From the NCBI GenBank assembly GCA_015067305.1, contig SVMT01000010.1, positions 1-64,000 of the forward strand: a stretch of 64,000 nucleotides of DNA. Direction: 5' to 3'. Source of the DNA: Oscillospiraceae bacterium (lineage in GTDB: Bacteria > Bacillota > Clostridia > Oscillospirales > UBA644). The notes beneath the pieces were generated by a model. The model was not told the DNA's origin, ran no database searches, and saw only the letters and a list, made by a program, of their open reading frames with translations. Shown here piece by piece: positions 1-64,000 of the stretch. The position numbers and the translations under genes are program-made. How positions within the stretch are numbered: the first letter of the stretch is position 1; every line of letters begins with the position of its first letter.

Positions 1-969
1 AATAATTTTGCCATGACTCATACCGAATGGCGTTGCATAGACAGAAACGGTGATATGTTCAATGCAATGTCCTACGCATTTCCCGAGGTTCAAAAGCATA
101 TTACCAAACATATTGTTCAATCTGCAGAGTCGGGCTGTGATGCTGTAACTTTAATTGCGCACAGGGGTATTCCTTATGTGCAGTATGAAAAACCTGTTGC
201 AGACAGATTCTATGAGCTTTATGGGGAATATCCCTACGAGCTTCCTCTTGATGAGCCCAGACTTCATGCCCTCCATTGTGAGATAATGACAGAGTTTGCA
301 AGGGGTGTAAGAAAAGCTCTTGATGAAACATACGGTAAAGACAAGGTTAAACTTCATTTGCGTACAATGTACAGTCTTCATGATACCAAATATATCGGCA
401 TTGATGTTGAAGAATGGGCAAAAGAAGGGCTGATTGATACTGTAATTGTCTATGCTCAAAGACATTACGACCTTTATGACGGTGATATCTGGCAGGAGGG
501 TAAGGAATATAGAATAGATATTGATAAATATACAGATTATGTTGTGAAAATGGGAAGATGTTCTAATTCCCACCTTGACCACGATGTTTTCTATCCATTC
601 ATCGGTCCGTATACGAATTACAAAGGTGAAATATGTGGTCCAAAAACAGAGCAAGAAAGAATAGATCAATGGAACAGCCTTGAAGAGAGGTATGGTGTGA
701 AAGTATATATTGAACTTATGCCAAGACTTATGTATAATGAGGAGTTCCGAAAATGGGCGCTTGATCTTTACGGTCTCGGAGTTAAACGCTTCGGAATATG
801 GGATTCATTTATGCGTGTTTGGTCAAATTCCATGTGGAAAACTCTTTCAAAAATAGGTCATAAGGAAGATCTTGCACAAATGGATACAAGCAGTCATGTG
901 AAGTATTACAGAATATCCAAACTCGGAGCTTATCATATTGGCAGATACAGTCCTACATGGGGAGGTTAA
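1..969 (+). CDS. GHL10-type TIM-barrel glycosidase-like protein, 5' end outside window
   Basis: The reading frame is open from the first bases of the window (codons for N, N, F, A precede the first ATG at 13), so the true start lies upstream and the product is 5' truncated. The visible ~320 residues look like the C-terminal part of a GHL10/DUF187-like TIM barrel. The segment GIDVEEWAKEGLIDTVIV matches the corresponding segment (FDAETWVKEGLVDVLV) of the lipoprotein at 16628-18247, and RFGIWDSFMR occupies the place of a late barrel strand. It stops 4 bp before the next gene, whose Shine-Dalgarno site (GGAGG, 961-965) lies in its last codons, so the two are translationally close. The likely role is hydrolysis or recognition of a polysaccharide; the substrate is unknown. 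Because the N-terminus is unseen, secretion cannot be judged. Confidence 0.6.
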   Translation, partial: NNFAMTHTEWRCIDRNGDMFNAMSYAFPEVQKHITKHIVQSAESGCDAVTLIAHRGIPYVQYEKPVADRFYELYGEYPYELPLDEPRLHALHCEIMTEFARGVRKALDETYGKDKVKLHLRTMYSLHDTKYIGIDVEEWAKEGLIDTVIVYAQRHYDLYDGDIWQEGKEYRIDIDKYTDYVVKMGRCSNSHLDHDVFYPFIGPYTNYKGEICGPKTEQERIDQWNSLEERYGVKVYIELMPRLMYNEEFRKWALDLYGLGVKRFGIWDSFMRVWSNSMWKTLSKIGHKEDLAQMDTSSHVKYYRISKLGAYHIGRYSPTWGG

Positions 970-973
970 TTTT

Positions 974-2938
974 ATGGAAAATATTATCAGAGTAAAAAAC
1001 GGTGAGTCTATAGTTGCGGCTCAGCAGAAAGCAAGAGAATTAAAAAATGCGACAGTTATAGTTGAAAAAGGCGTTTATAGTGAAAGCCTTGAATTTGACG
1101 AAAGAGACAATGGCACGACCTATATCGGTGAGGGTGCAGTTCTTACCGGAGGTCTTGAAGTCTCTTATTCCGAAACAAAAGATATTCCCGACGAAATAAA
1201 AGCAAGACTTACACCCGAAGCGGCGGCAAAAGTAAGATGTATTGACCTGACTGCATACGGTTTTACCAAAGACGATTGGGGAGAGGTTTATCCAATAGGC
1301 GCATATCATACGGCACGTAAGTATGACGATGTGAAACTTGGTGTTAATATGGAGGTCTTTTCCGACGGCAAGAGAATGAAGATTGCCCGTTATCCGAATG
1401 AGGGCTATTTGAAACTTGATAATGTCAAGGATCAAGGAGACCCCGGTGAGTTTCCACCACAAAACTATTGGGAAAACTGGGAAGAGAGACGAAACCATGA
1501 CGGTGGTTCTTATATTATAGATAGAGATACTAATAAATATATCTCCAAATGGAAAGAGCCTGAAACCGCCTGGATGTTCGGTTATTTCTATTGGGATTGG
1601 GCTGACGCTTCAACTCCTGTTAAAAAGATAGACAATATTAACAGAGCCGTATATCCTGAATTTGTTGCAAGATTTGGAGCAAGGGCGGGCGCTGATTATT
1701 ACTTCTTCAATGTACTTGAAGAACTTGATGCACCCGGTGAATACTATCTTGACAGAAAAAACGGTCTTCTTTACGTTTATACTTATAATGTGGGAGACAA
1801 GATAGAAATATCTCTCAGCGAAAAGCCTCTTGTTAATGCTTCAAATGTTGAGAACATGACTTTTGAAGGCTTTGAATTCAAATGCGCACGTAATAGCGGT
1901 GTAATTATCTCAGGTAACAAAAATACTGTTAAAAACTGTCTTGTTAAGAATGTCGCCACACACGGTATCGTTATTGACGGCTACGAAAATACTGTTGATA
2001 ACTGCGAGGTGACACGTACAGGCTGTGGCGGTATTTACCTTAGCGGTGGCGACAGAATGACACTTACACCTGCCAATAATAAGGCTACAAATAACCTTAT
2101 TCACGATTATTCCGAAGTTTATCAGACATATCAGCCGGGTATTAATATCGAGGGCGTAGGCCAAATATGTGCTCATAATGAGATCTATAATACCCCTCAC
2201 GAAGCAATTCAGTATATAGGTAATAATCATCTCATTGAATACAATTACCTCCACGAGGTCGTTCTGTATTCCGCAGATGCAGGCGCAATTTATACAGGCA
2301 GGGATTTTGCAGGTTACGGTACTGTTATTCGCTACAATATTCTCAAAAACGTTGGTGGAGAAGAGCTCCATCCTGAGGGTATTTATTGGGATGATGCTCA
2401 GCCGGGTCAGACTGCTTATGGCAATATCCTTATAAATGTAGGTCATTGGGCGTTTGAGGTCGGCGGCGGCAGAGACTGTGTTGTCAGAGATAATATCATC
2501 GTAAATTCCGGTGGAGAACCTCTCCATTACGACGACAGAGCTTATGATGGTTTCTTTAATGACGGTTGGTACAGATCACATATTATGGTTGAAAACGAAG
2601 GTGAATACAAAAATCTTGTAACAATACCTTATAAAGAGGGTGTATGGGCTGAAAAATTCCCGGCTCTTGCAAAAGTTGAAATTGCATTTGCCAAAAAGGA
2701 TTCTCCCGATTTTGTGGTCTATCCCGCAAATGGTATTGTTGAAAACAATATTATAATACGTGATAAGGGCAATAATTTCGATATTTACGATACCGTTTAT
2801 AAATACAGCCATATCGGTGTTAATCCCGAATTTAAGACTTGCGAAGAAGCAGGTTTCGACCTTGAAACTCTTAAATTTAAGGTGCAGCCCGAAAACTTCC
2901 CCGAAATTCCTGTTGAAAAAATAGGCAGAAATAAATAA
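974..2938 (+). CDS. right-handed parallel beta-helix protein (GH141/pectate-lyase-like fold)
   Basis: This 654-residue protein starts at ATG 974, 8 bp after GGAGG. An upstream in-frame ATG at 938 would overlap the previous gene and lacks a ribosome site. Residues ~1-60 form a strand-rich cap (TVIVEKGVY, TYIGEGAVLTGG), residues ~230-280 carry the segment NVLEELDAPGEYYLDRKNGL, common in GH141-like beta-helix enzymes, and from about 300 to 560 there are parallel beta-helix coils of the N-T-V-x-N-C type (KNTVKNCLVKN, ENTVDNCEVTR). No signal peptide is seen, so the protein is probably cytoplasmic. It likely acts on a polysaccharide-derived oligosaccharide together with the neighbouring GHL10-like gene. 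The exact activity (glycosidase, lyase or epimerase) cannot be read from the sequence. A 20-bp-stem hairpin follows directly. Confidence 0.7.
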   Translation: MENIIRVKNGESIVAAQQKARELKNATVIVEKGVYSESLEFDERDNGTTYIGEGAVLTGGLEVSYSETKDIPDEIKARLTPEAAAKVRCIDLTAYGFTKDDWGEVYPIGAYHTARKYDDVKLGVNMEVFSDGKRMKIARYPNEGYLKLDNVKDQGDPGEFPPQNYWENWEERRNHDGGSYIIDRDTNKYISKWKEPETAWMFGYFYWDWADASTPVKKIDNINRAVYPEFVARFGARAGADYYFFNVLEELDAPGEYYLDRKNGLLYVYTYNVGDKIEISLSEKPLVNASNVENMTFEGFEFKCARNSGVIISGNKNTVKNCLVKNVATHGIVIDGYENTVDNCEVTRTGCGGIYLSGGDRMTLTPANNKATNNLIHDYSEVYQTYQPGINIEGVGQICAHNEIYNTPHEAIQYIGNNHLIEYNYLHEVVLYSADAGAIYTGRDFAGYGTVIRYNILKNVGGEELHPEGIYWDDAQPGQTAYGNILINVGHWAFEVGGGRDCVVRDNIIVNSGGEPLHYDDRAYDGFFNDGWYRSHIMVENEGEYKNLVTIPYKEGVWAEKFPALAKVEIAFAKKDSPDFVVYPANGIVENNIIIRDKGNNFDIYDTVYKYSHIGVNPEFKTCEEAGFDLETLKFKVQPENFPEIPVEKIGRNK

Positions 2939-2953
2939 TGTATAATACCTCTA

Positions 2954-3002
2954 TATAAATAATGAGATCCACCGAGATTTTTGGTGGATCTCATTATTTA
3001 TA
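2954..3002 (+). terminator. perfect 20-bp hairpin after the beta-helix gene
   Basis: The arms 2954-2973 and 2983-3002 are perfectly complementary over 20 bp around a 9-nt loop (2974-2982). It starts 15 bp after the stop codon of the beta-helix gene. No strong T-run follows, so it may act as a terminator or as a barrier that protects the 3' end. It separates this gene pair from the phosphatase array. Confidence 0.7.
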
Positions 3003-3079
3003 GGAATTGGGCTCGGATTTTGAATGTGTTTTGAATGTATTATAATACAAAAATCAAGTGACAAATAAGGAGAAAATAA

Positions 3080-3136
3080 ATGTTACGAAAATCTTTTGAA
3101 TCGTTATATTTGAAAAAGGACTTGACTTTATCATGA
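3080..3136 (+). CDS. possible 18-residue leader peptide
   Basis: A start ATG at 3080 is preceded by AAGGAG (3067-3072) at normal spacing and followed by 17 more codons and TGA at 3134-3136. The peptide is basic and hydrophobic (MLRKSFESLYLKKDLTLS). Its last codons overlap the -35 box and spacer of the promoter at 3122-3150 that drives the next gene. A weak promoter-like match (TATAAT at 3041-3046) lies upstream. It could be a regulatory leader or a chance ribosome-site/ORF combination; no homologue is recognised. Confidence 0.25.
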   Translation: MLRKSFESLYLKKDLTLS

Positions 3137-3150
3137 TAATGTTGTATAAT
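3122..3150 (+). promoter_or_regulatory. sigma-A promoter of the phosphatase-LamG array
   Basis: The -35 TTGACT (3122-3127) and -10 TATAAT (3145-3150) are separated by 17 bp. The in-frame ATG at 3133 lies inside the spacer, which rules it out as the start of the downstream gene. The predicted transcript starts near 3157 and meets the ribosome site GAAGGAG at 3165-3171. Confidence 0.8.
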
Positions 3151-3180
3151 AAAAAGAAAAAGCTGAAGGAGATTGAATAT

Positions 3181-4746
3181 ATGTCAGAAAGAACTATATA
3201 TAAACACGTTGTAGTCGTTGGACTTGACGGTATGGGTGTGTATAATAAAAATGCAAATACTCCTTGTATGGATAAAATTTTTGAAAACGGCGCAGTTACT
3301 TATGAAGCTCTTTCCATGAGTCCCACCAGCAGTGCTGAAAACTGGGGTTCAATGCTTCTCGGTGCGTCTCCCGAAATACATAGAATGTCCAACGAAATGG
3401 ATATGCGCAGAAGAAATACAGGTGAAGTATTTCCGTCTGTGTTTAAGCGTATAAGGGAAGCTATGCCAGAAGCAAGGCTTTCATCTTTTGTTAACTGGAG
3501 ACCTATAAACGGAATGCTTATTGAAGACGGCATTGATGTCGTTTTTGATAACAGAGGTAACGATCCTGAACTTTGCGATATTATCATTCCTGAAATAGAT
3601 AATAAGCCCACATTCCTTTTTATCCAGTTTGATGATATCGACGGTCAGGGTCACGGTACAGGTTACGGTAGTGCCGAATATCTTGCAAAGATCGAAGAGG
3701 AAGATTCCTTTGTCGGCAGAATATACGATGCGTACGTGAAGAACGGAATTATTGACGATACTCTTTTTATTGCAGTTGCCGATCATGGCGGTATACTTAC
3801 AGGTCACGGTTCATATTCAGATGGCGAGAAATATATATATCTTGCTGCAACAGGTAAAAATGTTCAGAAAGGAACTATAGGTCCTGCCTATACAAGAGAT
3901 ATCTCAGCCATTGTTCTTTATGCTCTCGGAATAGATTTCCCCGAATATGAAGAAAAAGGATTTTCATCACAGGTTCCCGACGGTATTTTTCCTGAAATAA
4001 ACAGTTTATATAAAACAGTCAACTCCAAAGATCTTTATTTTGAATACAGACCAACACCTGACTATAACGGAAAAAAAGGACTTTCTGAATTTATTGATTC
4101 GAATAAGCTCAGACTTGCGATAGATTTTGATGGCGAAATTAAGGATATCAGTGGTAAAAATACCCTTGAAGAACACGGCAAAATAGCTTACGAAGACGGT
4201 GTTTACGGTAAATGCGGCGTTCTTGGAGATAACGGATATATTACTGTAAAAGATTTTAAATTGGGTACAGGCAGTTTTTCATTTGGTTATTGGACAAAAA
4301 TAGATCCAAATATTGAAGAGGGACATTCCATATGTGCAAATAAAGACTGGTTCTGGAGATACAGAGCTGGAAAGGGTATAGGTGTTGCATTCAGAGCTCA
4401 CGATATTATTTTCAATCTTGCTGACGGAAATACTCGTTTTGAAATAACGACAGGCTTCCCGTTGGATATCGGAAGTGGATGGATACATATTCTTCAGGTC
4501 GTGGATAAAGAGAATAAAAAAGTCAGAATATATATGAATTTCAAGGAAGTATATGTTGCTGATATTTATGAACGCCTCGAAGATGATATTGACACGGAAT
4601 TTCCTTTCAATATTGGCAATGACGGTCTTGGTACTTTCAGTAATGACAGGTATCATCAGAATATTTACATCGATGATCTTATGATCTTCGGAGATGCTTT
4701 GATTGATAGTGAAATTGAAAAGCTTTCAGAATATTATAGTATATAA
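3181..4746 (+). CDS. alkaline-phosphatase-superfamily hydrolase fused to LamG domain, copy 1
   Basis: This 521-residue protein starts at ATG 3181, 9 bp after GAAGGAG. Residues ~1-270 are an alkaline-phosphatase/nucleotide-pyrophosphatase-like domain. It has the first metal Asp in VGLDGMG, a nucleophile region SPTSSAENW, a D-x-x-G-H metal motif (DIDGQGHG), and the ADHGG...GHG metal motifs. Residues ~320-520 form a concanavalin-type LamG domain (GSFSFGYWTK, NIGNDGLGTFSN, IDDLMIFG). There is no signal peptide, so it should be cytoplasmic. It is the first of four tandem paralogues, probably co-transcribed from 3122-3150. The substrate may be a phosphodiester- or sulfate-decorated sugar, but a CxPxR sulfatase signature is absent. 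Phosphatase, phosphodiesterase and phosphonate hydrolase remain open. Confidence 0.8.
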   Translation: MSERTIYKHVVVVGLDGMGVYNKNANTPCMDKIFENGAVTYEALSMSPTSSAENWGSMLLGASPEIHRMSNEMDMRRRNTGEVFPSVFKRIREAMPEARLSSFVNWRPINGMLIEDGIDVVFDNRGNDPELCDIIIPEIDNKPTFLFIQFDDIDGQGHGTGYGSAEYLAKIEEEDSFVGRIYDAYVKNGIIDDTLFIAVADHGGILTGHGSYSDGEKYIYLAATGKNVQKGTIGPAYTRDISAIVLYALGIDFPEYEEKGFSSQVPDGIFPEINSLYKTVNSKDLYFEYRPTPDYNGKKGLSEFIDSNKLRLAIDFDGEIKDISGKNTLEEHGKIAYEDGVYGKCGVLGDNGYITVKDFKLGTGSFSFGYWTKIDPNIEEGHSICANKDWFWRYRAGKGIGVAFRAHDIIFNLADGNTRFEITTGFPLDIGSGWIHILQVVDKENKKVRIYMNFKEVYVADIYERLEDDIDTEFPFNIGNDGLGTFSNDRYHQNIYIDDLMIFGDALIDSEIEKLSEYYSI

Positions 4747-4759
4747 TTAGGGGAAGAAT

Positions 4760-6322
4760 ATGAGAACAGTATATAAATATGTCGCAATAGTGGCGCTTGA
4801 CGGTATGGGGAATTTTAATCTTAAAACTCCCACTCCATGTATGGACAAGATTTTTGAAAACGGAGCTGTTACCAATTACGGTCTTTCAATGAGTCCAACA
4901 TCAAGTACCGAAAATTGGCCTACAATGTTCATGGGAGTAGCTCCTGAGGTTCACGCTGTATTAAATGAGGTCGATAATGGTAGGATCAATACAGGAGATA
5001 GATTCCCTACGATATTTAAACGTGTAAGGGATGCAATGCCTGAGGCGCGTATCTCATCTTTTGCAAGTTGGGCAACTATAAATAAATATATGATAGAACA
5101 GGATATTGGTGTAAACTTCTATTGTGCTCATGACGAGGATATTTTGCAGCCTATTATTGATGAAGTAGCAAATAAACCTACTCTTTTCTTTGCTTATTTT
5201 GAAGATATTGACAGTGCAGGACACAATGGTGACTGGGGTGATGAAAACTATCTTAAAAAAGTTACAGAACAGGACGGATATGTCGGTAAAATATATGACG
5301 CATATGAAAAAGCAGGAATCCTTGATGAGACCCTATTCCTTGTTGTAACCGATCATGGCGGTATCAGATGCGGTCACGGAGCTTATTCAGATACTGAAAG
5401 ATACATTTATTTCGCAGCTGCGGGTAAAGGTATTGAAAAGAGCGAAATAGGAACATATTACACAATGGATATGGCTGCCGTGGTTTTGTATGCTCTCGGA
5501 TTGGATGTTCCCGAATATGAAGAAGGCGTATTTACTTCTCAGATTCCTGATGGGCTTTTCCCTGAAATAAACGGAACATACCGTAAACCCGAAGAATCTT
5601 TCCTTGAATTTGAAGAAAGAAAAACTCCTGAATTTAAAGGTGAAAACGGTCTTACTAAATTTATTCCCGAAGAAAAGATCAAGCTGGCATTGTTTATGGA
5701 CGGAGATGTTTCTGATGCAAGCGGAAACTATGAGACCTCAGAAGTCGGAAAAGTTGAATATGTCACAGGTGCTTACGGCAAAGGTTGTATCCTCGGTAAA
5801 AACGGTCATATAAATATTAAAGGTCTTAAATTCGGTAAAGAAAGTTTCACTGTTTCTTATTGGGCAAAGGTCGATCTTTCAATAGATGAGGGCTTTTGTG
5901 TATTCTCAAACAAGAACTGGTTCTGGAGAAACAGAGGAGATCACGGTCTCGGACTATCATTCAGAGCGCATGATGCGGTCTTCAATATGGGATATGGAGA
6001 TGGTCGTCAAGAAACAGATGCGGGCTTCCCCTTAACTGTCGGCGGCGGTTGGATACATGTTATTATGGTCGCAGACAGGGAAAATAAAAAGATGAATACT
6101 TATTTTAATTTTAAAAAGGTTTATTCAGCTGATATGTTTGATCGTATTGCAGAGCTTGATATTGATAATGGTATGGATTTCAATGTCGGAAATGACGGTC
6201 TCGGAACATTCAGCAATGAAAAATACGACATGCAGCTTCAGATGGATGACCTTATCGTTTTCGGTACGGCGCTTACTGAAGAAGATATCTCAGGTCTTAA
6301 AGCGTATTACAGTCTGAAATGA
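4760..6322 (+). CDS. alkaline-phosphatase-superfamily hydrolase fused to LamG domain, copy 2
   Basis: This is a 520-residue paralogue starting at ATG 4760 after AGGGG (4749-4753), 13 bp downstream of copy 1. The same motifs appear in the same order: VALDGMG, SPTSSTENW, DIDSAGHNG, TDHGG and CGHG, followed by a C-terminal LamG domain with ESFTVSYWAK, NVGNDGLGTFSN and MDDLIVFG. The residue two places after PT is Ser, as in the other three copies, which suggests a Ser nucleophile rather than Thr. There is no export signal. It lies between copies 1 and 3 in one transcription unit. By eye it is more like copy 1 than like copies 3 and 4 in the nucleophile and helix regions. Confidence 0.8.
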   Translation: MRTVYKYVAIVALDGMGNFNLKTPTPCMDKIFENGAVTNYGLSMSPTSSTENWPTMFMGVAPEVHAVLNEVDNGRINTGDRFPTIFKRVRDAMPEARISSFASWATINKYMIEQDIGVNFYCAHDEDILQPIIDEVANKPTLFFAYFEDIDSAGHNGDWGDENYLKKVTEQDGYVGKIYDAYEKAGILDETLFLVVTDHGGIRCGHGAYSDTERYIYFAAAGKGIEKSEIGTYYTMDMAAVVLYALGLDVPEYEEGVFTSQIPDGLFPEINGTYRKPEESFLEFEERKTPEFKGENGLTKFIPEEKIKLALFMDGDVSDASGNYETSEVGKVEYVTGAYGKGCILGKNGHINIKGLKFGKESFTVSYWAKVDLSIDEGFCVFSNKNWFWRNRGDHGLGLSFRAHDAVFNMGYGDGRQETDAGFPLTVGGGWIHVIMVADRENKKMNTYFNFKKVYSADMFDRIAELDIDNGMDFNVGNDGLGTFSNEKYDMQLQMDDLIVFGTALTEEDISGLKAYYSLK

Positions 6323-6336
6323 AAGGAATAATGAAA

Positions 6337-7908
6337 ATGGGAAGAAATGTATATAAACATGTTGTTATCGTAGGTATTGATGGTATGGGCAATTTCCTTA
6401 CAAAGACTCCCACTCCAAATATCGATAGGATTTTTGAAAATCACGCAAAAACATATAATGCTCTTTCGATGAGCCCCACTATCAGCGCTCAGAACTGGTG
6501 CGCTATGCTTATGGGTTGTTCTCCCGAAGTACACGGGTTTACAAACAGTACTGTAGGTAGAGTTAAAAATACCCATGAAAATCTTCCTTCTATATTTAAA
6601 AGAGTTCGTGACGCTAAACCTGATGCTCATATAGCGGCTTACAGCCATTGGCAGGGATTGATCGAAAGTCTTGTTGATGATGATATGAATGTCGAAACAG
6701 GTTTTGCCAGATCCGATGAGATCGTTTGTAATATGGCTGTTGAAGCAGTATCAAGGAAGCCTGATTTTATGTATATCCTTTTCGAAGAGGTTGACAAAGC
6801 CGGTCACGGAAGTGAATACGGTGGAGAAGAGTATCTTGAAACTATTACGAGAGAAGACGGATATACAGGCAGAATCTATGAAGCTTATGAAAAAGCAGGA
6901 ATCATAGACGAAACACTTTTCCTTGTTATTACGGACCATGGCGGCATCAGAAACGGTCACGGCGGTTATACTGATGAGGAAAAATATATCTTCCTCGGTG
7001 CTGCAGGTAAATATGTGCCGAAAGGAGAGATAGAATTCGCCTTCACAAGAGACCTTTCCGCTATAGTGCTTTACGCTCTTGGAATAGATGTTCCTGAATA
7101 CAAAGAAGGAGCTTTTACATCTCAGGTGCCTCACGGTATTTTCCCCGAAGTAAATAATAGCTATTATAAAGTAGAACCCAAACGCTTTGACAGAGAAAGT
7201 GTTCCTACTCCTGATATCAACGGAGAAAAAGGTCTTTATAAGTTTATTGATAAAGATCGTATCAGATTTGCCATGTTTATGGATAACAGTATTGAGGATG
7301 CTACCGGTAATTATGTAATGGAACAGCACAATCTTGTTAAGTATTACAGCGAAGGTATTTATGGTGCAAGAGGAGAGTTCGGCAGAACAGGACATGTCAC
7401 AGTTAAAGATTTTAAAGTAGGCACTGGAAGTTTCTCATTTGCTTTCTGGGCAAAAGTCGACAGATCTCTTGATGAGGGTGTTGTTGTATTTGCAAATAAA
7501 AACTGGTTCTGGAGAGACAGGGCAGATAACGGTATAGGTTTTTCTTTCAGAGCAAGCGGAACATCCATGAGTCTTGGTATTCCCGGAGATCAGGAAGAAT
7601 ATGAGGGAGGTTTCCCCCTGGATGTCGATGATAACGGCTGGATTCATATAGCTGTTGCAGTTAATAAAGAGACCAAAATGTATGAGCTTTATTATAACTT
7701 TAAACTTGCTTATACAGCAAAAATAGAAGACGAATTCCTCGCCGCAGGGGATACCGATCTTCCGTTTACGGTCGGAAATGACGGCCTTGGAACTTTCTCC
7801 AACGAAAAATATGATCTTATCATCAATATGGATGACTTCATTTTCTTTGGTGATGCCGTTTCACAGGAAGATGTTTCAAAACTTGCTGAATATTACGGAA
7901 TGAATTGA
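6337..7908 (+). CDS. alkaline-phosphatase-superfamily hydrolase fused to LamG domain, copy 3
   Basis: Three in-frame ATGs (6319, 6331, 6337) are available. 6337 is chosen because AAAGGA (6322-6327) is 9 bp upstream and because it gives the MGR-x-VYKHV start shared with copy 4. The 523-residue product has VGIDGMG, SPTISAQNW, EEVDKAGHG, TDHGG and NGHGGYTDEEKYIFL, then the LamG part with GSFSFAFWAKVD, NKNWFWRDRADNGIGF and TVGNDGLGTFSN. All metal ligands expected for the superfamily are present, so the enzyme should be active. It is closest to copy 4, implying a recent duplication of this pair. Cytoplasmic location is inferred from the missing signal peptide. Confidence 0.8.
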   Translation: MGRNVYKHVVIVGIDGMGNFLTKTPTPNIDRIFENHAKTYNALSMSPTISAQNWCAMLMGCSPEVHGFTNSTVGRVKNTHENLPSIFKRVRDAKPDAHIAAYSHWQGLIESLVDDDMNVETGFARSDEIVCNMAVEAVSRKPDFMYILFEEVDKAGHGSEYGGEEYLETITREDGYTGRIYEAYEKAGIIDETLFLVITDHGGIRNGHGGYTDEEKYIFLGAAGKYVPKGEIEFAFTRDLSAIVLYALGIDVPEYKEGAFTSQVPHGIFPEVNNSYYKVEPKRFDRESVPTPDINGEKGLYKFIDKDRIRFAMFMDNSIEDATGNYVMEQHNLVKYYSEGIYGARGEFGRTGHVTVKDFKVGTGSFSFAFWAKVDRSLDEGVVVFANKNWFWRDRADNGIGFSFRASGTSMSLGIPGDQEEYEGGFPLDVDDNGWIHIAVAVNKETKMYELYYNFKLAYTAKIEDEFLAAGDTDLPFTVGNDGLGTFSNEKYDLIINMDDFIFFGDAVSQEDVSKLAEYYGMN

Positions 7909-7924
7909 AGAAAGGAATATGAAT

Positions 7925-9490
7925 ATGGGAAGAACAGTATATAAACACGTAGTCGTAATAGGTATTGACGGTATGGGAAATTATCTTTTGCAAACTTCTA
8001 CGCCGAATATAGACAGGATATTTGAAAATCACGCAAAAACATATCATGCTCTTTCAATGAGTCCTACGATCAGCGCTCAGAACTGGAGTTCTATGCTTCT
8101 CGGCTGTTCTCCTGAGGTTCACGGATTTACGAACAGTAATATCAGAAGGCTTCGCCATGATTACGAAAAGCTCCCTTCTGTTTTCAGAAGAGTCAGAAAG
8201 GCTCTTCCCGACGCACATCTTATCGCTTGCGGTATGGCATATGAAAGATGTATGAGTGATGATGATCAGAATATTGACTTTCGAATGGTGCGAGGAGATG
8301 CTGATGTTTGTGCTGAAGCTGTCTCCGCGGCGGCGGAAAAACCTGAATTTATGTGGGTTCTTTTCAACAATCCCGATAAATGGGGTCACGGTGCAGGTTT
8401 TGGCAGTCCCGAATACATGAACGGTATAAGGGAAGACGATGAATTTGTTGGCAGAATTTATGACGCTTATGAAAAAGCAGGAATCATTGACGATACTCTT
8501 TTTGTTGTAATAACAGACCACGGTGGTATCAGAGGCGGTCATGGCGGATATACAGATGAGGAAAAATATATATTCCTTGCGGCAGCGGGTAAGTATGTTC
8601 CAAGAGGCGAGATCGGACACGCTTATACAAGAGACCTTCATGCCATAGTTCTTTACGGTCTTGGTATTGATGTTCCACCCTATGAAGAGGATGCTTTTAC
8701 GTCTCAGGTTCCCGATGGGATCTTCCCCGAGGTCAACGGTTCGTATTATGTTGTTCAGCCTAAAGTCATTGAATTTGAGATTCGTGAAACTCCCGATATC
8801 AATGGCGAAAAAGGTCTTTACAGATTTATTGATAAAGACAGAATAAGACTTGCAATGTTTATGGATAATACTGTAGAAGATGCTACTGGAAACTATGTAA
8901 TGGAGCCACATAATCTTGTTAAGTATTACAGCGAAGGTGTCTATGGGTCTTACGGTGAATTCGGAAATACAGGCTATGTAACTGTTAAGGATTTTAAAAT
9001 AGGCGAGGGAAGTTTCTCCTTTGCGTTCTGGGCAAAGGTTGACAGAACTCTTGACGAAGGTGTTGTAGTCTTTGCAAATAAAAATTGGTTCTGGAGAGAC
9101 CGTTCAGATGCAGGTATAGGATTCTCATTCAGAGCAAGCGATACTACACTCAGTCTCGGTCTTGGCGGTGAACAGGAAGAATATCAGGGCGGTTTTCCCC
9201 TTGATGTTGCAGATAAGAGCTGGATTCATATTGCAGTAGTTGTTAATAAGGAAACAAAGAAATATGAGCTTTATCATAATTTCAAGTTTACATATACCTC
9301 CGATATTGAAGATAAATATCTTGTGGCAGGGGATACAGACCTTCCTTTTACAATAGGTAATGACGGCTTGGGAACATTCTCAAACGAAAAATATGAGCTT
9401 CTTCTTAATATGGACGACTTCATCTTCTTCAACGGCGCACTCACTCAAGAGGAAGTTTCCAAACTTGCTGAATACTACGATTATAAATAA
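7925..9490 (+). CDS. alkaline-phosphatase-superfamily hydrolase fused to LamG domain, copy 4
   Basis: ATG 7925 is preferred over 7919 because AAAGGA (7911-7916) is 8 bp away and the protein then begins MGRTVYKHVV like copy 3. The 521-residue product carries IGIDGMG, SPTISAQNW, NNPDKWGHG, TDHGG and GGHGGYTDEEKYIFL, and a LamG domain ending in NMDDFIFFNGALT. The metal-ligand region reads N-N-P-D here instead of E-E-V-D or D-D-I-D, so substrate contacts next to the metal may differ between copies while the ligand Asp is kept. It is the last gene of the array and ends just before a GAAA-loop hairpin. Confidence 0.8.
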   Translation: MGRTVYKHVVVIGIDGMGNYLLQTSTPNIDRIFENHAKTYHALSMSPTISAQNWSSMLLGCSPEVHGFTNSNIRRLRHDYEKLPSVFRRVRKALPDAHLIACGMAYERCMSDDDQNIDFRMVRGDADVCAEAVSAAAEKPEFMWVLFNNPDKWGHGAGFGSPEYMNGIREDDEFVGRIYDAYEKAGIIDDTLFVVITDHGGIRGGHGGYTDEEKYIFLAAAGKYVPRGEIGHAYTRDLHAIVLYGLGIDVPPYEEDAFTSQVPDGIFPEVNGSYYVVQPKVIEFEIRETPDINGEKGLYRFIDKDRIRLAMFMDNTVEDATGNYVMEPHNLVKYYSEGVYGSYGEFGNTGYVTVKDFKIGEGSFSFAFWAKVDRTLDEGVVVFANKNWFWRDRSDAGIGFSFRASDTTLSLGLGGEQEEYQGGFPLDVADKSWIHIAVVVNKETKKYELYHNFKFTYTSDIEDKYLVAGDTDLPFTIGNDGLGTFSNEKYELLLNMDDFIFFNGALTQEEVSKLAEYYDYK

Positions 9491-9497
9491 TAATATA

Positions 9498-9525
9498 AGC
9501 CCGAAGAGCGAAAGCTCTTCGGGCT
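9498..9525 (+). terminator. GAAA-tetraloop hairpin ending the phosphatase array
   Basis: Perfect 12-bp arms (9498-9509, 9514-9525) close a GAAA tetraloop. It starts 8 bp after the stop codon of copy 4 and lies between convergent genes, so it may stop transcription from both sides. The T-tract is weak on the + side. Confidence 0.7.
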
Positions 9526-9585
9526 AAATATGTTTAGGAGTAGGTTTATCGGAATATTCAGCTTTTTTGTTCATATATTGTAATG

Positions 9586-11616
9586 TCAAAAGGAAACTGT
9601 TTCACCGATTTTTGCTTTAAAAGTTTTGTCTTTTATTGTTACGCTGAATTGTTCGCCGCATATGTTTATATCGAAAATCTTTCCGCACATACGTACGTGT
9701 TCCAGTCTCATGATTTCGGCAGGTCTGTTTTTGACGGGACACACGGTTATATTTCCGTCGAAGTCGGCTTTTATTCCGAAGATGAACAGCGCTATTGTTT
9801 GCGCTATGGAAGCAGAGCTTATATCACCTTGAAGCGGTGTGTCTTCTCTGTTTTTCATCATGTTTGCGGCACAGGAGTCTCCGAGGTAAGGTAACCTTTC
9901 ACCCCACCAATAGATTCGCTCCATTATATCGGTTGCAAGTTCGTCATAGCCTATATCATAAAGCTGGGCGCAGATCTGCGTTGTGAAGTGGGTACATATC
10001 CCTCCGCCACCATTGTCGATATCGTCCTGATCGTAAGCAATATCAAGTTTTGACATGCTGTGCAGGCCGAATTTTGAAAGAAATTCAGTTTTATTCAGAT
10101 GGGAGATCAGCCCCTCACGTTCTTTTTTGCCAATAACATCGCTGTTCAGGATCTTGAACATCTGAACGGTGTAGCGGATATCTCTTTCTCCGTTTCTGAT
10201 GAAATCATACCATTTGACCTCATCATTCCAAAGCGTTTTCAGTTTTTCTTTTAACTCGGATGCTCGCTGGGGGAGTTTTTCATCAGGCTGCCCCGCAACT
10301 TTTGTCAGCTCGTAAACCCTTATATAATTCATGTATCTGCGAGCATTAAGATCCGGCATTATGCCGTTATATGGAATACCTCTGCGAAGTTCAAGGTGGT
10401 CTTTTCCGCCTTCGCCGTAATCGTAAAGCTCAACATCTTTCGACTTATCATCGCATACATATGCATGGTGGAGCATCCATTCAAGAACTGTTTTGTCTCC
10501 CGCTTTTTCAAAAAGGAAATTCTTGTCTCCCGTGAAAAGCACATGGTAATATACCATTTGGATAACTTTTTCCTGGTTTACCTGATACCACGGCCCGACA
10601 GGTTTACCCGTGACGGGATTTATTGCATATGAGGTCGTCAGATCGTTTCTGAGATATGTTTTCAGCTGTTTTTTGTTTCCTTCTGCGTCGTAAAGCGGAT
10701 GTATCATAAGACCGCCGCAGTAGTCCCAAAGATAGGAACACATACAGCCGCCGTTGATGCTTCCTGTGCTGAAAAACGGTGATTGGCAAAGGTCAGGGTT
10801 TTCCCAGCGGCACATGATATATGTTACGAGCGATCTGTAATACAAATTATTCAGCTTTTTGTTGTCGGAATCGAACTGTGGAAGATTCGAAAGTATTCTG
10901 TCTGATTCTTTTTTCAGCCATTTAAATGAGTTCTCAGTCAGATTTTCATAATTGTCTGTTGTTTCTTTTGCTTCTTTTACAACATTTTCAAATAGTCCAA
11001 TATGGGCGGAAAAATAAAATGTCAGCGAATCATTAGCTGGAATTGTTATTTCGCTTTCCCACAGATAAGCAAGTTTGAACATTTTCATATGGGGCAGGGA
11101 AGATGTCAGTGCAAAAGCGCAGTCTTCGGTCTTTGAGAAAAGAATTCCGTTGTCTTCAAAATAATCATCAAGACAGCCTTTTTCAGCCGTCGGAATTGAA
11201 AATTTCCAATCCGCTTCATACCTTGTCTTGCCTCTGTATTCCACTTGAATGGGGATTATAAGGTCTGAATCTGTTGTATTTTTTAATGTGATCTTTTCAA
11301 TTACAGTTCTCATCTGAGGGATAACCGCAGATAATGTTTCAAGCTCAAAATTATCTGATTTTCCAAATCTTCTCATTGCATTTGGAAGCCATGTCCATTT
11401 TTTTGTTTTTACTTGAGCACCGTCGATAATAACATTGAATTTGAATCCTGTATTCGTATAGGGACATCCTTGAAAGCAGTTCAATGCCGTCGCAGAGTAT
11501 TCAGGTGTAAGAATTGACGCAATGTCAGCGCAAATACCGAGATCTTTTTCTTCGAGAATATTTTTTGTGCTGTCAAAGTGAAAAATATTATCATCGAACA
11601 TTTCCATGTAATTCAT
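9586..11616 (-). CDS. (alpha/alpha)6-barrel glycoside hydrolase-like protein
   Basis: This 676-residue protein starts at ATG 11616 with AAAGG about 9 bp upstream. The first ~200 residues are strand-rich and resemble a beta-sandwich (KITLKNTTDSDLIIPIQVEY). From ~230 on, the pattern fits a helical (alpha/alpha)6 toroid as in MGH1-like, GH63, GH78 or GH37 enzymes: WDYCGGLMIHP, GPWYQVNQEKVIQMVYYHVL, then a long helical stretch ending in a small beta domain (GNITVCPV). There is no signal peptide. It is transcribed towards the phosphatase array and not with it. An alpha-L-rhamnosidase-like or glucosidase-like role is possible, but the family was not identified with certainty and the catalytic acids were not assigned. 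Confidence 0.5.
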   Translation of the reverse strand: MNYMEMFDDNIFHFDSTKNILEEKDLGICADIASILTPEYSATALNCFQGCPYTNTGFKFNVIIDGAQVKTKKWTWLPNAMRRFGKSDNFELETLSAVIPQMRTVIEKITLKNTTDSDLIIPIQVEYRGKTRYEADWKFSIPTAEKGCLDDYFEDNGILFSKTEDCAFALTSSLPHMKMFKLAYLWESEITIPANDSLTFYFSAHIGLFENVVKEAKETTDNYENLTENSFKWLKKESDRILSNLPQFDSDNKKLNNLYYRSLVTYIMCRWENPDLCQSPFFSTGSINGGCMCSYLWDYCGGLMIHPLYDAEGNKKQLKTYLRNDLTTSYAINPVTGKPVGPWYQVNQEKVIQMVYYHVLFTGDKNFLFEKAGDKTVLEWMLHHAYVCDDKSKDVELYDYGEGGKDHLELRRGIPYNGIMPDLNARRYMNYIRVYELTKVAGQPDEKLPQRASELKEKLKTLWNDEVKWYDFIRNGERDIRYTVQMFKILNSDVIGKKEREGLISHLNKTEFLSKFGLHSMSKLDIAYDQDDIDNGGGGICTHFTTQICAQLYDIGYDELATDIMERIYWWGERLPYLGDSCAANMMKNREDTPLQGDISSASIAQTIALFIFGIKADFDGNITVCPVKNRPAEIMRLEHVRMCGKIFDINICGEQFSVTIKDKTFKAKIGETVSF

Positions 11617-11695
11617 AAGATCAGACCTTTCATGTAAAGAGATTTATCTATAATACAAAAATTGATAACACATTAATATTGAGTACTATTAGTTT

Positions 11696-11790
11696 TTGTG
11701 TGCGCGGCGTGAATTGTCTTTTGCGGAAAAGAACTCGGTTCGGCTCTGATAGTCCACAGGACTATTATTCACTACCGAAACTTCAACTTC
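11696..11790 (-). repeat. copy A of a folded ~100-nt repeat (decayed)
   Basis: This is a diverged copy of the element at 12080-12180. Shared blocks include the hairpin 11717-11722/11727-11732, the stem 11737-11743/11775-11781 (one mismatch), and the apical stem 11748-11755/11759-11766 around the same ACA loop. The outer stem is degraded and there is no CCA-like end or terminator. Against copy B, two base pairs of the apical stem changed on both sides (C-G to T-A and A-T to G-C) and a third became G-T. This suggests selection on the fold before decay. Confidence 0.65.
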
Positions 11791-11794
11791 TTTA

Positions 11795-12038
11795 TTTATA
11801 ATGATTATAGAAATTCGAAATTGTATTTCAATAGGGTTGGCTCCATTTTAAAGGTGCTTAAACAGCCTAGTTAGTGCTAAAAGAGCCAATCCCATCAAAT
11901 TTTCCTTGAAAATTTATCTATACTCATTTCAATGAATGTCGAGTTAATTCAAATTGTTATCAATTTGAATTAACAAAAGCCGATTTTATCGGCTTGTCGA
12001 AACGGTTTAGCGTTTCGACTTTCGATAATCATTATAAA
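11795..12038. repeat. hairpin-rich segment bounded by ~26-bp inverted repeats
   Basis: The ends 11795-11820 and 12013-12038 are inverted repeats of about 26 bp with two mismatches; the outer 14 bp are perfect. Inside are a long imperfect hairpin (11834-11843 with 11883-11893) and three consecutive perfect hairpins: 11943-11956/11961-11974 (14 bp), 11977-11984/11988-11995 (8 bp) and 11996-12004/12011-12019 (9 bp). No ORF fits. It resembles a MITE or a non-autonomous element, or the remains of a structured RNA. It sits exactly between repeat copies A and B. Confidence 0.6.
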
Positions 12039-12040
12039 AA

Positions 12041-12081
12041 AATAAGATAGATAATCACCATAAGTAACTATCTATCTTATT
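12041..12081 (-). terminator. intrinsic terminator after repeat copy B
   Basis: On the minus strand a perfect 12-bp stem (12041-12052 with 12070-12081) and a 17-nt loop are followed by a run of T. It directly follows the CCA-like end of repeat copy B, in the same way that the hairpin 12203-12238 follows tRNA-Pro. Confidence 0.75.
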
Positions 12082-12180
12082 GGTCCGAGCGGCGGGAGTT
12101 GCCTTTTCTGCGGAAAAGAGCGGGTTCGGCTCTGACAATCCACAGGATTGTCATTCACTACCGAACCTTCAACTCCCTTG
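12080..12180 (-). repeat. copy B of folded repeat, ends like tRNA-Pro with CCA
   Basis: The element folds into an outer stem 12094-12101/12170-12177 (8 bp, perfect). This encloses a hairpin 12103-12108/12113-12118 and a second stem 12122-12129/12161-12168 (one wobble), itself capped by a perfect 8-bp hairpin 12134-12141/12145-12152. On the minus strand its 3' end is identical over 22 nt to the 3' end of the neighbouring tRNA-Pro, including CCA, and a terminator follows. A separate promoter was not found. It may be a small RNA, a tRNA-derived repeat, or an insertion that copied the tRNA end. Confidence 0.6.
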
Positions 12181-12202
12181 CTAAAAAGATCAGAAGATAG
12201 TA

Positions 12203-12238
12203 AAAAATGATAATCCACAATAGTGAATTATCATTTTT
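12203..12238 (-). terminator. intrinsic terminator after tRNA-Pro
   Basis: The arms 12203-12214 and 12227-12238 form a perfect 12-bp stem with a 12-nt loop. On the minus strand it is followed by six T and begins at the CCA of tRNA-Pro. It should end the tRNA-Thr/tRNA-Pro transcript. Confidence 0.8.
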
Positions 12239-12314
12239 GGTCCGAGCGGCGGGAGTTGAACCCACGGCCTCTTGAACCCCATTCAAGCGCGCTACCAAAC
12301 TGCGCTACGCCCGG
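12238..12314 (-). tRNA. tRNA-Pro (anticodon GGG)
   Basis: Acceptor arm CCGGGCG pairs with the 3' strand including one G-T pair. The D-arm is GCGC/GCGC, the anticodon stem CTTGA/TCAAG holds the loop ATGGGGT with anticodon GGG at 12278-12280, and the T-arm has TTCAACT. The discriminator is A and CCA is encoded. It lies 15 bp after tRNA-Thr in the same direction and shares that promoter. Confidence 0.93.
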
Positions 12315-12329
12315 ACATATAAGGGTTAT

Positions 12330-12405
12330 TGGAGCTGATGATCGGGATCGAACCGACGACCTCATCCTTACCAAGGATGCACTCTACCGACTGAGCTACA
12401 TCAGC
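12330..12405 (-). tRNA. tRNA-Thr (anticodon GGT)
   Basis: Acceptor GCTGATG pairs with CATCAGC. The anticodon stem CATCC/GGATG closes the loop TTGGTAA with anticodon GGT at 12370-12372, and the T-loop is TTCGATC. Discriminator T and encoded CCA follow. It is the first gene of a two-tRNA transcript driven from 12449-12477. Confidence 0.93.
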
Positions 12406-12448
12406 ATCTCGATGGGTTTTGTCGACCCGTATCATTTATCGCTCATAT

Positions 12449-12477
12449 ATTATACTACAAAAAACTCAATTTGTCAA
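12449..12477 (-). promoter_or_regulatory. sigma-A promoter of the tRNA-Thr/tRNA-Pro unit
   Basis: On the minus strand TTGACA (12472-12477) and TATAAT (12449-12454) are separated by 17 bp: full consensus, as expected for a stable-RNA operon. Confidence 0.85.
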
Positions 12478-12542
12478 GTGACAAAACTGTAAACTCTGCT
12501 TTTATTTGTAAACTTTTCGTGTTGTATCGAGGTGTGAGTCTT

Positions 12543-13112
12543 TTGATCCTGAAAATATCTGCTGTTTTGATAATACTCTCGTTAATATCTTCTGTCTTTT
12601 GCGGCAGAGAAAAAGACTTGATGGATGCCTTTTTCGGGGGAGGATTTGATACTGTTTCATATTGTTTGAAAATAGGAGGCAGTATTTGCCTTTTTTCGGG
12701 ATTTATGCAGATTGCAGAGGATTCGGGTCTCGTAAGACAAATATCAAAGATCTTCAAACCGTTGGTCAGAATTATAATCCCTTCAGCTTTAATTGATCCT
12801 GAAACTGAATCAGCTGTCGTTATGAATATTTCATCAAATCTTTTCGGATTGGGTAACGCAGCAACTCCTTTCGGGATCAAAGCTTCTCAGAATATATATA
12901 AATTGAATAAACTTCCTGCTCCAAACAGATCGTTTGCCTCGTTTATAGTATTGAACACATCTTCACTTTGTCTTATCCCTACTACAGTAATTACTTTATT
13001 AAAATCGTACTCTGCTTCTGACCCATATGCGATATTATTGCCTGTAATACTGGTTCAGCTGGTCTCATGTATTTGCGGACTTCTATTGGTCAGGGTGGTG
13101 TTTAAAGAATGA
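12543..13112 (+). CDS. spmA: spore maturation protein A
   Basis: This membrane protein of 189 residues matches SpmA over its length: IAEDSGLVRQISKIFKPLVR, the strongly conserved MNISSNLFGLGNAATPFGIK, and VLNTSSLCLIPTTVI. SpmA and SpmB are membrane proteins needed for dehydration of the developing spore core. TTG 12543 is chosen as start because GAGGTG (12529-12534) is 8 bp upstream; an in-frame GTG at 12534 overlaps that site and an earlier TTG has no ribosome site. The stop overlaps the start of spmB by 4 bp, so the two are translationally coupled. Its presence marks an endospore former. No sporulation-sigma promoter was identified with confidence. Confidence 0.92.
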   Translation: MILKISAVLIILSLISSVFCGREKDLMDAFFGGGFDTVSYCLKIGGSICLFSGFMQIAEDSGLVRQISKIFKPLVRIIIPSALIDPETESAVVMNISSNLFGLGNAATPFGIKASQNIYKLNKLPAPNRSFASFIVLNTSSLCLIPTTVITLLKSYSASDPYAILLPVILVQLVSCICGLLLVRVVFKE

Positions 13113-13621
13113 GTCTCTTTACATTGCTTATTCCGGCTTTTTTCTGTGTGATACTTATATATGCCCATATTCATAATACAGATGTTTTTAATTCATTTAA
13201 AAATGGTGTTCTTCAGGGGCTGAATACTGTCAGAACTATTTTTCCTACATTGCTTCTGGTAATAACTTCTGTCGGAATGTTTCGTGAATCCGGAGCCATG
13301 GATGTTCTTATTTTTTGTCTGCAGCCGTTGTCTGAGTTAACAGGTTTTCCGTCGGAAGTTATTCCTGTCGCTGTAATGAAACCTTTTTCAGGTTCCGGAG
13401 CTTCCGCAATGATGGAATCTGTTTTGAAAAAATACGGAGCAGACAGCTTTTTAGGTAAACTGTCTGCTGTAATATGCGCTTCCACCGAAACTACTTTTTA
13501 TACTGCAAGTGTTTATCTTTCAGGATTGAAAGGAAATTTCGGAAAAGTTATTTTCTGTTCATTGTTTGCTGATTTTGTATCTTTTGCCGCGGCTTTCTTG
13601 GCGGTTAAATATTTATTATAG
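13109..13621 (+). CDS. spmB: spore maturation protein B
   Basis: The 170-residue hydrophobic protein shows SpmB features: a GxxxGLNTVRTIFPTLLLV-type segment near residues 33-55, the MKPFSGSGASAMM motif near 90-102, and CASTETTFYTASVY near 120-135. It is expressed with spmA through an ATGA overlap. Its last 6 bp overlap the 3' end of the convergent membrane protein gene at 13616-14335, leaving no room for a terminator between them. Confidence 0.92.
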   Translation: MSLFTLLIPAFFCVILIYAHIHNTDVFNSFKNGVLQGLNTVRTIFPTLLLVITSVGMFRESGAMDVLIFCLQPLSELTGFPSEVIPVAVMKPFSGSGASAMMESVLKKYGADSFLGKLSAVICASTETTFYTASVYLSGLKGNFGKVIFCSLFADFVSFAAAFLAVKYLL

Positions 13622-14335
13622 ATCAAATATTTTAACTATGACAAATAAAACCGCAAATACTATCGGTTGGTGTATAAAATAAAGAATAAATGAGTGTTTT
13701 CCGAAAAATGAAATGGGATTTGGACCGATTTCAAATGGGAAAATACTCTTTTTTTCTTTATATATTAGTTTTCCAATGATAATTCCCAAAAAGACAAATG
13801 CTAAATAAGGAAAAAGAGGGTAGTAATCTGATGAATAAAAGTTTCTTGAGTATAAACCAAATATACAGAAAATATTTGTATCAAGCCTTACCGTAAGGAA
13901 AAACTGTCCGATGAACCATGCGGTAACTGCAATACTTGCAGTTACCCATATGGGTAACCTTTTAACAAAATGAGATATTATCATTGCCAATCCCAAAAAG
14001 TGTAGAATACCGAATACTATTATCAATCTTGTTTTAAGAAGTCCGTCAGCCAATGCTGTCCCTGCGGTAAGCAATAAAGCTGAGGCAAAAACTATGAGAC
14101 CTCTTTTCAGATTGCTTTTTGAGAAGTTTGCAGATATTCCGCATAGTATCATAAAAGTTATCGCTGAGAAATCTCCGATGATATCATCATATCCCCAGAA
14201 AAAGTTTGTTCTGACACCGAACATATAATTCAGATCATAAACAGCATGGTCGTAGACCATACATATAAAAGCTATTCCACGAAGAAAGTCGATCTCCCAT
14301 ATTCTGTTTTTCTTTTGTGTTAATGTGTCAGACAT
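13616..14335 (-). CDS. DUF1624/HGSNAT-like membrane acyltransferase
   Basis: This 239-residue protein has about seven membrane segments. Its N-terminus carries RIWEIDFLRGIAFICMVYDH, the signature of the heparan-alpha-glucosaminide N-acetyltransferase (DUF1624) family, with the conserved R-x-x-E-x-D-x-L-R-G pattern. Members are believed to transfer acetyl groups across membranes; the bacterial substrate is generally unknown. The start ATG overlaps the stop of the oxidoreductase gene (TAATG), so the gene is the third of a three-gene minus-strand unit (16394 to 13616). Confidence 0.75.
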   Translation of the reverse strand: MSDTLTQKKNRIWEIDFLRGIAFICMVYDHAVYDLNYMFGVRTNFFWGYDDIIGDFSAITFMILCGISANFSKSNLKRGLIVFASALLLTAGTALADGLLKTRLIIVFGILHFLGLAMIISHFVKRLPIWVTASIAVTAWFIGQFFLTVRLDTNIFCIFGLYSRNFYSSDYYPLFPYLAFVFLGIIIGKLIYKEKKSIFPFEIGPNPISFFGKHSFILYFIHQPIVFAVLFVIVKIFDL

Positions 14336-15342
14336 TATTTTTCTCCCAATATTTTTTTGTCGGCGGGGTAGAGAACTCCCGATTGAAGTCTTGCATTATC
14401 CATTACTTTCATTACGGTGAGAGACGTTTCATGGTCGTTTATGTCTGATTCTGTTTTTTCGTTTAGTATACAATCAATAAACTCTCTTGCTTCGTAGTAC
14501 ATATCATCGTCCATGAGTTCGCAGTTGAAAAGTTCTTTCTCTCCGTTCCTGTAAATAATTTCAACAGTCCTCGGCTGATTTATTCTGTCAATAATTATGG
14601 TTGCATCTTCCCCTTGTATTTCGGTGGGTAAATAAGAATTTCCGACTTTTGAATATTTAAGGGTTGCGGTGAAATCTTCGTAATCAAGGATAGTTACACC
14701 TGCGCCGTCAACTCCTCCGGGAACTATTGCAGAGAATGCTTTTACATCTTTGGGCTCTCCGAATAGTTTTATTACAGGGTAGAGGCAGTAAACTCCCAGA
14801 TCCATCAGCGCTCCGTTTGAAAATTCAGCTTTGAAAGTATTTACATCTTCGCCTCGTTTGTGAGCGTCATAACGTGATGAATATTTCCCGAAATCTGCAA
14901 AAACGCTTCTTATCTGTCCGGCTTTCCACAGAATTTCTTTGTATTTGAAAAATCCGGGCATAAGGGTACTTTTAAATGCTTCCATAAGAGTCACGCCGTT
15001 TTTCTTTGCGGTTTCCATCATTTCTTTGAATTCAACAGCATTAGATGTTACAGGCTTTTCGCATATCACGTGTTTTCCTGCATTCATCGCTTTTATCGCT
15101 TGTTCAGCGTGGAGAGAATTTGGACTTGCTATATAAACAGCATCAATTTCCTTGTCTGAAAGCATTTCGTTAAGGTCTGTATAATATTTAACGGCATTAT
15201 TCTTTTCCGCAAAAGCTTTTGCTTTATCTTCAGAACGTGAATATATCGCCCAAAGCTCGAATTCTTCGCAGTGCCTTGCACCCCTGATGAATGCTTCCGT
15301 TATCCAGCTTGTACCTATAGTACCAAATTTAACTCTTTTCAT
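14335..15342 (-). CDS. Gfo/Idh/MocA family NAD(P)-dependent oxidoreductase
   Basis: The 335-residue protein opens with a Rossmann fingerprint (KFGTIGTSWITEAFI), followed by AVYIASPNSLHAEQA and the family motif EKP within GKHVICEKPVTSNAVEF (Lys near residue 97). The C-terminal half holds the GALMDLGVYCLYPV segment typical of dimeric sugar dehydrogenases of this family. It probably oxidises or reduces a sugar or cyclitol. It is coupled to both neighbours: the upstream AlkZ-like gene ends at its start and the downstream acyltransferase overlaps its stop. Confidence 0.88.
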   Translation of the reverse strand: MKRVKFGTIGTSWITEAFIRGARHCEEFELWAIYSRSEDKAKAFAEKNNAVKYYTDLNEMLSDKEIDAVYIASPNSLHAEQAIKAMNAGKHVICEKPVTSNAVEFKEMMETAKKNGVTLMEAFKSTLMPGFFKYKEILWKAGQIRSVFADFGKYSSRYDAHKRGEDVNTFKAEFSNGALMDLGVYCLYPVIKLFGEPKDVKAFSAIVPGGVDGAGVTILDYEDFTATLKYSKVGNSYLPTEIQGEDATIIIDRINQPRTVEIIYRNGEKELFNCELMDDDMYYEAREFIDCILNEKTESDINDHETSLTVMKVMDNARLQSGVLYPADKKILGEK

Positions 15343-16394
15343 TATTGCAATTCCTTTCCCATGAATCTGACTGGGGAGTGTCCGAAATTCACTTTTTTTA
15401 CTGCTTCGATGATCTCATCTTTCATATTTTCAGTTTTGTCAATATTACATCTGACATCATTCAGATCATATGGACCGTTCCTGAAATGACCTGCCACCAC
15501 TCCTTGAAATACTCCGTCTATTAAGAGATATTGAAGCGGTTCATGATCGTATTCAAGTCCATCGCAAAGTTTTTCTGAATATTGCTTTAATTCAGTTTCG
15601 TTAGCTTTATACATGATATCGTTTCTGTGTATGGCATAAATCGAATGTGGAATGCTTTCCGTATGTTTTTCAATATTTTCAATATCGGAAGTCAAAATAA
15701 AACCGAATTCTGTTTCCTTTAATAGTCCTTCATCAATAAGCTCTGATACTGCAAGCTTTATTTCTTTTTCGGGAATTCTATAGAGATTTTTTGCCATTGT
15801 CAAAGTGAAAGCTACCATTCTTTTGGAGAATCTCAGTAAAAGTATTTTTGTAGCCTCTGTTTTTGTGTATTTATCAAGGTTTACATTCGGAAACATTTCG
15901 TCGAAACGCATCCAACCTCTGTCCCATTCTCCGTTGTATTGGTCTTCATAAACAAGAAACGCTTCCTGTAGTTTATGTAATGCAGGAGTAATTTCTTTTA
16001 CAAGCAGTCCTGTTTCTTCTTTTATGAACTGAATATTGGCAGGACCTTCACGCTCAATTATATCGAGAACTTTCAAAGTTGTTTCTGACGGGTTTTTAAG
16101 AGGTTTTTTGTAAACAGCCGCAAAAAGCTCAATATCTTCTTTCATTATCCAGCCTATGTTTCCGCCGCAGAACCTGCCTTTTATCAGTTTTCTGTCAAGA
16201 ATTCTTGCTCTGTTGAATTCCATGTCATTGAAATCTGTTCTGAAAACAAGATTTGGAGGAGTTCCGAAACCGTTCCAATATACATTCTGTCCAGGTTGAG
16301 TGTCTCGGTAAAGTTCAATATATTCATCTTCGTTTGCTTTTTTTGAAAGAAACTGCCGTTCTGTTCTAAGGGAATTTATTTGTTCAAAAGTCAT
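15342..16394 (-). CDS. AlkZ/YcaQ-like winged-helix protein
   Basis: The 350-residue protein has several winged-helix-like segments in tandem (VLDIIEREGPANIQFIKEE, then EKEIKLAVSELIDEGLLKE) and a C-terminal beta-domain that could be the HTH_42 barrel, an arrangement seen in AlkZ-type DNA glycosylases and relatives. The Q-x-Q or Q-x-D catalytic signature of true AlkZ was not found, so glycosylase activity is doubtful. A DNA-binding or regulatory role for the two coupled genes is an alternative. The start at 16394 has AAAGGA 9-10 bp upstream, and a promoter lies at 16424-16452. Confidence 0.5.
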   Translation of the reverse strand: MTFEQINSLRTERQFLSKKANEDEYIELYRDTQPGQNVYWNGFGTPPNLVFRTDFNDMEFNRARILDRKLIKGRFCGGNIGWIMKEDIELFAAVYKKPLKNPSETTLKVLDIIEREGPANIQFIKEETGLLVKEITPALHKLQEAFLVYEDQYNGEWDRGWMRFDEMFPNVNLDKYTKTEATKILLLRFSKRMVAFTLTMAKNLYRIPEKEIKLAVSELIDEGLLKETEFGFILTSDIENIEKHTESIPHSIYAIHRNDIMYKANETELKQYSEKLCDGLEYDHEPLQYLLIDGVFQGVVAGHFRNGPYDLNDVRCNIDKTENMKDEIIEAVKKVNFGHSPVRFMGKELQ

Positions 16395-16423
16395 ACTTTC
16401 ACATCCTTTGAGTTTATACCTTT

Positions 16424-16452
16424 ATTATAGCATATAACTTACGGTTTGGAAA
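16424..16452 (-). promoter_or_regulatory. probable promoter of the AlkZ-like operon
   Basis: On the minus strand TATAAT (16424-16429) is preceded by TGC (extended -10), and a partial -35 TTTCCA (16447-16452) lies 17 bp upstream. Confidence 0.55.
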
Positions 16453-16575
16453 GACTGTTATGGAATTTTTAAACAAAAATTTATTATTGCATTTTTCGGA
16501 ATCGCATTTTCAGTTGGTCGTATATGTAAATTTTTTATTAAAAATGACTTACTCTTTTGCCCCCCCGTAAAACTA

Positions 16576-16604
16576 TTGACAAACTCCATGATTTATGCTA
16601 TAAT
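16576..16604 (+). promoter_or_regulatory. sigma-A promoter of the GHL10 lipoprotein gene
   Basis: TTGACA (16576-16581), a 17-bp spacer ending in TGC, and TATAAT (16599-16604): a full consensus with extended -10. A run of seven C (16560-16566) lies 9 bp upstream of the -35 box. Confidence 0.85.
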
Positions 16605-16627
16605 AAAATAAAAAGGATGATTTTACA

Positions 16628-18247
16628 ATGAAACTAAAATTATTGTCAATATTTTTCATTGTGGCATTATGTTTGATTACAAGCTGCAGTACTGAAGGAG
16701 ATTTTGAAATGGTACCATTTATGCCTGAAGAAAAAACTGTCAATGTCGAAGAAAAGGAAAGACCTCTTCGCACTGTTGATTACAATGACCCGAATTGGGC
16801 AAAAGATTGTTGGGTAGTTGATATTGACCCCGACTGGCCTCAGATATATGTTGAGCCTGCAAGTAAAGAAACTGTTCTGTCTTCTATTGATGATTATTTC
16901 AAATATATTCTGGATACAGGTGTTACCGATATTGCCGTTTGTCCCTTTGAACAGAATTCTCTTGTTCCTACAGAATCCGACGCTATAACATGGATGTATG
17001 AAAAATATAATTGGACAGAAGAAAACGGCGTGCCTGTAGACTACAGCAAGTATGAAGGTTTGTATAAAGTATATACAGAAATGGGGCTTGATATTTTTGA
17101 ACTTGTATACGACAAGATCAAAGATGCAGGTGTTCGTCCATGGCTCACATTCAGAATGAATGACGTTCATTACGGCTCTGAAAGTGCGGCATATATCAGA
17201 TCAGATCTTTTCTATGAAGCGAAAGAAAACGGTTATATGCTTGGCAATAAGTATGGATATTATGCTACAGGGTTTGATTTTTCTCACGAACGTATAAGAC
17301 AGGTAATGCTTGACTATATCGAAGAGCTTGCGCTAAGATATGATGTGTTCGGTCTTCAGCTTGACTTTATCAGAGAAATTTTCTGTTTTGATTATATTAA
17401 CAATGATGATTGCGCTGAGATAATGACGCAGTTTGTTCGCGATGTCAAGGCTATAGTTGAAAAAGCAGAAGCTAAGTTTGGACATCCCATAAAGCTTTCT
17501 GTTCGTTTCGGCCGTTCAATAGAACATAACAAAGTGTTTGGTTTCGATGCTGAGACCTGGGTAAAAGAAGGTCTTGTAGATGTTCTTGTTCCGTCACCCC
17601 GTTGGGAAGTAACAGACAGTGCTGTTCCTGTTGAGGAATGGAAAAATCTTGCCGGTGACAATGTTGCAATTTGGGCAGGTATGGAGTCCCGTATGACAAA
17701 CAAGTCTAAGGTTACTGCTGATTATGTGAAGGGTTATTCTGCGGGATTTTATGCGAAGGGTGCAGATGGGGTTTATTTCGATAACTTTTATCAGCTTGGC
17801 AGTGACGGACCTTCGATCTGGGGCTTTGAACGTAAAGATCTGACTCAAGGTGTGAGAAAATATGTCGTTACGTATCAGGATATAGTTCCGGAGGGAATGA
17901 GTGGGTACAAACCGTTACCCTTGTCTTTGAAAAATCAAAAAGAAGAACTCGTTGTTTGTATGGGTGAGGTTAAAAATACTGAAACGGTTCATTTGATCCT
18001 GGCTATGGAGGATGCATATTTATCTTCTCCCACAGTTAAATTGAATGGAGTTGGAAGTTCTTCCAGAGAATTGATCGAGACTCCGGACGGAATTGATTTT
18101 AATAATGGGGCTTCGACACCTTTGATTGATGAGGCTCAGTTTCTCCTCTATACTTTCAGAGGAGTTGATGCAACAGAAGATATTAAAATCAGTTTTGAAA
18201 ACGGTATCGGCAAAGTTGTGTATGTAGAACTTTCCGTAGAGCCGTAA
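16628..18247 (+). CDS. GHL10-like (DUF187-type) surface lipoprotein, putative glycosidase
   Basis: The 539-residue product begins with a lipoprotein signal (hydrophobic core, then lipobox ITSC with Cys 20), so it should be anchored on the outer face of the membrane. Residues ~90-400 form a GHL10-type TIM barrel: WLTFRMNDVHY, GLQLDFIREIFCFDY, KLSVRFGRS, AIWAGMESRM and GADGVYFDNFYQL. Asp and Glu in the second and last of these are candidate catalytic acids. The C-terminal ~120 residues look like a small beta-domain. It is a distant paralogue of the truncated protein at 1-969 but is exported. It is a single-gene unit with its own promoter and terminator. Confidence 0.75.
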   Translation: MKLKLLSIFFIVALCLITSCSTEGDFEMVPFMPEEKTVNVEEKERPLRTVDYNDPNWAKDCWVVDIDPDWPQIYVEPASKETVLSSIDDYFKYILDTGVTDIAVCPFEQNSLVPTESDAITWMYEKYNWTEENGVPVDYSKYEGLYKVYTEMGLDIFELVYDKIKDAGVRPWLTFRMNDVHYGSESAAYIRSDLFYEAKENGYMLGNKYGYYATGFDFSHERIRQVMLDYIEELALRYDVFGLQLDFIREIFCFDYINNDDCAEIMTQFVRDVKAIVEKAEAKFGHPIKLSVRFGRSIEHNKVFGFDAETWVKEGLVDVLVPSPRWEVTDSAVPVEEWKNLAGDNVAIWAGMESRMTNKSKVTADYVKGYSAGFYAKGADGVYFDNFYQLGSDGPSIWGFERKDLTQGVRKYVVTYQDIVPEGMSGYKPLPLSLKNQKEELVVCMGEVKNTETVHLILAMEDAYLSSPTVKLNGVGSSSRELIETPDGIDFNNGASTPLIDEAQFLLYTFRGVDATEDIKISFENGIGKVVYVELSVEP

Positions 18248-18261
18248 AAATAAATATTCCG

Positions 18262-18294
18262 AAAATCTGCAATATCATGTTGCAGATTTTTTTT
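18262..18294 (+). terminator. intrinsic terminator of the GHL10 lipoprotein gene
   Basis: Arms 18262-18272 and 18280-18290 (11 bp) with a 7-nt loop are followed by a T-run. The hairpin lies 14 bp after the stop codon. Confidence 0.85.
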
Positions 18295-18303
18295 ATGTAA
18301 CCA

Positions 18304-18332
18304 TTGCTTTTTTTGAAATTATGTGTTATAAT
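18304..18332 (+). promoter_or_regulatory. probable promoter of the MBOAT gene
   Basis: TTGCTT (18304-18309) and TATAAT (18327-18332) are 17 bp apart. The position argues against translation starts in this stretch and supports TTG 18385 as the start of the following gene. Confidence 0.6.
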
Positions 18333-18384
18333 ATATACGTGTTATTATGTGTATTTGAAATTTGACATAAAGGGAGCTATTGAT

Positions 18385-19809
18385 TTGCTTTTCAGTTCAG
18401 TTTTGTTTTTATTCTGTTTTTTGCCTTTGACATTGCTACTTTATTACATATGTCCCAGGGGACATAAAAATACGGGCAAAAATACGGTACTTTTTATAAC
18501 CTCGATCATATTTTACGCATGGGGTGAACCTGTTTATATTTTCCTCATGTTGTTTACCATACTTCATAACTATATTTTCGCGATCCTTATAGGTAAACAA
18601 AAAGCTAAGGGGAACGAAAAAGCTTCAAAGTATCTGCTTGTAGGTTCTGTGATCCTGAATCTCGGTGTTCTCGGATTTTTTAAGTACAGCAATTTCTTCA
18701 TTTCAAATATTGATTCTTTGTTCGGCTTAGATATTCCGCTTCTGGAAATAGCCCTGCCTATAGGTATTTCTTTCTATACATTCCAGACTATGTCTTATAC
18801 CATTGATGTTTACAAGGGTATAACAAAGGTTCAGTATAATCCCATAAGCTTTGGTGCGTATGTGACTCTTTTTCCTCAGCTTATAGCGGGTCCGATAGTT
18901 CAGTATAAAACTGTTGCCGAAGAACTTGACAACCGTAAAAATGAACATTTGACTTTTGCAAAAGGTATTAAAACTTTTACTGTCGGTCTTGCAAAAAAAG
19001 TTCTTATTGCAAATAGTGTCGGTCAACTTTGGGATACAGTCATTGGACTTGAACCTTCTCAAATGACAGTTCTTACATCATGGCTTGGTATAATCGCATT
19101 CTCGTTGCAGATATATTTTGACTTTTCAGGTTATTCTGATATGGCGATAGGACTTGGCAGAATGTTCGGTTTTGAGTTTAATATAAACTTCAATTATCCG
19201 TACATCTCACAGAGTGTCACAGAATTCTGGCGACGTTGGCATATTTCTTTAGGCTCATGGTTCAGGGAATATCTGTATATTCCTCTTGGCGGGAACAGAG
19301 TTTCAAGGTGGAAACATCTCAGAAATATTTTTATCGTTTGGTTTTGTACGGGTTTTTGGCACGGAGCTAACTGGAATTTTATAATCTGGGGTCTTTATTT
19401 CGGAGTCCTTCTTGTGCTGGAAAAAACATTCCTTTTAAAAGTTCTTGCTGCAATACCTCGTTTTTTTCGACATATTTATCTTCTTCTTATCGTAATTGTC
19501 AGCTGGGTGTTTTTTGCCATAGAAGATGTTTCTGTCTGCCTGGATTACCTTGGAAATATGTTCTTTATGAACGGTCTGCCTCTTTATGATGATAGAGCGG
19601 TATACCTTCTTTATACGAATGCTTTTGTTATATCCATTGCAATACTTTTCTCTATGCCACTGTTCAACCGTATTGCAGAAAAGCTCAGAACGAAGAATGA
19701 AACTTTTTATCAGATTATTTGTCTTATAGGATGCTTGTTTGTTTGGTTTGCATCAACAGCATCTCTTGTATCAAACAGCTACAATCCCTTCCTTTATTTT
19801 AGATTTTAA
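18385..19809 (+). CDS. MBOAT-family membrane O-acyltransferase (AlgI/DltB-like)
   Basis: The 474-residue polytopic protein has the MBOAT core: RRWHISLGSWFREYLYIPLGG near residue 285 and the catalytic His in FWHGANWNFIIWG. Such proteins pass acyl groups across the membrane to alginate, cellulose, peptidoglycan or teichoic acids. TTG 18385 is taken as start because AAAGGGAG is 8 bp upstream and the protein then begins MLFSSVLFLF, the usual start of the family; the longer reading would run over the promoter. No SGNH/AlgJ-type partner follows, so the acceptor cannot be inferred. polA follows after 14 bp. Confidence 0.85.
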   Translation: MLFSSVLFLFCFLPLTLLLYYICPRGHKNTGKNTVLFITSIIFYAWGEPVYIFLMLFTILHNYIFAILIGKQKAKGNEKASKYLLVGSVILNLGVLGFFKYSNFFISNIDSLFGLDIPLLEIALPIGISFYTFQTMSYTIDVYKGITKVQYNPISFGAYVTLFPQLIAGPIVQYKTVAEELDNRKNEHLTFAKGIKTFTVGLAKKVLIANSVGQLWDTVIGLEPSQMTVLTSWLGIIAFSLQIYFDFSGYSDMAIGLGRMFGFEFNINFNYPYISQSVTEFWRRWHISLGSWFREYLYIPLGGNRVSRWKHLRNIFIVWFCTGFWHGANWNFIIWGLYFGVLLVLEKTFLLKVLAAIPRFFRHIYLLLIVIVSWVFFAIEDVSVCLDYLGNMFFMNGLPLYDDRAVYLLYTNAFVISIAILFSMPLFNRIAEKLRTKNETFYQIICLIGCLFVWFASTASLVSNSYNPFLYFRF

Positions 19810-19823
19810 CGGAGGAAAAATTA

Positions 19824-22331
19824 ATGAAACTTATGCTTATTGACGGAAACAGCGTCCTGAACAGAGCTTTTTACGGTGTTCCGCCCCTTACTAATTCAAA
19901 AGGTTTTCATACCAATGCTATATTCGGCTTTATGAATATATTATCACGTCATATTGAAGAGGATCATCCCGATATTATTTGTGTTGCTTTTGATCTTAAA
20001 GCAAAAACTTACAGACATCTTTTATATGACGGTTACAAAGCGGGCAGAAAGGGTATGCCTGACGAACTTGCGGAACAGCTTCCCGTTATGAAAGATATCC
20101 TTGATGCTTTCGGTATTATCCGTGCTGAATGTGAGGGACTTGAAGCAGACGATATCATCGGTATTATGAGCAGAGATGCAGATCTCCGTGGAGATGAAGT
20201 CGTTATCGTAACGGGTGACAGAGATGAACTCCAGCTTGTAAATGAAAATATTACTGTTAAGCTTGCCGTAACAAAACAAAGTGGTTCATCCGACAGCGTA
20301 TTCACTCCCGATAAGATCCGCGAGAAATACGGGCTTGATCCTGAACAGCTTATAGACCTCAAAGCTTTAATGGGGGATTCAAGCGATAATATTCCCGGTG
20401 TTCCCGGTGTCGGTGAAAAGACCGCAGTTAAATTGTTGCAGGAAAACAGAACTCTTGACGGAGTGTTTGAGAATATAGATTTTCAAAAAGGTTCGTTGAA
20501 AACTAAACTTGAAAACGGAAAACGCAGTGCATATATGAGCCGTGAACTGGGACGTATCATTCGTGAACTTCCCGAAAAAATGTCTTTGCCCGAATTGAAA
20601 AAGATAGATTCCGATAAGAGTAAACTTGCCAAGATATTTACTGAACTTGAAATGACTTCATTGCTTGATAAGTTTTCCTTGAAAGGTGAAATGTCTTTAA
20701 AAGTCGAAACTATAGAGGTTGTTCCTTTTGATGAAAAAGAACATTCCGAATTATTCGAGAATGAGGTTATGTATATATTGGATTGTCCCGAAAGATCTGC
20801 TTTCCTCTTAAAGGATGACTCTTTCTCTGTTGAAGTTCCTTATTCCGAACTGTACCATCTTGACTGTAAAAAAATCATAACACATGATGCTAAACCTCTT
20901 TTGAGAAAAATGATTTCTTTGGGTTTATCTTTTGAGATAGTGTTCGACACAATACTTGCTGCATATGTGTTAAATCCTTCAAAAGCATCATATTCTTTGG
21001 AAACAATTTATACTGAGCTCCTCGGTAAATCTATATCCGATGAAGGTACACAGCTTGGAAATCTTCCTGAATTGGTTGTCGGTCTTGAAGAAAAATTGAA
21101 AAAAGACGAATCATATAATTTGTTCAAGGATATAGAACTTCCGCTTTGTTCCGTTCTTGCGGAAGCTGAACATTACGGAGTTGAAGTTGATACTGATTTC
21201 ATTATTGCATTCGGAGAAAAGCTTGATAAAGAGCTTTCCGAACTAACCTCGTCAATACATGCTCTCGCAGGAAGTGAATTCAACATCAATTCACCCAGAC
21301 AGTTGGGAAAAGTCCTTTTCGAGGATCTGTTGCTTCCTGTTCAACGTAAGACTAAAATAGGATATTCTACAGACAATGAGGTTCTTGAAAAACTCAGTAT
21401 TTATCATCCGATAGCTGATCTTCTGATACATTACCGACAACTTGCTAAGTTGAAATCCACTTATGTGGACGGTTTGCTTAAGACAGTCTCCGAAGACGGA
21501 AGAATTCATACGGTATTTACTCAGACTGTAACCCAGACAGGACGTATTAGTTCTGTTGAACCTAATTTGCAGAATATTCCCGTGAGGACAGTTCTTGGCA
21601 GAGAACTCAGAAAAGCGTTCAGGGCAAAAGAGGGTTATACTTTAATAGATGCAGACTACTCACAGATCGAGCTCAGGATTCTTTCGCATATTGCTGATGA
21701 TAAGACTATGCAGGATATTTTTGCAAGCGGAAATGATATTCATACACAAACTGCTGCTGAAATATTCGGTTTGCCCGAAAATATGGTGACTCCCGAACTT
21801 CGTCGCCGTGCAAAAGCTATAAACTTTGGTATTGTTTATGGTATAGGGGAGTTTTCTCTTTCTCAGGATATAGGAGTAACACGTAAAGAAGCGAAAAGGT
21901 ATATAGATAATTATCTTGATACTTTCAGTGGTGTGAAAAAATACGTGGACGATGTCATTTCTTTCGCAAAGGAGCATGGCTATGTGGAAACGCTTTTCGG
22001 TAGAAGAAGGTATGTTCCCGAGATAACCGCTTCAAAGAAGCCTCTGGTCGCTTTTGCAGAAAGAGTCTGCAGAAATACTCCGATTCAGGGAACTGCCGCG
22101 GATCTTATAAAACTCGCAATGGTAAAAGTCTTCAATGCTCTGAAGGCTGAGGGTCTTAAATCTCGACTTATTTTACAGATACACGACGAACTTATTATCG
22201 AAGCTCCTGAAGATGAGGTCGAAAAAGCTTCTGCGATCCTGCGTCATGAAATGGAAAATGCGCATAAATTCAAAGTGCCTATAGTTACAGATCTTCATTG
22301 CGGCAAAACATGGTTTGAGGCGAAAGACTGA
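19824..22331 (+). CDS. polA: DNA polymerase I
   Basis: This 835-residue family A polymerase has an N-terminal 5'-3' nuclease domain (residues ~1-290, with GDSSDNIPGVPGVGEKTA), a central 3'-5' exonuclease-like domain, and a C-terminal polymerase domain. The last carries motif A (DADYSQIELRILSHI), motif B (RRAKAINFGIVYG) and motif C (QIHDELIIEAP). The first exonuclease motif D-x-E is replaced (YILDCPERS), so proofreading is probably lost, as in Bacillus PolA. It acts in DNA repair and Okazaki fragment processing. The start at ATG 19824 follows GGAGG. It is the head of a run of housekeeping genes ending at 25585. Confidence 0.96.
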   Translation: MKLMLIDGNSVLNRAFYGVPPLTNSKGFHTNAIFGFMNILSRHIEEDHPDIICVAFDLKAKTYRHLLYDGYKAGRKGMPDELAEQLPVMKDILDAFGIIRAECEGLEADDIIGIMSRDADLRGDEVVIVTGDRDELQLVNENITVKLAVTKQSGSSDSVFTPDKIREKYGLDPEQLIDLKALMGDSSDNIPGVPGVGEKTAVKLLQENRTLDGVFENIDFQKGSLKTKLENGKRSAYMSRELGRIIRELPEKMSLPELKKIDSDKSKLAKIFTELEMTSLLDKFSLKGEMSLKVETIEVVPFDEKEHSELFENEVMYILDCPERSAFLLKDDSFSVEVPYSELYHLDCKKIITHDAKPLLRKMISLGLSFEIVFDTILAAYVLNPSKASYSLETIYTELLGKSISDEGTQLGNLPELVVGLEEKLKKDESYNLFKDIELPLCSVLAEAEHYGVEVDTDFIIAFGEKLDKELSELTSSIHALAGSEFNINSPRQLGKVLFEDLLLPVQRKTKIGYSTDNEVLEKLSIYHPIADLLIHYRQLAKLKSTYVDGLLKTVSEDGRIHTVFTQTVTQTGRISSVEPNLQNIPVRTVLGRELRKAFRAKEGYTLIDADYSQIELRILSHIADDKTMQDIFASGNDIHTQTAAEIFGLPENMVTPELRRRAKAINFGIVYGIGEFSLSQDIGVTRKEAKRYIDNYLDTFSGVKKYVDDVISFAKEHGYVETLFGRRRYVPEITASKKPLVAFAERVCRNTPIQGTAADLIKLAMVKVFNALKAEGLKSRLILQIHDELIIEAPEDEVEKASAILRHEMENAHKFKVPIVTDLHCGKTWFEAKD

Positions 22332-22332
22332 T

Positions 22333-22773
22333 ATGAAAATTAAAATAAGACTTGCCGAGGAAAAAGATATAAAAATAATAGCAGATATTGAGTCTGAATG
22401 TTTTACCACACCTGAATCTGAATCTTCTGTTAAAGATGTTATCGAGAATCCCGTTTATGAAGCTTTTGTAGCGGAATCTGATGGGGAAGTTGTCGGTCAT
22501 ACCATAACAATGACTTCTTGCGGCGATACTGATATACTTTCAGTTGCTGTCAGACCTTCATTCAGACGCTTCGGAATCGGTAAAATGCTCATGGATAATA
22601 TTATTGTTACTGCCGATAAAAAAGGTGTGACGGATGTTTTCCTTGAAGTTCGCAAATCTAATATACCTGCAATTTCTCTCTATGAAAAAACAGGTTTTGA
22701 AAAAATCGGAGAACGGAAAAATTTCTATGATCTTCCGCGTGAAGATGCTGTTCTTATGAAAAAATCAATTTAA
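22333..22773 (+). CDS. rimI: ribosomal protein S18-alanine N-acetyltransferase-like GNAT
   Basis: The 146-residue GNAT protein has VVGHTITMTSCGDTDILSVAV, the acetyl-CoA loop RRFGIGKML, and FLEVRKSNIPAISLYEKTGFEKIGERKNFY. The last part is the RimI signature (LEVR.SN..A..LY...GF). ATG 22333 is preferred to an earlier in-frame ATG at 22315, which lies inside polA. It sits directly before tsaD, a common clostridial order linking RimI to the threonylcarbamoyl-adenosine genes. Confidence 0.88.
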   Translation: MKIKIRLAEEKDIKIIADIESECFTTPESESSVKDVIENPVYEAFVAESDGEVVGHTITMTSCGDTDILSVAVRPSFRRFGIGKMLMDNIIVTADKKGVTDVFLEVRKSNIPAISLYEKTGFEKIGERKNFYDLPREDAVLMKKSI

Positions 22774-22787
22774 AGGAAGTAAATCAA

Positions 22788-23807
22788 ATGAATATATTGG
22801 GTATTGAAAGCTCCTGCGACGAAACCGCCGCTTCCGTTATAAAAGACGGTCGAGAGATACTTTCAAATGTTGTCAGTTCACAGATAGATATACACACTCT
22901 TTATGGCGGTGTTGTTCCCGAGATTGCCTCAAGAGCTCATACTGAAGCTATTTCAGGCGTTGTGTCTGAAGCCTTGAAACCTGTCGGAGGTATGGAAAAT
23001 ATTGATGTTGTCGCAGTTACAAATGCTCCGGGGCTTATAGGAGCTCTTCTTGTAGGGGTAAGTTTCGCAAAAGGACTTGCTTTTTCAAGCGGTAAACCTC
23101 TTATTCCCGTGCATCACATCCGAGGTCATGTCGCAGCCGCATATCTTGCTCATCCCGAACTTAAACCTCCGTTTATAGCTCTCATTGCGTCGGGAGGTCA
23201 CAGTCATATCGTTTTTGTTGAGGATTATACGAAATATAGAATTCTCGGCAGAACACGTGACGATGCCGCAGGTGAAAGTTTTGACAAGGCTGCCCGTGTT
23301 ATCGGTCTCGGTTATCCTGGTGGCGCAAAAATTGACTCTCTAGCTAAATCGGGAGATCCTTATGCTATTGAATTTCCCAAAGTATATTTTAAAGATGCAC
23401 CGTATGATTTCAGTTTCAGCGGTGTAAAAACGGCAGTAATAAATTACGCTCACAACGCTGAACAGGCAGGCAGGGAATTGAATAAAGCGGATGTTGCGGC
23501 ATCTTTTTCCCGTGCTGTGTGTTCTGTGCTTACAGAAAAAGCAACAGCAGCAGTTAATGATCTTGCAGAGAGTCTTGGAGCAGGTAAACGACTGGTCGTT
23601 GCAGGAGGGGTTTCCGCCAATTCTGTTCTTCGTTCTTATCTTGCAAGAAGTGCTGAAAAAAACGGTTTTGCCCTTTATTTGCCGCCGCTTTCTCTCTGCG
23701 GCGATAATGCCGCAATGATTGCATCTCAGGGATATTATGAATATCTCAGCGGAAATATTGCCGATGAATCCCTTAATGCTTACGCAACAAAAAGTATAGA
23801 GGAGTAA
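22788..23807 (+). CDS. tsaD: tRNA N6-adenosine threonylcarbamoyltransferase
   Basis: The 339-residue TsaD/Kae1 protein starts with ILGIESSCDETAASVI and has the metal-binding HHIRGHVAAAYL (two His), GGHSHIV, DDAAGESFDKAARVIGLGYPGG and GGVSAN. It completes the universal t6A37 modification of ANN-decoding tRNAs with TsaB, TsaC and TsaE, which are not in this window. A good ribosome site (AAAGGAAG) precedes ATG 22788. It lies 14 bp after rimI and 4 bp before the phosphatase gene, so the genes are co-transcribed. Confidence 0.97.
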   Translation: MNILGIESSCDETAASVIKDGREILSNVVSSQIDIHTLYGGVVPEIASRAHTEAISGVVSEALKPVGGMENIDVVAVTNAPGLIGALLVGVSFAKGLAFSSGKPLIPVHHIRGHVAAAYLAHPELKPPFIALIASGGHSHIVFVEDYTKYRILGRTRDDAAGESFDKAARVIGLGYPGGAKIDSLAKSGDPYAIEFPKVYFKDAPYDFSFSGVKTAVINYAHNAEQAGRELNKADVAASFSRAVCSVLTEKATAAVNDLAESLGAGKRLVVAGGVSANSVLRSYLARSAEKNGFALYLPPLSLCGDNAAMIASQGYYEYLSGNIADESLNAYATKSIEE

Positions 23808-23811
23808 GATT

Positions 23812-24246
23812 ATGAATGTATTGTTTGTTTGTACTGGAAATACTTGCAGAAGTCCTCTTGCAGAGGTTCTTTTGAAAAGGCTTCTTTCTGAAAAAGGTAT
23901 CGGAAATGTTGAGGTTCAAAGTTGTGGCCTTTCCGCTTATCCCGGCTGTCCCGCCTCTGAAAACTCTGCAATGATAGCTCCTGAATTCGGCTGTAGTTTG
24001 AATTTCCATGTGGCAAAACAATTTGATGACAAATTGGCGGATTGGGCAGATGTTATAATTACAATGTCTGAAAGTCATAAACAGGTTATAGAAAGATTCT
24101 TTGAAAAATACGCTTCAAAGGTTCAGGTCCTTGGTAAGGGTATTTCAGATCCTTATGGCGGAGATCTTGAAGAATACCGTCAATGTGCTTCAGAAATAGA
24201 ATCAGAACTGAAAAAACTCGTCGATGGAGGCTTTTTCGGTGGTTAA
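23812..24246 (+). CDS. low-molecular-weight protein-tyrosine phosphatase family protein
   Basis: The 144-residue protein has the catalytic P-loop at its N-terminus, CTGNTCRS (C-x5-R-S), and the acid loop ISDPYGG with the general-acid Asp near residue 116. These are the defining residues of LMW-PTPs; arsenate reductases share the fold but need extra C-terminal cysteines that are not evident. Many clostridial relatives are annotated as protein-arginine or tyrosine phosphatases. It overlaps the next gene by 8 bp. Confidence 0.9.
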   Translation: MNVLFVCTGNTCRSPLAEVLLKRLLSEKGIGNVEVQSCGLSAYPGCPASENSAMIAPEFGCSLNFHVAKQFDDKLADWADVIITMSESHKQVIERFFEKYASKVQVLGKGISDPYGGDLEEYRQCASEIESELKKLVDGGFFGG

Positions 24247-25585
24247 AGATAAAGATTTCTATAAAACTCTTGCCAAACTTGCACTTCCTGTTGCACTTCA
24301 ACAGTTAATATCTTTATGTGTCGTAATGCTTGATAACGTAATGGTTGCCTCTCTCGGAGACCTTGCCCTGTCTTCAGTTTCTCAGGCAAATCAGGTCACC
24401 GTGTTTTTTACATTCATTGTTCGTGGTGTTTCAGGTGGTGCGGCTCTTATGATCTCTCAGTATTGGGGAAAGAAGGATGTTGAACGGATCAAGCAGATAT
24501 TTGCGGTTATATTTCAGGTTACAGGATTTATTGCCGTTGCTGTAAATATCTTTGTTTTCTTTTGTCCTGAACTGGTTCTCCGCTTTTTTACCAATGATGC
24601 GGATATAATTGTGTCAGCGCAAGGATACATAAAAATAGTAAGTTTTTCATATCTTTTGTTTGCCCTTGCTGATACCTTTGCCGCAATGCTCCGTTGTGTT
24701 GAGATCGTAAAGATAACCTTTGCCGTATCTGTATTTTCTCTGTTTACAAATCTGTTTTTGAATTACTCTCTTATTGGCGGTAATTTCGGCTTTCCTGCAT
24801 TGGGAATCGAGGGCGCGGCTATTGCAACCGTTATTTCTCGAGGTTTGGAACTTGCTATAGTAATGGTATTCTTTTTCTGTATTCAGAAACGCATTCCTGC
24901 AAAATCCATTGACCTTTTCAGAGTTGATAAACTCATGTATAAGGATTATGCAAAATACGGTTTGCCCATACTTATCGGTGATATCCAATGGGGCATGGTC
25001 GGTGTTTTCAAATCCGTTATTATCGGTAGACTCGGCGTTTCAATGATCTCTGCGGCGAATATTGCTGACACAATAATGCAGTTGGGGCTTATTTTCTCCA
25101 ACGGACTTGCATCTGCGGCATGCGTTGTTATAGGAAAAACCGTTGGTGTGAAAAACTATGAACTCACAAGAAAATATTCCACTACGATCCAGATAATTTT
25201 CGTTGGTGTTGGCGTTGTTATGAGTTCAATGGTGTTTCTTTTAAGAGATCCCTTTGTTTCTCTTTATGATGTTTCATCGGAAACTTCTACTCTTGCGGCG
25301 CAACTTATAGCCATAGGTGCCATAACTCTCCTCGGTACAAGCTACCATGTGGCGTGCTTTACGGGAATAAACAGGGGAGCAGGAGACAGTAAATTTGTCT
25401 TTAAGGTAGATATGATCTGCGGCTGGCTCGTAATGCTTCCGCTTTCATTCCTCACCGCATTCGTGTTCAAAGCACCATTGCCTGTAATATTCATCGCCAC
25501 AAGAATCGACCAGTGCTTCAAATGGATAGTTGCCCTTATCCGTCTTAAAGGTGATAGATGGATTACTAATATAGTTCGTGAATAG
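24239..25585 (+). CDS. MATE-family efflux transporter
   Basis: The 448-residue protein has 12 predicted membrane helices in two halves with MATE features: LALPVALQQLISLCVVMLDN, SQANQVTVFF, GGAALMISQYWG and, in the second half, NIADTIMQLGLIFSNGLASA. It probably exports cationic drugs or metabolites using Na+ or H+. GTG 24239 is preferred over ATG 24224 because GGAGG (24226-24230) lies 8 bp upstream of it and would fall inside the gene otherwise. It is the last gene of the polA run. Confidence 0.92.
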   Translation: MVKDKDFYKTLAKLALPVALQQLISLCVVMLDNVMVASLGDLALSSVSQANQVTVFFTFIVRGVSGGAALMISQYWGKKDVERIKQIFAVIFQVTGFIAVAVNIFVFFCPELVLRFFTNDADIIVSAQGYIKIVSFSYLLFALADTFAAMLRCVEIVKITFAVSVFSLFTNLFLNYSLIGGNFGFPALGIEGAAIATVISRGLELAIVMVFFFCIQKRIPAKSIDLFRVDKLMYKDYAKYGLPILIGDIQWGMVGVFKSVIIGRLGVSMISAANIADTIMQLGLIFSNGLASAACVVIGKTVGVKNYELTRKYSTTIQIIFVGVGVVMSSMVFLLRDPFVSLYDVSSETSTLAAQLIAIGAITLLGTSYHVACFTGINRGAGDSKFVFKVDMICGWLVMLPLSFLTAFVFKAPLPVIFIATRIDQCFKWIVALIRLKGDRWITNIVRE

Positions 25586-25606
25586 TCATTGAAATATCGT
25601 TGTTAA

Positions 25607-25618
25607 ATGTGTACACAT
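25607..25618. promoter_or_regulatory. 12-bp perfect palindrome, possible operator
   Basis: ATGTGTACACAT is a perfect palindrome 26 bp upstream of the lipoprotein start. A TTGAAA box at 25589-25594 places it over the expected -10 region. It may be a repressor site; no matching regulator is seen nearby. Confidence 0.3.
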
Positions 25619-25644
25619 ATTTTCTTTAAAAGGAGTTGTTTTTG

Positions 25645-26874
25645 ATGCGTAAATTTTTATTGGTTTTATTAGGAATTTTCATGATCCTTTCATGCGCTTG
25701 TTCCGTTGCTGAAACACCGGATAATAAGTTGACTGAAGATAACGTGGAAGTCAGCGATGATATAACAAATGAAGATCCTTCTGGTATGCCCGGTGATGTA
25801 GATATTTCAGATATCAATAACAATGAAAATATTGAATCCGGTATGTATGTTGACACTCATGCAGGTATTTTGATTGATATTGACTGGGTTCAAGGTTTTT
25901 ATGACGGCAATTTGATTTATACAAAATCTTCAAGTGATGAATTTAATTCAGCGGATGGAGGTCCCGGACTTATTGATTTTTGCAAATATAATATCAGTAC
26001 CGGTGAAAGTAAAGTTTTGGGTTCAGCGCTTGCTTCATATTCTTCCGGTGATGTTTCTGTGATAAACGGTAATATGTATGTTTTTGAGGGTGGAGGCTTC
26101 TATGATGAGGTTTCTTCTGAATGGAAAACCGAAGTATCTCTGCTTGAAATTGGTTTGACCGATGATTCTTTCAGGGTTGTAACAACCGAAAATTTATATA
26201 CAAGTGTTGTTTTGCATAAATCATGTGGAGATTATATTATTTCTGTCAGAAAAGCAGAAGATGAGATTAGATACCTTGGAAGAATAAATCCTAAAATCGA
26301 AAATGCTGAATTTGAAGTTTTAATAAATTTAGATGTCGGCAGTTCTGTATTGTATAAGAATTTCGGTACTGATGCTGAAAAGATATATGTTCTTTTTGAG
26401 CAAGTTTCTGAGGATCATACGGTATCTCATTATATAAATATCTATAACATTAACGGGGAATTGCTTGACAGAAAAGACTTAAGTTCTGATATGTCTTCGT
26501 TTATTACAGGTTCAGGTCATTTCGAATTGTCTGCCCCGAAGTATATTGAACTATCTGTATTCGGTCATTATCTTATGATATCTTCTAATGATGATGGATA
26601 TGTGTTAGATCTGAGTACTGATAATTTGGAGACTGTTTTTACAACATACGGTCCGAGAGTTTCCGTTTCATCTAAAGAATTCGATGATATTTATCTTTTC
26701 AGTTCATTATTGGGTAAGGTATGGAAATATGATCGGGAATCAGATAAAATAATAGAATTGAGCGGAAAATTTGAGGGGATTACTTGTATGAGAGTCTGTG
26801 ACGATGATATTATAGTTCATGCAAACTCTGAAGTATACTATTTCCCCAACGGTTCATTTATTGTAGAAGAATAA
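25645..26874 (+). CDS. putative lipoprotein of unknown function, beta-propeller-like
   Basis: The 409-residue product starts at ATG 25645, 10 bp after AAAGGAG. It has a hydrophobic signal and a lipobox ending in ILSC (Cys 17), followed by an acidic, Ser/Asp/Asn-rich linker to about residue 70. The rest is beta-rich with short repeating strands (GNLIYTKSS, GNMYVFEGG, KIYVLFEQ, HYLMISSN, DIYLFSS, DIIVHANSEVYYF), compatible with a DUF5050-like six- or seven-bladed propeller. It would be displayed on the cell surface. No catalytic motif was recognised. Confidence 0.6.
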   Translation: MRKFLLVLLGIFMILSCACSVAETPDNKLTEDNVEVSDDITNEDPSGMPGDVDISDINNNENIESGMYVDTHAGILIDIDWVQGFYDGNLIYTKSSSDEFNSADGGPGLIDFCKYNISTGESKVLGSALASYSSGDVSVINGNMYVFEGGGFYDEVSSEWKTEVSLLEIGLTDDSFRVVTTENLYTSVVLHKSCGDYIISVRKAEDEIRYLGRINPKIENAEFEVLINLDVGSSVLYKNFGTDAEKIYVLFEQVSEDHTVSHYINIYNINGELLDRKDLSSDMSSFITGSGHFELSAPKYIELSVFGHYLMISSNDDGYVLDLSTDNLETVFTTYGPRVSVSSKEFDDIYLFSSLLGKVWKYDRESDKIIELSGKFEGITCMRVCDDDIIVHANSEVYYFPNGSFIVEE

Positions 26875-26920
26875 TTGTGGTGCGTATTAAGCACATTTTT
26901 GTTAAATTTACCATATATGC

Positions 26921-26949
26921 TTGAAAATATTACAATTATAAGATACAAT
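26921..26949 (+). promoter_or_regulatory. probable promoter of pgk
   Basis: TTGAAA (26921-26926) and TACAAT (26944-26949) are 17 bp apart, about 70 bp before the pgk start. Confidence 0.6.
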
Positions 26950-27016
26950 ATATGGTGTGGTATTCCACGTAATTATGTATATTTAAAGTTATATAAATGA
27001 AAGGTGAATGTAAACT

Positions 27017-28315
27017 ATGAACTACAACAAGAAAAATGTTGAAGATATCGACGTTGCCGGTAAAAAAGTCCTCGTTAGATGTGACTTTAACGTACCCCTC
27101 AAAGACGGCGTTATCACAAGCGACAAGAGAATCGTAGGCGCTCTCCCCACAATCAATTACCTCCTCGGCAAAGGTGCTAAAGTTATCCTTTGTTCTCACA
27201 TGGGTAAACCCCACGCTATTCTTACAGAAGGCTTCGGTCTTGATAAGAAAGAAAAAGCTAAGGTTGCTGCTCTTCCCGAAAGCGAACAGGCTGCTGCTAA
27301 AGCTGAACTTATCGAAAAGGCTAAAAAGAACGACCCTGTTAAATTCACTCTCAAACCCGTTGCTGACAGACTTAATGAACTCCTCGGCAATAAAGTTACA
27401 TTCGCTACAGATATCGTAGGCGAAGACGCTAAAGCTAAGATCGCTGCTCTTAAAGAAGGTGAAGCTGTTCTTCTCGAAAACGTTCGTTTTGACGCAAGAG
27501 AAACAAAGAACGATCCTTCTTTCTCCAAGGAACTCGCTGACCTCGCTGAAATCTTCGTAAACGATGCTTTCGGTTCCGCACACAGAGCTCACAGCTCCAC
27601 AGCAGGCGTTGCTGATTACCTCCCTGCAGTTTGCGGTTACCTTATCGAAAAAGAAATCTCCGTTATGGGTAAAGCTCTCGAAGATCCTGCAAGACCTTTC
27701 GTTGCTATCCTCGGCGGTGCTAAAGTTTCCGATAAGATCGGTGTTATCAACAACCTCATCGAAAAGGTTGATACACTTATTATCGGTGGTGGTATGGCTT
27801 ATACATTCTTCAAAGCTCTCGGTAACAACGTTGGTACATCTCTCTGTGAAGATGACAAAGTTGAACTTGCTAAAGAACTTATGGCTAAAGCTAAAGCTAA
27901 AGGTGTTAGCTTCCTTATCCCCGTTGACAACGTTATCGGTCGTGAATATGCTCCCGATACAACACATATGACTATCTTCTCCGATTCCATTCCCGACGGT
28001 TGGATGGGTCTCGATATCGGCGAAAAGACTCAGGAACTTTATGCAAAATCCATTAAAGGTGCAGGCACAGTAGTTTGGAACGGTCCTATGGGCGTTTCTG
28101 AATGGGACAACTTTGCTGCAGGTACGATCGCAGTAGCTAAAGCAGTTGCTGAAACTGATTCTGTTTCCATCATCGGTGGCGGTGACTCTGCTGCAGCTGT
28201 TGAAAAACTCGGTTTTGCTGACAAGATGACACATATTTCTACAGGTGGCGGCGCATCCCTCGAATTCCTCGAAGGTATCGAACTCCCCGGTATTGCATGT
28301 CTTCTCGATAAATAA
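27017..28315 (+). CDS. pgk: phosphoglycerate kinase
   Basis: The 432-residue glycolytic enzyme transfers the phosphate of 1,3-bisphosphoglycerate to ADP. It has [39 protein letters not shown], the hinge GGAKVSDKI, and the nucleotide loop [14 protein letters not shown]. It is longer than the usual ~395 residues because of a charged, Ala/Lys/Glu-rich insertion of about 35-40 residues after CSHMGKP (roughly residues 64-105). Codon use is strongly biased (GCT, AAA, CTC), as expected for a very highly expressed gene; this bias creates long antisense reading frames. tpiA follows with a hairpin (28332-28367) between. Confidence 0.97.
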
Positions 28316-28331
28316 TTGATTTAAAATAATC

Positions 28332-28367
28332 CGACAAATGGGCGGCAAATATATCCGCCCGTTGTCG
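28332..28367 (+). promoter_or_regulatory. intergenic hairpin between pgk and tpiA
   Basis: Arms 28332-28345 and 28355-28367 pair over 12 bp (6 + 6) with a two-base bulge (28338-28339). No T-run follows, so it is more likely an mRNA-stabilising or processing hairpin than a terminator; tpiA has no separate promoter that I could see. Confidence 0.45.
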
Positions 28368-28399
28368 CATATATTGAATAAAGAAAGAGGTCTACATAA

Positions 28400-29164
28400 A
28401 TGAACAAGAATCTCAGAAAAACAGTTATCGCAGGTAACTGGAAAATGAATAAAACTCCTTCCGAAGCTCTTGAATTCGTAAAGGAACTCGCTCCTATTGC
28501 TGACAACGCTGATTGTGACGTTGTAGCTTGCGTACCTTATGTTTGTCTCCAGAACGCTCTTGCTTCTGCTGCAGGTTCAAAACTCAAGATTGGTGCTCAG
28601 AACCTTCACTGGGAAGCTAAAGGTGCTTACACAGGTGAGATCAGCGCTGATATGCTTAAAGATCTTGGCGTAGAATACGTTATTATCGGTCACTCCGAAA
28701 GAAGACAGTACTTCGCTGAAACAGATGTTACTGTAAATAAAAAAGTCGTTTCTGCTCTTGCTGCAGGTCTCAAACCCATTCTTTGCGTTGGCGAACTCCT
28801 CGCTGAAAGAGAACAGGGTATCACAGCTGAAATCGTAAGAATGCAGACTAAAGTTGCTCTTATCGGTGTTGAAAAAGAATCTCTTAAAGATATTATCATC
28901 GCTTACGAACCTGTTTGGGCTATTGGTACAGGTAAAACTGCTACATCTGATCAGGCTGACGAAGTTTGCGGTATCATCAGAGATGTAATTGCTGAACTTT
29001 ATGACAAAGATGCTGCTGAAGGAACAACGATTCAGTACGGTGGTTCTATGAACGCAGGCAATGCGAAAGAACTCCTTTCTAAATATCATGTCGACGGCGG
29101 TCTTATCGGCGGTGCGTCTTTGAAATCTGCTGATTTTGGTATTATAGTTGACGCTGCAAAATAA
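28400..29164 (+). CDS. tpiA: triose-phosphate isomerase
   Basis: The 254-residue TIM-barrel enzyme has AGNWKMNK, the catalytic His in IIGHSERR, the catalytic Glu in AYEPVWAIGTGKTA, and the phosphate loop GGSMNAGNAKEL. It interconverts dihydroxyacetone phosphate and glyceraldehyde-3-phosphate. Like pgk it shows strong codon bias. Order pgk-tpiA is typical of Firmicutes; gapA and gpmI are not in this window. Confidence 0.97.
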   Translation: MNKNLRKTVIAGNWKMNKTPSEALEFVKELAPIADNADCDVVACVPYVCLQNALASAAGSKLKIGAQNLHWEAKGAYTGEISADMLKDLGVEYVIIGHSERRQYFAETDVTVNKKVVSALAAGLKPILCVGELLAEREQGITAEIVRMQTKVALIGVEKESLKDIIIAYEPVWAIGTGKTATSDQADEVCGIIRDVIAELYDKDAAEGTTIQYGGSMNAGNAKELLSKYHVDGGLIGGASLKSADFGIIVDAAK

Positions 29165-29182
29165 TTGCGTTTGACTTTTAGT

Positions 29183-29228
29183 AAATACCGAGCATTTGAC
29201 CAAACACCAAGTGTTCGGTATTTTGTTT
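29183..29228 (+). terminator. intrinsic terminator of the pgk-tpiA unit
   Basis: Arms 29183-29197 and 29209-29223 pair over 15 bp with two wobble pairs and an 11-nt loop, followed by a T-rich stretch. It begins 19 bp after tpiA. Confidence 0.8.
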
Positions 29229-29243
29229 ATATAGAGAATATTT

Positions 29244-29292
29244 GATGCTAACCGTAATTGCATTCGTGCTGATCGGTCATCATGTGTTATTT
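29244..29292 (+). promoter_or_regulatory. leader hairpin plus T-run upstream of the mgtC-like gene
   Basis: GATG and ACCG (29244-29254) can pair with CGGT and CATC (29274-29281) around a long loop with a bulge. Eight or more T follow at about 29290, before the ribosome site at 29308. This could be an attenuator. It does not match a riboswitch fold I know. Confidence 0.3.
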
Positions 29293-29320
29293 TTTTTATT
29301 TGTTTTTGGAGGTTTTCCTT

Positions 29321-30019
29321 ATGTTTGAACATGAAATTTTGACCTATTTGCGCGATTTAAATCTTGTATCCATATCATTAAGATTAGTATTAGCTCTTTT
29401 TCTTGGTGGTGCTATTGGGTTTGAACGAGGCAGACGTGGTCGTGCCGCAGGCTTCAGAACTCATATTATTGTATGTTTAGGTGCTACTATGGCAACAATG
29501 ACAGGACAGTTCATAATTGAAGTCCTTGGGCTCGCAGGCGACCCCGCACGTCTTGGCGCTCAGGTAATTTCCGGTATTGGTTTCCTGGGTGTCGGAACAA
29601 TTCTTGTTACAGGTAAAAGCCAGGTAAGAGGTCTTACAACAGCCGCAGGTCTTTGGAGTACTGCAGCTGTCGGTCTTTCCATTGGTATCGGTTTTTATGA
29701 GGCGGCTATTCTTTGTACTTTGCTTCTTTGTTTTACAATTATTGTTCTTCATCACCTTGATAATCTTTTCTTTGCGAATAAAGCAGATATTGATGTTTAT
29801 ATAGAGATTGCTGATGTACGCCATATAAATAAAATTTTAAAAGATATTACTGAAAAAGGATATCATGTACACAACATAGAGATCAAGCCGTCTCGTACAG
29901 GCAAGGATAATATTGGGCTTGATGCGACTATTGATTCAATGAAAAAGAAAAAACGCAGTGATATTGTATACGAGATCTCTACTATCGAAGATGTCGTTGT
30001 TGTATTTGAGACAATGTAA
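29321..30019 (+). CDS. MgtC/SapB family membrane protein
   Basis: The 232-residue protein starts at ATG 29321, 8 bp after GGAGG. It has four N-terminal membrane helices with the family signature GGAIGFERGRRGRAAGFRTHIIV (read as GxxIGxER...AGxRTH) and RGLTTAAGLWSTAAVGLSIG, then a soluble ACT-like C-terminal domain of ~80 residues (DIDVYIEIADVRHINKILKD). Members are tied to growth in low magnesium or to F-ATPase control; the function here is inferred only by family. It overlaps nothing and is 10 bp from rsmE. Confidence 0.88.
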   Translation: MFEHEILTYLRDLNLVSISLRLVLALFLGGAIGFERGRRGRAAGFRTHIIVCLGATMATMTGQFIIEVLGLAGDPARLGAQVISGIGFLGVGTILVTGKSQVRGLTTAAGLWSTAAVGLSIGIGFYEAAILCTLLLCFTIIVLHHLDNLFFANKADIDVYIEIADVRHINKILKDITEKGYHVHNIEIKPSRTGKDNIGLDATIDSMKKKKRSDIVYEISTIEDVVVVFETM

Positions 30020-30029
30020 CGGGAGAATT

Positions 30030-30752
30030 ATGCATAAACTTTTTTTTGATGTTCCCGAAGGGGCAACTGAAATTACGGTTGAAGGCGAGGACTTTGCACA
30101 TCTTACCGTTTTGAGGATCAAAGCGGGAGAGACTGTGACCGTAAGTGACGGTGTTTCAAGATGTTATACGGCAACAGCTGAATCGTTCAGTAAAAAGGGT
30201 GCGGTTTTTTCTCTTTCGAACCCCAGACCTTTTGAAGTTGAGTCGGATGTTAAAATAACTGCATACTGTGCATTACTTAAAAGTGGGAAAAGTGACGGTG
30301 TCATTCAGAAAGCCGTTGAACTTGGTGCTGCTGAAATAGTTCTTTTTCAGAGCAAAAACTGTGTTGCCGAGGCTTCTTCCGAAAAAGGAGACAGGAAGCT
30401 TGAGCGATGGAATAAGATCTCCCGCCAAGCGGCAATGCAAAGCGGCAGGGATATCATTCCAAATGTCAGAGGCGTAATTTCATTTAAAGAAATGATTGCG
30501 GAATTAAAGACTAAAGATATCTCTATGTTTCTTCATGAGAAGGCTGAGTATTCCTCATATGAGCTTTTGAGCAAGTCTTTGAAAGTTTCCACCATAGGAT
30601 TTGCTGTCGGTCCAGAAGGCGGTTTTACAGACTCTGAGGCTGATGAAGCTACTTCTAATAATATCCCGTTGATTTCTCTCGGAAAACGCATTCTCCGCGC
30701 TGAAACAGCACCTTTATGTATTCTTTCCATTTGCGGTGCATTATTTGAATAA
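30030..30752 (+). CDS. rsmE: 16S rRNA (uracil(1498)-N(3))-methyltransferase
   Basis: The 240-residue SPOUT methyltransferase has the N-terminal PUA-like domain (FFDVPEGATEITVEGEDFAHL) and the knotted C-terminus with SGKSDGVIQKAVELGAAEIV, RQAAMQSGRDIIP, GFAVGPEGGFTDSE and LGKRILRAETAPL, all typical of RsmE. ATG 30030 is chosen with GGGAGA just upstream; an in-frame ATG at 29958 lies in the mgtC-like gene. It ends at a shared terminator with the convergent GH39 gene. Confidence 0.95.
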   Translation: MHKLFFDVPEGATEITVEGEDFAHLTVLRIKAGETVTVSDGVSRCYTATAESFSKKGAVFSLSNPRPFEVESDVKITAYCALLKSGKSDGVIQKAVELGAAEIVLFQSKNCVAEASSEKGDRKLERWNKISRQAAMQSGRDIIPNVRGVISFKEMIAELKTKDISMFLHEKAEYSSYELLSKSLKVSTIGFAVGPEGGFTDSEADEATSNNIPLISLGKRILRAETAPLCILSICGALFE

Positions 30753-30755
30753 TTG

Positions 30756-30787
30756 AAAAGGACATTTTCGTTGGAAAATGTCCTTTT
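30756..30787. terminator. bidirectional terminator between rsmE and the GH39 gene
   Basis: Perfect 14-bp arms 30756-30769 and 30774-30787 with a GTTG loop. A/T runs lie on both sides, so it can act in both directions; both flanking genes end within 10 bp of it. Confidence 0.88.
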
Positions 30788-30794
30788 ATGCTAA

Positions 30795-32177
30795 TTAGAG
30801 TTTTTTGAGGGTAATAAGAACTGAAGTATATAATGGAAGTTTGAGGATGTGAGCACCATCTTTGCCGAAAAATGTTTCTTCTGAAACAGGTTCTGCATTG
30901 TGGTCTTTATCAATGATTTTGTATGTAGCTTTTACTCCGTTGTCGCTACTGAAGCCTTTCCAATCAATGCGGAGATTTTTAGTTTCAGCTTCACAACCTG
31001 TACCGTCATAACTGTTTTCGTCTTTGTAGTAAGTTACCAATATAGAAGCTTCATTACCGTCGTTTGAAACTGCTGCTGCAGTATATACATGTTCGGTGTC
31101 GCAATCACAAGAGACTTCGTTTCCAAGAAGGAAGAGACGTGAGTAGTTATAAATACTGTAGTATGGCTTTAATGGGAGATATGTATCTTTATTAAAAAGT
31201 CCGTTCCACATTGAGGGCATTGCGGCATCATAATACATAAGATGGTCAAGCGGTGATTTTTGACACTCCATCATTACGGCTGAAACAAATGCAGAACCCT
31301 TTAATGAGGGAATTACCTTTTTGTTATAGCGCATTACTTCGCCGGACTCCCATCCGCGAACGTAGTTCCATTCGTTGAGTATTGTTTCTGTGTTGTAGTA
31401 TCCGTTTTTGTTGAAGAGTTCTCTGGCAATCTCACAGTGCTCTGCAATTTCTTTGGGGTCAGTTCCGTACCAATGGAAAGAGAAGAAGTCCATGGGTGTG
31501 GGGTCATTTTTATCTCTTGTAAGATATTCAAAGAATGGCTTGAGGAAATGATCGTTAGTAGATCTGGTAAGTGCGGGACCTCCGATTTTGAGGTCTGGGA
31601 AGCATTTTTTCAAATGGCGCGCTGTTATATCATAAAGTTCGTAGTATTCTTCCTGTTTTCCTTTCCAGCAAGCAGGGTAGTAATCAGGTTCGTTCCAAAT
31701 TTCCCAATATTCGATACCGAGATGAGTTCCATCTGCCCAGCCCTCGTTCATGTGGCGGATGATATGCTCGCATATGCGTGCAAATTTATGGAAATCTTTA
31801 GGAGGGTTTGCTCCGTATTTTTTTGATTCGTGTTCGATCTTATTACCTAAGCGGTAAAAAACCTTTGTACCTGTGTCTGTAATCGCCTTGTTATATTCGT
31901 CAGTCAGCCAAAAGTCGTATGATTCGGGATCGTTCTCATCAGCATCAAAGTTCGGGAATATTGCAAGTATATCCACAGAGTGAGGAGCTCCATAACATGT
32001 CCAAAAGTTTGCATCATGATTTCGAGCGAAAGGAATTGCCGCTTCTGTGTAATATTGCGCATTTGAATCTCCGGAAGCGTGAGCTCTTTGCCCGATTGGA
32101 CCGTTATTAACGGAATGCATGGGCTTTATTTTGCCTGTAATCTGTGAAAAATCAGCTTTTACAAAAGTTTGTTCCAT
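30795..32177 (-). CDS. glycoside hydrolase family 39-like enzyme
   Basis: The 460-residue protein has the clan-A TIM-barrel signatures of GH39: acid/base Glu in YWEIWNEPD and nucleophile Glu in TILNEWNYVRG, with the barrel strand FFSFHWYG between. A small beta-sandwich follows (~residues 370-460). GH39 includes beta-xylosidases and alpha-L-iduronidases; the substrate here is open. ATG 32177 is chosen because GAGG is 9-10 bp upstream, whereas ATG 32192 lacks a ribosome site. There is no signal peptide, so it acts on imported oligosaccharides. It is a single gene with its own consensus promoter. Confidence 0.82.
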   Translation of the reverse strand: MEQTFVKADFSQITGKIKPMHSVNNGPIGQRAHASGDSNAQYYTEAAIPFARNHDANFWTCYGAPHSVDILAIFPNFDADENDPESYDFWLTDEYNKAITDTGTKVFYRLGNKIEHESKKYGANPPKDFHKFARICEHIIRHMNEGWADGTHLGIEYWEIWNEPDYYPACWKGKQEEYYELYDITARHLKKCFPDLKIGGPALTRSTNDHFLKPFFEYLTRDKNDPTPMDFFSFHWYGTDPKEIAEHCEIARELFNKNGYYNTETILNEWNYVRGWESGEVMRYNKKVIPSLKGSAFVSAVMMECQKSPLDHLMYYDAAMPSMWNGLFNKDTYLPLKPYYSIYNYSRLFLLGNEVSCDCDTEHVYTAAAVSNDGNEASILVTYYKDENSYDGTGCEAETKNLRIDWKGFSSDNGVKATYKIIDKDHNAEPVSEETFFGKDGAHILKLPLYTSVLITLKKL

Positions 32178-32205
32178 AGTTGAATACCTCATTTTATTTT
32201 TTTAA

Positions 32206-32234
32206 ATTATAGCATATACTGAATATTTTGTCAA
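32206..32234 (-). promoter_or_regulatory. sigma-A promoter of the GH39 gene
   Basis: On the minus strand TTGACA (32229-32234), 17 bp, TATAAT (32206-32211) with TGC before the -10: full consensus with extended -10. Confidence 0.85.
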
Positions 32235-32256
32235 GTACTGATTATAATTTTTTGTT

Positions 32257-32293
32257 AAAATATCTCCCTCTTCTGTTGTGAAGTGGGAGATAT
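32257..32293 (-). terminator. terminator after the PduL-type gene
   Basis: Arms 32260-32268 and 32285-32293 form a 9-bp stem that can be extended inward after one mismatch. It lies about 20 bp after the stop at 32313, and the minus-strand sequence beyond is T/A-rich. Confidence 0.65.
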
Positions 32294-32312
32294 CTTTTCT
32301 GAATTTATTAGC

Positions 32313-32888
32313 TTATTTAATGATTTCGCCTTCAACTGTGCCTGCGATAGCAGCGGCGTTAGCTTCGTCTGTGTCAATGTGCATAGCAGCAGCAAAATTG
32401 GGATGAACTCTTACTACAACATCGCCGAAAGTAGTTGTTCTGTCAGCTGTTTCAACTTTAACGCTTACAATCTGCTTGTCAACAACGCCCATTTCTTCAG
32501 CGTCAGCAGGTGTGAGATGGATGTGTCTCTTTGCAGCGATAGCGCCAACGGGAATTTCAACTTCACCTTTGGGACCAACGATCTTAAGACCGGGTGTGTT
32601 TTCGATGTCGCCGGATTCTCTTACGGGAACTTTGATACCGAGAGCTCTTGCATCTGTGAGGGAGAGTTCTACCTGAGTAGCTTTTCTTTCGGGACCGAGG
32701 ATGGAGATGTTTTTGAGTTCGCCTTTGGGACCTACAAGGTTAAGTCTTTCTTCGCAAGCAAACTGACCGGGCTGAGAAAGATCTTTCTTGTTTGTGAGCT
32801 GATAATCCTTACCGTAGAGAATGTCAAGGTCTTCTCTGGATACATGGATGTGTCTAGCTGATGTTTCAACCATTACTGTGTTTTTCAT
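32313..32888 (-). CDS. pduL: phosphate propanoyl/acetyltransferase, PduL type
   Basis: The 191-residue protein matches PduL: two beta-barrel halves with the zinc-binding SARHIHVSREDL near residue 10 and AAKRHIHLTPADAEEMG near 130, plus NRVHPN-like VVRVHPNF. It converts acyl-CoA and phosphate to acyl-phosphate and CoA. Start ATG 32888 follows AAAGGA. It lacks the N-terminal extension that targets PduL to microcompartments, and no shell genes are present, so it probably serves as a cytosolic phosphotransacetylase in acetate formation. It follows the type II pantothenate kinase gene. Confidence 0.88.
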   Translation of the reverse strand: MKNTVMVETSARHIHVSREDLDILYGKDYQLTNKKDLSQPGQFACEERLNLVGPKGELKNISILGPERKATQVELSLTDARALGIKVPVRESGDIENTPGLKIVGPKGEVEIPVGAIAAKRHIHLTPADAEEMGVVDKQIVSVKVETADRTTTFGDVVVRVHPNFAAAMHIDTDEANAAAIAGTVEGEIIK

Positions 32889-32993
32889 TGTATTTTTTCC
32901 TTTCTTTTTTACACTCCGAGTATTTCGCATTGAGATCCGCTTTTCGGGTGTAATCTTTCTTTTTTATAATTATTAAGTTTAATTATACATAGA

Positions 32994-33812
32994 TCAATTA
33001 AGGGCGGCACCCAATGCAGTTGCGTATTCTGCGTGTTCGGGTAAATGGAATCTTATTCCGTGGAGAGCGCTTATGGCATTAAAAAGTTCCGCTGTTTTGG
33101 GAACTGTTGTCAGATTTCCGCAGAGGATAACATCTTTTGTCTTTTCTGCACGGCAAGCAAATACAGCCATCATGCCTATGGTCTGGAATACCATGTTTAT
33201 AAGGCCAAGTGCAATATCTCCTTTTGTTGCATAGTCAGATATTTTTCCGAAGTTTGATGCGGTTGTATGAAGCGGTAGGGTAGAGGTTGATGATTTTGAA
33301 ATATCGCCGACCGTAAGGTCAACATTTGAAAGGTCGCCTGATTCAGCGAGTTCGCATATACTGCCGAAGTTGTTGATATCAAGCAATTTGGAAGAAAGTC
33401 CGATAAGTGTTCCGCCTCCGACCCCTGAACCACCTAAATGTTCAGTTTCGACAACTCCATTTTCTTTATGTGCTTTTACAAAGGCTGTACCTGTACCCAT
33501 ACTGATGATTATTGCTTTGTCAAGGTTTGCAAGCTGAAGTCCGCCTTTACCTATGGCTTTGAATTCCGTAACTTTTTCTGTGGGAATACCGTACATGTCC
33601 TGTTTTATGTATGAAGAGCCAACGCCCGTAATTTTAATTTTTGAAATGTCTGAAAGTTCAAGATTATTTTCGTTCATGTATCGACCCAATGCACCGTAAA
33701 GAGATGTAACAGGATCTGTCGCTTTGACCTGAAGCGGATTCATTTGTACACCGTCTTTTATACCGATGATCTTCGTGATCGTTCCACCGATATCTATACC
33801 GATTACTATCAT
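32994..33812 (-). CDS. coaW: type II pantothenate kinase
   Basis: The 272-residue protein has an ASKHA fold with the N-terminal phosphate loop VIGIDIGGTITKI, SMGTGTAFVKA, GGSGVGGGTLIGLS and the C-terminal VILCGNLTTVPKTAELF, as in type II PanK of Firmicutes. It phosphorylates pantothenate in the first step of CoA synthesis, which fits the CoA-using PduL gene downstream. ATG 33812 is chosen with GAAAGGA upstream; the longer reading would overlap the promoter at 33854-33882. Confidence 0.88.
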   Translation of the reverse strand: MIVIGIDIGGTITKIIGIKDGVQMNPLQVKATDPVTSLYGALGRYMNENNLELSDISKIKITGVGSSYIKQDMYGIPTEKVTEFKAIGKGGLQLANLDKAIIISMGTGTAFVKAHKENGVVETEHLGGSGVGGGTLIGLSSKLLDINNFGSICELAESGDLSNVDLTVGDISKSSTSTLPLHTTASNFGKISDYATKGDIALGLINMVFQTIGMMAVFACRAEKTKDVILCGNLTTVPKTAELFNAISALHGIRFHLPEHAEYATALGAALN

Positions 33813-33853
33813 GTAAAATTCATTCCTTTCAATGATTTGTACATTCACTATAT

Positions 33854-33882
33854 ATAATAACACTTTGTGATGAATATGTCAA
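33854..33882 (-). promoter_or_regulatory. sigma-A promoter of coaW
   Basis: On the minus strand TTGACA (33877-33882), 17-bp spacer, TATTAT (33854-33859). Confidence 0.75.
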
Positions 33883-33921
33883 GTACCTTTTTATGACGAT
33901 TTTACATAAATGGGATAATTT

Positions 33922-33965
33922 AAGAAAAACCCAAAGCGGAAATCAATATAATCTCAGCTTTGGGT
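33922..33965 (-). terminator. intrinsic terminator of the CofE-like gene
   Basis: Arms 33929-33937 and 33957-33965 form a 9-bp GC-containing stem. On the minus strand a T-run follows immediately. It lies about 30 bp after the stop codon. Confidence 0.82.
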
Positions 33966-33996
33966 CTAAATTCATATTTGAGTTTTTACCGACTGA

Positions 33997-35190
33997 TTAT
34001 TTTGTGTAGTTGTCAAAATAACCTTTGATAAGAATGATAGGTGTTCCTTTATCGCCACTTCCGGAGGTAAGGTCGCTGAGTGAACCTATAAGGTCTGTGA
34101 GTCTTCTGGGTGTTGTTCCCTGAGATTCCATTTTACCTACGAGATTTCCGTCTTTTGATTTGATTCTTTCGGAAATAGCTTTTTTGAGTTCTTCGCCTTC
34201 GAGATCTGCAAAATCATTATCTGCAAGATATTTGATCTTGATCTCATTGGGCTGACCTTCAAGACCTTCTGTATAAGCAGGGCTTACAACGGGGTCTGCG
34301 AGTTCCCAGATCTTTCCTACGGGATCTTTGAAAGCACCGTCACCGTAGATCATGGCTTCAACTTTAACACCTGTACGAGCCATAATTCCGTCCTGGATAG
34401 CTTTTACTACGGGCATACATTCTCTAGGGAAGAGTTTTACTGTTTCTTCTGTAGCTTTGTTACTTCCGAGGAGACCGTATTGTTCGTTGCATCCGCTTCC
34501 GTTTACAGGAGCGCTGAGAACATCATCAAGACCGTATACCTTTTCAGCACCTGCGGCTTTAAGAAGTCTCTTGGTTCTTTCTCTTGAATGAATATCGCAA
34601 GTAAGTACAGATTTTGTATAATTCAAAATAGTGCGGCAGTCATTTGCAAGAATAACTTCAACTTCGCAACCTTCACCCTGAATGAGTTCTTTATAAAACT
34701 CAATGTAGTCAACACCTGTGAAAGGATGCTTAACGATACCGAAAAGTTCTCTGTATTTAGCTTCAGTGAGAACATCTGTCCAAGGATTTACGCCTTTTTC
34801 GTCAAGTTCGTCAAGGCTTACAAGATGGTTTCCTACTTCATCGGAAGGATAGCTAAGCATAAGAACGATCTTTTTTGCGCCTCTTGCGATACCTTTAAGA
34901 CAAACGGAAAATCTGTTTCGGCTTAGAATCGGGAAAATAACACCTACAGTGTCATCTCCGAATTTGTTTTTAATATCTTCAGCGATGTTGTCAATAGACG
35001 CATAGTTACCCTGAGCTCTTGCAACAACAGCTTCTGTAACTGCAATAACGTCTTTTTCCATTAGTTTCATGTTTGCAGATTCAACAGCATTTATAACGCT
35101 GTCAACGACGATCTGAGCAATATCGTCGCCTTCTCTGATGATAGGTGCGCGAACACCCATTGACATTGTGCCGATTAAACGTTCTTCCAT
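33997..35190 (-). CDS. CofE-like (F420-0:L-glutamate ligase family) protein
   Basis: The 397-residue protein resembles the CofE family: an N-terminal half with MSMGVRAPIIREGDDI, MEKDVIAVTEAVVARAQGNY and GVIFPILSRNRF, and a C-terminal half with VEAMIYGDGAFKDPVGKIWE and a late GKMESQGTTPRRLTDLIGS. True CofE is about 250 residues; this long version is common in Clostridia that have no known F420, so the real substrate is uncertain. GGAGG precedes ATG 35190. It may be co-transcribed with tRNA-Thr upstream, separated by a hairpin at 35214-35243. Confidence 0.65.
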   Translation of the reverse strand: MEERLIGTMSMGVRAPIIREGDDIAQIVVDSVINAVESANMKLMEKDVIAVTEAVVARAQGNYASIDNIAEDIKNKFGDDTVGVIFPILSRNRFSVCLKGIARGAKKIVLMLSYPSDEVGNHLVSLDELDEKGVNPWTDVLTEAKYRELFGIVKHPFTGVDYIEFYKELIQGEGCEVEVILANDCRTILNYTKSVLTCDIHSRERTKRLLKAAGAEKVYGLDDVLSAPVNGSGCNEQYGLLGSNKATEETVKLFPRECMPVVKAIQDGIMARTGVKVEAMIYGDGAFKDPVGKIWELADPVVSPAYTEGLEGQPNEIKIKYLADNDFADLEGEELKKAISERIKSKDGNLVGKMESQGTTPRRLTDLIGSLSDLTSGSGDKGTPIILIKGYFDNYTK

Positions 35191-35213
35191 GTTTATATTC
35201 CTCCAAAATGGTA

Positions 35214-35243
35214 GAATTCCGAAGCTTGAGAACTTCGGAATTC
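35214..35243 (-). terminator. hairpin between tRNA-Thr and the CofE-like gene
   Basis: Perfect 11-bp arms 35214-35224 and 35233-35243 with an 8-nt loop. There is no T-run on the minus strand, so it may only partly stop transcription from the tRNA promoter or act in tRNA 3' processing. Confidence 0.5.
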
Positions 35244-35259
35244 AGAATGTGATGTGCAA

Positions 35260-35335
35260 TGGAGCTGGTAATCGGATTTGAACCGATGACCTGTTCATTA
35301 CGAGTGAACTGCTCTACCTACTGAGCCATACCAGC
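35260..35335 (-). tRNA. tRNA-Thr (anticodon CGT)
   Basis: Acceptor GCTGGTA pairs with TACCAGC, the D-arm is GCTC/GAGC, and the anticodon stem GTTCA/TGAAC holds loop CTCGTAA with anticodon CGT at 35300-35302. The T-loop is TTCAAAT and CCA is encoded. It complements tRNA-Thr(GGT) at 12330 by reading ACG. Confidence 0.93.
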
Positions 35336-35383
35336 ACGAGGTAAAACCGAAGTCTCAGCTACCGTGGTTTTTAAATACAAGCT

Positions 35384-35412
35384 ATTATACCACAAAATCT
35401 CTGATAATGCAA
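35384..35412 (-). promoter_or_regulatory. promoter of tRNA-Thr(CGT)
   Basis: On the minus strand TTGCAT (35407-35412), 17 bp, TATAAT (35384-35389), about 50 bp upstream of the mature tRNA 5' end. Confidence 0.75.
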
Positions 35413-35462
35413 CAGGTTGAGAGAAAAAATCAAAAAAAAACCATATTTTAATTCGTTTCAAT

Positions 35463-36782
35463 TTAATTTTTAAGCTTTTTCGGCATCAATCCGAATTTTG
35501 GCGATGTTTTAAGTATATACAGACCGATAATTCCTTGCAAACAGCCGAATATCATCATCAGAAGCTGTACTCCGATCACTTCAATTCCGAAAATATTGAA
35601 TGTTATATTCTCTGTCAGATCAATGAATCCCGTAGCGGTGAAAGAACCAAGAAAAGCGGTGATATTGATTATCAGCGTGTAAAAAACGAGATAGTTACTT
35701 CTTCCTTCTTCTGGCAATGCAATGTATTGAATATTAGCGTATGCAAGGTTCATTCCCACGCCGAGGACATGTTGAACAAGACGAACAGTCATTACCAGCC
35801 AGAAATAATTATCCTCGGTAGCAAATCCGTACATAATGTTTGTGGGTAAATGCATTATTGCCGTAATGGCGAATGTCTTGAGCCAAGACCATTTTTTTAA
35901 TATTTTTACCCAGAAAGGAGAGAATACTATCAGAAATACAGCATAAGCGGCATCCATACTGTTTATAAAAATATAAGGAATATTGCAGTCGTTGAGCAGG
36001 TAGTAGCTAAAAAGGCTTGTAAGTGAAGACGAAAATTGCCACATAGCTATAATTGACATTGTAAACATGTAAGGTTTATTTTTGAAAGGTAAAACGAATA
36101 CATTCTTGAATCTTACTTTCTCTGTCTGGGGATATGAGTATTCTTTGGGAGCCAGCATTATAACCATTTCAATTATTGCAAGTGCATAAGCGATATATCT
36201 GAAAGTTGTTATGATCTCAAGCTCATGAGGTGTACCGCTGAGAGCGTCTGCAATGGAGCTTGATGTCAGTAAGGTGATTGCAGCAAATATCATGCTTGTT
36301 ATTTGCTGGAAGGAGAAATATTTTGCGCGGACATCGTCAGGTATAAAATTCAGATGCCATACTGTGTATCCTGATGTTATCAAAGCGTTTATAAGGCTTG
36401 CAATGAAAACGATACATCCGAAACCTACAACTTTTAATGTCGGGTCTTTTACGAAAACAGGTAAAAGTGTAATTCCCATTATATTTACTGTGAAATATAA
36501 TGTTCTCATCCAAAAGAGATACCATTTTCTCCGTTTGAGTTTTTCAAGTATCATCGGGGCAAAGATACTGAAACAGCTTGCAATGTACGGTAGAAAAGAA
36601 ATAATACCCACATTTACAATATCTATATTATTTCCGATAAGGAAGCCTGTATAAAACACACCTGCCGTAAGGTAGCTTATTACCATGTCCATTACGGCAT
36701 TTGTAAGCATTACAATTCTGCCACGTGATTCGTGTGTTTTAAAGTTGAATACCTGAAAGAATCCCAATGATGACAGTTTCAT
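35463..36782 (-). CDS. MFS-type transporter
   Basis: The 439-residue protein has 11-12 membrane helices. Charged inter-helix loops (EKLKRRKWYLFWMR after helix 2-3, FIPDDVRAKYFSFQQ after helix 4-5) and a central hydrophilic loop around residue 215 divide it into two halves, as in the major facilitator superfamily. The FIPDDVRAKYF-type segment is seen in sugar or small-solute MFS proteins of Clostridia. The substrate is unknown. It is a single gene with a strong promoter; no clear terminator follows before the tRNA-Thr promoter. Confidence 0.8.
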   Translation of the reverse strand: MKLSSLGFFQVFNFKTHESRGRIVMLTNAVMDMVISYLTAGVFYTGFLIGNNIDIVNVGIISFLPYIASCFSIFAPMILEKLKRRKWYLFWMRTLYFTVNIMGITLLPVFVKDPTLKVVGFGCIVFIASLINALITSGYTVWHLNFIPDDVRAKYFSFQQITSMIFAAITLLTSSSIADALSGTPHELEIITTFRYIAYALAIIEMVIMLAPKEYSYPQTEKVRFKNVFVLPFKNKPYMFTMSIIAMWQFSSSLTSLFSYYLLNDCNIPYIFINSMDAAYAVFLIVFSPFWVKILKKWSWLKTFAITAIMHLPTNIMYGFATEDNYFWLVMTVRLVQHVLGVGMNLAYANIQYIALPEEGRSNYLVFYTLIINITAFLGSFTATGFIDLTENITFNIFGIEVIGVQLLMMIFGCLQGIIGLYILKTSPKFGLMPKKLKN

Positions 36783-36828
36783 TTTATACGTTCTCCCTTG
36801 TTAAAATAATCGGTATTTTACCAATGCA

Positions 36829-36857
36829 ATTATAGCACAATAAAATGAGTTTGTCAA
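36829..36857 (-). promoter_or_regulatory. sigma-A promoter of the MFS gene
   Basis: On the minus strand TTGACA (36852-36857), 17 bp, TATAAT (36829-36834) with TGC before the -10: full consensus. Confidence 0.85.
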
Positions 36858-36864
36858 TACTGTT

Positions 36865-37527
36865 TTAATCATTTTCTGACAAAAATTTTTCAGTTGCGGC
36901 AAAGAAGATCAATGCGAGTTTTTGCCTGTATTTTTCATCCGAAAGCAACTCAAAATCCTCCTTATTTCCCAGGAAACCGCATTCAATCAAAACGGATGGA
37001 TTCTCCAGATGTTTCATCAGATAAACCGTATTCGGTGTGGCTTTGACTTCTCTCATTCGTGTAGCCAATGAGCTTTCTGTCATTTTTTCATGGATTTTTT
37101 CTGCCAGAATTTTGCTCTGTTCATTTTTTATGCCGTAAAAGACCTGAAAACCTTTGTCGCGGGAAGCAGGGGAGAAGTTCATGTGTATACTCAAGAATAC
37201 AGCATTTGGATATTCTTTTCCAAGTGCTTCTCTGTTGTAAATATCTTCTGTTTTGTTAAACCCATCATGACCGTCAGTATCATCATCTGTTGTTCTCGTC
37301 ATTTTGACATCATAACCTGCAAGAAGAAAAATATCTCTCAGTTTCAAAGCCGTACTCAGGTTGAAATGTTTTTCCGAAGCATTGTATAATCCTGTTGCGC
37401 CTCCGTCTGTTCCACCGTGTCCCGCATCAATGATCACGATGGGCTTGGGTTCCGTAAATGTTTCATTAAACGTAAAAATGTGTGATGAAAATAGAAATAA
37501 TGATAAAAGACACAAAATTTTTCTCAT
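36865..37527 (-). CDS. N-acetylmuramoyl-L-alanine amidase, CwlD-like
   Basis: The 220-residue protein has a signal peptide (residues 1-19) and one Amidase_3 domain. The zinc ligands are visible as His in DAGHGG, Glu in ASEKHFNL and His in LSIHMNF, with the catalytic Glu in LIECGFL. The single-domain layout with an N-terminal signal resembles CwlD, which makes muramic-delta-lactam in the spore cortex for germination. A general autolysin is the alternative. It is divergent from efp, with a 100-bp shared upstream region. Confidence 0.85.
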   Translation of the reverse strand: MRKILCLLSLFLFSSHIFTFNETFTEPKPIVIIDAGHGGTDGGATGLYNASEKHFNLSTALKLRDIFLLAGYDVKMTRTTDDDTDGHDGFNKTEDIYNREALGKEYPNAVFLSIHMNFSPASRDKGFQVFYGIKNEQSKILAEKIHEKMTESSLATRMREVKATPNTVYLMKHLENPSVLIECGFLGNKEDFELLSDEKYRQKLALIFFAATEKFLSEND

Positions 37528-37554
37528 TTGAGCTCCTTTTTTTAGAGTTAGGTA

Positions 37555-37583
37555 TTGAAATTTCCACCATTTTGTAGTATAAT
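37555..37583 (+). promoter_or_regulatory. sigma-A promoter of efp
   Basis: TTGAAA (37555-37560), 17 bp, TATAAT (37578-37583), followed by GGAGG before ATG 37628. Confidence 0.75.
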
Positions 37584-37627
37584 TACTCGGTAGATATTAT
37601 TTATATTATTATTCGGAGGTATATTTT

Positions 37628-38185
37628 ATGTTTTCTGCAGGCGATTTCAGAAACGGTGTTACATTTGAAATGGAAGGCAACGTATATAGCGTTGTAGAAT
37701 TCCAGCATGTTAAACCCGGTAAAGGCGCAGCTTTTGTAAGAACAAAAATCAAGAACGTTGTAACTGGCAGCGTTGTTGAAAAAACTTTCTCACCCACAGA
37801 CAAATTCCCCACAGCATTTGTTGAAAGAAAGGAAATGGAATATCTTTATACAGATGGCGAACTCTATTATTTCATGGACAATGAAACATACGAACAGATT
37901 CCCCTCAATGCAGATGTTCTTCCCGACAACTTCAAGTTTGTTAAAGAAAACACACCTTGTAAGATCCTTTCTATCAAAGGTAATGTATTCAGCGTAGAAC
38001 CCCCGTTCTTTATTGATCTTCTTGTTACAGAAACAGAACCCGCTGTAAGAGGCGATACATCTAACAACGCTATGAAGAACGCTACTCTTGAAACAGGCGC
38101 TGTTATTAAAGTTCCTCTCTTCATTGAAGAAGGGGAAAAGATCCGTATCGACACAAGAACTTGTGAATATATGGAAAGAGCGTAA
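37628..38185 (+). CDS. efp: translation elongation factor P
   Basis: The 185-residue protein is full length for EF-P: an N-terminal KOW-like domain with the tip loop [12 protein letters not shown] (Lys 32 at the tip), a middle OB domain, and the C-terminal signature [36 protein letters not shown] relieves ribosome stalling at polyproline. Lys 32 may be unmodified or modified; no EpmA/EpmB or YmfI gene is in the window. The next gene follows after 42 bp. Confidence 0.97.
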
Positions 38186-38227
38186 GCTTTTTTATAAAAT
38201 CCGGAGAATGTCCGAAGAGGTGAGATC

Positions 38228-38752
38228 ATGAACTACAGCGACGAAATAGCAAAACTTGCAAAATTGGCGGCACTTCAGCGAGACAGCGGCAAGGTCGATC
38301 CCGTTACAGAGGAGATCATCGAAGGTCTGCTGACTGTTGTGAAGCGTCTTTCTTCCGATTATGCCGAACTCAATGAGCGACTCAGACAGAATGAGGAAAT
38401 TTCCGAAAGTTTGAGTATGGATATTTTTGATATTCAGTCACTTGTTCTCAAGCAAACAAACGCCGATACAAACGGAGATCTCACAGGCGTAGATCTGGCA
38501 CAGTTTTTCGCACAGATGAACCAAGAGGATGATGACGACGAGGACGAGCACGATCATTGTGATTGCGGCTGTGACCATGAACATCATCACCACTATCATG
38601 TTGACGAGGATTACGACGAAGAAGAAGGCGACGAAGGTTCAACTTTTGTCCGTTGTCCTTTCTGCAATACGTTGATCTTCGGAGACACCTCTGCGAATAA
38701 ATTCCAATGCCCATTCTGCGGAGGATCATTTACACGTGACGATATAGTCTAA
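38228..38752 (+). CDS. acidic/His-rich protein with C-terminal zinc ribbon
   Basis: The 174-residue protein has an N-terminal helical part (residues 1-85, with a coiled-coil-like segment LTVVKRLSSDYAELNERLRQ). A highly acidic and His-rich linker follows (~97-138: DDDDEDEHDHCDCGCDHEHHHH), then a C-terminal zinc ribbon with two CPFC knuckles (~145-167). The N-terminal part resembles the CD1247-type proteins found after efp in other Clostridia, but this is from memory and uncertain. The linker could bind zinc, nickel or copper. It is likely co-transcribed with efp. Confidence 0.55.
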   Translation: MNYSDEIAKLAKLAALQRDSGKVDPVTEEIIEGLLTVVKRLSSDYAELNERLRQNEEISESLSMDIFDIQSLVLKQTNADTNGDLTGVDLAQFFAQMNQEDDDDEDEHDHCDCGCDHEHHHHYHVDEDYDEEEGDEGSTFVRCPFCNTLIFGDTSANKFQCPFCGGSFTRDDIV

Positions 38753-38766
38753 CTGAAAAACAAATT

Positions 38767-38795
38767 AACCACCTCATCAAAACGATGGGGTGGTT
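38767..38795. terminator. terminator between convergent genes
   Basis: Arms 38767-38778 and 38784-38795 pair over 12 bp with one G-T pair and a 5-nt loop. T-rich sequence follows on the + side, ending the efp unit. Confidence 0.78.
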
Positions 38796-38823
38796 ATTTC
38801 TTATAGTTTTTTGATAGTATATT

Positions 38824-39228
38824 CTAATGCTTTTGTTCATTTCCCAAGTGTTGGATCATTAAAATTGCTATGTGTAAAGCGGTTATCAGGAAACTTACTA
38901 TGTTATAATAGGCAATTCCGTACAGCAACGGCAAAACTGATGTGACGGTTGCCAATATTGCTACGAGACCGATTATGTTATTCATCTTCTTTTCGCTGAA
39001 ATTCGATACAAGTATAAGCATCGCCAACACACATGAGAGTATTGCCGTAAGGAAAGGTCCGAAGTTTGCGTATCCGAAAGGTGTCAGGTCAAAATATGAG
39101 TAAGTGTATCTCAGAATTGTATTTGTTTCGGGGTCTCCCATGAAATTGCAAACAGCTCCATAAGGAATTATCTCAAGAACAAGTATAGCAATTATGAGTA
39201 TAAGGCTTATTATTTTCGTTTTTTTCAT
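38824..39228 (-). CDS. small four-helix membrane protein of unknown function
   Basis: The 134-residue protein has four hydrophobic segments (residues ~6-27, 57-78, 84-103, 107-126) and a Lys-rich N-terminus, with no recognised motif. A ribosome site AAAGGA precedes ATG 39228. It lies 32 bp after the GH29 gene in the same direction, so it may be the last gene of that unit. A membrane accessory role cannot be specified. Confidence 0.6.
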   Translation of the reverse strand: MKKTKIISLILIIAILVLEIIPYGAVCNFMGDPETNTILRYTYSYFDLTPFGYANFGPFLTAILSCVLAMLILVSNFSEKKMNNIIGLVAILATVTSVLPLLYGIAYYNIVSFLITALHIAILMIQHLGNEQKH

Positions 39229-39260
39229 TGTAGTTCGTCCTTTCTGATTTGTTTTCTGTT

Positions 39261-40445
39261 TCAGAATTCAATTCGTATAATCATTGGACATCCGTTTTCA
39301 ATAACATTTATATTTCTGAGTCTCAAATGAGGAGGGTTACATATGCCATATTTGCCGGTGTAGTCTTCTGGATATGTTTCTACGGAAAAATCTATACTTT
39401 CACATGTATTGAGTATTGTCACGGATTTCGGAAGCTTATTAATTGGCGCAAGTGAAATACCTGTGCAATCAAGATTTTTTATATGGATGTAATATATATT
39501 ATCTTTTTTTGCAGCCCAGAAAATATCTGAAGAAAACTCATTGCACGGTTGTACGCCTTTGCTGAAGGCTTCTTTTACGGAATTATACCAGATTCCACAT
39601 TTTCTTACAAGCTCAACTGCTTTTTCGGGAATTATACCGTCTGCGTCAGGACCTACGTTCAGCAGATAACTTCCGCCCATCAGCAGTATTTTATCAATGC
39701 TTTGAGTCAAATACGCTTGTGTATGATAATCCTCATTTATCCTGTATGCCCAACTTTGACTTCCCACGGAATCACATGCTTCGGTGTATCTTTCGAAACA
39801 TTCTCCGTCTGGGATACTTCTTTCAGGTGTGGAAAAATCACCTTCGGAGTAGCCTCTGTCGTTGATAAGGATTCCCGGCATAAGAGATCTGACGAGTTCA
39901 TTCAGGGACGGATCATATATTTGGGGTGGAATATCCCAGAACCATGTATAAATAGGACCGTAATTTGACAAAAGCTCACGAACCTGGGCTTTAACATATT
40001 GACGGTATGATATATTGTCCGGGACATCTCCATCTTCAGGATCACATTGATGTGACGATAAAGGATTATATCCATCGTGTCTGTTCCAGTCTGGGATAGA
40101 GTAGTATATAGACAATGCCATTCCGTGCTTTTGACATGCTTTTGAAAGTTCTGCCAAAAGATCTCTTCCGCATGTTTTCACTGAATTGAATTCTGTTTCT
40201 GCAGTATTCCACATGCAGAACCCATCGTGATGTTTAGCTGTGAAACAAATATATTCCATTCCGGCTTCTTTTGCAAGGAGTACCCATTTTTCAGGGTCGT
40301 ATTTTTGCGGATCAAAAACAGATACTTTTTCTGCATATTCTTTTCGTCCGATGCCAAGTCTCATTCGTACCTGTTCCTGCCAACCAAGTACAGCATAAGC
40401 ACCCCAATGGATAAACATTCCAAATCTTTTAGGCATTGTAATCAT
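39261..40445 (-). CDS. alpha-L-fucosidase family protein (GH29), first copy
   Basis: The 394-residue protein has GH29 barrel features: FGMFIHWGAYAV at the N-terminus, MEYICFTAKHHDGFCMWN, ALSIYYSIPDWN, and a nucleophile Asp in the strand YTWFWDIPP. A C-terminal beta-domain begins near residue 300. There is no signal peptide, unlike many gut fucosidases, so it probably works on imported fucosyl-oligosaccharides. It is only distantly like the second GH29 at 52240-53457. AGGGTG precedes ATG 40445. It lies 12 bp after the C_GCAxxG_C_C gene and shares its promoter. Confidence 0.85.
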   Translation of the reverse strand: MITMPKRFGMFIHWGAYAVLGWQEQVRMRLGIGRKEYAEKVSVFDPQKYDPEKWVLLAKEAGMEYICFTAKHHDGFCMWNTAETEFNSVKTCGRDLLAELSKACQKHGMALSIYYSIPDWNRHDGYNPLSSHQCDPEDGDVPDNISYRQYVKAQVRELLSNYGPIYTWFWDIPPQIYDPSLNELVRSLMPGILINDRGYSEGDFSTPERSIPDGECFERYTEACDSVGSQSWAYRINEDYHTQAYLTQSIDKILLMGGSYLLNVGPDADGIIPEKAVELVRKCGIWYNSVKEAFSKGVQPCNEFSSDIFWAAKKDNIYYIHIKNLDCTGISLAPINKLPKSVTILNTCESIDFSVETYPEDYTGKYGICNPPHLRLRNINVIENGCPMIIRIEF

Positions 40446-40457
40446 AATATAATCACC

Positions 40458-40910
40458 CTAATTTTTTAAAAAAAGTATTCTCTCCGCAATTTCAGCCGCA
40501 TCACCGATTATTTCTTTGCATGGACGCTTTTTATAATATTCAGCAGTTCTGTCTTCAGGTGTAGGATCGTCTGCGCCTTTTATGTTCAGTCCCAAAAGTT
40601 CTCTGCAAACAATACTTCCGTGAATATCTTTAAATTCTTTAGCCAGAAGTTGAACCAATTCGTAGTGCTTCTTTTTTGCTTCTTTGTCTTTTGGGTCGCT
40701 GTATCCCTTTTTTATTCCCGCAACAAGGAACATTCCACTGACCGCACCGCAGACTTCTCTCAGCCTGCCCATTCCTCCGCCGAAGGAGCAAGCCATCATT
40801 GCTGCGGTATCTTTGTCCAGCCCCAATTCTTCGCAGAATGCGACCATTATAGCCTGTGCGCAATTATATCCTTCGAGAAAATTATTCATTGCTTTTTCTC
40901 TGTATGTCAT
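40458..40910 (-). CDS. C_GCAxxG_C_C family redox protein
   Basis: The 150-residue protein has the family's cysteine pattern: GYNCAQAIMVAFCEELG, then MMACSFGGGMGRLREVCGAVSG (the C-x-GGG-x-G...C-GA-x-x-G core), and later Cys in SIVCRELLG and RPCKEIIG. Members are thought to be thiol-redox or metal-linked proteins of anaerobes. ATG 40910 is chosen with GGTGA upstream; a GTG at 40919 is the alternative. It is the first gene of a unit with the GH29 gene. Confidence 0.85.
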   Translation of the reverse strand: MTYREKAMNNFLEGYNCAQAIMVAFCEELGLDKDTAAMMACSFGGGMGRLREVCGAVSGMFLVAGIKKGYSDPKDKEAKKKHYELVQLLAKEFKDIHGSIVCRELLGLNIKGADDPTPEDRTAEYYKKRPCKEIIGDAAEIAERILFLKN

Positions 40911-40935
40911 AGTGTTCACCGTACCTTTTATTTTA

Positions 40936-40964
40936 ATTATACACTATGTGAGCCAATTTGTCAA
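40936..40964 (-). promoter_or_regulatory. sigma-A promoter of the C_GCAxxG_C_C/GH29 unit
   Basis: On the minus strand TTGACA (40959-40964), 17 bp, TATAAT (40936-40941): full consensus. Confidence 0.85.
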
Positions 40965-41012
40965 GTGTATTAGACCAAGTTTCAACAAAGTAATGAACTC
41001 CCGATTTGTAAC

Positions 41013-41041
41013 TTGACTTTTTCAATATTTTGAGGTATACT
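41013..41041 (+). promoter_or_regulatory. sigma-A promoter of the Mrp-type ATPase gene
   Basis: TTGACT (41013-41018), 17 bp, TATACT (41036-41041). It diverges from the promoter at 40936-40964. Confidence 0.75.
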
Positions 41042-41076
41042 TATAATACAACATAAAATAAAAGAAGGTAATAATT

Positions 41077-41895
41077 TTGAGCGAAGAATGCACACATAAT
41101 TGCAGTACATGCAATAAGAACTGTTCTTCAAGAGATCTAAGAGAACAGCCTCACAGCATGTCAAGTGTAAAAAAAGTAATCGGTATCGTCAGCGGTAAGG
41201 GTGGCGTAGGTAAATCCCTCGTAACATCACTCCTTTCCGTTATCATGAAGCGCAGAGGCTATAACTCCGCTATTCTTGATGCAGATATCACAGGTCCGTC
41301 CATTCCCAAAGTATTTGGCATGAACAAAGAAAAAGCTATGGGGGACGAAAACGGTATTTATCCTGTCAGAACAGCTACAGGTATTGATATGATGTCCGTA
41401 AATCTTCTTCTTGAAGATGAAACAGAACCCGTTATCTGGAGAGGTCCCGTTATTGCAGGAACTGTTAAGCAGTTCTGGACAGATGTTATCTGGAGCGACA
41501 TAGATTGGATGTTCGTCGATATGCCTCCGGGAACAGGTGACGTTCCTCTTACAGTTTTCCAGTCTCTTCCTGTTGACGGTATCATCGTTGTTACATCTCC
41601 TCAGGAACTTGTTTCGATGATCGTTGGTAAGGCTGTTAAAATGGCTAATAAGATGGATATTCCCGTACTTGGACTTGTTGAGAATATGTCTTATTTCAAA
41701 TGTCCCGACTGCGGAAAAGAACATAAGATCTATGGGGATAGCCATATTGAAGAAGTTGCTGCTCAGTACGGTATTGAAAATATCGCGCGTCTCCCCATTG
41801 ACCCCAAACTTGCCGCTGCTTGTGACAAAGGTGCTATTGAACTTTTCGACGGCGAATGGCTTGACGCTATTGCAGATATGCTTGAAAAGCTTTAA
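41077..41895 (+). CDS. Mrp/NBP35-type Fe-S cluster carrier ATPase
   Basis: The 272-residue protein has a deviant Walker A (SGKGGVGKS), switch motifs DADITGPSIPKVFGM and DMPPGTGDVPLTV, and the CxxC pair CPDCGK near residue 209 that holds a bridging cluster in Mrp/Nbp35 dimers. A Cys-rich N-terminal stretch (CTHNCSTCNKNC, residues 5-16) is an additional potential Fe-S site, as in NBP35-like forms of Clostridia. TTG 41077 is the start, 8 bp after GAAGG. It probably carries Fe-S clusters to apo-enzymes. Confidence 0.92.
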   Translation: MSEECTHNCSTCNKNCSSRDLREQPHSMSSVKKVIGIVSGKGGVGKSLVTSLLSVIMKRRGYNSAILDADITGPSIPKVFGMNKEKAMGDENGIYPVRTATGIDMMSVNLLLEDETEPVIWRGPVIAGTVKQFWTDVIWSDIDWMFVDMPPGTGDVPLTVFQSLPVDGIIVVTSPQELVSMIVGKAVKMANKMDIPVLGLVENMSYFKCPDCGKEHKIYGDSHIEEVAAQYGIENIARLPIDPKLAAACDKGAIELFDGEWLDAIADMLEKL

Positions 41896-41904
41896 TTTAA
41901 ATTT

Positions 41905-41933
41905 AAGGGAAATCTTTGGGATTTCCCTTTCTT
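41905..41933 (+). terminator. intrinsic terminator of the Mrp-type gene
   Basis: Perfect 10-bp arms 41905-41914 and 41920-41929 with a 5-nt loop, then a T-rich run. The next gene starts only 18 bp later, so some read-through is likely to be needed unless it has its own promoter. Confidence 0.78.
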
Positions 41934-41950
41934 CATAAGAGGATGAAAAT

Positions 41951-43069
41951 ATGAACGTTTTAATTGCTCCTGATTCATTCAAAGGTAGTATGACAGCTGA
42001 AACTGTAGCAAAAGTGATTGCCGAAAATCTTGTTTTGCCTCCCAAAAGTGATATAGTCAGACTTCCCATGTCTGACGGCGGCGAAGGCTTTTCCGAAACC
42101 GTAACTGCTGCCTGTAATGGTGAGACGGTGACAGTTAAAGTGAAGAATCCACATGGAAAACTTATAAAAGCCTCCTACGGTATCATAAAAGATAAAGTCA
42201 AAACAGCTGTAATTGATGTTGCTTCTGCTTCGGGACTTATTCTTATCAGCAAATTTGACAGGGATCCTGTAACCTCTTCTACGTACGGAACAGGGCAAAT
42301 GATACTTGATGCGATTAATAAGGGATGTAAAAAAATAATTCTCGGTCTGGGCGGAAGCGCTACAAACGATTGCGGAACAGGAATATTAAATGCCTTGGGT
42401 GTTCGTTTTTATACGAAAAATAATGTTGAGATAAAAAATATTTGCGGTGGAAACCTCTGTGATGTTGACTTAATAGACGATTCTGGAATTTCCAAAGAAA
42501 TGAAAAAAACAGAATTCCTCATTGCCTGTGACGTTGACAATCCTCTTGTAGGTGAAAATGGTGCCGCTTATGTTTATGCACCTCAGAAAGGCGCAACAAA
42601 GGACGGGGTAGTGTTCCTGGACAGGAATCTCCGTCAATTTGCAAATGTTATTTTTGAAAAATACCGCAAAGATATCGCTACAATGAAGCACGGTGGAGCT
42701 GCTGGCGGTATAGCCGCGGGACTTTCGGTATTTTTTAATACGAAAATAAAAAGCGGTTTTGATATAGTTGCATCGGTTACAAATCTGGAAGAAAAAGTCA
42801 AAAGGTCAGACCTTGTCATAACAGGGGAGGGCTGTACGGACAGTCAGTCACTGAGAGGTAAATTACCCGTACAAGTGGCGAGTATTGCCGCAAAATACGG
42901 TAAAAAATGTATTCTTATCAGCGGAAATGTTCTTCTTTCCGAGGAAGAAATTGCTTCAAGCGGTTTTGAGTCCTGCCATAAAACGATGCTTCCCGATGAT
43001 ACGGTTGAAGTAGCAATGAAAAACGCGGAATCAAGACTTGCCGAATGTGTTAGAAATTTGAATTTTTAA
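41951..43069 (+). CDS. glycerate kinase (GlxK/GarK family)
   Basis: The 372-residue protein has the family N-terminus VLIAPDSFKGSMTA, the PMSDGGEGF motif, ILGLGGSATNDCGTGIL, AYVYAPQKGA, GGAAGGIAAGLSVF and VITGEGCTDSQS, all typical of PF02595 glycerate kinases. It phosphorylates glycerate to a phosphoglycerate that can enter lower glycolysis. No glycerate-producing reductase is adjacent. It is preceded by a terminator, so weak or read-through expression is expected. Confidence 0.95.
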   Translation: MNVLIAPDSFKGSMTAETVAKVIAENLVLPPKSDIVRLPMSDGGEGFSETVTAACNGETVTVKVKNPHGKLIKASYGIIKDKVKTAVIDVASASGLILISKFDRDPVTSSTYGTGQMILDAINKGCKKIILGLGGSATNDCGTGILNALGVRFYTKNNVEIKNICGGNLCDVDLIDDSGISKEMKKTEFLIACDVDNPLVGENGAAYVYAPQKGATKDGVVFLDRNLRQFANVIFEKYRKDIATMKHGGAAGGIAAGLSVFFNTKIKSGFDIVASVTNLEEKVKRSDLVITGEGCTDSQSLRGKLPVQVASIAAKYGKKCILISGNVLLSEEEIASSGFESCHKTMLPDDTVEVAMKNAESRLAECVRNLNF

Positions 43070-43160
43070 AATCAGATAACATTACAATAAGAAGCGTTGT
43101 CTTTCTTTGGAATAAAACTTAATATTTTACATATTAAGTGTAGAAATTTGATATAAAGCC

Positions 43161-43188
43161 TTGACGATTATTTTTTATATGATATACT
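43161..43188 (+). promoter_or_regulatory. orphan promoter between convergent genes
   Basis: TTGACG (43161-43166), 16 bp, TATACT (43183-43188). No gene on the + strand follows. A ribosome-site-like AAGGAG lies at 43206-43211 and a hairpin at 43236-43271, so the transcript would be about 80 nt. Confidence 0.5.
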
Positions 43189-43235
43189 GAAATTGAATAA
43201 AAAATAAGGAGTGTCGGTTTTCTTTTGAAAGGGTA

Positions 43236-43271
43236 CGGGAAAACTTCTCTTTATACGGAAAAGTTTTCCCG
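43236..43271. terminator. hairpin at the end of an orphan transcription unit / dpaB
   Basis: Perfect 11-bp arms 43236-43246 and 43261-43271 with a 14-nt loop. It may end both the orphan + transcript and the dpaAB transcript on the minus strand, whose stop is at 43288. Confidence 0.6.
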
Positions 43272-43287
43272 CTATTTTATTATCCTT

Positions 43288-43863
43288 TCAATCCAATACT
43301 GTCAACTGCTTTCCTGCAAGTGCGGCATCAACAGCGTCAGGAATTTTTTCCATGATTGCCACCAATGAATTTGGTTTTTCTATGGGGTCATCCTGTTCAA
43401 AGGGTACAAAATATATGTTTTTCATATTCATAAGGTATCCCAGATTTTTCGCATTGTTCGCCAGAGCATCGTTAGACGAGACCGCGATTATCACAGGTCT
43501 GTCGTTTCTTAAATGAGCTTTTACTGCCAATGTCACCGAAGTGTCTGCGATGCCGAGCGAAAGTTTTGCCAATGTATTTCCTGTACAAGGCGCTACAACG
43601 AGGGCATCAAGGAGCTTTTTCGGTCCGAAAGGTTCGACTTCAAAAACTGTGTGAAGAACTTTCTTACCTGATATCTTTTCCAACTCAGCAACAAAATCTT
43701 CAGCTTTTCCGAATCTTGTGTCTGTGTGATATGATGTTGAGGACATTACGGGGATTATATCGTATTTTTCGGCAAGGTTTTCAGCTGCTTTCAGGGCTCT
43801 TTTGAAAGTGCAGAACGAGCCACACATGGCAAATCCGACAGTTTTTCTTTTATTCTGTTCCAT
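43288..43863 (-). CDS. dpaB: dipicolinate synthase subunit B
   Basis: The 191-residue flavoprotein-like subunit begins with KTVGFAMCGSFCTFKRAL and has PVMSSTSYHTDTRFG, LVVAPCTGNTLAKLSLGIADTSV and HLRNDRPVIIAVSSNDAL, matching SpoVFB. With DpaA it makes dipicolinic acid in the mother cell; DPA with calcium then fills the spore core. It overlaps the end of dpaA by 14 bp, so translation is coupled. Confidence 0.94.
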   Translation of the reverse strand: MEQNKRKTVGFAMCGSFCTFKRALKAAENLAEKYDIIPVMSSTSYHTDTRFGKAEDFVAELEKISGKKVLHTVFEVEPFGPKKLLDALVVAPCTGNTLAKLSLGIADTSVTLAVKAHLRNDRPVIIAVSSNDALANNAKNLGYLMNMKNIYFVPFEQDDPIEKPNSLVAIMEKIPDAVDAALAGKQLTVLD

Positions 43864-44746
43864 TTTTTAAGCCCTCCTGTTTGATAATGTTCAAGATAGT
43901 ATCTTTTACAAATTCTCCCGCTGTTGCAGGGGCTACTTTTCCGGGCAAAGATAAAGACCATATTGTATCTATTCCGCAAAGACGAGCTTCTTCAAAGTCT
44001 ATTCCACCGGGCTTTGATGCGAGGTCAATATAAAGCGTGGATTTTTTTGAGTTTTTCAGAACTGTTTTGTCTATGACAGGTGCGGGTACTGTATTAAAAA
44101 CAATATCATATTGGGAAATTATGCTTTCCAGTTCTCCTGTAAGTACAGGATTCATTCCGTAAGCTTTTATCCATGCAAGGTCTTCAAATTTTCTCGCTGA
44201 AACCGACACGTTTACATTAAGACCTTTAAGCATTGAAGAAAGGACTTTTCCGATCCTACCGTAGCCTACAACGAGACAATTACTTCTGCTTAACGTGTAA
44301 GGTCTTTCCTCCATAGCTGTCTGTATAGCTCCCTCAGCGGTCGGTATTGCGTTTAATATCTGCAATTCTTCTCTTTCAAAGTAATCTATGGTTTTTATAC
44401 CTCGTTTGTTAAGGTCATGGCTTGAAAATTTTCCTCCGAGAACAAGCATTTCTTTAGTAGTCAGATCATAGATCTCATTCATTTTTGTGCTTTTTTTCGA
44501 ATACGGTGCATTAAGAGTTACACCGTCTGTACTGTAAGGTAATGGCAAGATGATATAGTTGCAAGACTTCATTACACTTTTCAGGTCATTATATACAGTC
44601 AATCCTTCGGTAGAATCCGTGTAACCGTCAAAACCGTAAAGTTTTACGTCACACCCCGATTTTGACAGTCCTGAAGCCATGTGCAGTTGACGCAGATCTC
44701 CTCCAAGGACTGCAAATCTAAGAGATTTATATGTAGTGGTATTCAT
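43850..44746 (-). CDS. dpaA: dipicolinate synthase subunit A
   Basis: The 298-residue protein has an N-terminal Rossmann-like part (RFAVLGGDLRQLHMASGL, a SpoVFA signature), PTAEGAIQTAMEE, and a second nucleotide-binding motif VVGYGRIGKVLSSML near residue 165. It is the dehydrogenase subunit of dipicolinate synthase, using NAD(P)H-type chemistry on 4-hydroxy-tetrahydrodipicolinate. AAGGA precedes ATG 44746. Mother-cell (sigma-K) control is expected from the family; I could not assign the promoter. Confidence 0.94.
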   Translation of the reverse strand: MNTTTYKSLRFAVLGGDLRQLHMASGLSKSGCDVKLYGFDGYTDSTEGLTVYNDLKSVMKSCNYIILPLPYSTDGVTLNAPYSKKSTKMNEIYDLTTKEMLVLGGKFSSHDLNKRGIKTIDYFEREELQILNAIPTAEGAIQTAMEERPYTLSRSNCLVVGYGRIGKVLSSMLKGLNVNVSVSARKFEDLAWIKAYGMNPVLTGELESIISQYDIVFNTVPAPVIDKTVLKNSKKSTLYIDLASKPGGIDFEEARLCGIDTIWSLSLPGKVAPATAGEFVKDTILNIIKQEGLKNGTE

Positions 44747-44848
44747 AATTTTTCGTTCCTTATATTTAAAGTTTGGTTATAAAAATTGTATTCATATCCA
44801 CTAACATAATATGTAGATGTCATAATTTGTTGAATTTAATAAAACAAA

Positions 44849-44881
44849 AAGGCTCAACAGTTTTTATCTCTGTTGAGCCTT
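44849..44881 (-). terminator. strong intrinsic terminator of the 53457-44886 gene cluster
   Basis: Perfect 12-bp arms 44849-44860 and 44870-44881 with a 9-nt loop. On the minus strand a T-rich run follows. It starts 5 bp after the stop codon at 44886 and insulates the dpaAB unit. Confidence 0.9.
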
Positions 44882-44885
44882 GATT

Positions 44886-45218
44886 TTATTCTTGTCCGTG
44901 ACACGGTTGATCAAAAAATTCTGTGGTATTGATTACCGCAAACTCTTCCTTAACTGTAAAACCGACTTTTTCCAATTCAGGAAAGATTTTTTTGTTTTTA
45001 CATGTGACAGTAGTAACTCCTCTGAGGTCAAGAGAATTTAAAACTGCTCTTACGACACCGTCAATTCTGCTGAAATTACAGCCTTCGTCAAAAATAAGTT
45101 CAGTAATTTCTCCGCGTCCGGGTGCGGCTTCGTATATACATTTTGCAAGCTCTTTTCCGTCTTCGCAGAGAGTGAAAGAACCTCCATCTAAAGTGTATTC
45201 GGGTAATATAGTGATCAT
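44886..45218 (-). CDS. small protein, possible GNAT-like half domain
   Basis: The 110-residue protein has an alternating strand-helix pattern (GKELAKCIYEA, ITELIFDEG, VVRAVLNSLDLRGVTTVTCKN, LEKVGFTVKEEFAVI) that resembles the C-terminal part of GNAT acetyltransferases, including the L..VGF turn. The acetyl-CoA loop is not seen, so it may be a non-catalytic relative. It is the last gene of a long minus-strand cluster, 12 bp after the PAP2 gene. Confidence 0.45.
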   Translation of the reverse strand: MITILPEYTLDGGSFTLCEDGKELAKCIYEAAPGRGEITELIFDEGCNFSRIDGVVRAVLNSLDLRGVTTVTCKNKKIFPELEKVGFTVKEEFAVINTTEFFDQPCHGQE

Positions 45219-45230
45219 TGTCAGTCTCCT

Positions 45231-45875
45231 TTAGTGTTTAGCTTTATACTTCTTTTTTGATTTAAATATCGTTCTGATGTCGAAATCCAAAACAAAAGCG
45301 AAAAACTTTATATCTTTGTATTTTTCCAGAATGATAAAAATTATCTTTGCAATGAAATATGCGATTATCGCCGAAACAACGCCAACGATTGCTCCTGCAA
45401 GAACATCGGTGGGGTAGTGGGCCATGAGGTAATTTCTGGAAATACACATTAATGCAACATATGGAACTGCGGCAAAAAGATACTTTTTACTTTCGCTGAG
45501 GACCAGTGCAAACATGCCTGCAGCTGCGGCAGTAGCATGTCCCGATGGAAATGAGTATCCGTTTTCTTTTGGCGAACCGATGAATTCCCACCATTCTCTG
45601 AAAATTGGATCCTCAGCCACCATAGGTCTTGGTCTTGCGACGGTATCTTTTAAAATAATGTTTGTTATGAGTGCGCCACAGCAAACAGCTCCGAAGATGC
45701 AAACGCCTGTACGACGTGTCCTGGGGAAAAGCATCAGTATAAATGCCAGCAAAAACAGCCATAAGCCCTTTTCTCCGATGAGTGTTATTATCTCCATTAT
45801 CGGTGTGAGAATGTTTCCTGCAGATTCTGCGAGTGTATGGTAAAATTCAAGTATTGTAAAGTCAAAATTTCCCAT
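45231..45875 (-). CDS. PAP2-family membrane phosphatase
   Basis: The 214-residue protein has five to six membrane helices and the three PAP2 motifs: K-x6-RP in KDTVARPRP (residues ~76-84), PSGH in SFPSGHATAA (~109-118), and S-R-x5-H-x3-D in SRNYLMAHYPTDV (~145-157). It probably dephosphorylates undecaprenyl pyrophosphate or phosphatidyl-type lipids. A basic C-terminal tail (KSKKKYKAKH) follows. Its location after a membrane zinc-ribbon gene gives no further hint. Confidence 0.88.
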   Translation of the reverse strand: MGNFDFTILEFYHTLAESAGNILTPIMEIITLIGEKGLWLFLLAFILMLFPRTRRTGVCIFGAVCCGALITNIILKDTVARPRPMVAEDPIFREWWEFIGSPKENGYSFPSGHATAAAAGMFALVLSESKKYLFAAVPYVALMCISRNYLMAHYPTDVLAGAIVGVVSAIIAYFIAKIIFIILEKYKDIKFFAFVLDFDIRTIFKSKKKYKAKH

Positions 45876-45888
45876 TTAAATCTCTCCT

Positions 45889-46275
45889 TTAAGGTAGTTT
45901 TTTACCGCATTTATTGCAGAACTCAAAATCGTTTTGAGCTTTTGCCCCGCAGTATGGGCAGAAGTTGCTATCCTCTTCGTAGTTCTGACTTTCATTTGTG
46001 TTGCTTTCTTTGTAATACTTGTCAAAAGGGTCACTTTCTTCATGTCCTTCGGTGATGTCGTATATTGAATATCTGTTTTTACTTGTAGCGTTTTTGAAAT
46101 TATATATTGCATTTACCACGGCAACTCCAATAAAAACGATTCCGAATAGAGCAAATATCGGTCCTGCTTCCATGGAAACGGCGCCGATAGTCCATATAAC
46201 TCCGAAAACTCCTACAATTATGCACATCACACCACTCATCATAGACGGACCGCGTCCGGGTTTTATACTTTTCAT
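45889..46275 (-). CDS. membrane protein with C-terminal zinc ribbon
   Basis: The 128-residue protein has two membrane helices (residues ~12-33 and 37-60), a polar linker rich in Glu, Ser and Asn (~70-102), and a C-terminal zinc ribbon CPYCGAK...CNKCGKKLP. This is the reverse of the common zinc-ribbon-first layout. It overlaps the hydrolase gene upstream by 4 bp. Function is unknown; such proteins may sense or scaffold at the membrane. Confidence 0.65.
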   Translation of the reverse strand: MKSIKPGRGPSMMSGVMCIIVGVFGVIWTIGAVSMEAGPIFALFGIVFIGVAVVNAIYNFKNATSKNRYSIYDITEGHEESDPFDKYYKESNTNESQNYEEDSNFCPYCGAKAQNDFEFCNKCGKKLP

Positions 46276-47030
46276 AATTTACCCTCCCTAAAAACAGACT
46301 TATATATTGTTTTTATCTCTTTTCTCAGTATTTTAATATCCTGTTCTTTGTATGCAAAATGCCCTGAATTCCATAACATTTTTATTTTTATGGCAGGATT
46401 CCTTTTCAGACAACTTAATGAGCCTAAAGAGACAAGTTCATCATATCTTGATTGAAAAACGAAACAGGGAACAGTTATTTTATATATGTTTCTTCCGATC
46501 CTGTCTGACAATTCAAAAAGCTCAAGATATCTTGGTATCCATCCCAGATATTTCCAAACCATTTTGGTTGTTGAAATACTGCAGGCATTTTTAGTTGATG
46601 TCTCCTCAAAATTATCCGGATCAACGATATCAAGTATAACTTTCATTGAATTCAATACAGCTTTAGGCATTATGTGCATTTTCAACGGAACATCAAGGAG
46701 TATCATTGCTTTTATTTTTTTAGGCTTTTTTAAATATGACGACATTGAAAGAAGTGTTCCCATTGAATGAGCCAGGATTATCAGATCGTCGTAAAGCTTG
46801 CATAATTCGCATATTTGCTCATCTACCTGTCGTTCCCATTTTTTCATTGAAGTGTTTGAGAACTCTTCAACCGTTCCTCCGTGTCCGTCAAGCAGGATAT
46901 TGTATATGCTCCATTCTTGGGGAAATGCAGATATCAGACAGTCGAAATGTCTCGGAGTACCCAAAATACCGTGAATCATCAAGACCGCTGTTTTAGATTC
47001 GGTTTTTCTTATATATTCTTTATGATCCAC
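46272..47030 (-). CDS. alpha/beta hydrolase (monoacylglycerol lipase/carboxylesterase-like)
   Basis: The 252-residue protein has an oxyanion segment MIHGILGTPRHF, the nucleophile elbow LAHSMGT (Ser ~93), an acid in SRYDELV and the catalytic His in NSGHFAYKEQD. The layout and GILGTP motif resemble Est30-type carboxylesterases. A cytoplasmic esterase that clears acyl groups from imported substrates would fit the cluster. It is 11 bp after the next upstream esterase gene. Confidence 0.82.
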   Translation of the reverse strand: MDHKEYIRKTESKTAVLMIHGILGTPRHFDCLISAFPQEWSIYNILLDGHGGTVEEFSNTSMKKWERQVDEQICELCKLYDDLIILAHSMGTLLSMSSYLKKPKKIKAMILLDVPLKMHIMPKAVLNSMKVILDIVDPDNFEETSTKNACSISTTKMVWKYLGWIPRYLELFELSDRIGRNIYKITVPCFVFQSRYDELVSLGSLSCLKRNPAIKIKMLWNSGHFAYKEQDIKILRKEIKTIYKSVFREGKL

Positions 47031-47041
47031 GTTTTCACCTC

Positions 47042-48052
47042 TTAAAGATATTTCTTTATGAATTCCAGATTCTTTTCGTCGCGGGCAAACTCATGCTCTC
47101 CCTCGAAAAGGTGGATCGTACAGTTGTCGGGAAGATTAAGCTTTTCCTTGTAGTATTCATATTCGGATTTTATCATGCCGTAATTCTTTTGGTCGAAAAG
47201 CGCGTCCTTTGTTCCCAATTCAACGAACAGGTGTCGGGGAGATATGAGTGTCATTACCTCGGGATCAAAAAACGTATTCGCCTGATCGACATAAGACCAG
47301 TCGCTCCATGCATACTGTCTTCTGTCGTTGACGAAGCATGAAGATACGGCAACCTTGATTCTTGGCTCTGCGGCTGCTGTTATGAGAGTGTACATACCGC
47401 CGTAGGAGAGTCCTGCCATTCCGATTCTGTTAGGGTCGATTTCAGGGAGAGTTTCAAAATAGTCGATGGCTCTTGTAAGACAGTATACTTCAAAGGCTGT
47501 TTTTGAGCCGCCAAGCTGTTTCATCGCAATGTCGAAAGCCTCTTTGTTGTATGGTGAGCCAAATCTGTCCTCATACCAAAGCATCAGCTGTGGCGCAAAA
47601 ACACAGTATCCGGATTCAATGAGATCTCTGCCGAAATTGTTGTAGTTATCCGACGGAATCAATCCCGAAACAATCTCGGGAACACCTGCACCGCCGTGCT
47701 GCAGGATAACGAAGGGAAGGTTTTTCTTTTCTGTTTTCGGCTTGAAATATATTCCGTAGAGGTGTACCCCCTCTAAGACTTCAAGCTGCATATCGTATGC
47801 GGTGAATTTTTCGTCTTCTGCGAGAATTTCCGACTTTACGTTGATCTCATTTTTTTCGGGGTTGTTCCAAAGAGGGAAGCCAAGCTGTTTTTTGAAATCC
47901 TCCATGCGCTTTTCAATCGGCGTATTGAGAGTGTATTCTATTCTCTTTTTCTTTGCGTCTTCATATTGCTTATCCAGCCACTTCAGAGCATCGGAGTAGT
48001 ATTCAGCTCTCTGTGGTTTGTTTTTTGTAAGTTCTTCAGGAATTTTTATCAT
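47042..48052 (-). CDS. alpha/beta hydrolase, acetyl-xylan-esterase/dienelactone-hydrolase-like
   Basis: The 336-residue protein has a helical N-terminal region (~1-70) and an esterase core: FVILQHGGAGVP (oxyanion), the nucleophile in GMAGLSYGGMYTL (Ser ~204), DALFDQ with the acid, and the His in EGEHEFARD. It resembles the family-7-type deacetylases. Start ATG 48052 follows AAAGGAG. A role in removing acetyl or other ester groups from glycans is likely but not proven. Confidence 0.78.
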   Translation of the reverse strand: MIKIPEELTKNKPQRAEYYSDALKWLDKQYEDAKKKRIEYTLNTPIEKRMEDFKKQLGFPLWNNPEKNEINVKSEILAEDEKFTAYDMQLEVLEGVHLYGIYFKPKTEKKNLPFVILQHGGAGVPEIVSGLIPSDNYNNFGRDLIESGYCVFAPQLMLWYEDRFGSPYNKEAFDIAMKQLGGSKTAFEVYCLTRAIDYFETLPEIDPNRIGMAGLSYGGMYTLITAAAEPRIKVAVSSCFVNDRRQYAWSDWSYVDQANTFFDPEVMTLISPRHLFVELGTKDALFDQKNYGMIKSEYEYYKEKLNLPDNCTIHLFEGEHEFARDEKNLEFIKKYL

Positions 48053-48065
48053 ATCAGTTTCTCCT

Positions 48066-48854
48066 TTACGTGAAGCATTCAATATATGCCACTGTTTTTA
48101 ATGCTTTGAAATCAATTCTGTCTCTGCCGTATGCGTCAAAGAATATATTTGTGTATTCATCTGTGTGTAAATTGAACTGTAACGTCCAAGCCCCCCAAAA
48201 GATATCGAAATGTCTGTCAGATACTCCGCTGTTTCCGAGGTCGATAAATCCGGTAAAATTAAGGTTTTCAGCCATTACGTTAGGTAAGCAGTAGTCTCCG
48301 TGAATGAGTGTGTCTGCTTTCAGCAGATGCTTGTTTTCCTCAACGAAACTCCAAGCCTCTTCAAGTGATGCAGGTCTGTATTTTTCGGGAAGGTGAAACT
48401 CGCAGGAAAAAGAACCGTTTTTCATGCTGTTTTCTGCGTATTCAAGAACTTCTGAGAGTCTGTTTTGAATGGGGCAGTCTGAGTAGTCTCTATCGTGGAG
48501 CTTTCGGAGAAGCTTACCTGTAAATTCCGCAAGTCTGCAAGGGTCACTCAATGCTTTCGCGTGGATCAGGTCTTCACCGAAAACGCGTTCAGTCAGCAAC
48601 CAGTCGTATTCGTTTGAAATATACGTCACGACTTTTGCACCAAGTCCGATTTTTCCGAAATAGTTAGTCATCAACGCTTCACGTTCAAGAGAACCTTTTT
48701 CGGATCTTTTCAGATAATAACCGCTTTCAATATCTATAAAATACACTTTTGCGGCTTTTGAGCAGCTGCTGTCGTAGATTTTATCTTTGATTATATACTT
48801 TCTGATTTCGATTGGAAAGTCTTGTGGATTTACGTTTATCGGGGTTCTTTTCAT
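48066..48854 (-). CDS. APH(3')-like aminoglycoside phosphotransferase family protein
   Basis: The 262-residue kinase-like protein has the catalytic loop LIHGDYCLPNVM (H-G-D-x4-N, residues ~187-198) and the metal motif GFIDLGNSGVSDRHFDI (~207-223). These are close to the APH(3') subgroup (HGD...N and GFID.G..G..DR..D). An N-terminal lobe with GYYLKRSEKGSLEREA carries the ATP-contacting Lys and Glu. It could inactivate kanamycin-type drugs or phosphorylate a sugar or other metabolite. It is tightly packed (2-13 bp gaps) between hydrolase genes and not on an obvious mobile element. Confidence 0.8.
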   Translation of the reverse strand: MKRTPINVNPQDFPIEIRKYIIKDKIYDSSCSKAAKVYFIDIESGYYLKRSEKGSLEREALMTNYFGKIGLGAKVVTYISNEYDWLLTERVFGEDLIHAKALSDPCRLAEFTGKLLRKLHDRDYSDCPIQNRLSEVLEYAENSMKNGSFSCEFHLPEKYRPASLEEAWSFVEENKHLLKADTLIHGDYCLPNVMAENLNFTGFIDLGNSGVSDRHFDIFWGAWTLQFNLHTDEYTNIFFDAYGRDRIDFKALKTVAYIECFT

Positions 48855-48856
48855 GG

Positions 48857-49537
48857 CTATTTCTCATTCTTTATAAACTTGATTATTGGGCTGATGTCAT
48901 CTTCGAGTGAATGTGGGTGATGCTTACAATTTGGTTTTACATAATATTCAAGAGGTATATTATGCTCTTTGCAATAGTTTATCATTTTTAATGCGTTTTC
49001 TTCGAATGGAACAATTTCATCTGAGTCTCCCGCAACGAGAAGTACAGGTATATTTAGCTCAAAGAATTCTTTCAGGTTTTCAATGGGATGTCCCTTGAAT
49101 TCTTTTAGAGTTTCATTTGTTAAGTTGAATTCTTCATAGACCTGTGTTCTTTCGATGCTGTTTTCCGGCGGCCAGGTCCTCATATCAAGCACTGGTGCAT
49201 CAAGATATATTTTATCCACATATTCGGGATAGGATAATGCGAAATTAAATGCATATAGTCCACCGCGACTGAACCCGAAAAGAGAACATTTTTCATCAAG
49301 ATCGAATTCTTTTATAACATATAAATAGAATTTATGCATTAATCTTACAGCTTCGTAAGAGCCGTATTTGTCACTTATATGGTAACATACTCTTGTGTAA
49401 CCGTCGTTGCAAAGTTCAACTTCAGCCTGATCAAAAGCGTATAAAAACTCCGTTTTCCATATCCATTTTCCGTTAGGGTTTTCAGGTTTTATGACCGTAG
49501 CCTCGTAGCCGTTGAATTCGATTTTAAACTCTTTCAT
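48857..49537 (-). CDS. alpha/beta hydrolase (acyl esterase-like)
   Basis: The 226-residue protein has a nucleophile elbow GFSRGGLYAF (Ser ~93), an acid in VAGDSDEIVPF, and a His near the C-terminus (CKHHPHSLED). The N-terminal ~50 residues include FNGYEATVIKP and a Trp-rich segment GKWIWKTEF seen in prolyl-oligopeptidase-type or rhamnogalacturonan esterases. It lies 2 bp upstream of the APH-like gene in a packed operon. Specific substrate unknown. Confidence 0.78.
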   Translation of the reverse strand: MKEFKIEFNGYEATVIKPENPNGKWIWKTEFLYAFDQAEVELCNDGYTRVCYHISDKYGSYEAVRLMHKFYLYVIKEFDLDEKCSLFGFSRGGLYAFNFALSYPEYVDKIYLDAPVLDMRTWPPENSIERTQVYEEFNLTNETLKEFKGHPIENLKEFFELNIPVLLVAGDSDEIVPFEENALKMINYCKEHNIPLEYYVKPNCKHHPHSLEDDISPIIKFIKNEK

Positions 49538-49541
49538 ATTG

Positions 49542-50378
49542 TTATTTCCCTCTCTGTTTCATAAATGCGATCCTACAGGCACGTGCATAAGCTTCTGCGA
49601 TATACTCTTCAATTTTCATATTTCCGTATTTATCGTTTTCGTGTCTGTTTGGCTTGCTTTTCGTGTTGAGTTCAAATGTGAGTATTCCGTCATAACCGCA
49701 TTTATTAAGCCTTTCTGTCGCATCTGACCAATCAATTATGCCGTCAAAAGGGAGGAGATGCAGGTCATCTGTCCAATATGTCTGACCGTCAAATCTGCTG
49801 ATTCCGAGATTATCGTTAAGGTGTGTCGCTATAAGTCTGTCACCGTAGAGCTCCAGAAGATTTTTGCTGTAGTTGTAACACTGTTCATGACCGCTGTCCC
49901 AGCAGAAACCTACATTTTCACAACCTTTGAAATGTTCAAGCAGTGCCGCAAGGTATTCTTCACCTTCAGTATTTTCAAAAGCGATCTTAATGCCTTTTTC
50001 GGCGGCATGCTTTACTATTTTTCCGTAATTCACAAGCCCTGCTTCAGTAGGTCCGTCACTTGGTTCAAACCCTATATATGTGTGCATTACAAGTATAGGA
50101 ACATTTACATTTGCGCAGTCGTCAACACAGCGTAGAAGTTCTTCTACTGCATTATCAGCCTCTACTCCTTCAGTCCAAAGGACTGCGGCGTTTCCGAAAG
50201 GAGCATGTATCGACTGATAAATCATTCCCAATTCATCAGCAAGTAATCTGTATTCGGTTATGTTTTCATCACAATCGGAAAAAAATCCTTCAAATCCGGC
50301 TTTTTTGAAGAGTTTTATCTGTTCTGTAGCGCTTATACCGTAATTTCCAATGCCGAGGCAGAGTTTTGTTTTGTACAT
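49542..50378 (-). CDS. xylose-isomerase-like TIM-barrel sugar isomerase/epimerase
   Basis: The 278-residue protein fits the sugar phosphate isomerase/epimerase (AP endonuclease 2) family. It has barrel strands with metal ligands: IHAPFG, LVMHTYIGF, IAFENTEGEEY (Glu), VGFCWDSGHEQ (Asp, His), ATHLNDNLG (His) and LTFELNT (final Glu). It probably epimerises a ketose or acts on an inositol- or hexulose-type compound. It lies between the HAM1-like gene and an esterase gene in the fucosidase-headed cluster, consistent with sugar breakdown. Confidence 0.86.
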   Translation of the reverse strand: MYKTKLCLGIGNYGISATEQIKLFKKAGFEGFFSDCDENITEYRLLADELGMIYQSIHAPFGNAAVLWTEGVEADNAVEELLRCVDDCANVNVPILVMHTYIGFEPSDGPTEAGLVNYGKIVKHAAEKGIKIAFENTEGEEYLAALLEHFKGCENVGFCWDSGHEQCYNYSKNLLELYGDRLIATHLNDNLGISRFDGQTYWTDDLHLLPFDGIIDWSDATERLNKCGYDGILTFELNTKSKPNRHENDKYGNMKIEEYIAEAYARACRIAFMKQRGK

Positions 50379-50392
50379 TTTGTTTTCCTCCG

Positions 50393-51019
50393 TTAAAAAC
50401 CAAAAGATCTTGATAGGAATTTCTCCAGGTCTTCTCTGTATTTTTCAACGATTATATTTTCATTGTCTTCGTAATATTTGTTTTCTTTGTCGGTGAAAAG
50501 TTTCCCTGTTTTCTTGCTGATACTCATGGAATCCAAAGGCCATCCGGGAGTCCAATCGTTATTTGATTTGTCTGTCATGAAAAACGACATTGTTTTGGCG
50601 TGTACTTCATCCATATAGCTGAATATTTCACCATTGTTGAAAACGGCAAAACCGTCAAGATAATATGCGGAAACTTTTCCTCCGAGAGATCTTATAAGAC
50701 CTGAATAATACTCGATCATTTCGTTATCATCAAGTCTTTTTCCACAAGGAGTTCTTACATTAAGTCCCGGTTGCCTTGGGTCATTAAACGGAAGTTCCTC
50801 GAAATATAATCCTGAATCATTACATATGACTTTATCAAAAAAACTTCCGTAAAATTTTGCTTTGATAATTGCATTTTCTTTCGGGTCTTGACCTTTTTCT
50901 TCAGGTTCTTCCGTTATATTCAGATCTTTTAATGTGAAGAACTCACAGTTATGTCCGCTTAAAAGTTCTTTGAATCTGTTTACTTTTGATTCATTTGTTG
51001 TTCCGATAAGTATTTTCAT
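50393..51019 (-). CDS. HAM1/RdgB-like nucleoside-triphosphatase family protein (divergent)
   Basis: The 208-residue protein has Ham1 landmarks in order: TTNESKVNRFKELL near residue 8, EKGQDPKENAIIKAKF near 41-56, NDSGLYFEELP near 66-76 and a degenerate PGLNVR segment in place of PGVYSAR. The C-terminal SHR motif is absent. True family members hydrolyse dITP, XTP and related nucleotides; this one may act on another nucleotide or a sugar-nucleotide. It is only 1 bp from the preceding gene. Confidence 0.7.
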   Translation of the reverse strand: MKILIGTTNESKVNRFKELLSGHNCEFFTLKDLNITEEPEEKGQDPKENAIIKAKFYGSFFDKVICNDSGLYFEELPFNDPRQPGLNVRTPCGKRLDDNEMIEYYSGLIRSLGGKVSAYYLDGFAVFNNGEIFSYMDEVHAKTMSFFMTDKSNNDWTPGWPLDSMSISKKTGKLFTDKENKYYEDNENIIVEKYREDLEKFLSRSFGF

Positions 51020-51020
51020 T

Positions 51021-52187
51021 TTAAACTTCTATAAACGCCGCATGGTCGGCACCAAGGCCGTTATGACCATTTGTAATGGACTTCGTTTCTCCGGTTTCCA
51101 TATTCCTGAGGCGTAGTTCTCCTGCTTTTCCAAACTCGCTGTGGGTGTAAAGTAACCATTTACCGTCAGCACTGAGATGTGGTCTGAAATCCCAACAGTC
51201 TGCTTTTGCGGGAGTGAGTTCTTCAGATATTCCTGTTTCGGGGTCAAGGATAGAGAAACCACAGCCACCTTTTCCCATTGATGGGTCGTATATAAGTTCT
51301 TCATGATCCCTCTGTGTTTCGTCGAAATGACAGTCAGGATGTGAACCGGGGAGCATTGGGCTACAGATTATCTTGCTGTCCTTTGTCCAGATAGGGAAGT
51401 TTGAACCACCCATTCTGTAACCATCAAGACCGAATGCGGTTGCGAAAAGGCAAGATGTTCCTTCTGTCAGACGATGGAATCCGCTTCCGTCCGGTTTGCA
51501 GACGACGATGTCGCAAAAATGGTGAGCTTTGTCCTGTTCAGGCAGACAGTCAACAAATGTTAACCATTGTCCGTCGGGAGACCAGGCAGGTCCGAAGAAA
51601 AGATGACCTTTTTCGCTGCATACAAGGTGTCGTGTGCCGTCAAGTTCCATGATGTTTATCGCGTAGTAACCGTATGGATTAAAGTCTTTGTCGTATCCTG
51701 CAAGGTGGTATGCCAGCTTGTCTTTCTGAGGATTCAGGTGAATACTGTATGGGTATGCTTCTGTTTCCCAAAGCTCTTTTGCGTTTTCTCCGTCAAGAGA
51801 TTCTGAGATATCACATACAAATACGCTGTTTTTTACGTTGTCTTCGTATGACGCAACTGTGAAGAAAAGGTTTTCCTTGATGAAAAAATAGTTGCAGGGT
51901 TGAAATTCGGACATGTCCCACTTTGTGAACATCTGTACGAGTTCTCCTGTTTCATTGTCTCTGCGGTAAAATTTTCTGCGGATCTTTCGTGCCATATCGT
52001 CCCTGAGATTGTATTTGAATGCACAAAGATAGTCATATTTTCCGTCGGGAGATTTTGCGTATTTTTCTGTTGGAAGACCGTCAATGTCTGCCTCCGGAAG
52101 AGAAGCTTGAACATCGTCGGCTGAATTTTTATCAAGGTCAAGCTGTAAGTAGCGTTCAAGCCCTTTGTCATAGTAAGAAATTTTCAT
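51021..52187 (-). CDS. TolB/oligogalacturonate-lyase-like beta-propeller protein
   Basis: The 388-residue protein is a WD40/PD40-type propeller: KYAKSPDGKYDYL, PYSIHLNPQKDKLAYH, FGPAWSPDGQWLTFVD, FPIWTKDSKII and FRPHLSADGKWLLYTHS mark successive blades. Four His- and Gln-bearing loops (HHFCDIVV, SHPDCHFDETQRDHEE) recall the metal site of oligogalacturonate lyase. Its place after a fucosidase suggests a role with pectin- or mucin-type oligosaccharides. There is no signal peptide. Confidence 0.68.
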   Translation of the reverse strand: MKISYYDKGLERYLQLDLDKNSADDVQASLPEADIDGLPTEKYAKSPDGKYDYLCAFKYNLRDDMARKIRRKFYRRDNETGELVQMFTKWDMSEFQPCNYFFIKENLFFTVASYEDNVKNSVFVCDISESLDGENAKELWETEAYPYSIHLNPQKDKLAYHLAGYDKDFNPYGYYAINIMELDGTRHLVCSEKGHLFFGPAWSPDGQWLTFVDCLPEQDKAHHFCDIVVCKPDGSGFHRLTEGTSCLFATAFGLDGYRMGGSNFPIWTKDSKIICSPMLPGSHPDCHFDETQRDHEELIYDPSMGKGGCGFSILDPETGISEELTPAKADCWDFRPHLSADGKWLLYTHSEFGKAGELRLRNMETGETKSITNGHNGLGADHAAFIEV

Positions 52188-52239
52188 AAAAAAATCTCCT
52201 TTTAATATTTTATAATTTAAATGTCAACATGAATAATGT

Positions 52240-53457
52240 TTAGCTGAACATTTTTATATATTTCATTTCACCTGAAACATTTTTATTCTTATCAAAAGAA
52301 ATTTCTAATTTGAACGTAAAGATCGGTGGGAACTGACATATTGCTTTATGACCAATGGTCGTTCCTCTGTAAACTGTGATCGGTGCGCCACCGTCAACAT
52401 GTGCTTTGATTTCAAAAGATTCTATTTCGTTTTCACCATCTATTTCTTCAGAGAGGACCACATGGTTTACAAGTCCCCATCCCGCCTGAAGAATAAGTTT
52501 TTTGTCAGAAGCTATTTTCTTTGACGGTATGAAATCGGAGAAATATTCTTTGATTTTTGCGCCAAATTCAAGTAATGCTTTTTTATCTTCTTCGGGGAGC
52601 TTTCCTCGACGGTCAGGACCGATGTTTATGAGTAGATTTGCACCTCTGCCTACAGAATAGTAATAAAGTCCCATAAGCTCGTCAAGAGTTTTTACCGTAT
52701 GTACATCATTTTCGCTGAAGAACCAGTTTGCAAGTCTCATTCTGCAGTCACATTCGCCTGGAAGGAACTTCATTTCTTCAAGGAGATCTTTTTTGTCGGT
52801 GTTGATTGAGAAGTCTATAGCATCTACGCAGAGCTTGTTGGGGTAGTCTGAAACTCCATGTTCGTTGCCGATCCATCTTGTGTCAGGATCCCACATATTG
52901 AAGATCAGTATTTCAGGCTGACATTTTCTGATCTCACCAACGATGCGAACTGTATCGTATTTATGTCCTTCACTTCCGCAGGCGTCAAACCATATGTAAT
53001 CTATCTTTCCGTAGTTAAGGAGAAGTTCTTTTATCTGATTGATGAAATAATCATCGTATTCCTTGCTGTTCATTTTTGCAGAACCGAATTGTGCAGGGGA
53101 GTAGTAGATACCGATTTTAAGGTCATATTTGCGGCAGGCATCAACGAATTCACGGACAACATCGCCTTTACCGTCTTTCCATGGGGTGTTTTTTACCGAA
53201 TATTCTGTATATTCGGATGGCCAATTTGCAAAACCATCGTGGTGCTTGCATACAAGAACCGCATATTTTGCGCCGGCTTCATGGATAGTGCTTATCCATT
53301 CTTCACAGTCTAAGTCTGTAGGATCAAAGCTTTCAAGTTCCATGGGTTTCATGTCCCAATCCTTATGACCTTCATTGAATGTTCTGATTCCGAAGTGGAA
53401 AAATACTCCAAATTCCCAATTTAAAAATTCAAGTTGTTCTTTCTTAATATGTACCAT
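52240..53457 (-). CDS. alpha-L-fucosidase family protein (GH29), second copy
   Basis: The 405-residue protein starts at ATG 53457 after GGAGG. It has GH29 marks: EFGVFFHFGIRTF, AKYAVLVCKHHDGFANWP, LKIGIYYSPAQFG and the nucleophile in IDYIWFDACGSEGH. The late segment NLLINIGPDRRGKLPE is shared by the family. It differs from the first copy in having Phe in FHFG and a Gly/Ser-rich nucleophile loop. It has no signal peptide. It is the head of a gene cluster that reads down to 44886 from the promoter at 53519-53547. Confidence 0.88.
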   Translation of the reverse strand: MVHIKKEQLEFLNWEFGVFFHFGIRTFNEGHKDWDMKPMELESFDPTDLDCEEWISTIHEAGAKYAVLVCKHHDGFANWPSEYTEYSVKNTPWKDGKGDVVREFVDACRKYDLKIGIYYSPAQFGSAKMNSKEYDDYFINQIKELLLNYGKIDYIWFDACGSEGHKYDTVRIVGEIRKCQPEILIFNMWDPDTRWIGNEHGVSDYPNKLCVDAIDFSINTDKKDLLEEMKFLPGECDCRMRLANWFFSENDVHTVKTLDELMGLYYYSVGRGANLLINIGPDRRGKLPEEDKKALLEFGAKIKEYFSDFIPSKKIASDKKLILQAGWGLVNHVVLSEEIDGENEIESFEIKAHVDGGAPITVYRGTTIGHKAICQFPPIFTFKLEISFDKNKNVSGEMKYIKMFS

Positions 53458-53518
53458 GATAATACCTCCGCGGATTATGAATGACCTGAGTTTTGTTTCA
53501 AGCTAAGCTTTTTCTTTT

Positions 53519-53547
53519 ATTTTATCATATTTCCCTTTAAATGTCAA
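53519..53547 (-). promoter_or_regulatory. sigma-A promoter of the second GH29 gene cluster
   Basis: On the minus strand TTGACA (53542-53547), 17 bp, TAAAAT (53519-53524). Confidence 0.75.
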
Positions 53548-53572
53548 TATATTTTAGTCAGTAAATTTATTA

Positions 53573-53606
53573 AATTAAAAAACCGTGAGACTTTTTTCTC
53601 ACGGTT
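53573..53606 (-). terminator. terminator of the serine hydrolase gene
   Basis: Perfect 10-bp arms 53581-53590 and 53597-53606 with a 6-nt loop. On the minus strand a T-rich run follows. It lies 86 bp after the stop at 53693. The stem sequence is almost the same as that at 55056-55082. Confidence 0.8.
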
Positions 53607-53692
53607 ATATGGATTGAAATCTTAGTATTTATAATAATCCCAAATGTGGATTTAGCAATTAAACAAAACTCTTATTTGATTATGTTTTTTGC

Positions 53693-54832
53693 TTATAAAA
53701 GTGCTGCATAAACGATGTTTCGGATACCGTTATGGGTCAGACCCTCATCTGAACCGAAAATATGCTGTGCATAGAAGATCGATATCTCGTTTTCGGGATC
53801 TATGGAACCGTAAGTTCCTGCCGCGCCACCCCAGCCGAATGGAGTAAACCCTGGCTTGAAGTCTGCAATCGGCATTCCGCACAAACCGGGATCTATATAC
53901 ATTCGAACGCCAAGACCGTAGCCCCATCCCATCGGAGTTCCGCCGTATCCGTCACGCAGTTTCCCCGACAGCTGATCCTGTCGCATGAGATTTATTGTTG
54001 CACGGCGTAAGATCGTGTTACCTTTGCAGAGTGCTTCTTGAAATGCGTTGTAATCGTTTACTGATGAGATCAGACCTCCCGTTCCGCTTTCCTTTAGAAA
54101 CGAAGGCAGCAGACAGTTTGGCGCACCGAGACTTTTGTATTCACCCTTTTCGTCGTTGTACTCATATTGTATCGCAAGTTCTTTTGATTCGCAATCTTCC
54201 AGACGAAATGCGGTGTTTTTCATGCCAAGAGGTTCGAATATATTCTTTTTTAAATACTCAGTAAATGACATTCCCGTAATTTTTGCAACGAGTGAGCCGA
54301 GAATTTCATGGGAAAGACCGTAATTGTATTCGGTTCCTGGTTCAAACAGCAATGGAATCTCTGCAAGGTATTGGGGAAGACGTACTAACGGACATACACC
54401 GTTATTTTCTTCAATAATTCGTTTTGTTACTTCTTGGCTTTTTTCTGCTCCTCTTGTGCGAACGCCTGAAGTCATTCGGAAAAGGTCTCGGATTTTGATG
54501 TGATTCTGTGCGGGCTTAATTTCTCCATCGGGAGTTTGGACTGTAAGATCTTTCATTTCCGGGAAGAATCTGTACAGAGGATCGTCGAGAACAAACTCAC
54601 CCTTCTCAAAGAGTTGTAATGCAGCCACACAGGTGATGACTTTTGAGTTTGAATAGATGTTGTAAAGAGTATTTTCTGTGATAGGAATTTTGTTTTCTAT
54701 ATCAGCGTATCCGTATTGGAATCGGTAGATTTCTTTGTGGTGGTGAAAAACAGAGCAGTCAACACCGGGAATATGTCCTTCCTCAACGCGGCGTATCAGA
54801 AAACGGTCAAGATTTGCTTTCATGTCGGTCAT
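53693..54832 (-). CDS. serine hydrolase, class C beta-lactamase fold
   Basis: The 379-residue protein has the S-x-x-K motif SNSK (YSNSKVITC, residues ~61-64), the Y-x-N motif in EYNYGLSHEILG (~170), and the third HxG-like loop WGGAAGTYG near 345. There is no signal peptide, so it is not a secreted penicillinase; it more likely is an esterase, amidase or D-amino-acid peptidase acting inside the cell. AAGGAG precedes ATG 54832. It is a single gene with its own promoter and terminator. Confidence 0.84.
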   Translation of the reverse strand: MTDMKANLDRFLIRRVEEGHIPGVDCSVFHHHKEIYRFQYGYADIENKIPITENTLYNIYSNSKVITCVAALQLFEKGEFVLDDPLYRFFPEMKDLTVQTPDGEIKPAQNHIKIRDLFRMTSGVRTRGAEKSQEVTKRIIEENNGVCPLVRLPQYLAEIPLLFEPGTEYNYGLSHEILGSLVAKITGMSFTEYLKKNIFEPLGMKNTAFRLEDCESKELAIQYEYNDEKGEYKSLGAPNCLLPSFLKESGTGGLISSVNDYNAFQEALCKGNTILRRATINLMRQDQLSGKLRDGYGGTPMGWGYGLGVRMYIDPGLCGMPIADFKPGFTPFGWGGAAGTYGSIDPENEISIFYAQHIFGSDEGLTHNGIRNIVYAALL

Positions 54833-54886
54833 TGGTTTATCTCCTTAATTTTATCCAGTAATTCACTTTGGTGCTTTTATAATATC

Positions 54887-54915
54887 ATTTTACCATAAGT
54901 AGTTAAGGTTTTCAA
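54887..54915 (-). promoter_or_regulatory. probable promoter of the serine hydrolase gene
   Basis: On the minus strand TTGAAA (54910-54915), 17 bp, TAAAAT (54887-54892). Confidence 0.6.
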
Positions 54916-55049
54916 TCATTCACTATGATTGTTTGCAGAAAATTTCAAAACAGCATAAGAAACGCATATTTGTAAATTAAATAACTGATATGTTATCATG
55001 TTCTGCTGTCCTTATGAGGAAATATTTATATCTTATCAATATTCTACGA

Positions 55050-55082
55050 AAAAACAACCGCGAGATTTTCTCTCACGGTTGT
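55050..55082 (-). terminator. terminator after the twin jelly-roll genes
   Basis: Arms 55056-55066 and 55072-55082 pair over 11 bp in the minus-strand RNA, including one U-G pair that would be a C-A mismatch on the other strand. This indicates action on the minus strand. A T-run follows. Confidence 0.78.
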
Positions 55083-55097
55083 GTGTTTGTGTTTTTA

Positions 55098-55727
55098 TCA
55101 GAATTCAGGGTCGTAGGGCTTTGCTGTGTCGATATAAGTAACTCTCTTAACTTTAACGTTCTTGAATTTAATCTTTGTGCAATAAGCCTCAAAGCCAATC
55201 TTGCCGTATTTCATGATGTCGATAGGGTTGGGGTCGTGAACTTCGAGGGCAACTACACCGTCAATAGCGATAAACAAATCGTTACCGATGTTTCCTACAC
55301 ATACATGGTAAACCTGACCGGGTTTGAAGTCGAAAAGTTTTGTCTGAACGAGGAAGTCGTATGTGGGAGATTTTTCAAATCCCACCATACCTTGCCACCA
55401 TCCCTGAATACCTGCAACGTAAGCAACGTCTCTCTCGTTAGTTTCTTCGTTCCAGCTGCCATGGATCATTAAGTCGATGTCTCTTGTTGCGGGGAGAATT
55501 GTTGCTGCATCGAATTCGAGAAGAATGTCACCGAAGTAGTCTTCTTTTGAAATTACCATTCCCGGTGCGTTTTCTCTGTTTTCACCGATAAGCCAACCAT
55601 CTTCGTCTACGTGCCATTTGCCGCCTTTGATTTCAAAGTCTGATGCAAGTGTTTCGGGGGTTAATTCATTGTCGTAAAGAACTTCCATCGTTTCGGGGAA
55701 TATCTGTTTTCTAATAAGCTGAATCAT
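55098..55727 (-). CDS. LamG-like jelly-roll protein, twin 1
   Basis: The 209-residue protein is nearly all beta-strand: LEFDAATILPATRDID, GIQGWWQGMVGFEKSPTYDF, YHVCVGNIGNDLFIAIDGVVAL, KIGFEAYCTKIKFKNVKVK. This matches concanavalin-type or 3-keto-disaccharide-hydrolase-like (DUF1080/DUF1961-type) folds. It is the same length as twin 2 and aligns without gaps by eye. There is no signal peptide. AAGGAG precedes ATG 55727. It may bind or cleave a sugar; the catalytic residues are not known. Confidence 0.6.
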   Translation of the reverse strand: MIQLIRKQIFPETMEVLYDNELTPETLASDFEIKGGKWHVDEDGWLIGENRENAPGMVISKEDYFGDILLEFDAATILPATRDIDLMIHGSWNEETNERDVAYVAGIQGWWQGMVGFEKSPTYDFLVQTKLFDFKPGQVYHVCVGNIGNDLFIAIDGVVALEVHDPNPIDIMKYGKIGFEAYCTKIKFKNVKVKRVTYIDTAKPYDPEF

Positions 55728-55759
55728 GTTGATTTCTCCTTGCATAGAGTTTGTTTCTA

Positions 55760-56389
55760 TTAGAATTCGGGGTCGTAGGGTTTTGCTGTGTCGATATAAG
55801 TAACTCTTTTTACTTTAAGATTCTTGTATTTAACCTTTGTGCAGTATGCCTCAAATCCGATTTTTCCGTATTTCATGATATCAATGGGATCGGGGTCATG
55901 AATTTCAAGAGCTACTACGCCGTTTACAGCAATGAATAAATCATTTGCGATATTTCCGACAGTAATATGATATACCTCACCTGGTTTGAAGTCGAGGAGC
56001 TTTGTGTTGGCAAGGAAGTCATAAGTGGGGGACTTTTCAAATCCTACCATACCTTGCCACCAGCCTTCGAGACCTACCACGTAAGCAACGTCTCTTTTGT
56101 TTGTTTCTTCATTCCAGCTGCCGTGCCACATTACATTGATATCTCTTGTTGCAGGGAGAATTGTTGCTGCATCGAATTCAAGAAGAACGTCTCCGAAGTA
56201 TTCATTCTTGGATATTACCATTGCAGGTGAGTTTTCTCTGTTTTCGCCAACGAGCCAACCTTCTTCGTTTAAGTACCATTTGCCGCCTTTAATTTCAAAG
56301 TCTGCTGCAAGTGTTTCGGGTGTGAATTCCTTGTCGTAAAGAACTTCCATTGTTTCAGGGAAAATGCGTTTTCTAATAAGTTGAATCAT
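55760..56389 (-). CDS. LamG-like jelly-roll protein, twin 2
   Basis: This 209-residue tandem paralogue of 55098-55727 has identical termini (MIQLIRK at the start, YIDTAKPYDPEF at the end) and most of the middle the same. Differences cluster at surface-like positions (for example INVMWHGSWNEE versus IDLMIHGSWNEE). It lies 32 bp upstream of twin 1, and the two are probably co-transcribed. AAGGAG precedes ATG 56389. High similarity in amino acids with many synonymous base changes points to an old duplication kept by selection. Confidence 0.6.
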   Translation of the reverse strand: MIQLIRKRIFPETMEVLYDKEFTPETLAADFEIKGGKWYLNEEGWLVGENRENSPAMVISKNEYFGDVLLEFDAATILPATRDINVMWHGSWNEETNKRDVAYVVGLEGWWQGMVGFEKSPTYDFLANTKLLDFKPGEVYHITVGNIANDLFIAVNGVVALEIHDPDPIDIMKYGKIGFEAYCTKVKYKNLKVKRVTYIDTAKPYDPEF

Positions 56390-56514
56390 TTTTATTGTCT
56401 CCTTGTCTATAAATAAAATTAGTTTTCTTTGGATTTCAAAATCGCGATACATTCGTTTGTAATTGTTTAGGTGGGATATCTACCGTAGAGTTAGAGATAT
56501 TGGAATTTATCGAA

Positions 56515-56952
56515 TTATTCAAGCCATTGAATAAAAGCTGTTTTATCCGAACAGTTATAGCCTGCGTTAGCATAGAAACCCAAGGTCTTATCATCTTTTG
56601 AGCCCGTAAGTAACATCATTTTGTAACAATTATCTTTAATGGCTATTTCCTTTGCGTAATTCAGACATTGTGTCGCATATCCTCTGCCACGATAGTCTTT
56701 ATGCGTAACAACATTTTCTATAAATGCATAAGGTCTAATATTTCTTGTTAAATTAGGGATGATTACACAGACACAAGAAGAAACGATTATATTATCTACT
56801 TCATTTACAATAATGTGATGATTTTTGTCTTGAGTAATAGTATCCCATATATTGTTTAGATGCTCAGTTATATCTGGCAATGCTTTCTCGTGTAAATGCA
56901 AGTACAGTTCTAAAAGTTCATTTAACTCACTGCTATAAATTTCTCTAACCAT
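56515..56952 (-). CDS. GNAT family N-acetyltransferase
   Basis: The 145-residue protein has the acetyl-CoA-binding loop HKDYRGRGYATQCL (Q/R-x-x-G-x-G/A, ~86-99) after the strand AFIENVVTH, and the C-terminal GFYANAGYNCSDKTAF turn of small GNATs. The substrate is unknown. GGTGAT precedes ATG 56952. It is a stand-alone gene. Confidence 0.87.
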   Translation of the reverse strand: MVREIYSSELNELLELYLHLHEKALPDITEHLNNIWDTITQDKNHHIIVNEVDNIIVSSCVCVIIPNLTRNIRPYAFIENVVTHKDYRGRGYATQCLNYAKEIAIKDNCYKMMLLTGSKDDKTLGFYANAGYNCSDKTAFIQWLE

Positions 56953-57062
56953 ATTAATATCACCACAAATTCTTATTTATCTAATTGTCCACCTTATTGG
57001 AATTAATCTAATGATATTTCTTGTGAATTAATAACATATTCTTTTTTGTACATCTTTGCTGT

Positions 57063-58382
57063 TTACTCTACAGTTATAATGCGCGTAAGAATTGTTTTTA
57101 ACTTTTTGTCAGTCTTTCCCGATTGATCAGGATAATAAAAATCGGAATATGCTATTATCGCCTGGTTAGGACTAATCGGTTTTAGATCTACATTGCAACA
57201 AGAGCCTGCCCATTGATGAAAATCCGGTCGCTTGGGAGGGTTGTTCATTAGATGGCTTCTATCGTCAGGCGTCATTATTTCAATCGGGTCTTCCCAGTCT
57301 ATACCGGACGGGTCGCAGGTGGCACGTAGATAAATACCGGGTCTTCCGTATGCTGCCAATGTTACACCGCACTCCAATTTAACTAAGTTTGGCAGAACAC
57401 CGCATGTATCGAATTCCTGTGGCTCTGAAAAAGTCTTTCCACCATCTGTAGAACGTGCGATATACATCGTATTCCACTCTGGACCTCCCATAAACACGCT
57501 TGTTGCCCGAAGAAGTACGATCATAGAACCATCATCCATAATTTCCAAAGCAGTTTCAGTAAATCCGTCACACATATACGCCGTCGGATGTTTTGTGGTA
57601 TTCGGGATATATGGAATATATCCCGAAAGTTCAAAGGAATGTCCGTTATCCGATGATTTATAGAGGACAGACGCACTGAAGATATCAACTCCGCCATTGT
57701 AAGGATTTAAGTGTGAACCTGTATACGATGTGATCCAAATATTTCCTTCTTTATCCGTACGGAATCCTCGACCATAAGGACAGAATGGTGCCATAATCAA
57801 GTCCTCATTTTTAATCACGCCTCGTACGGACATATGCGGATGAACGACCTTGACTTTTTCTTCTGTGCTTTGGGAATCTCTTGCTTTTTTTCTGTAGCAG
57901 ACCCATTCTTTCTTTGAATAGGCATCGGGAAGAGTTTCCATATCATAAATATAATTTGCACTTCCAAAAATGTCCCTATACATAAATACCGGGTAAGGCC
58001 AGCTTCCGTCTGCTTCTTTTATGATTGTATCGCTGGGAAGCCTCTGTGTTACAATTCTTGCTTTTTTTATCTCAGAAACTTTGCAGGAAATGCCGGTTCT
58101 CAATGGGAAATGCAGCCTGTCACCATTCGGAAGAATGTGACCTACTTCTGTTTCGTACATATCAGCCTTTCTTTCCCAAGTTAGCCCATTATTTTTTGAA
58201 ATACACCACACGTCTTTATTCCGACCGAATTCTTTCCAGCTGTCATCAGCTACGTGAGTCTTGATTACCAAGGATTTGTCTTCACATATGAAAATCTCGG
58301 GAAATTGTACCTGTCCCCAATAACTGTCCTCATAAGCAGGACCTTGAAAGACAACGCTTTCTTTGCTGATACTTATTTTCAT
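57063..58382 (-). CDS. sialidase-fold (BNR/Asp-box) six-bladed propeller protein
   Basis: The 439-residue protein has three Asp-box-like turns: SKNNGLTW (~62), SSDNGHSF (~247) and STDGGKTF (~316), with neighbouring blades. Acidic and Arg residues in the propeller (RGFRTDKEG, YGRPGIYLRAT) could hold a carboxylate, but the full Arg triad of exo-sialidases was not confirmed. There is no signal peptide. ATG 58382 follows AAAGGAG. It may be an intracellular sialidase or another glycosidase/lyase with the same fold. Confidence 0.72.
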   Translation of the reverse strand: MKISISKESVVFQGPAYEDSYWGQVQFPEIFICEDKSLVIKTHVADDSWKEFGRNKDVWCISKNNGLTWERKADMYETEVGHILPNGDRLHFPLRTGISCKVSEIKKARIVTQRLPSDTIIKEADGSWPYPVFMYRDIFGSANYIYDMETLPDAYSKKEWVCYRKKARDSQSTEEKVKVVHPHMSVRGVIKNEDLIMAPFCPYGRGFRTDKEGNIWITSYTGSHLNPYNGGVDIFSASVLYKSSDNGHSFELSGYIPYIPNTTKHPTAYMCDGFTETALEIMDDGSMIVLLRATSVFMGGPEWNTMYIARSTDGGKTFSEPQEFDTCGVLPNLVKLECGVTLAAYGRPGIYLRATCDPSGIDWEDPIEIMTPDDRSHLMNNPPKRPDFHQWAGSCCNVDLKPISPNQAIIAYSDFYYPDQSGKTDKKLKTILTRIITVE

Positions 58383-58527
58383 TAAAAATTCTCCTTTGGG
58401 TATTATGCCACAACCTTGATGTCCCATTGAAATTCGCATTGGTTCCTACGGCACGGTTTATGAACGTTATGATTGGTTTCGTCACCTATCGCTTTGTAAT
58501 TCATTACGGTGAATTCTTATTTATAGG

Positions 58528-59952
58528 TCAGTTCATACGCATTTTCAAATTTTTTGAATGAACAGAAATGCTGACATGGTCGTCTGCCTTTTTCCGACTT
58601 AAAAGTACAACCGTCTCGACATGCTGTGTTCTTGGGAACATATCAAAGGGTTTAATAAATTCTATTTTGTATCCGTTTTCCGCAAATGTTCTTAAATCCT
58701 GAGCCTGTGTTAGTGGGTTACAGCTGATATAGACCACTTTTTTAGGGTTAAGATCTACGATATTTTGCGAGGTCTCTTTGCCCAAGCCTTTTCTGGGGGG
58801 GTCCACAATAATTACTGAGGGGAGTGCTTTCCCGTTCTTTTTTAAAACGTCTTTTACCGTTTCAGCGTCAGCGCAGTAGAATGATACATTTTCAATACCG
58901 TTGATCTTAGCATTTTCTTTTGCATCTTCAATGGCTTGTGGCACGATCTCAATGCCTACGAATTCCTTCGCCTTGCTTCTGCTTGCCGCTGTCAATGTTA
59001 TTGAACCTATACCGCAATAGAGGTCAAGGACAGTATCTTCTTCCGTAATTTCAGCTGAATCAATCGCATAAGAATATAACCGTTCTGTTTGTGCTTTATT
59101 TATCTGGAAAAATGCCGCAGGGCTGATATTGAAGTCAAGTCCGCAAAGCTTTTCGGTTATTTTCTTTTTACCCCAAATACATCTGAATTCTTTTCCTAAA
59201 AGTTCATTACCGAATTTTTTGTTCACATTGATGTAAACGCTGACCACATCGGGAATAAAGCTCATCTCTTCGGCAAATTTCTCTTCAAAAGGAAGTTTGT
59301 CAGCATTGATTATAGCACAAACGCATATTTCTCCCGTTGCACTTGCTCTGCGCATGAACAGGTTTCTGAACACGCCCTTGTGTGCAACCTCGTCATATGG
59401 TTGAATATTATATTTTTCGATGAATCTTTCGGCAACTTCAAGTACAGGTACAAATTCTTCATACTGCTGAACGCAGTCTTTGTTTATGATACATCTGTGA
59501 CTGTTCCTTGCGTAAAAACCGAATTTTCCGTCGGCAGAAAGTGGATATGTAACCTTGTTTCTGTAGTGTTCGATCACAGGGGATGGTTCACAGGGGAGAA
59601 CTTCGGGGTGCGAATAAGTTTCATTTCGGAAACTGTCTGCTGCAAGTCTTGTTTTGTATTTCAATTCTTCTTCATAGGTTGCGTTAAGATATACACATCC
59701 ACCACATTTTTCAAACACAGGACATTTCGGCTTTATTCGTGCAGGGGAGGGTTCGATGATCTCTTCAATAATACCGTAAGCATAAGTCTTCTGAACTTTT
59801 ACAATACGGCATTTTATAATGTCACCTTCGATAGCATTCTGTATAAAAATTGCAAAACGACTGAGTTCTTCGTCGGAGTAGTGTGCAACACCAAATCCTG
59901 CAAAAGTCATTCCGTTTATGGTTAGAGTAAGAATTTGATTTTTCTTAAGCAT
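58528..59952 (-). CDS. rlmD: 23S rRNA (uracil(1939)-C(5))-methyltransferase RlmD/TrmA-type
   Basis: The 474-residue protein has an N-terminal TRAM domain (~1-65), the [4Fe-4S] cluster cysteines CPVFEKCGGC (three visible, ~76-85), and a Rossmann methyltransferase domain with LDLYCGIGSITLTAA, VDPPRKGLG and the nucleophile Cys in YISCNPLTQAQD. It uses SAM to methylate U1939 or a related site. The single Fe-S-bearing copy is typical of Firmicutes RlmCD. It starts 7 bp after the kinase gene ends, and a run of seven C/G lies in the codons of the VDPPRK motif. Confidence 0.93.
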   Translation of the reverse strand: MLKKNQILTLTINGMTFAGFGVAHYSDEELSRFAIFIQNAIEGDIIKCRIVKVQKTYAYGIIEEIIEPSPARIKPKCPVFEKCGGCVYLNATYEEELKYKTRLAADSFRNETYSHPEVLPCEPSPVIEHYRNKVTYPLSADGKFGFYARNSHRCIINKDCVQQYEEFVPVLEVAERFIEKYNIQPYDEVAHKGVFRNLFMRRASATGEICVCAIINADKLPFEEKFAEEMSFIPDVVSVYINVNKKFGNELLGKEFRCIWGKKKITEKLCGLDFNISPAAFFQINKAQTERLYSYAIDSAEITEEDTVLDLYCGIGSITLTAASRSKAKEFVGIEIVPQAIEDAKENAKINGIENVSFYCADAETVKDVLKKNGKALPSVIIVDPPRKGLGKETSQNIVDLNPKKVVYISCNPLTQAQDLRTFAENGYKIEFIKPFDMFPRTQHVETVVLLSRKKADDHVSISVHSKNLKMRMN

Positions 59953-59958
59953 TGTTTA

Positions 59959-60927
59959 TCAGTCTTTCCAGACAGGTATACCGACTGTGAATGTTGTCCC
60001 TTCGCCAAGTGTACTGTCTACTGTAATTGTTCCTTTGTGGAGTTGTGCGATCTGCCAAGCGATGGAAAGACCCAAGCCTGACCCTGTTTCTGTATTACGT
60101 TTTGATTTTTCTACTTTATAGAAACGCTCAAAAACATATGGTAGATCTTCTTCTGCAATACCCATACCTGAATCCTTGAATGACATATAGACATAGTCTT
60201 CGTCATATCTTGTACTAACGGTTATCGTACCGCCTTCGGGCGTGAATTTTATTGCATTATCAATGAATATAATTGCAACTTGATGTAGTCTGTCGTAGTC
60301 TCCTGCAATATCGGGAGCTCCTGAAGGAATAAATTCAAGTTTAATTTTTTTATTTCCCGCAATAGGTTTCATTTTTTCGACGATGTCGTCAAGAAGTTCT
60401 TCTCCATTCAAAAGTTCGATCTTCAGCTCAATTTTTCCTGCTTTAAGTTTTGATTGGTCGAGCAGATCGCGAACAAGATGTTCAAGCGCAGTAGCTTCCG
60501 TGATTATTCTGTCGTAATATCGGTGCTTGTCCTCTTCAGTATCGAGTGCATCGTCAGCAAGAAGTTCAGCGGATCCTTTAATGATTGCGAGGGGTGTCCT
60601 GAATTCATGTGATAAATTTGCCGTGAATTCATTTCTGATCTTTTCAAGATTTGACGCTGCAGTAATATCTTCTACTATTACCGTTGCACCACCGCTATTT
60701 GGAAGAGGAGATACCTTGAATTTTAAGGTTTTGCTGTCTGAAACGGTAATTTCTTTGATGGAGTTTGTCTTTATCGAGTCTTTAATTACGTTTTTGACTT
60801 TGTTGTTCAGTTGATCTTCGCTGCATATTTGGGCGAAAATCTCATTGCATTTTTTTATTTTAAGGCTGTTGTCCAAAATTGCAACACCTTCAGGAAATGT
60901 ATCTATAAAATCGTAAAAATCAGTCAT
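59959..60927 (-). CDS. sensor histidine kinase (soluble, PAS-HisKA-HATPase)
   Basis: The 322-residue kinase has an N-terminal PAS domain (~1-70, TFPEGVAILDNSLKI), the H-box NLSHEFRTPLAIIKG, N-box FIDNAIKFTPEGG, DSGMGI, and the G-box GSGLGLSI. No membrane helix is seen, so it senses an internal signal or is a derived PhoR/ResE-like form. ATG 60927 is chosen over a TTG at 61053 because the stretch between contains a terminator hairpin. It is on the same strand as the OmpR-type regulator upstream and only 6 bp before rlmD. Confidence 0.88.
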   Translation of the reverse strand: MTDFYDFIDTFPEGVAILDNSLKIKKCNEIFAQICSEDQLNNKVKNVIKDSIKTNSIKEITVSDSKTLKFKVSPLPNSGGATVIVEDITAASNLEKIRNEFTANLSHEFRTPLAIIKGSAELLADDALDTEEDKHRYYDRIITEATALEHLVRDLLDQSKLKAGKIELKIELLNGEELLDDIVEKMKPIAGNKKIKLEFIPSGAPDIAGDYDRLHQVAIIFIDNAIKFTPEGGTITVSTRYDEDYVYMSFKDSGMGIAEEDLPYVFERFYKVEKSKRNTETGSGLGLSIAWQIAQLHKGTITVDSTLGEGTTFTVGIPVWKD

Positions 60928-60961
60928 AGTTTGGCTCACAATTTGAATATTTTTGAATGAA

Positions 60962-60999
60962 TATAGAAAAGAGTGCCGGTGATAGCTACCACCAGCACT
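60962..60999 (-). terminator. attenuator-like terminator between regulator and kinase genes
   Basis: Arms 60972-60981 and 60990-60999 pair over 10 bp with one wobble in the minus-strand RNA and an 8-nt loop, followed by CTTTTCT. It lies inside the transcript between the response regulator (stop 61054) and the kinase start (60927), so it may lower kinase expression relative to the regulator. Confidence 0.65.
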
Positions 61000-61053
61000 G
61001 TTGCCGTTAAAATTTCTCAGCATAGCAATCTTCTGTCGGCAGAAAATTGACAA

Positions 61054-61746
61054 TTACTGTTTAGCTTCGAATTTGTAACCTACGCCCCAAACTGTTTTAA
61101 TGTCAAAGTTTACGGTGTTGTCAAGGTTAAGTTTTGTTCTGATACGTTTGATGTGTGTATCAACAGTTCTTGTATCGCCGAAATATTCGTAACCCCAAAT
61201 GTTTTCAAGAAGATGATCTCTTGTGAAAACTCTGCCGGGATTGGAAGCGAAGAGCCAAATGATTTCGATCTCTTTCTTTGTGAGAACAACGGGCTTGCCA
61301 TTTACGGAAGCTTCATAGCTGTTCATATCTACTACGAGACCTGCAATTTCGATTCTCTTGCTGTGTTCTTCTGTAACTTCATCGGAAACGCGGCGAAGAA
61401 CTGCTTTGATCTTAGCCATAACTTCTCTCGGGCTAACAGGCTTTACCATATAGTCATCAGCGCCGATATCAAGACCCATAATTCTGTCAGCTTCTTCACT
61501 CTTAGCTGTTATCATGATGATGGGAACATTGGAAGTCTGTCTGATCTGACGGCAAACGTCGAAGCCGTTCATTTTAGGCATCATAACGTCGAGCAGAATG
61601 AGTGTGGGATTGATCTCTTTGTACATTTTAAGAGCCTGTTCGCCGTCATATGCGCAAATGCATTTGTAGCCTTCTTTCTGTGCATAAACTTTCAGAATGT
61701 CAACGATGTCTCTGTTGTCATCTGCGATTAAAATTACCTTGTCCAT
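61054..61746 (-). CDS. OmpR/PhoB-family response regulator
   Basis: The 230-residue protein has a receiver domain with acidic residues in LIADDNRD, the phosphoacceptor Asp in LILLDVMMPKMNG (~52), IMITAKSEE and the Lys in MVKPVSPREV. It ends in a C-terminal winged helix of the OmpR type with DHLLENIWGYEYFGDTRTVDTHIKRIRTKL. It should bind DNA as a dimer after phosphorylation by the kinase encoded next to it. ATG 61746 lies 9 bp after GGGGG; a much earlier start would run across the promoter. Confidence 0.95.
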   Translation of the reverse strand: MDKVILIADDNRDIVDILKVYAQKEGYKCICAYDGEQALKMYKEINPTLILLDVMMPKMNGFDVCRQIRQTSNVPIIMITAKSEEADRIMGLDIGADDYMVKPVSPREVMAKIKAVLRRVSDEVTEEHSKRIEIAGLVVDMNSYEASVNGKPVVLTKKEIEIIWLFASNPGRVFTRDHLLENIWGYEYFGDTRTVDTHIKRIRTKLNLDNTVNFDIKTVWGVGYKFEAKQ

Positions 61747-61780
61747 TATGTAATACCCCCAATTATTTCTATACACATAT

Positions 61781-61809
61781 ATTATAGCAAAAAATTTGCA
61801 ATTTGTCAA
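61781..61809 (-). promoter_or_regulatory. sigma-A promoter of the two-component system
   Basis: On the minus strand TTGACA (61804-61809), 17 bp, TATAAT (61781-61786) with TGC before the -10: full consensus with extended -10. Confidence 0.88.
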
Positions 61810-61872
61810 TATGTTATTTTTGTATGTAGTAAAAAAAACTTTTTTAGGAATAAAGTATGACACTAAAAATGC

Positions 61873-63630
61873 CTACCTAAGTACCAAAATTAGGTCTTTC
61901 CTGCCTGCTTTTATCAGAGCTTCTCTCACAAGTTCACGATTTTTTGGATTTTTATACTGCATCAAAGCCCTCTGATATGCCTTTTCTTTCTTATTTTTAG
62001 GCACATATACGGGTTCCATAGTGAATGGATCGAGCTCTGTGTAATACATTGCAGTAGAAATCGTTCCGGGAGTCGGATAGAAATCCTGTACCTGTTCAGG
62101 CTGATGTCCCGTACTTCTGATATACATTGCAAGGTCTATTGCATCTTTCAACGTACAACCAGGATGTGACGACATGAGGTATGGAACGAGATACTGTTTG
62201 CATCCCATTTTCTTGTTTACTTCAAAAAACTTGTCGTAGAATTTCTTGTAGTATTTAAACTTCGGTTTCCCCATTTTTTCAAGAACTCTGTCGGAACAAT
62301 GCTCAGGTGCTACCTTGAGCTGACCGCTGATATGATATTTTACAAGCTCGTTGAAGAAATCATCTCGTTTGTCCAGCATCAGAAAATCGTATCTGATTCC
62401 TGAACGGACGAAAACTTTTTTGACTTTCGGAAGAGATCTTACAGCTCTTAGCACATCGAGATATTCTTTATGATCCACTTTCAGATTCGGGCAGGGGTCA
62501 GGTGCAAGGCATTTTCTGTGTTTGCACATAACTTTCTTTCCGCATGAAAGTGTTCTGAAGTTTGCAGTAGGTCCGCCAATGTCATTGATGTATCCCTTGA
62601 AATTCTTTCCTTGAATTATCTTTTTAGCTTCTTCAACAACTGACTCTTTACTTCTAGAAGTGACAAGTTTTCCCTGGTGCATCGTTATTGCGCAGAAATT
62701 ACAGTCTCCGTAGCAACCTCTGTTATGAGCTATTGAGTTTTCAACTTCAAGAATTCCGGGGACACCGCCTGCTGATTCATATGATGGATGGTACGTTCTC
62801 ATGTAGGGAAGAGCATATACAACATCAAGCTCTTCTCTTGAAAGAGGCTCTGCAGGTCTGTTTTGAACTACATATCTCAAAGAGTGCTTTTGACACAAGA
62901 TTTTTCCTGCATATGGATCCTGCTGTTCGTATTGGATTCGAGCAGCATTTGCATATTCCCGTTTGTCTTTTTTGACTGTTTCAAATGACGGACATTCCAT
63001 TGAACCTTCCGGCATTTCTTTTGCCATAACGCAAGTTCCAGGCACATCGGTTATATTTTTTATATCTTCACCTGATGCCAATCTGTTTACGATCTGTCTC
63101 ATGGGTCTTTCTCCCATGCCGTAGATCAGAATATCTGCGGAACAGTCAACTAATATTGAACGTCGAACTTCGTTTTGCCAATAGTCATAATGAGCAAATC
63201 TTCTTAAAGAAGCTTCGAGTCCTCCTGTAACAATGGGAATACTTCCGTAAGCTTCTCTTATCTTGTTGCAATAAACTATCACGGCTCTGTCAGGACGCTT
63301 GTCCAAAGCTCCTCCCGGTGAGTATGCATCAGTGTCTCTTCTGTTTTTAGCAACTGAATAATGAGCCACCATTGAGTCAATATTTCCTGAGTTTACCAAA
63401 AATGCATATCTCGGTGCTCCAAAGATCTTAAAGCTTTCAATGTTTTTCCAGTCGGGTTGAGAAATTATTCCTACAGAATAACCCTCAGCTTCGATTATTC
63501 TTGAAATAATAGCCGTACCGAAGGAAGGGTGATCCACGTATGCATCACCCGTAACGATTATGAAATCGAATTGTTCGATATTTCTTTCTTCCATTTCTTT
63601 TCTCGAAATGGGCAAAAATCCTTTTGTCAT
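61873..63630 (-). CDS. YgiQ-family radical SAM protein
   Basis: The 585-residue protein belongs to the YgiQ (UPF0313) family: an N-terminal B12-binding-like domain ([28 protein letters not shown]), [16 protein letters not shown], the radical SAM cluster CYGDCNFCA (C-x3-C-x2-C), and the C-terminal [19 protein letters not shown]. Its substrate is unknown in any organism I recall. ATG 63630 overlaps the stop codon of the ftsK-like gene (TAATG), so the two are coupled. Confidence 0.92.
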
Positions 63631-64000
63631 TACTGATCTTCTCTTCTCGCTTGAATTTCCAACCATTGTGCTTTTGTAATAAGAACTTCTCTCGGTTTTG
63701 ATCCTTGATACGGTCCTACAATGCCTCGTTTTTCCATTTCGTCGATAAGCTTACCCGCTCTTGAAAATCCAAGACCTATTTTTCTTTGGAGCATGGAAAC
63801 AGATGCCTGACCGTTTTCAACAACGCATCGGATAGCCTCATTCAGTTTTTCATCTTCGGGACCGTCATCATCGTCTGAAGAAGCCGCAGATACGCCGCCT
63901 CGTTTGCTGGTTTTCTGAAGATTTACATTCTGCTCAATCTTTTCAAGAATGGAATTATCGTATTCGCTTACATAGTTTTCTTTAATGAAATTAACGACAT
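63630..64000 (-). CDS. DNA translocase FtsK/SpoIIIE, C-terminal part (5' end outside window)
   Basis: The last 123 codons are visible (reading frame from 63998). They hold a variable linker with an acidic patch ([11 protein letters not shown]) and the winged-helix gamma domain that reads KOPS/SRS sequences: [32 protein letters not shown] (spanning about residues 73-104 of the visible part), then SKPREVLI. The motor domain lies outside the window. FtsK/SpoIIIE pumps DNA through the division or sporulation septum. The stop overlaps the YgiQ start by 1 nt. Confidence 0.9.

Follow-up and report, generated by a model that had tools for sequence, protein, structure and literature searches.

Small, mobile-looking elements with tRNA-tailored stems in the T-loops of tRNA genes of gut Clostridia

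The two folded repeats (copies A and B) that lie behind a tRNA-Thr/tRNA-Pro unit in the 64,000-nucleotide stretch of Oscillospiraceae bacterium DNA analyzed here (the window) belong to a family of mobile-looking elements of ~65 bases, which sit in the T-loops of many tRNA genes of gut Clostridia. Only the core is common to the copies, and the closing stem of each consists of host tRNA sequence. On balance, we favor the reading that these are tiny non-autonomous mobile elements, which would enter the T-loop of a tRNA gene, restore the tRNA, displace its 3′ fragment, and use fold-back copying to add an arm in inverted orientation.

The strand of interest for both copies is the minus strand, which they share with the tRNA-Thr and tRNA-Pro genes just upstream (Table 1). 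The original prediction described two folded copies, and both are real: copy B folds as claimed, into an 84-nucleotide structure (12094–12177) with z = −4.6 as RNA and −7.1 as single-stranded DNA, and the minus-strand terminator proposed for this copy is present, while the RNA fold of copy A reaches a z of only −2.0. On the minus strand, copy B forms a three-way junction. Its closing stem is 8 bp long; the next arm is a helix of 7 to 8 bp that bears an internal loop together with an 8-bp apical hairpin, and the last is a 3′ hairpin whose loop reads CCGCA. What had been missing from the earlier description is the tRNA: the outer 8-bp stem of copy B is tRNA-Pro sequence, and 12081–12101 repeats the end of this tRNA through CCA. 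Copy A is an older, decayed relative, with a covariance-model score of 68.6 bits vs 104.7 bits for copy B.

Table 1. Features of the tRNA-Thr/tRNA-Pro locus and of element copies A and B (window positions)
Feature	Position	Strand	Remarks
Consensus sigma-70 promoter TTGACA-17-TATAAT of the tRNA-Thr/tRNA-Pro unit	12449..12477	−	12/12 consensus bases; pattern match only
tRNA-Thr(GGT)	12330..12405	−	
tRNA-Pro(GGG), intact	12238..12314	−	T-loop is the target
Terminator-like A+T-rich hairpin in the gap between tRNA-Pro and element B	12203..12238	−	Inverted repeat I3, followed by a minus-strand T-run
5′ arm of element B, GGGAGTTGAA	12168..12177	−	Inverted copy of the 3′ half of the tRNA-Pro T-arm, TTCAACTCCC; 10/10 match
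Mobile core of element B	12102..12167	−	Helix 2, apical hairpin GACAATCC-TGT-GGATTGTC, 3′ hairpin with CCGCA loop
3′ arm of element B and displaced tRNA fragment, CAACTCCCGCCGCTCGGACCA	12081..12101	−	tRNA-Pro 3′ end, CCA included, copied directly; repeat family D2
Second terminator hairpin, 3′ of the displaced fragment	12041..12081	−	Inverted repeat I2
Element copy A, older and decayed, with relics of tRNA-Pro-like arms	11709..11791	−	68.6 bits
Relic of a displaced tRNA-Pro 3′ fragment after copy A, CAATTCACGCCGCGCACACA	11697..11716	−	Repeat family D2, 68%

Two further features of this locus are worth recording. A promoter-like TTGAAA-16-TATAAT sequence (11/12 consensus bases, 11804–11831, minus strand) ends ~13 nucleotides before copy A and may be a chance occurrence in A+T-rich DNA. 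A 34-nucleotide inverted repeat (88%, 11787–11820 and 12013–12046) flanks the interval between copies A and B, which holds more palindromes; these repeats are perhaps relics of earlier fold-back insertions.

The family was delineated using covariance models, the first built from nine copies and the second from 32. In the window's own genome, BLAST gave ~7 places besides copies A and B. This genome holds at least 12 copies (14 matches at E ≤ 1, of which 12 reach E ≤ 2e-11), neighboring tRNA-Pro, Leu-GAG (twice), Leu-CAA, Leu-CAG, Arg, and Met, and all own-genome places inspected lie either behind a tRNA gene and on its strand or at a contig end. Four contigs of this draft genome (C13, C39, C52, and C58) end in element arrays, and since several contigs end in this way, its copy numbers are probably too low. 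By covariance model, copies occur in 8 of the 10 sampled genomes of the genus, in 13/20 genomes of the family, and in 97/394 genomes of the order, including one carrier assembled as a single 4.0-Mb contig (G335), as well as in seven genomes of the class sample that fall outside the order. Searching Rfam 15 over the element at gathering scores returned tRNAs only, and a permissive search added only SQ1002, on the opposite strand and with 28.2 bits vs a gathering score of 128; phage and plasmid records gave no match to the element. No description of the family turned up in the open papers searched, although absence from open papers is weak evidence of novelty.

The relationship of the arms to the neighboring tRNA was examined in 62 distinct tRNA-proximal copies representing 24 tRNA species. 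In the 3′ arm, the 3′ end of the copy's own tRNA is repeated directly, from the T-loop and often through CCA; this repeat begins at C56 in 29 of the 48 measurable cases and matches the acceptor and CCA positions 13/13 in 37/62 copies. The 5′ arm, compared with the reverse-complemented T-arm of its own tRNA, matches at 10/10 positions in 47/62 copies and at 9/10 in 10 further copies, giving a total of 598 matches compared to 509 ± 5 when the tRNAs are permuted among loci (0/2000 permutations as high). Beyond the T-arm, an anchored test of the inverted copy is positive but modest (233 matches vs 166 ± 10, 0/5000), and free local alignment of the inverted acceptor part is negative (2/64), so a long inverted arm is present in a minority of copies only. 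Such arms reach 20 nucleotides at Arg-ACG and 17 nucleotides at Leu-GAG of the own genome, and at the Gln gene of G006 the inverted arm extends through TGG (the complement of CCA) and runs unbroken into the terminator palindrome. None of the 38 own-genome tRNA genes scored as lacking an element carries an inverted piece of ≥8 nucleotides, and the inverted copy thus belongs to the insertion; inverted repeats already present at tRNA genes were considered as its source and rejected on the same ground.

It is extremely improbable that these structures reflect only local tandem duplication, template-switch mutation, or misassembly near tRNA genes, with no mobile unit involved. While tRNA 3′ halves and terminators are indeed short repeats, and several contigs end at arrays, such an origin is at odds with the common core beside unrelated and distant tRNAs, with the copies in the single-contig genome, and with the outcome of the arm permutation tests.

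The surroundings of the core bear further signatures of insertion. At Leu-CAA, Leu-CAG, Arg, Lys, Gln, Ala, and Ser loci, a tRNA 3′ fragment with a terminator is found on both sides of the core, giving a direct duplication of ~60–70 bp. The similarity of the two terminators exceeds the 95th percentile of the null in 26/64 loci; terminator duplication was therefore rejected as a universal signature, being absent or unrecognizable at more than half of the loci. The units measure ~120–160 bp, those inserted between fragments ~140–160 bp, and contain no gene. Two paralogous tRNA-Glu/tRNA-Met clusters of the own genome are nearly identical except that one (on C39) contains a 141-bp element-bearing insertion that the other (on C52) lacks, such that the two tRNA-Met loci form a pair of occupied and emptier sites. 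Units also accumulate in arrays, for example, as three 141-bp units at Leu-CAG. Across arrays, the tRNA-proximal copy scores best in 12, a distal copy in 3, and 4 are ties (p = 0.018), which fits new units entering the T-loop and older ones being pushed outward; copy A, behind copy B, is an example of this order, and displaced copies often decay.

These signatures invite comparison with genomic islands in tRNA genes. Integrases are known to cross over at three sites within such genes, the T-loop among them, and the classical island signature is a tRNA that is restored while its fragment is displaced (PMC4383910); the intact tRNA and displaced direct 3′ fragment seen here agree with it. A mini-island inserted at the T-loop by a tyrosine recombinase, or by integron-like recombination at a folded site, would account for these features, and serial insertion would produce tandem arrays such as those observed. 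However, a single core is found here with the ends of at least 24 tRNA species, unlike a classical attP with its one fixed piece of tRNA, the added inverted copy of the tRNA end is foreign to the island signature, and the units, 141 bp in the arrays described, hold no integrase gene and are too short for one, making this explanation unlikely. We note that Islander rejects candidates of <2 kb or without an integrase gene (PMC4383910), so units such as these, which fall below the size limit of that island survey, would go unreported.

In the mobile-element reading that we prefer, a copy of the element would enter a tRNA gene at its T-loop, mostly between T55 and C56. The tRNA would remain whole, since a complete 3′ portion reaching from the T-loop to CCA, usually along with a terminator, would now lie upstream of the core, and the original tRNA 3′ fragment would be displaced downstream of it. 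The same event would also produce an inverted copy of the 3′ fragment and attach it to the core on its 5′ side, creating the perfect closing stem. As the target supplies the arms, its T-arm would have to be copied backwards at every insertion. We suggest that this may occur on a single-stranded intermediate, through DNA synthesis of the fold-back type (hairpin-primed or hairpin-capped): the opened T-loop strand would run on from its 3′ end into the core, with the other end folding back onto the 3′ fragment. In the predicted product, the tRNA and terminator precede the inverted 3′ fragment; after this come the core, the 3′ fragment, and a terminator again. The palindrome of the terminator is the putative joining point. 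Later insertions into the same T-loop would push older copies outward, where many would decay.

As for what might drive this movement, neither an autonomous version of the element nor a mobilizing enzyme was found among the candidates checked. RVT_1 occurs in 2/20 genomes of the family, G004 being the only one of these among the family carriers; neither the own genome nor any of the carriers G002, G003, G005–G009, and G016–G019 has it, several of these genomes being incomplete. A Y1 transposase is present in G000 and some other genomes and is absent from carriers G003, G009, G019, and others, although an enzyme acting in trans or since lost is possible, and an IS110 DEDD transposase was found nowhere in the genus, some genomes of which are incomplete. 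As helpers, reverse transcriptase, Y1, and IS110 are thus not consistently present in carriers; another or a lost enzyme could be responsible, and the host may supply it from among its replication or recombination enzymes.

The distribution of reverse transcriptases bears also on a SINE-like short retroelement, in which a core RNA would be inserted by target-primed reverse transcription at a nicked T-loop and the polymerase would snap back on its own primer to produce the inverted arm. The product would be identical to that of fold-back DNA synthesis. This scenario predicts the inverted arm, a long direct duplication, and a common 3′ hairpin with variable 5′ parts, and it is in line with own-genome modules on C8, C34, C39, and C52 that have other cores and share with the family only the 3′ hairpin and the T-loop boundary. 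With RVT_1 missing from the own genome and from most family carriers, some incomplete, we nevertheless regard it as very unlikely. In these modules (L019, L020, L021, and L024, respectively), the interiors differ and the 3′ hairpin (stem-CCGCA-stem-GG) is the same; one such module of ~150 nucleotides is reversed in L081.

The core is also found outside this arrangement. About 30 of the 108 order-level copies lie without a tRNA within a MITE-like repeat whose ends are of the CTTCCCCTTGAGG/GGATGAGG type. This repeat occurs in gut Firmicutes (L169, L179, L180, L182, and ~27 other loci) and on tailed-phage-like contigs, and the core in this form can give spurious ORFs that include VNDSPVDCQSR. Four viral contigs (L252–L255) carry the MITE-like form, again without a tRNA, and no autonomous helper is therefore seen there. 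At two further loci (L206 and L222), three copies lie antisense at the D-arm region of tRNA-Leu; a locus in the window's own genus (L085, 1329–1595) resembles these two, and in all three the flanking copies are direct rather than inverted, in tandem units of ~133–139 bp.

By the features tested, the family is not an Rfam family, an attC site, a REP, or a classical MITE. BOX/RUP-type and MITE-like repeats of Firmicutes are small, non-coding, dispersed, and partly palindromic, which the element resembles, its core even lying within a MITE-like repeat in places; in contrast to a MITE, however, the inverted ends of the tRNA-associated class come from the target rather than being encoded by the element, and the duplication, where seen, is not short but spans the 3′ fragment and the terminator. 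None of the open papers searched describes a repeat of this kind that matches the element. With REP/RAYT systems and IS200/IS605 ends it shares short, structured, non-coding repeats in many copies per genome and a central place for single-strand folding. Here, however, the closing stem is tailored to the tRNA, the Y1 transposase is missing from several carriers, and no REP-type tetranucleotide (GTAG/GGAG) at the hairpin foot is conserved in both subfamilies: GTAG, frequent in the first, is replaced in places by GAAG or GGAG and is absent from the second (f12, described below). Integron attC cassettes likewise insert serially at one site and use a folded single-strand site, but the alignments show no RYYYAAC ... 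GTTRRRY R-box pair in the element, whose arms follow the tRNA T-arm, whose target is a tRNA T-loop, and whose units hold no gene.

Turning to the fold, compensatory changes between the two window copies had been taken as evidence for selected structure. Both compensated pairs of the apical hairpin hold, whereas the reported wobble is a G·T on the plus strand only and an A·C mismatch on the tRNA strand, and evidence of covariation from two copies alone is weak. Among nine own-genome copies, 93% of alignment cells pair and 12/29 pairs change on both sides (0/500 shuffles as good); in 106 distinct aligned copies, 92% pair, compared to 34–42% in slid controls, and 27/29 pairs change on both sides, again with 0/500 shuffles as good, these latter shuffles being uncorrected for relatedness. 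The covariation thus persists in a larger alignment and, taken together with the dispersed copies, the insertion signatures, and the Rfam search, which matched tRNAs alone, supports the original prediction of a structured mobile repeat outside the known families.

Its further step, from selection for structure to a functional RNA, is not established by these data, as the closing stem is copied from the adjacent tRNA rather than evolved base by base, G·T pairs are rare in the core helices, and displaced copies often decay. In an alignment fitted to the structure, on which these pair counts rest, the core helices contain 28 G·T pairs in 2106 cells (1.3%) and 8 A·C, compared to 48/798 (6.0%) and 3 in the tRNA acceptor stems of the same loci. 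Near-pure Watson–Crick pairing of this kind fits a stem in which one arm was templated on the other, or a fold at the DNA level, and we count the rarity of G·T in favor of the mobile reading, although it is not decisive; the small excess of G·T over A·C (28 vs 8) hints at strand-specific folding of the tRNA strand. The structure may serve mobility itself.

A functional RNA is nonetheless the main rival reading, on account of conserved copies between operon tRNA genes in one genome family (f12). These copies form a subfamily with another internal loop (CUCUU...AA) that lies between operon tRNA genes with no terminator: the arrangement Gln–element–Lys is found in six species of one genus, and Arg–element–His and Ser–element–Ser in two genera (Arg/His copies: L269, L272, L270, L277, and L280). 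Between species, 97% of cells in the f12 stems are paired and 9/15 pairs have changed on both sides, and these operon copies look like the best evidence for maintenance. They would suit a host or domesticated structured RNA, co-transcribed with the tRNA, whose anti-T-arm strand has a role in the processing or quality control of tRNA or in read-through and whose stem and core are both under selection, as would the invariant internal-loop and 3′-hairpin motifs and the excess of G·T over A·C. We nevertheless consider a host RNA rather unlikely: presence across the order is patchy, most copies sit behind a terminator, decay is frequent among displaced copies, and the Arg operon copy of G311 (L280) has lost its core and kept both arms. 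The occurrence of the core in MITE-like repeats and viral contigs without a tRNA also argues against such a role, and selection leaves unexplained why the inverted copy should reach into the acceptor stem.

Mobile DNA of bacteria docks at transfer RNA genes more commonly than at any other site, and the known integrators there bring with them a matching piece of tRNA and an integrase. The present family brings neither, yet has a perfect stem from whichever tRNA it has met. We tentatively suggest that this could represent a new mode of mobility, in which no target sequence is carried, the stem is made by copying the target backwards, any tRNA gene can serve, and possibly only host enzymes are needed. 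It also calls for caution in reading structural alignments more generally, as base-pair covariation can arise by copying one arm from the other and not only by selection on an RNA. If our reading is true, a very small, target-templated mobile element would be present in about one-quarter of the sampled genomes of this order of gut Clostridia.
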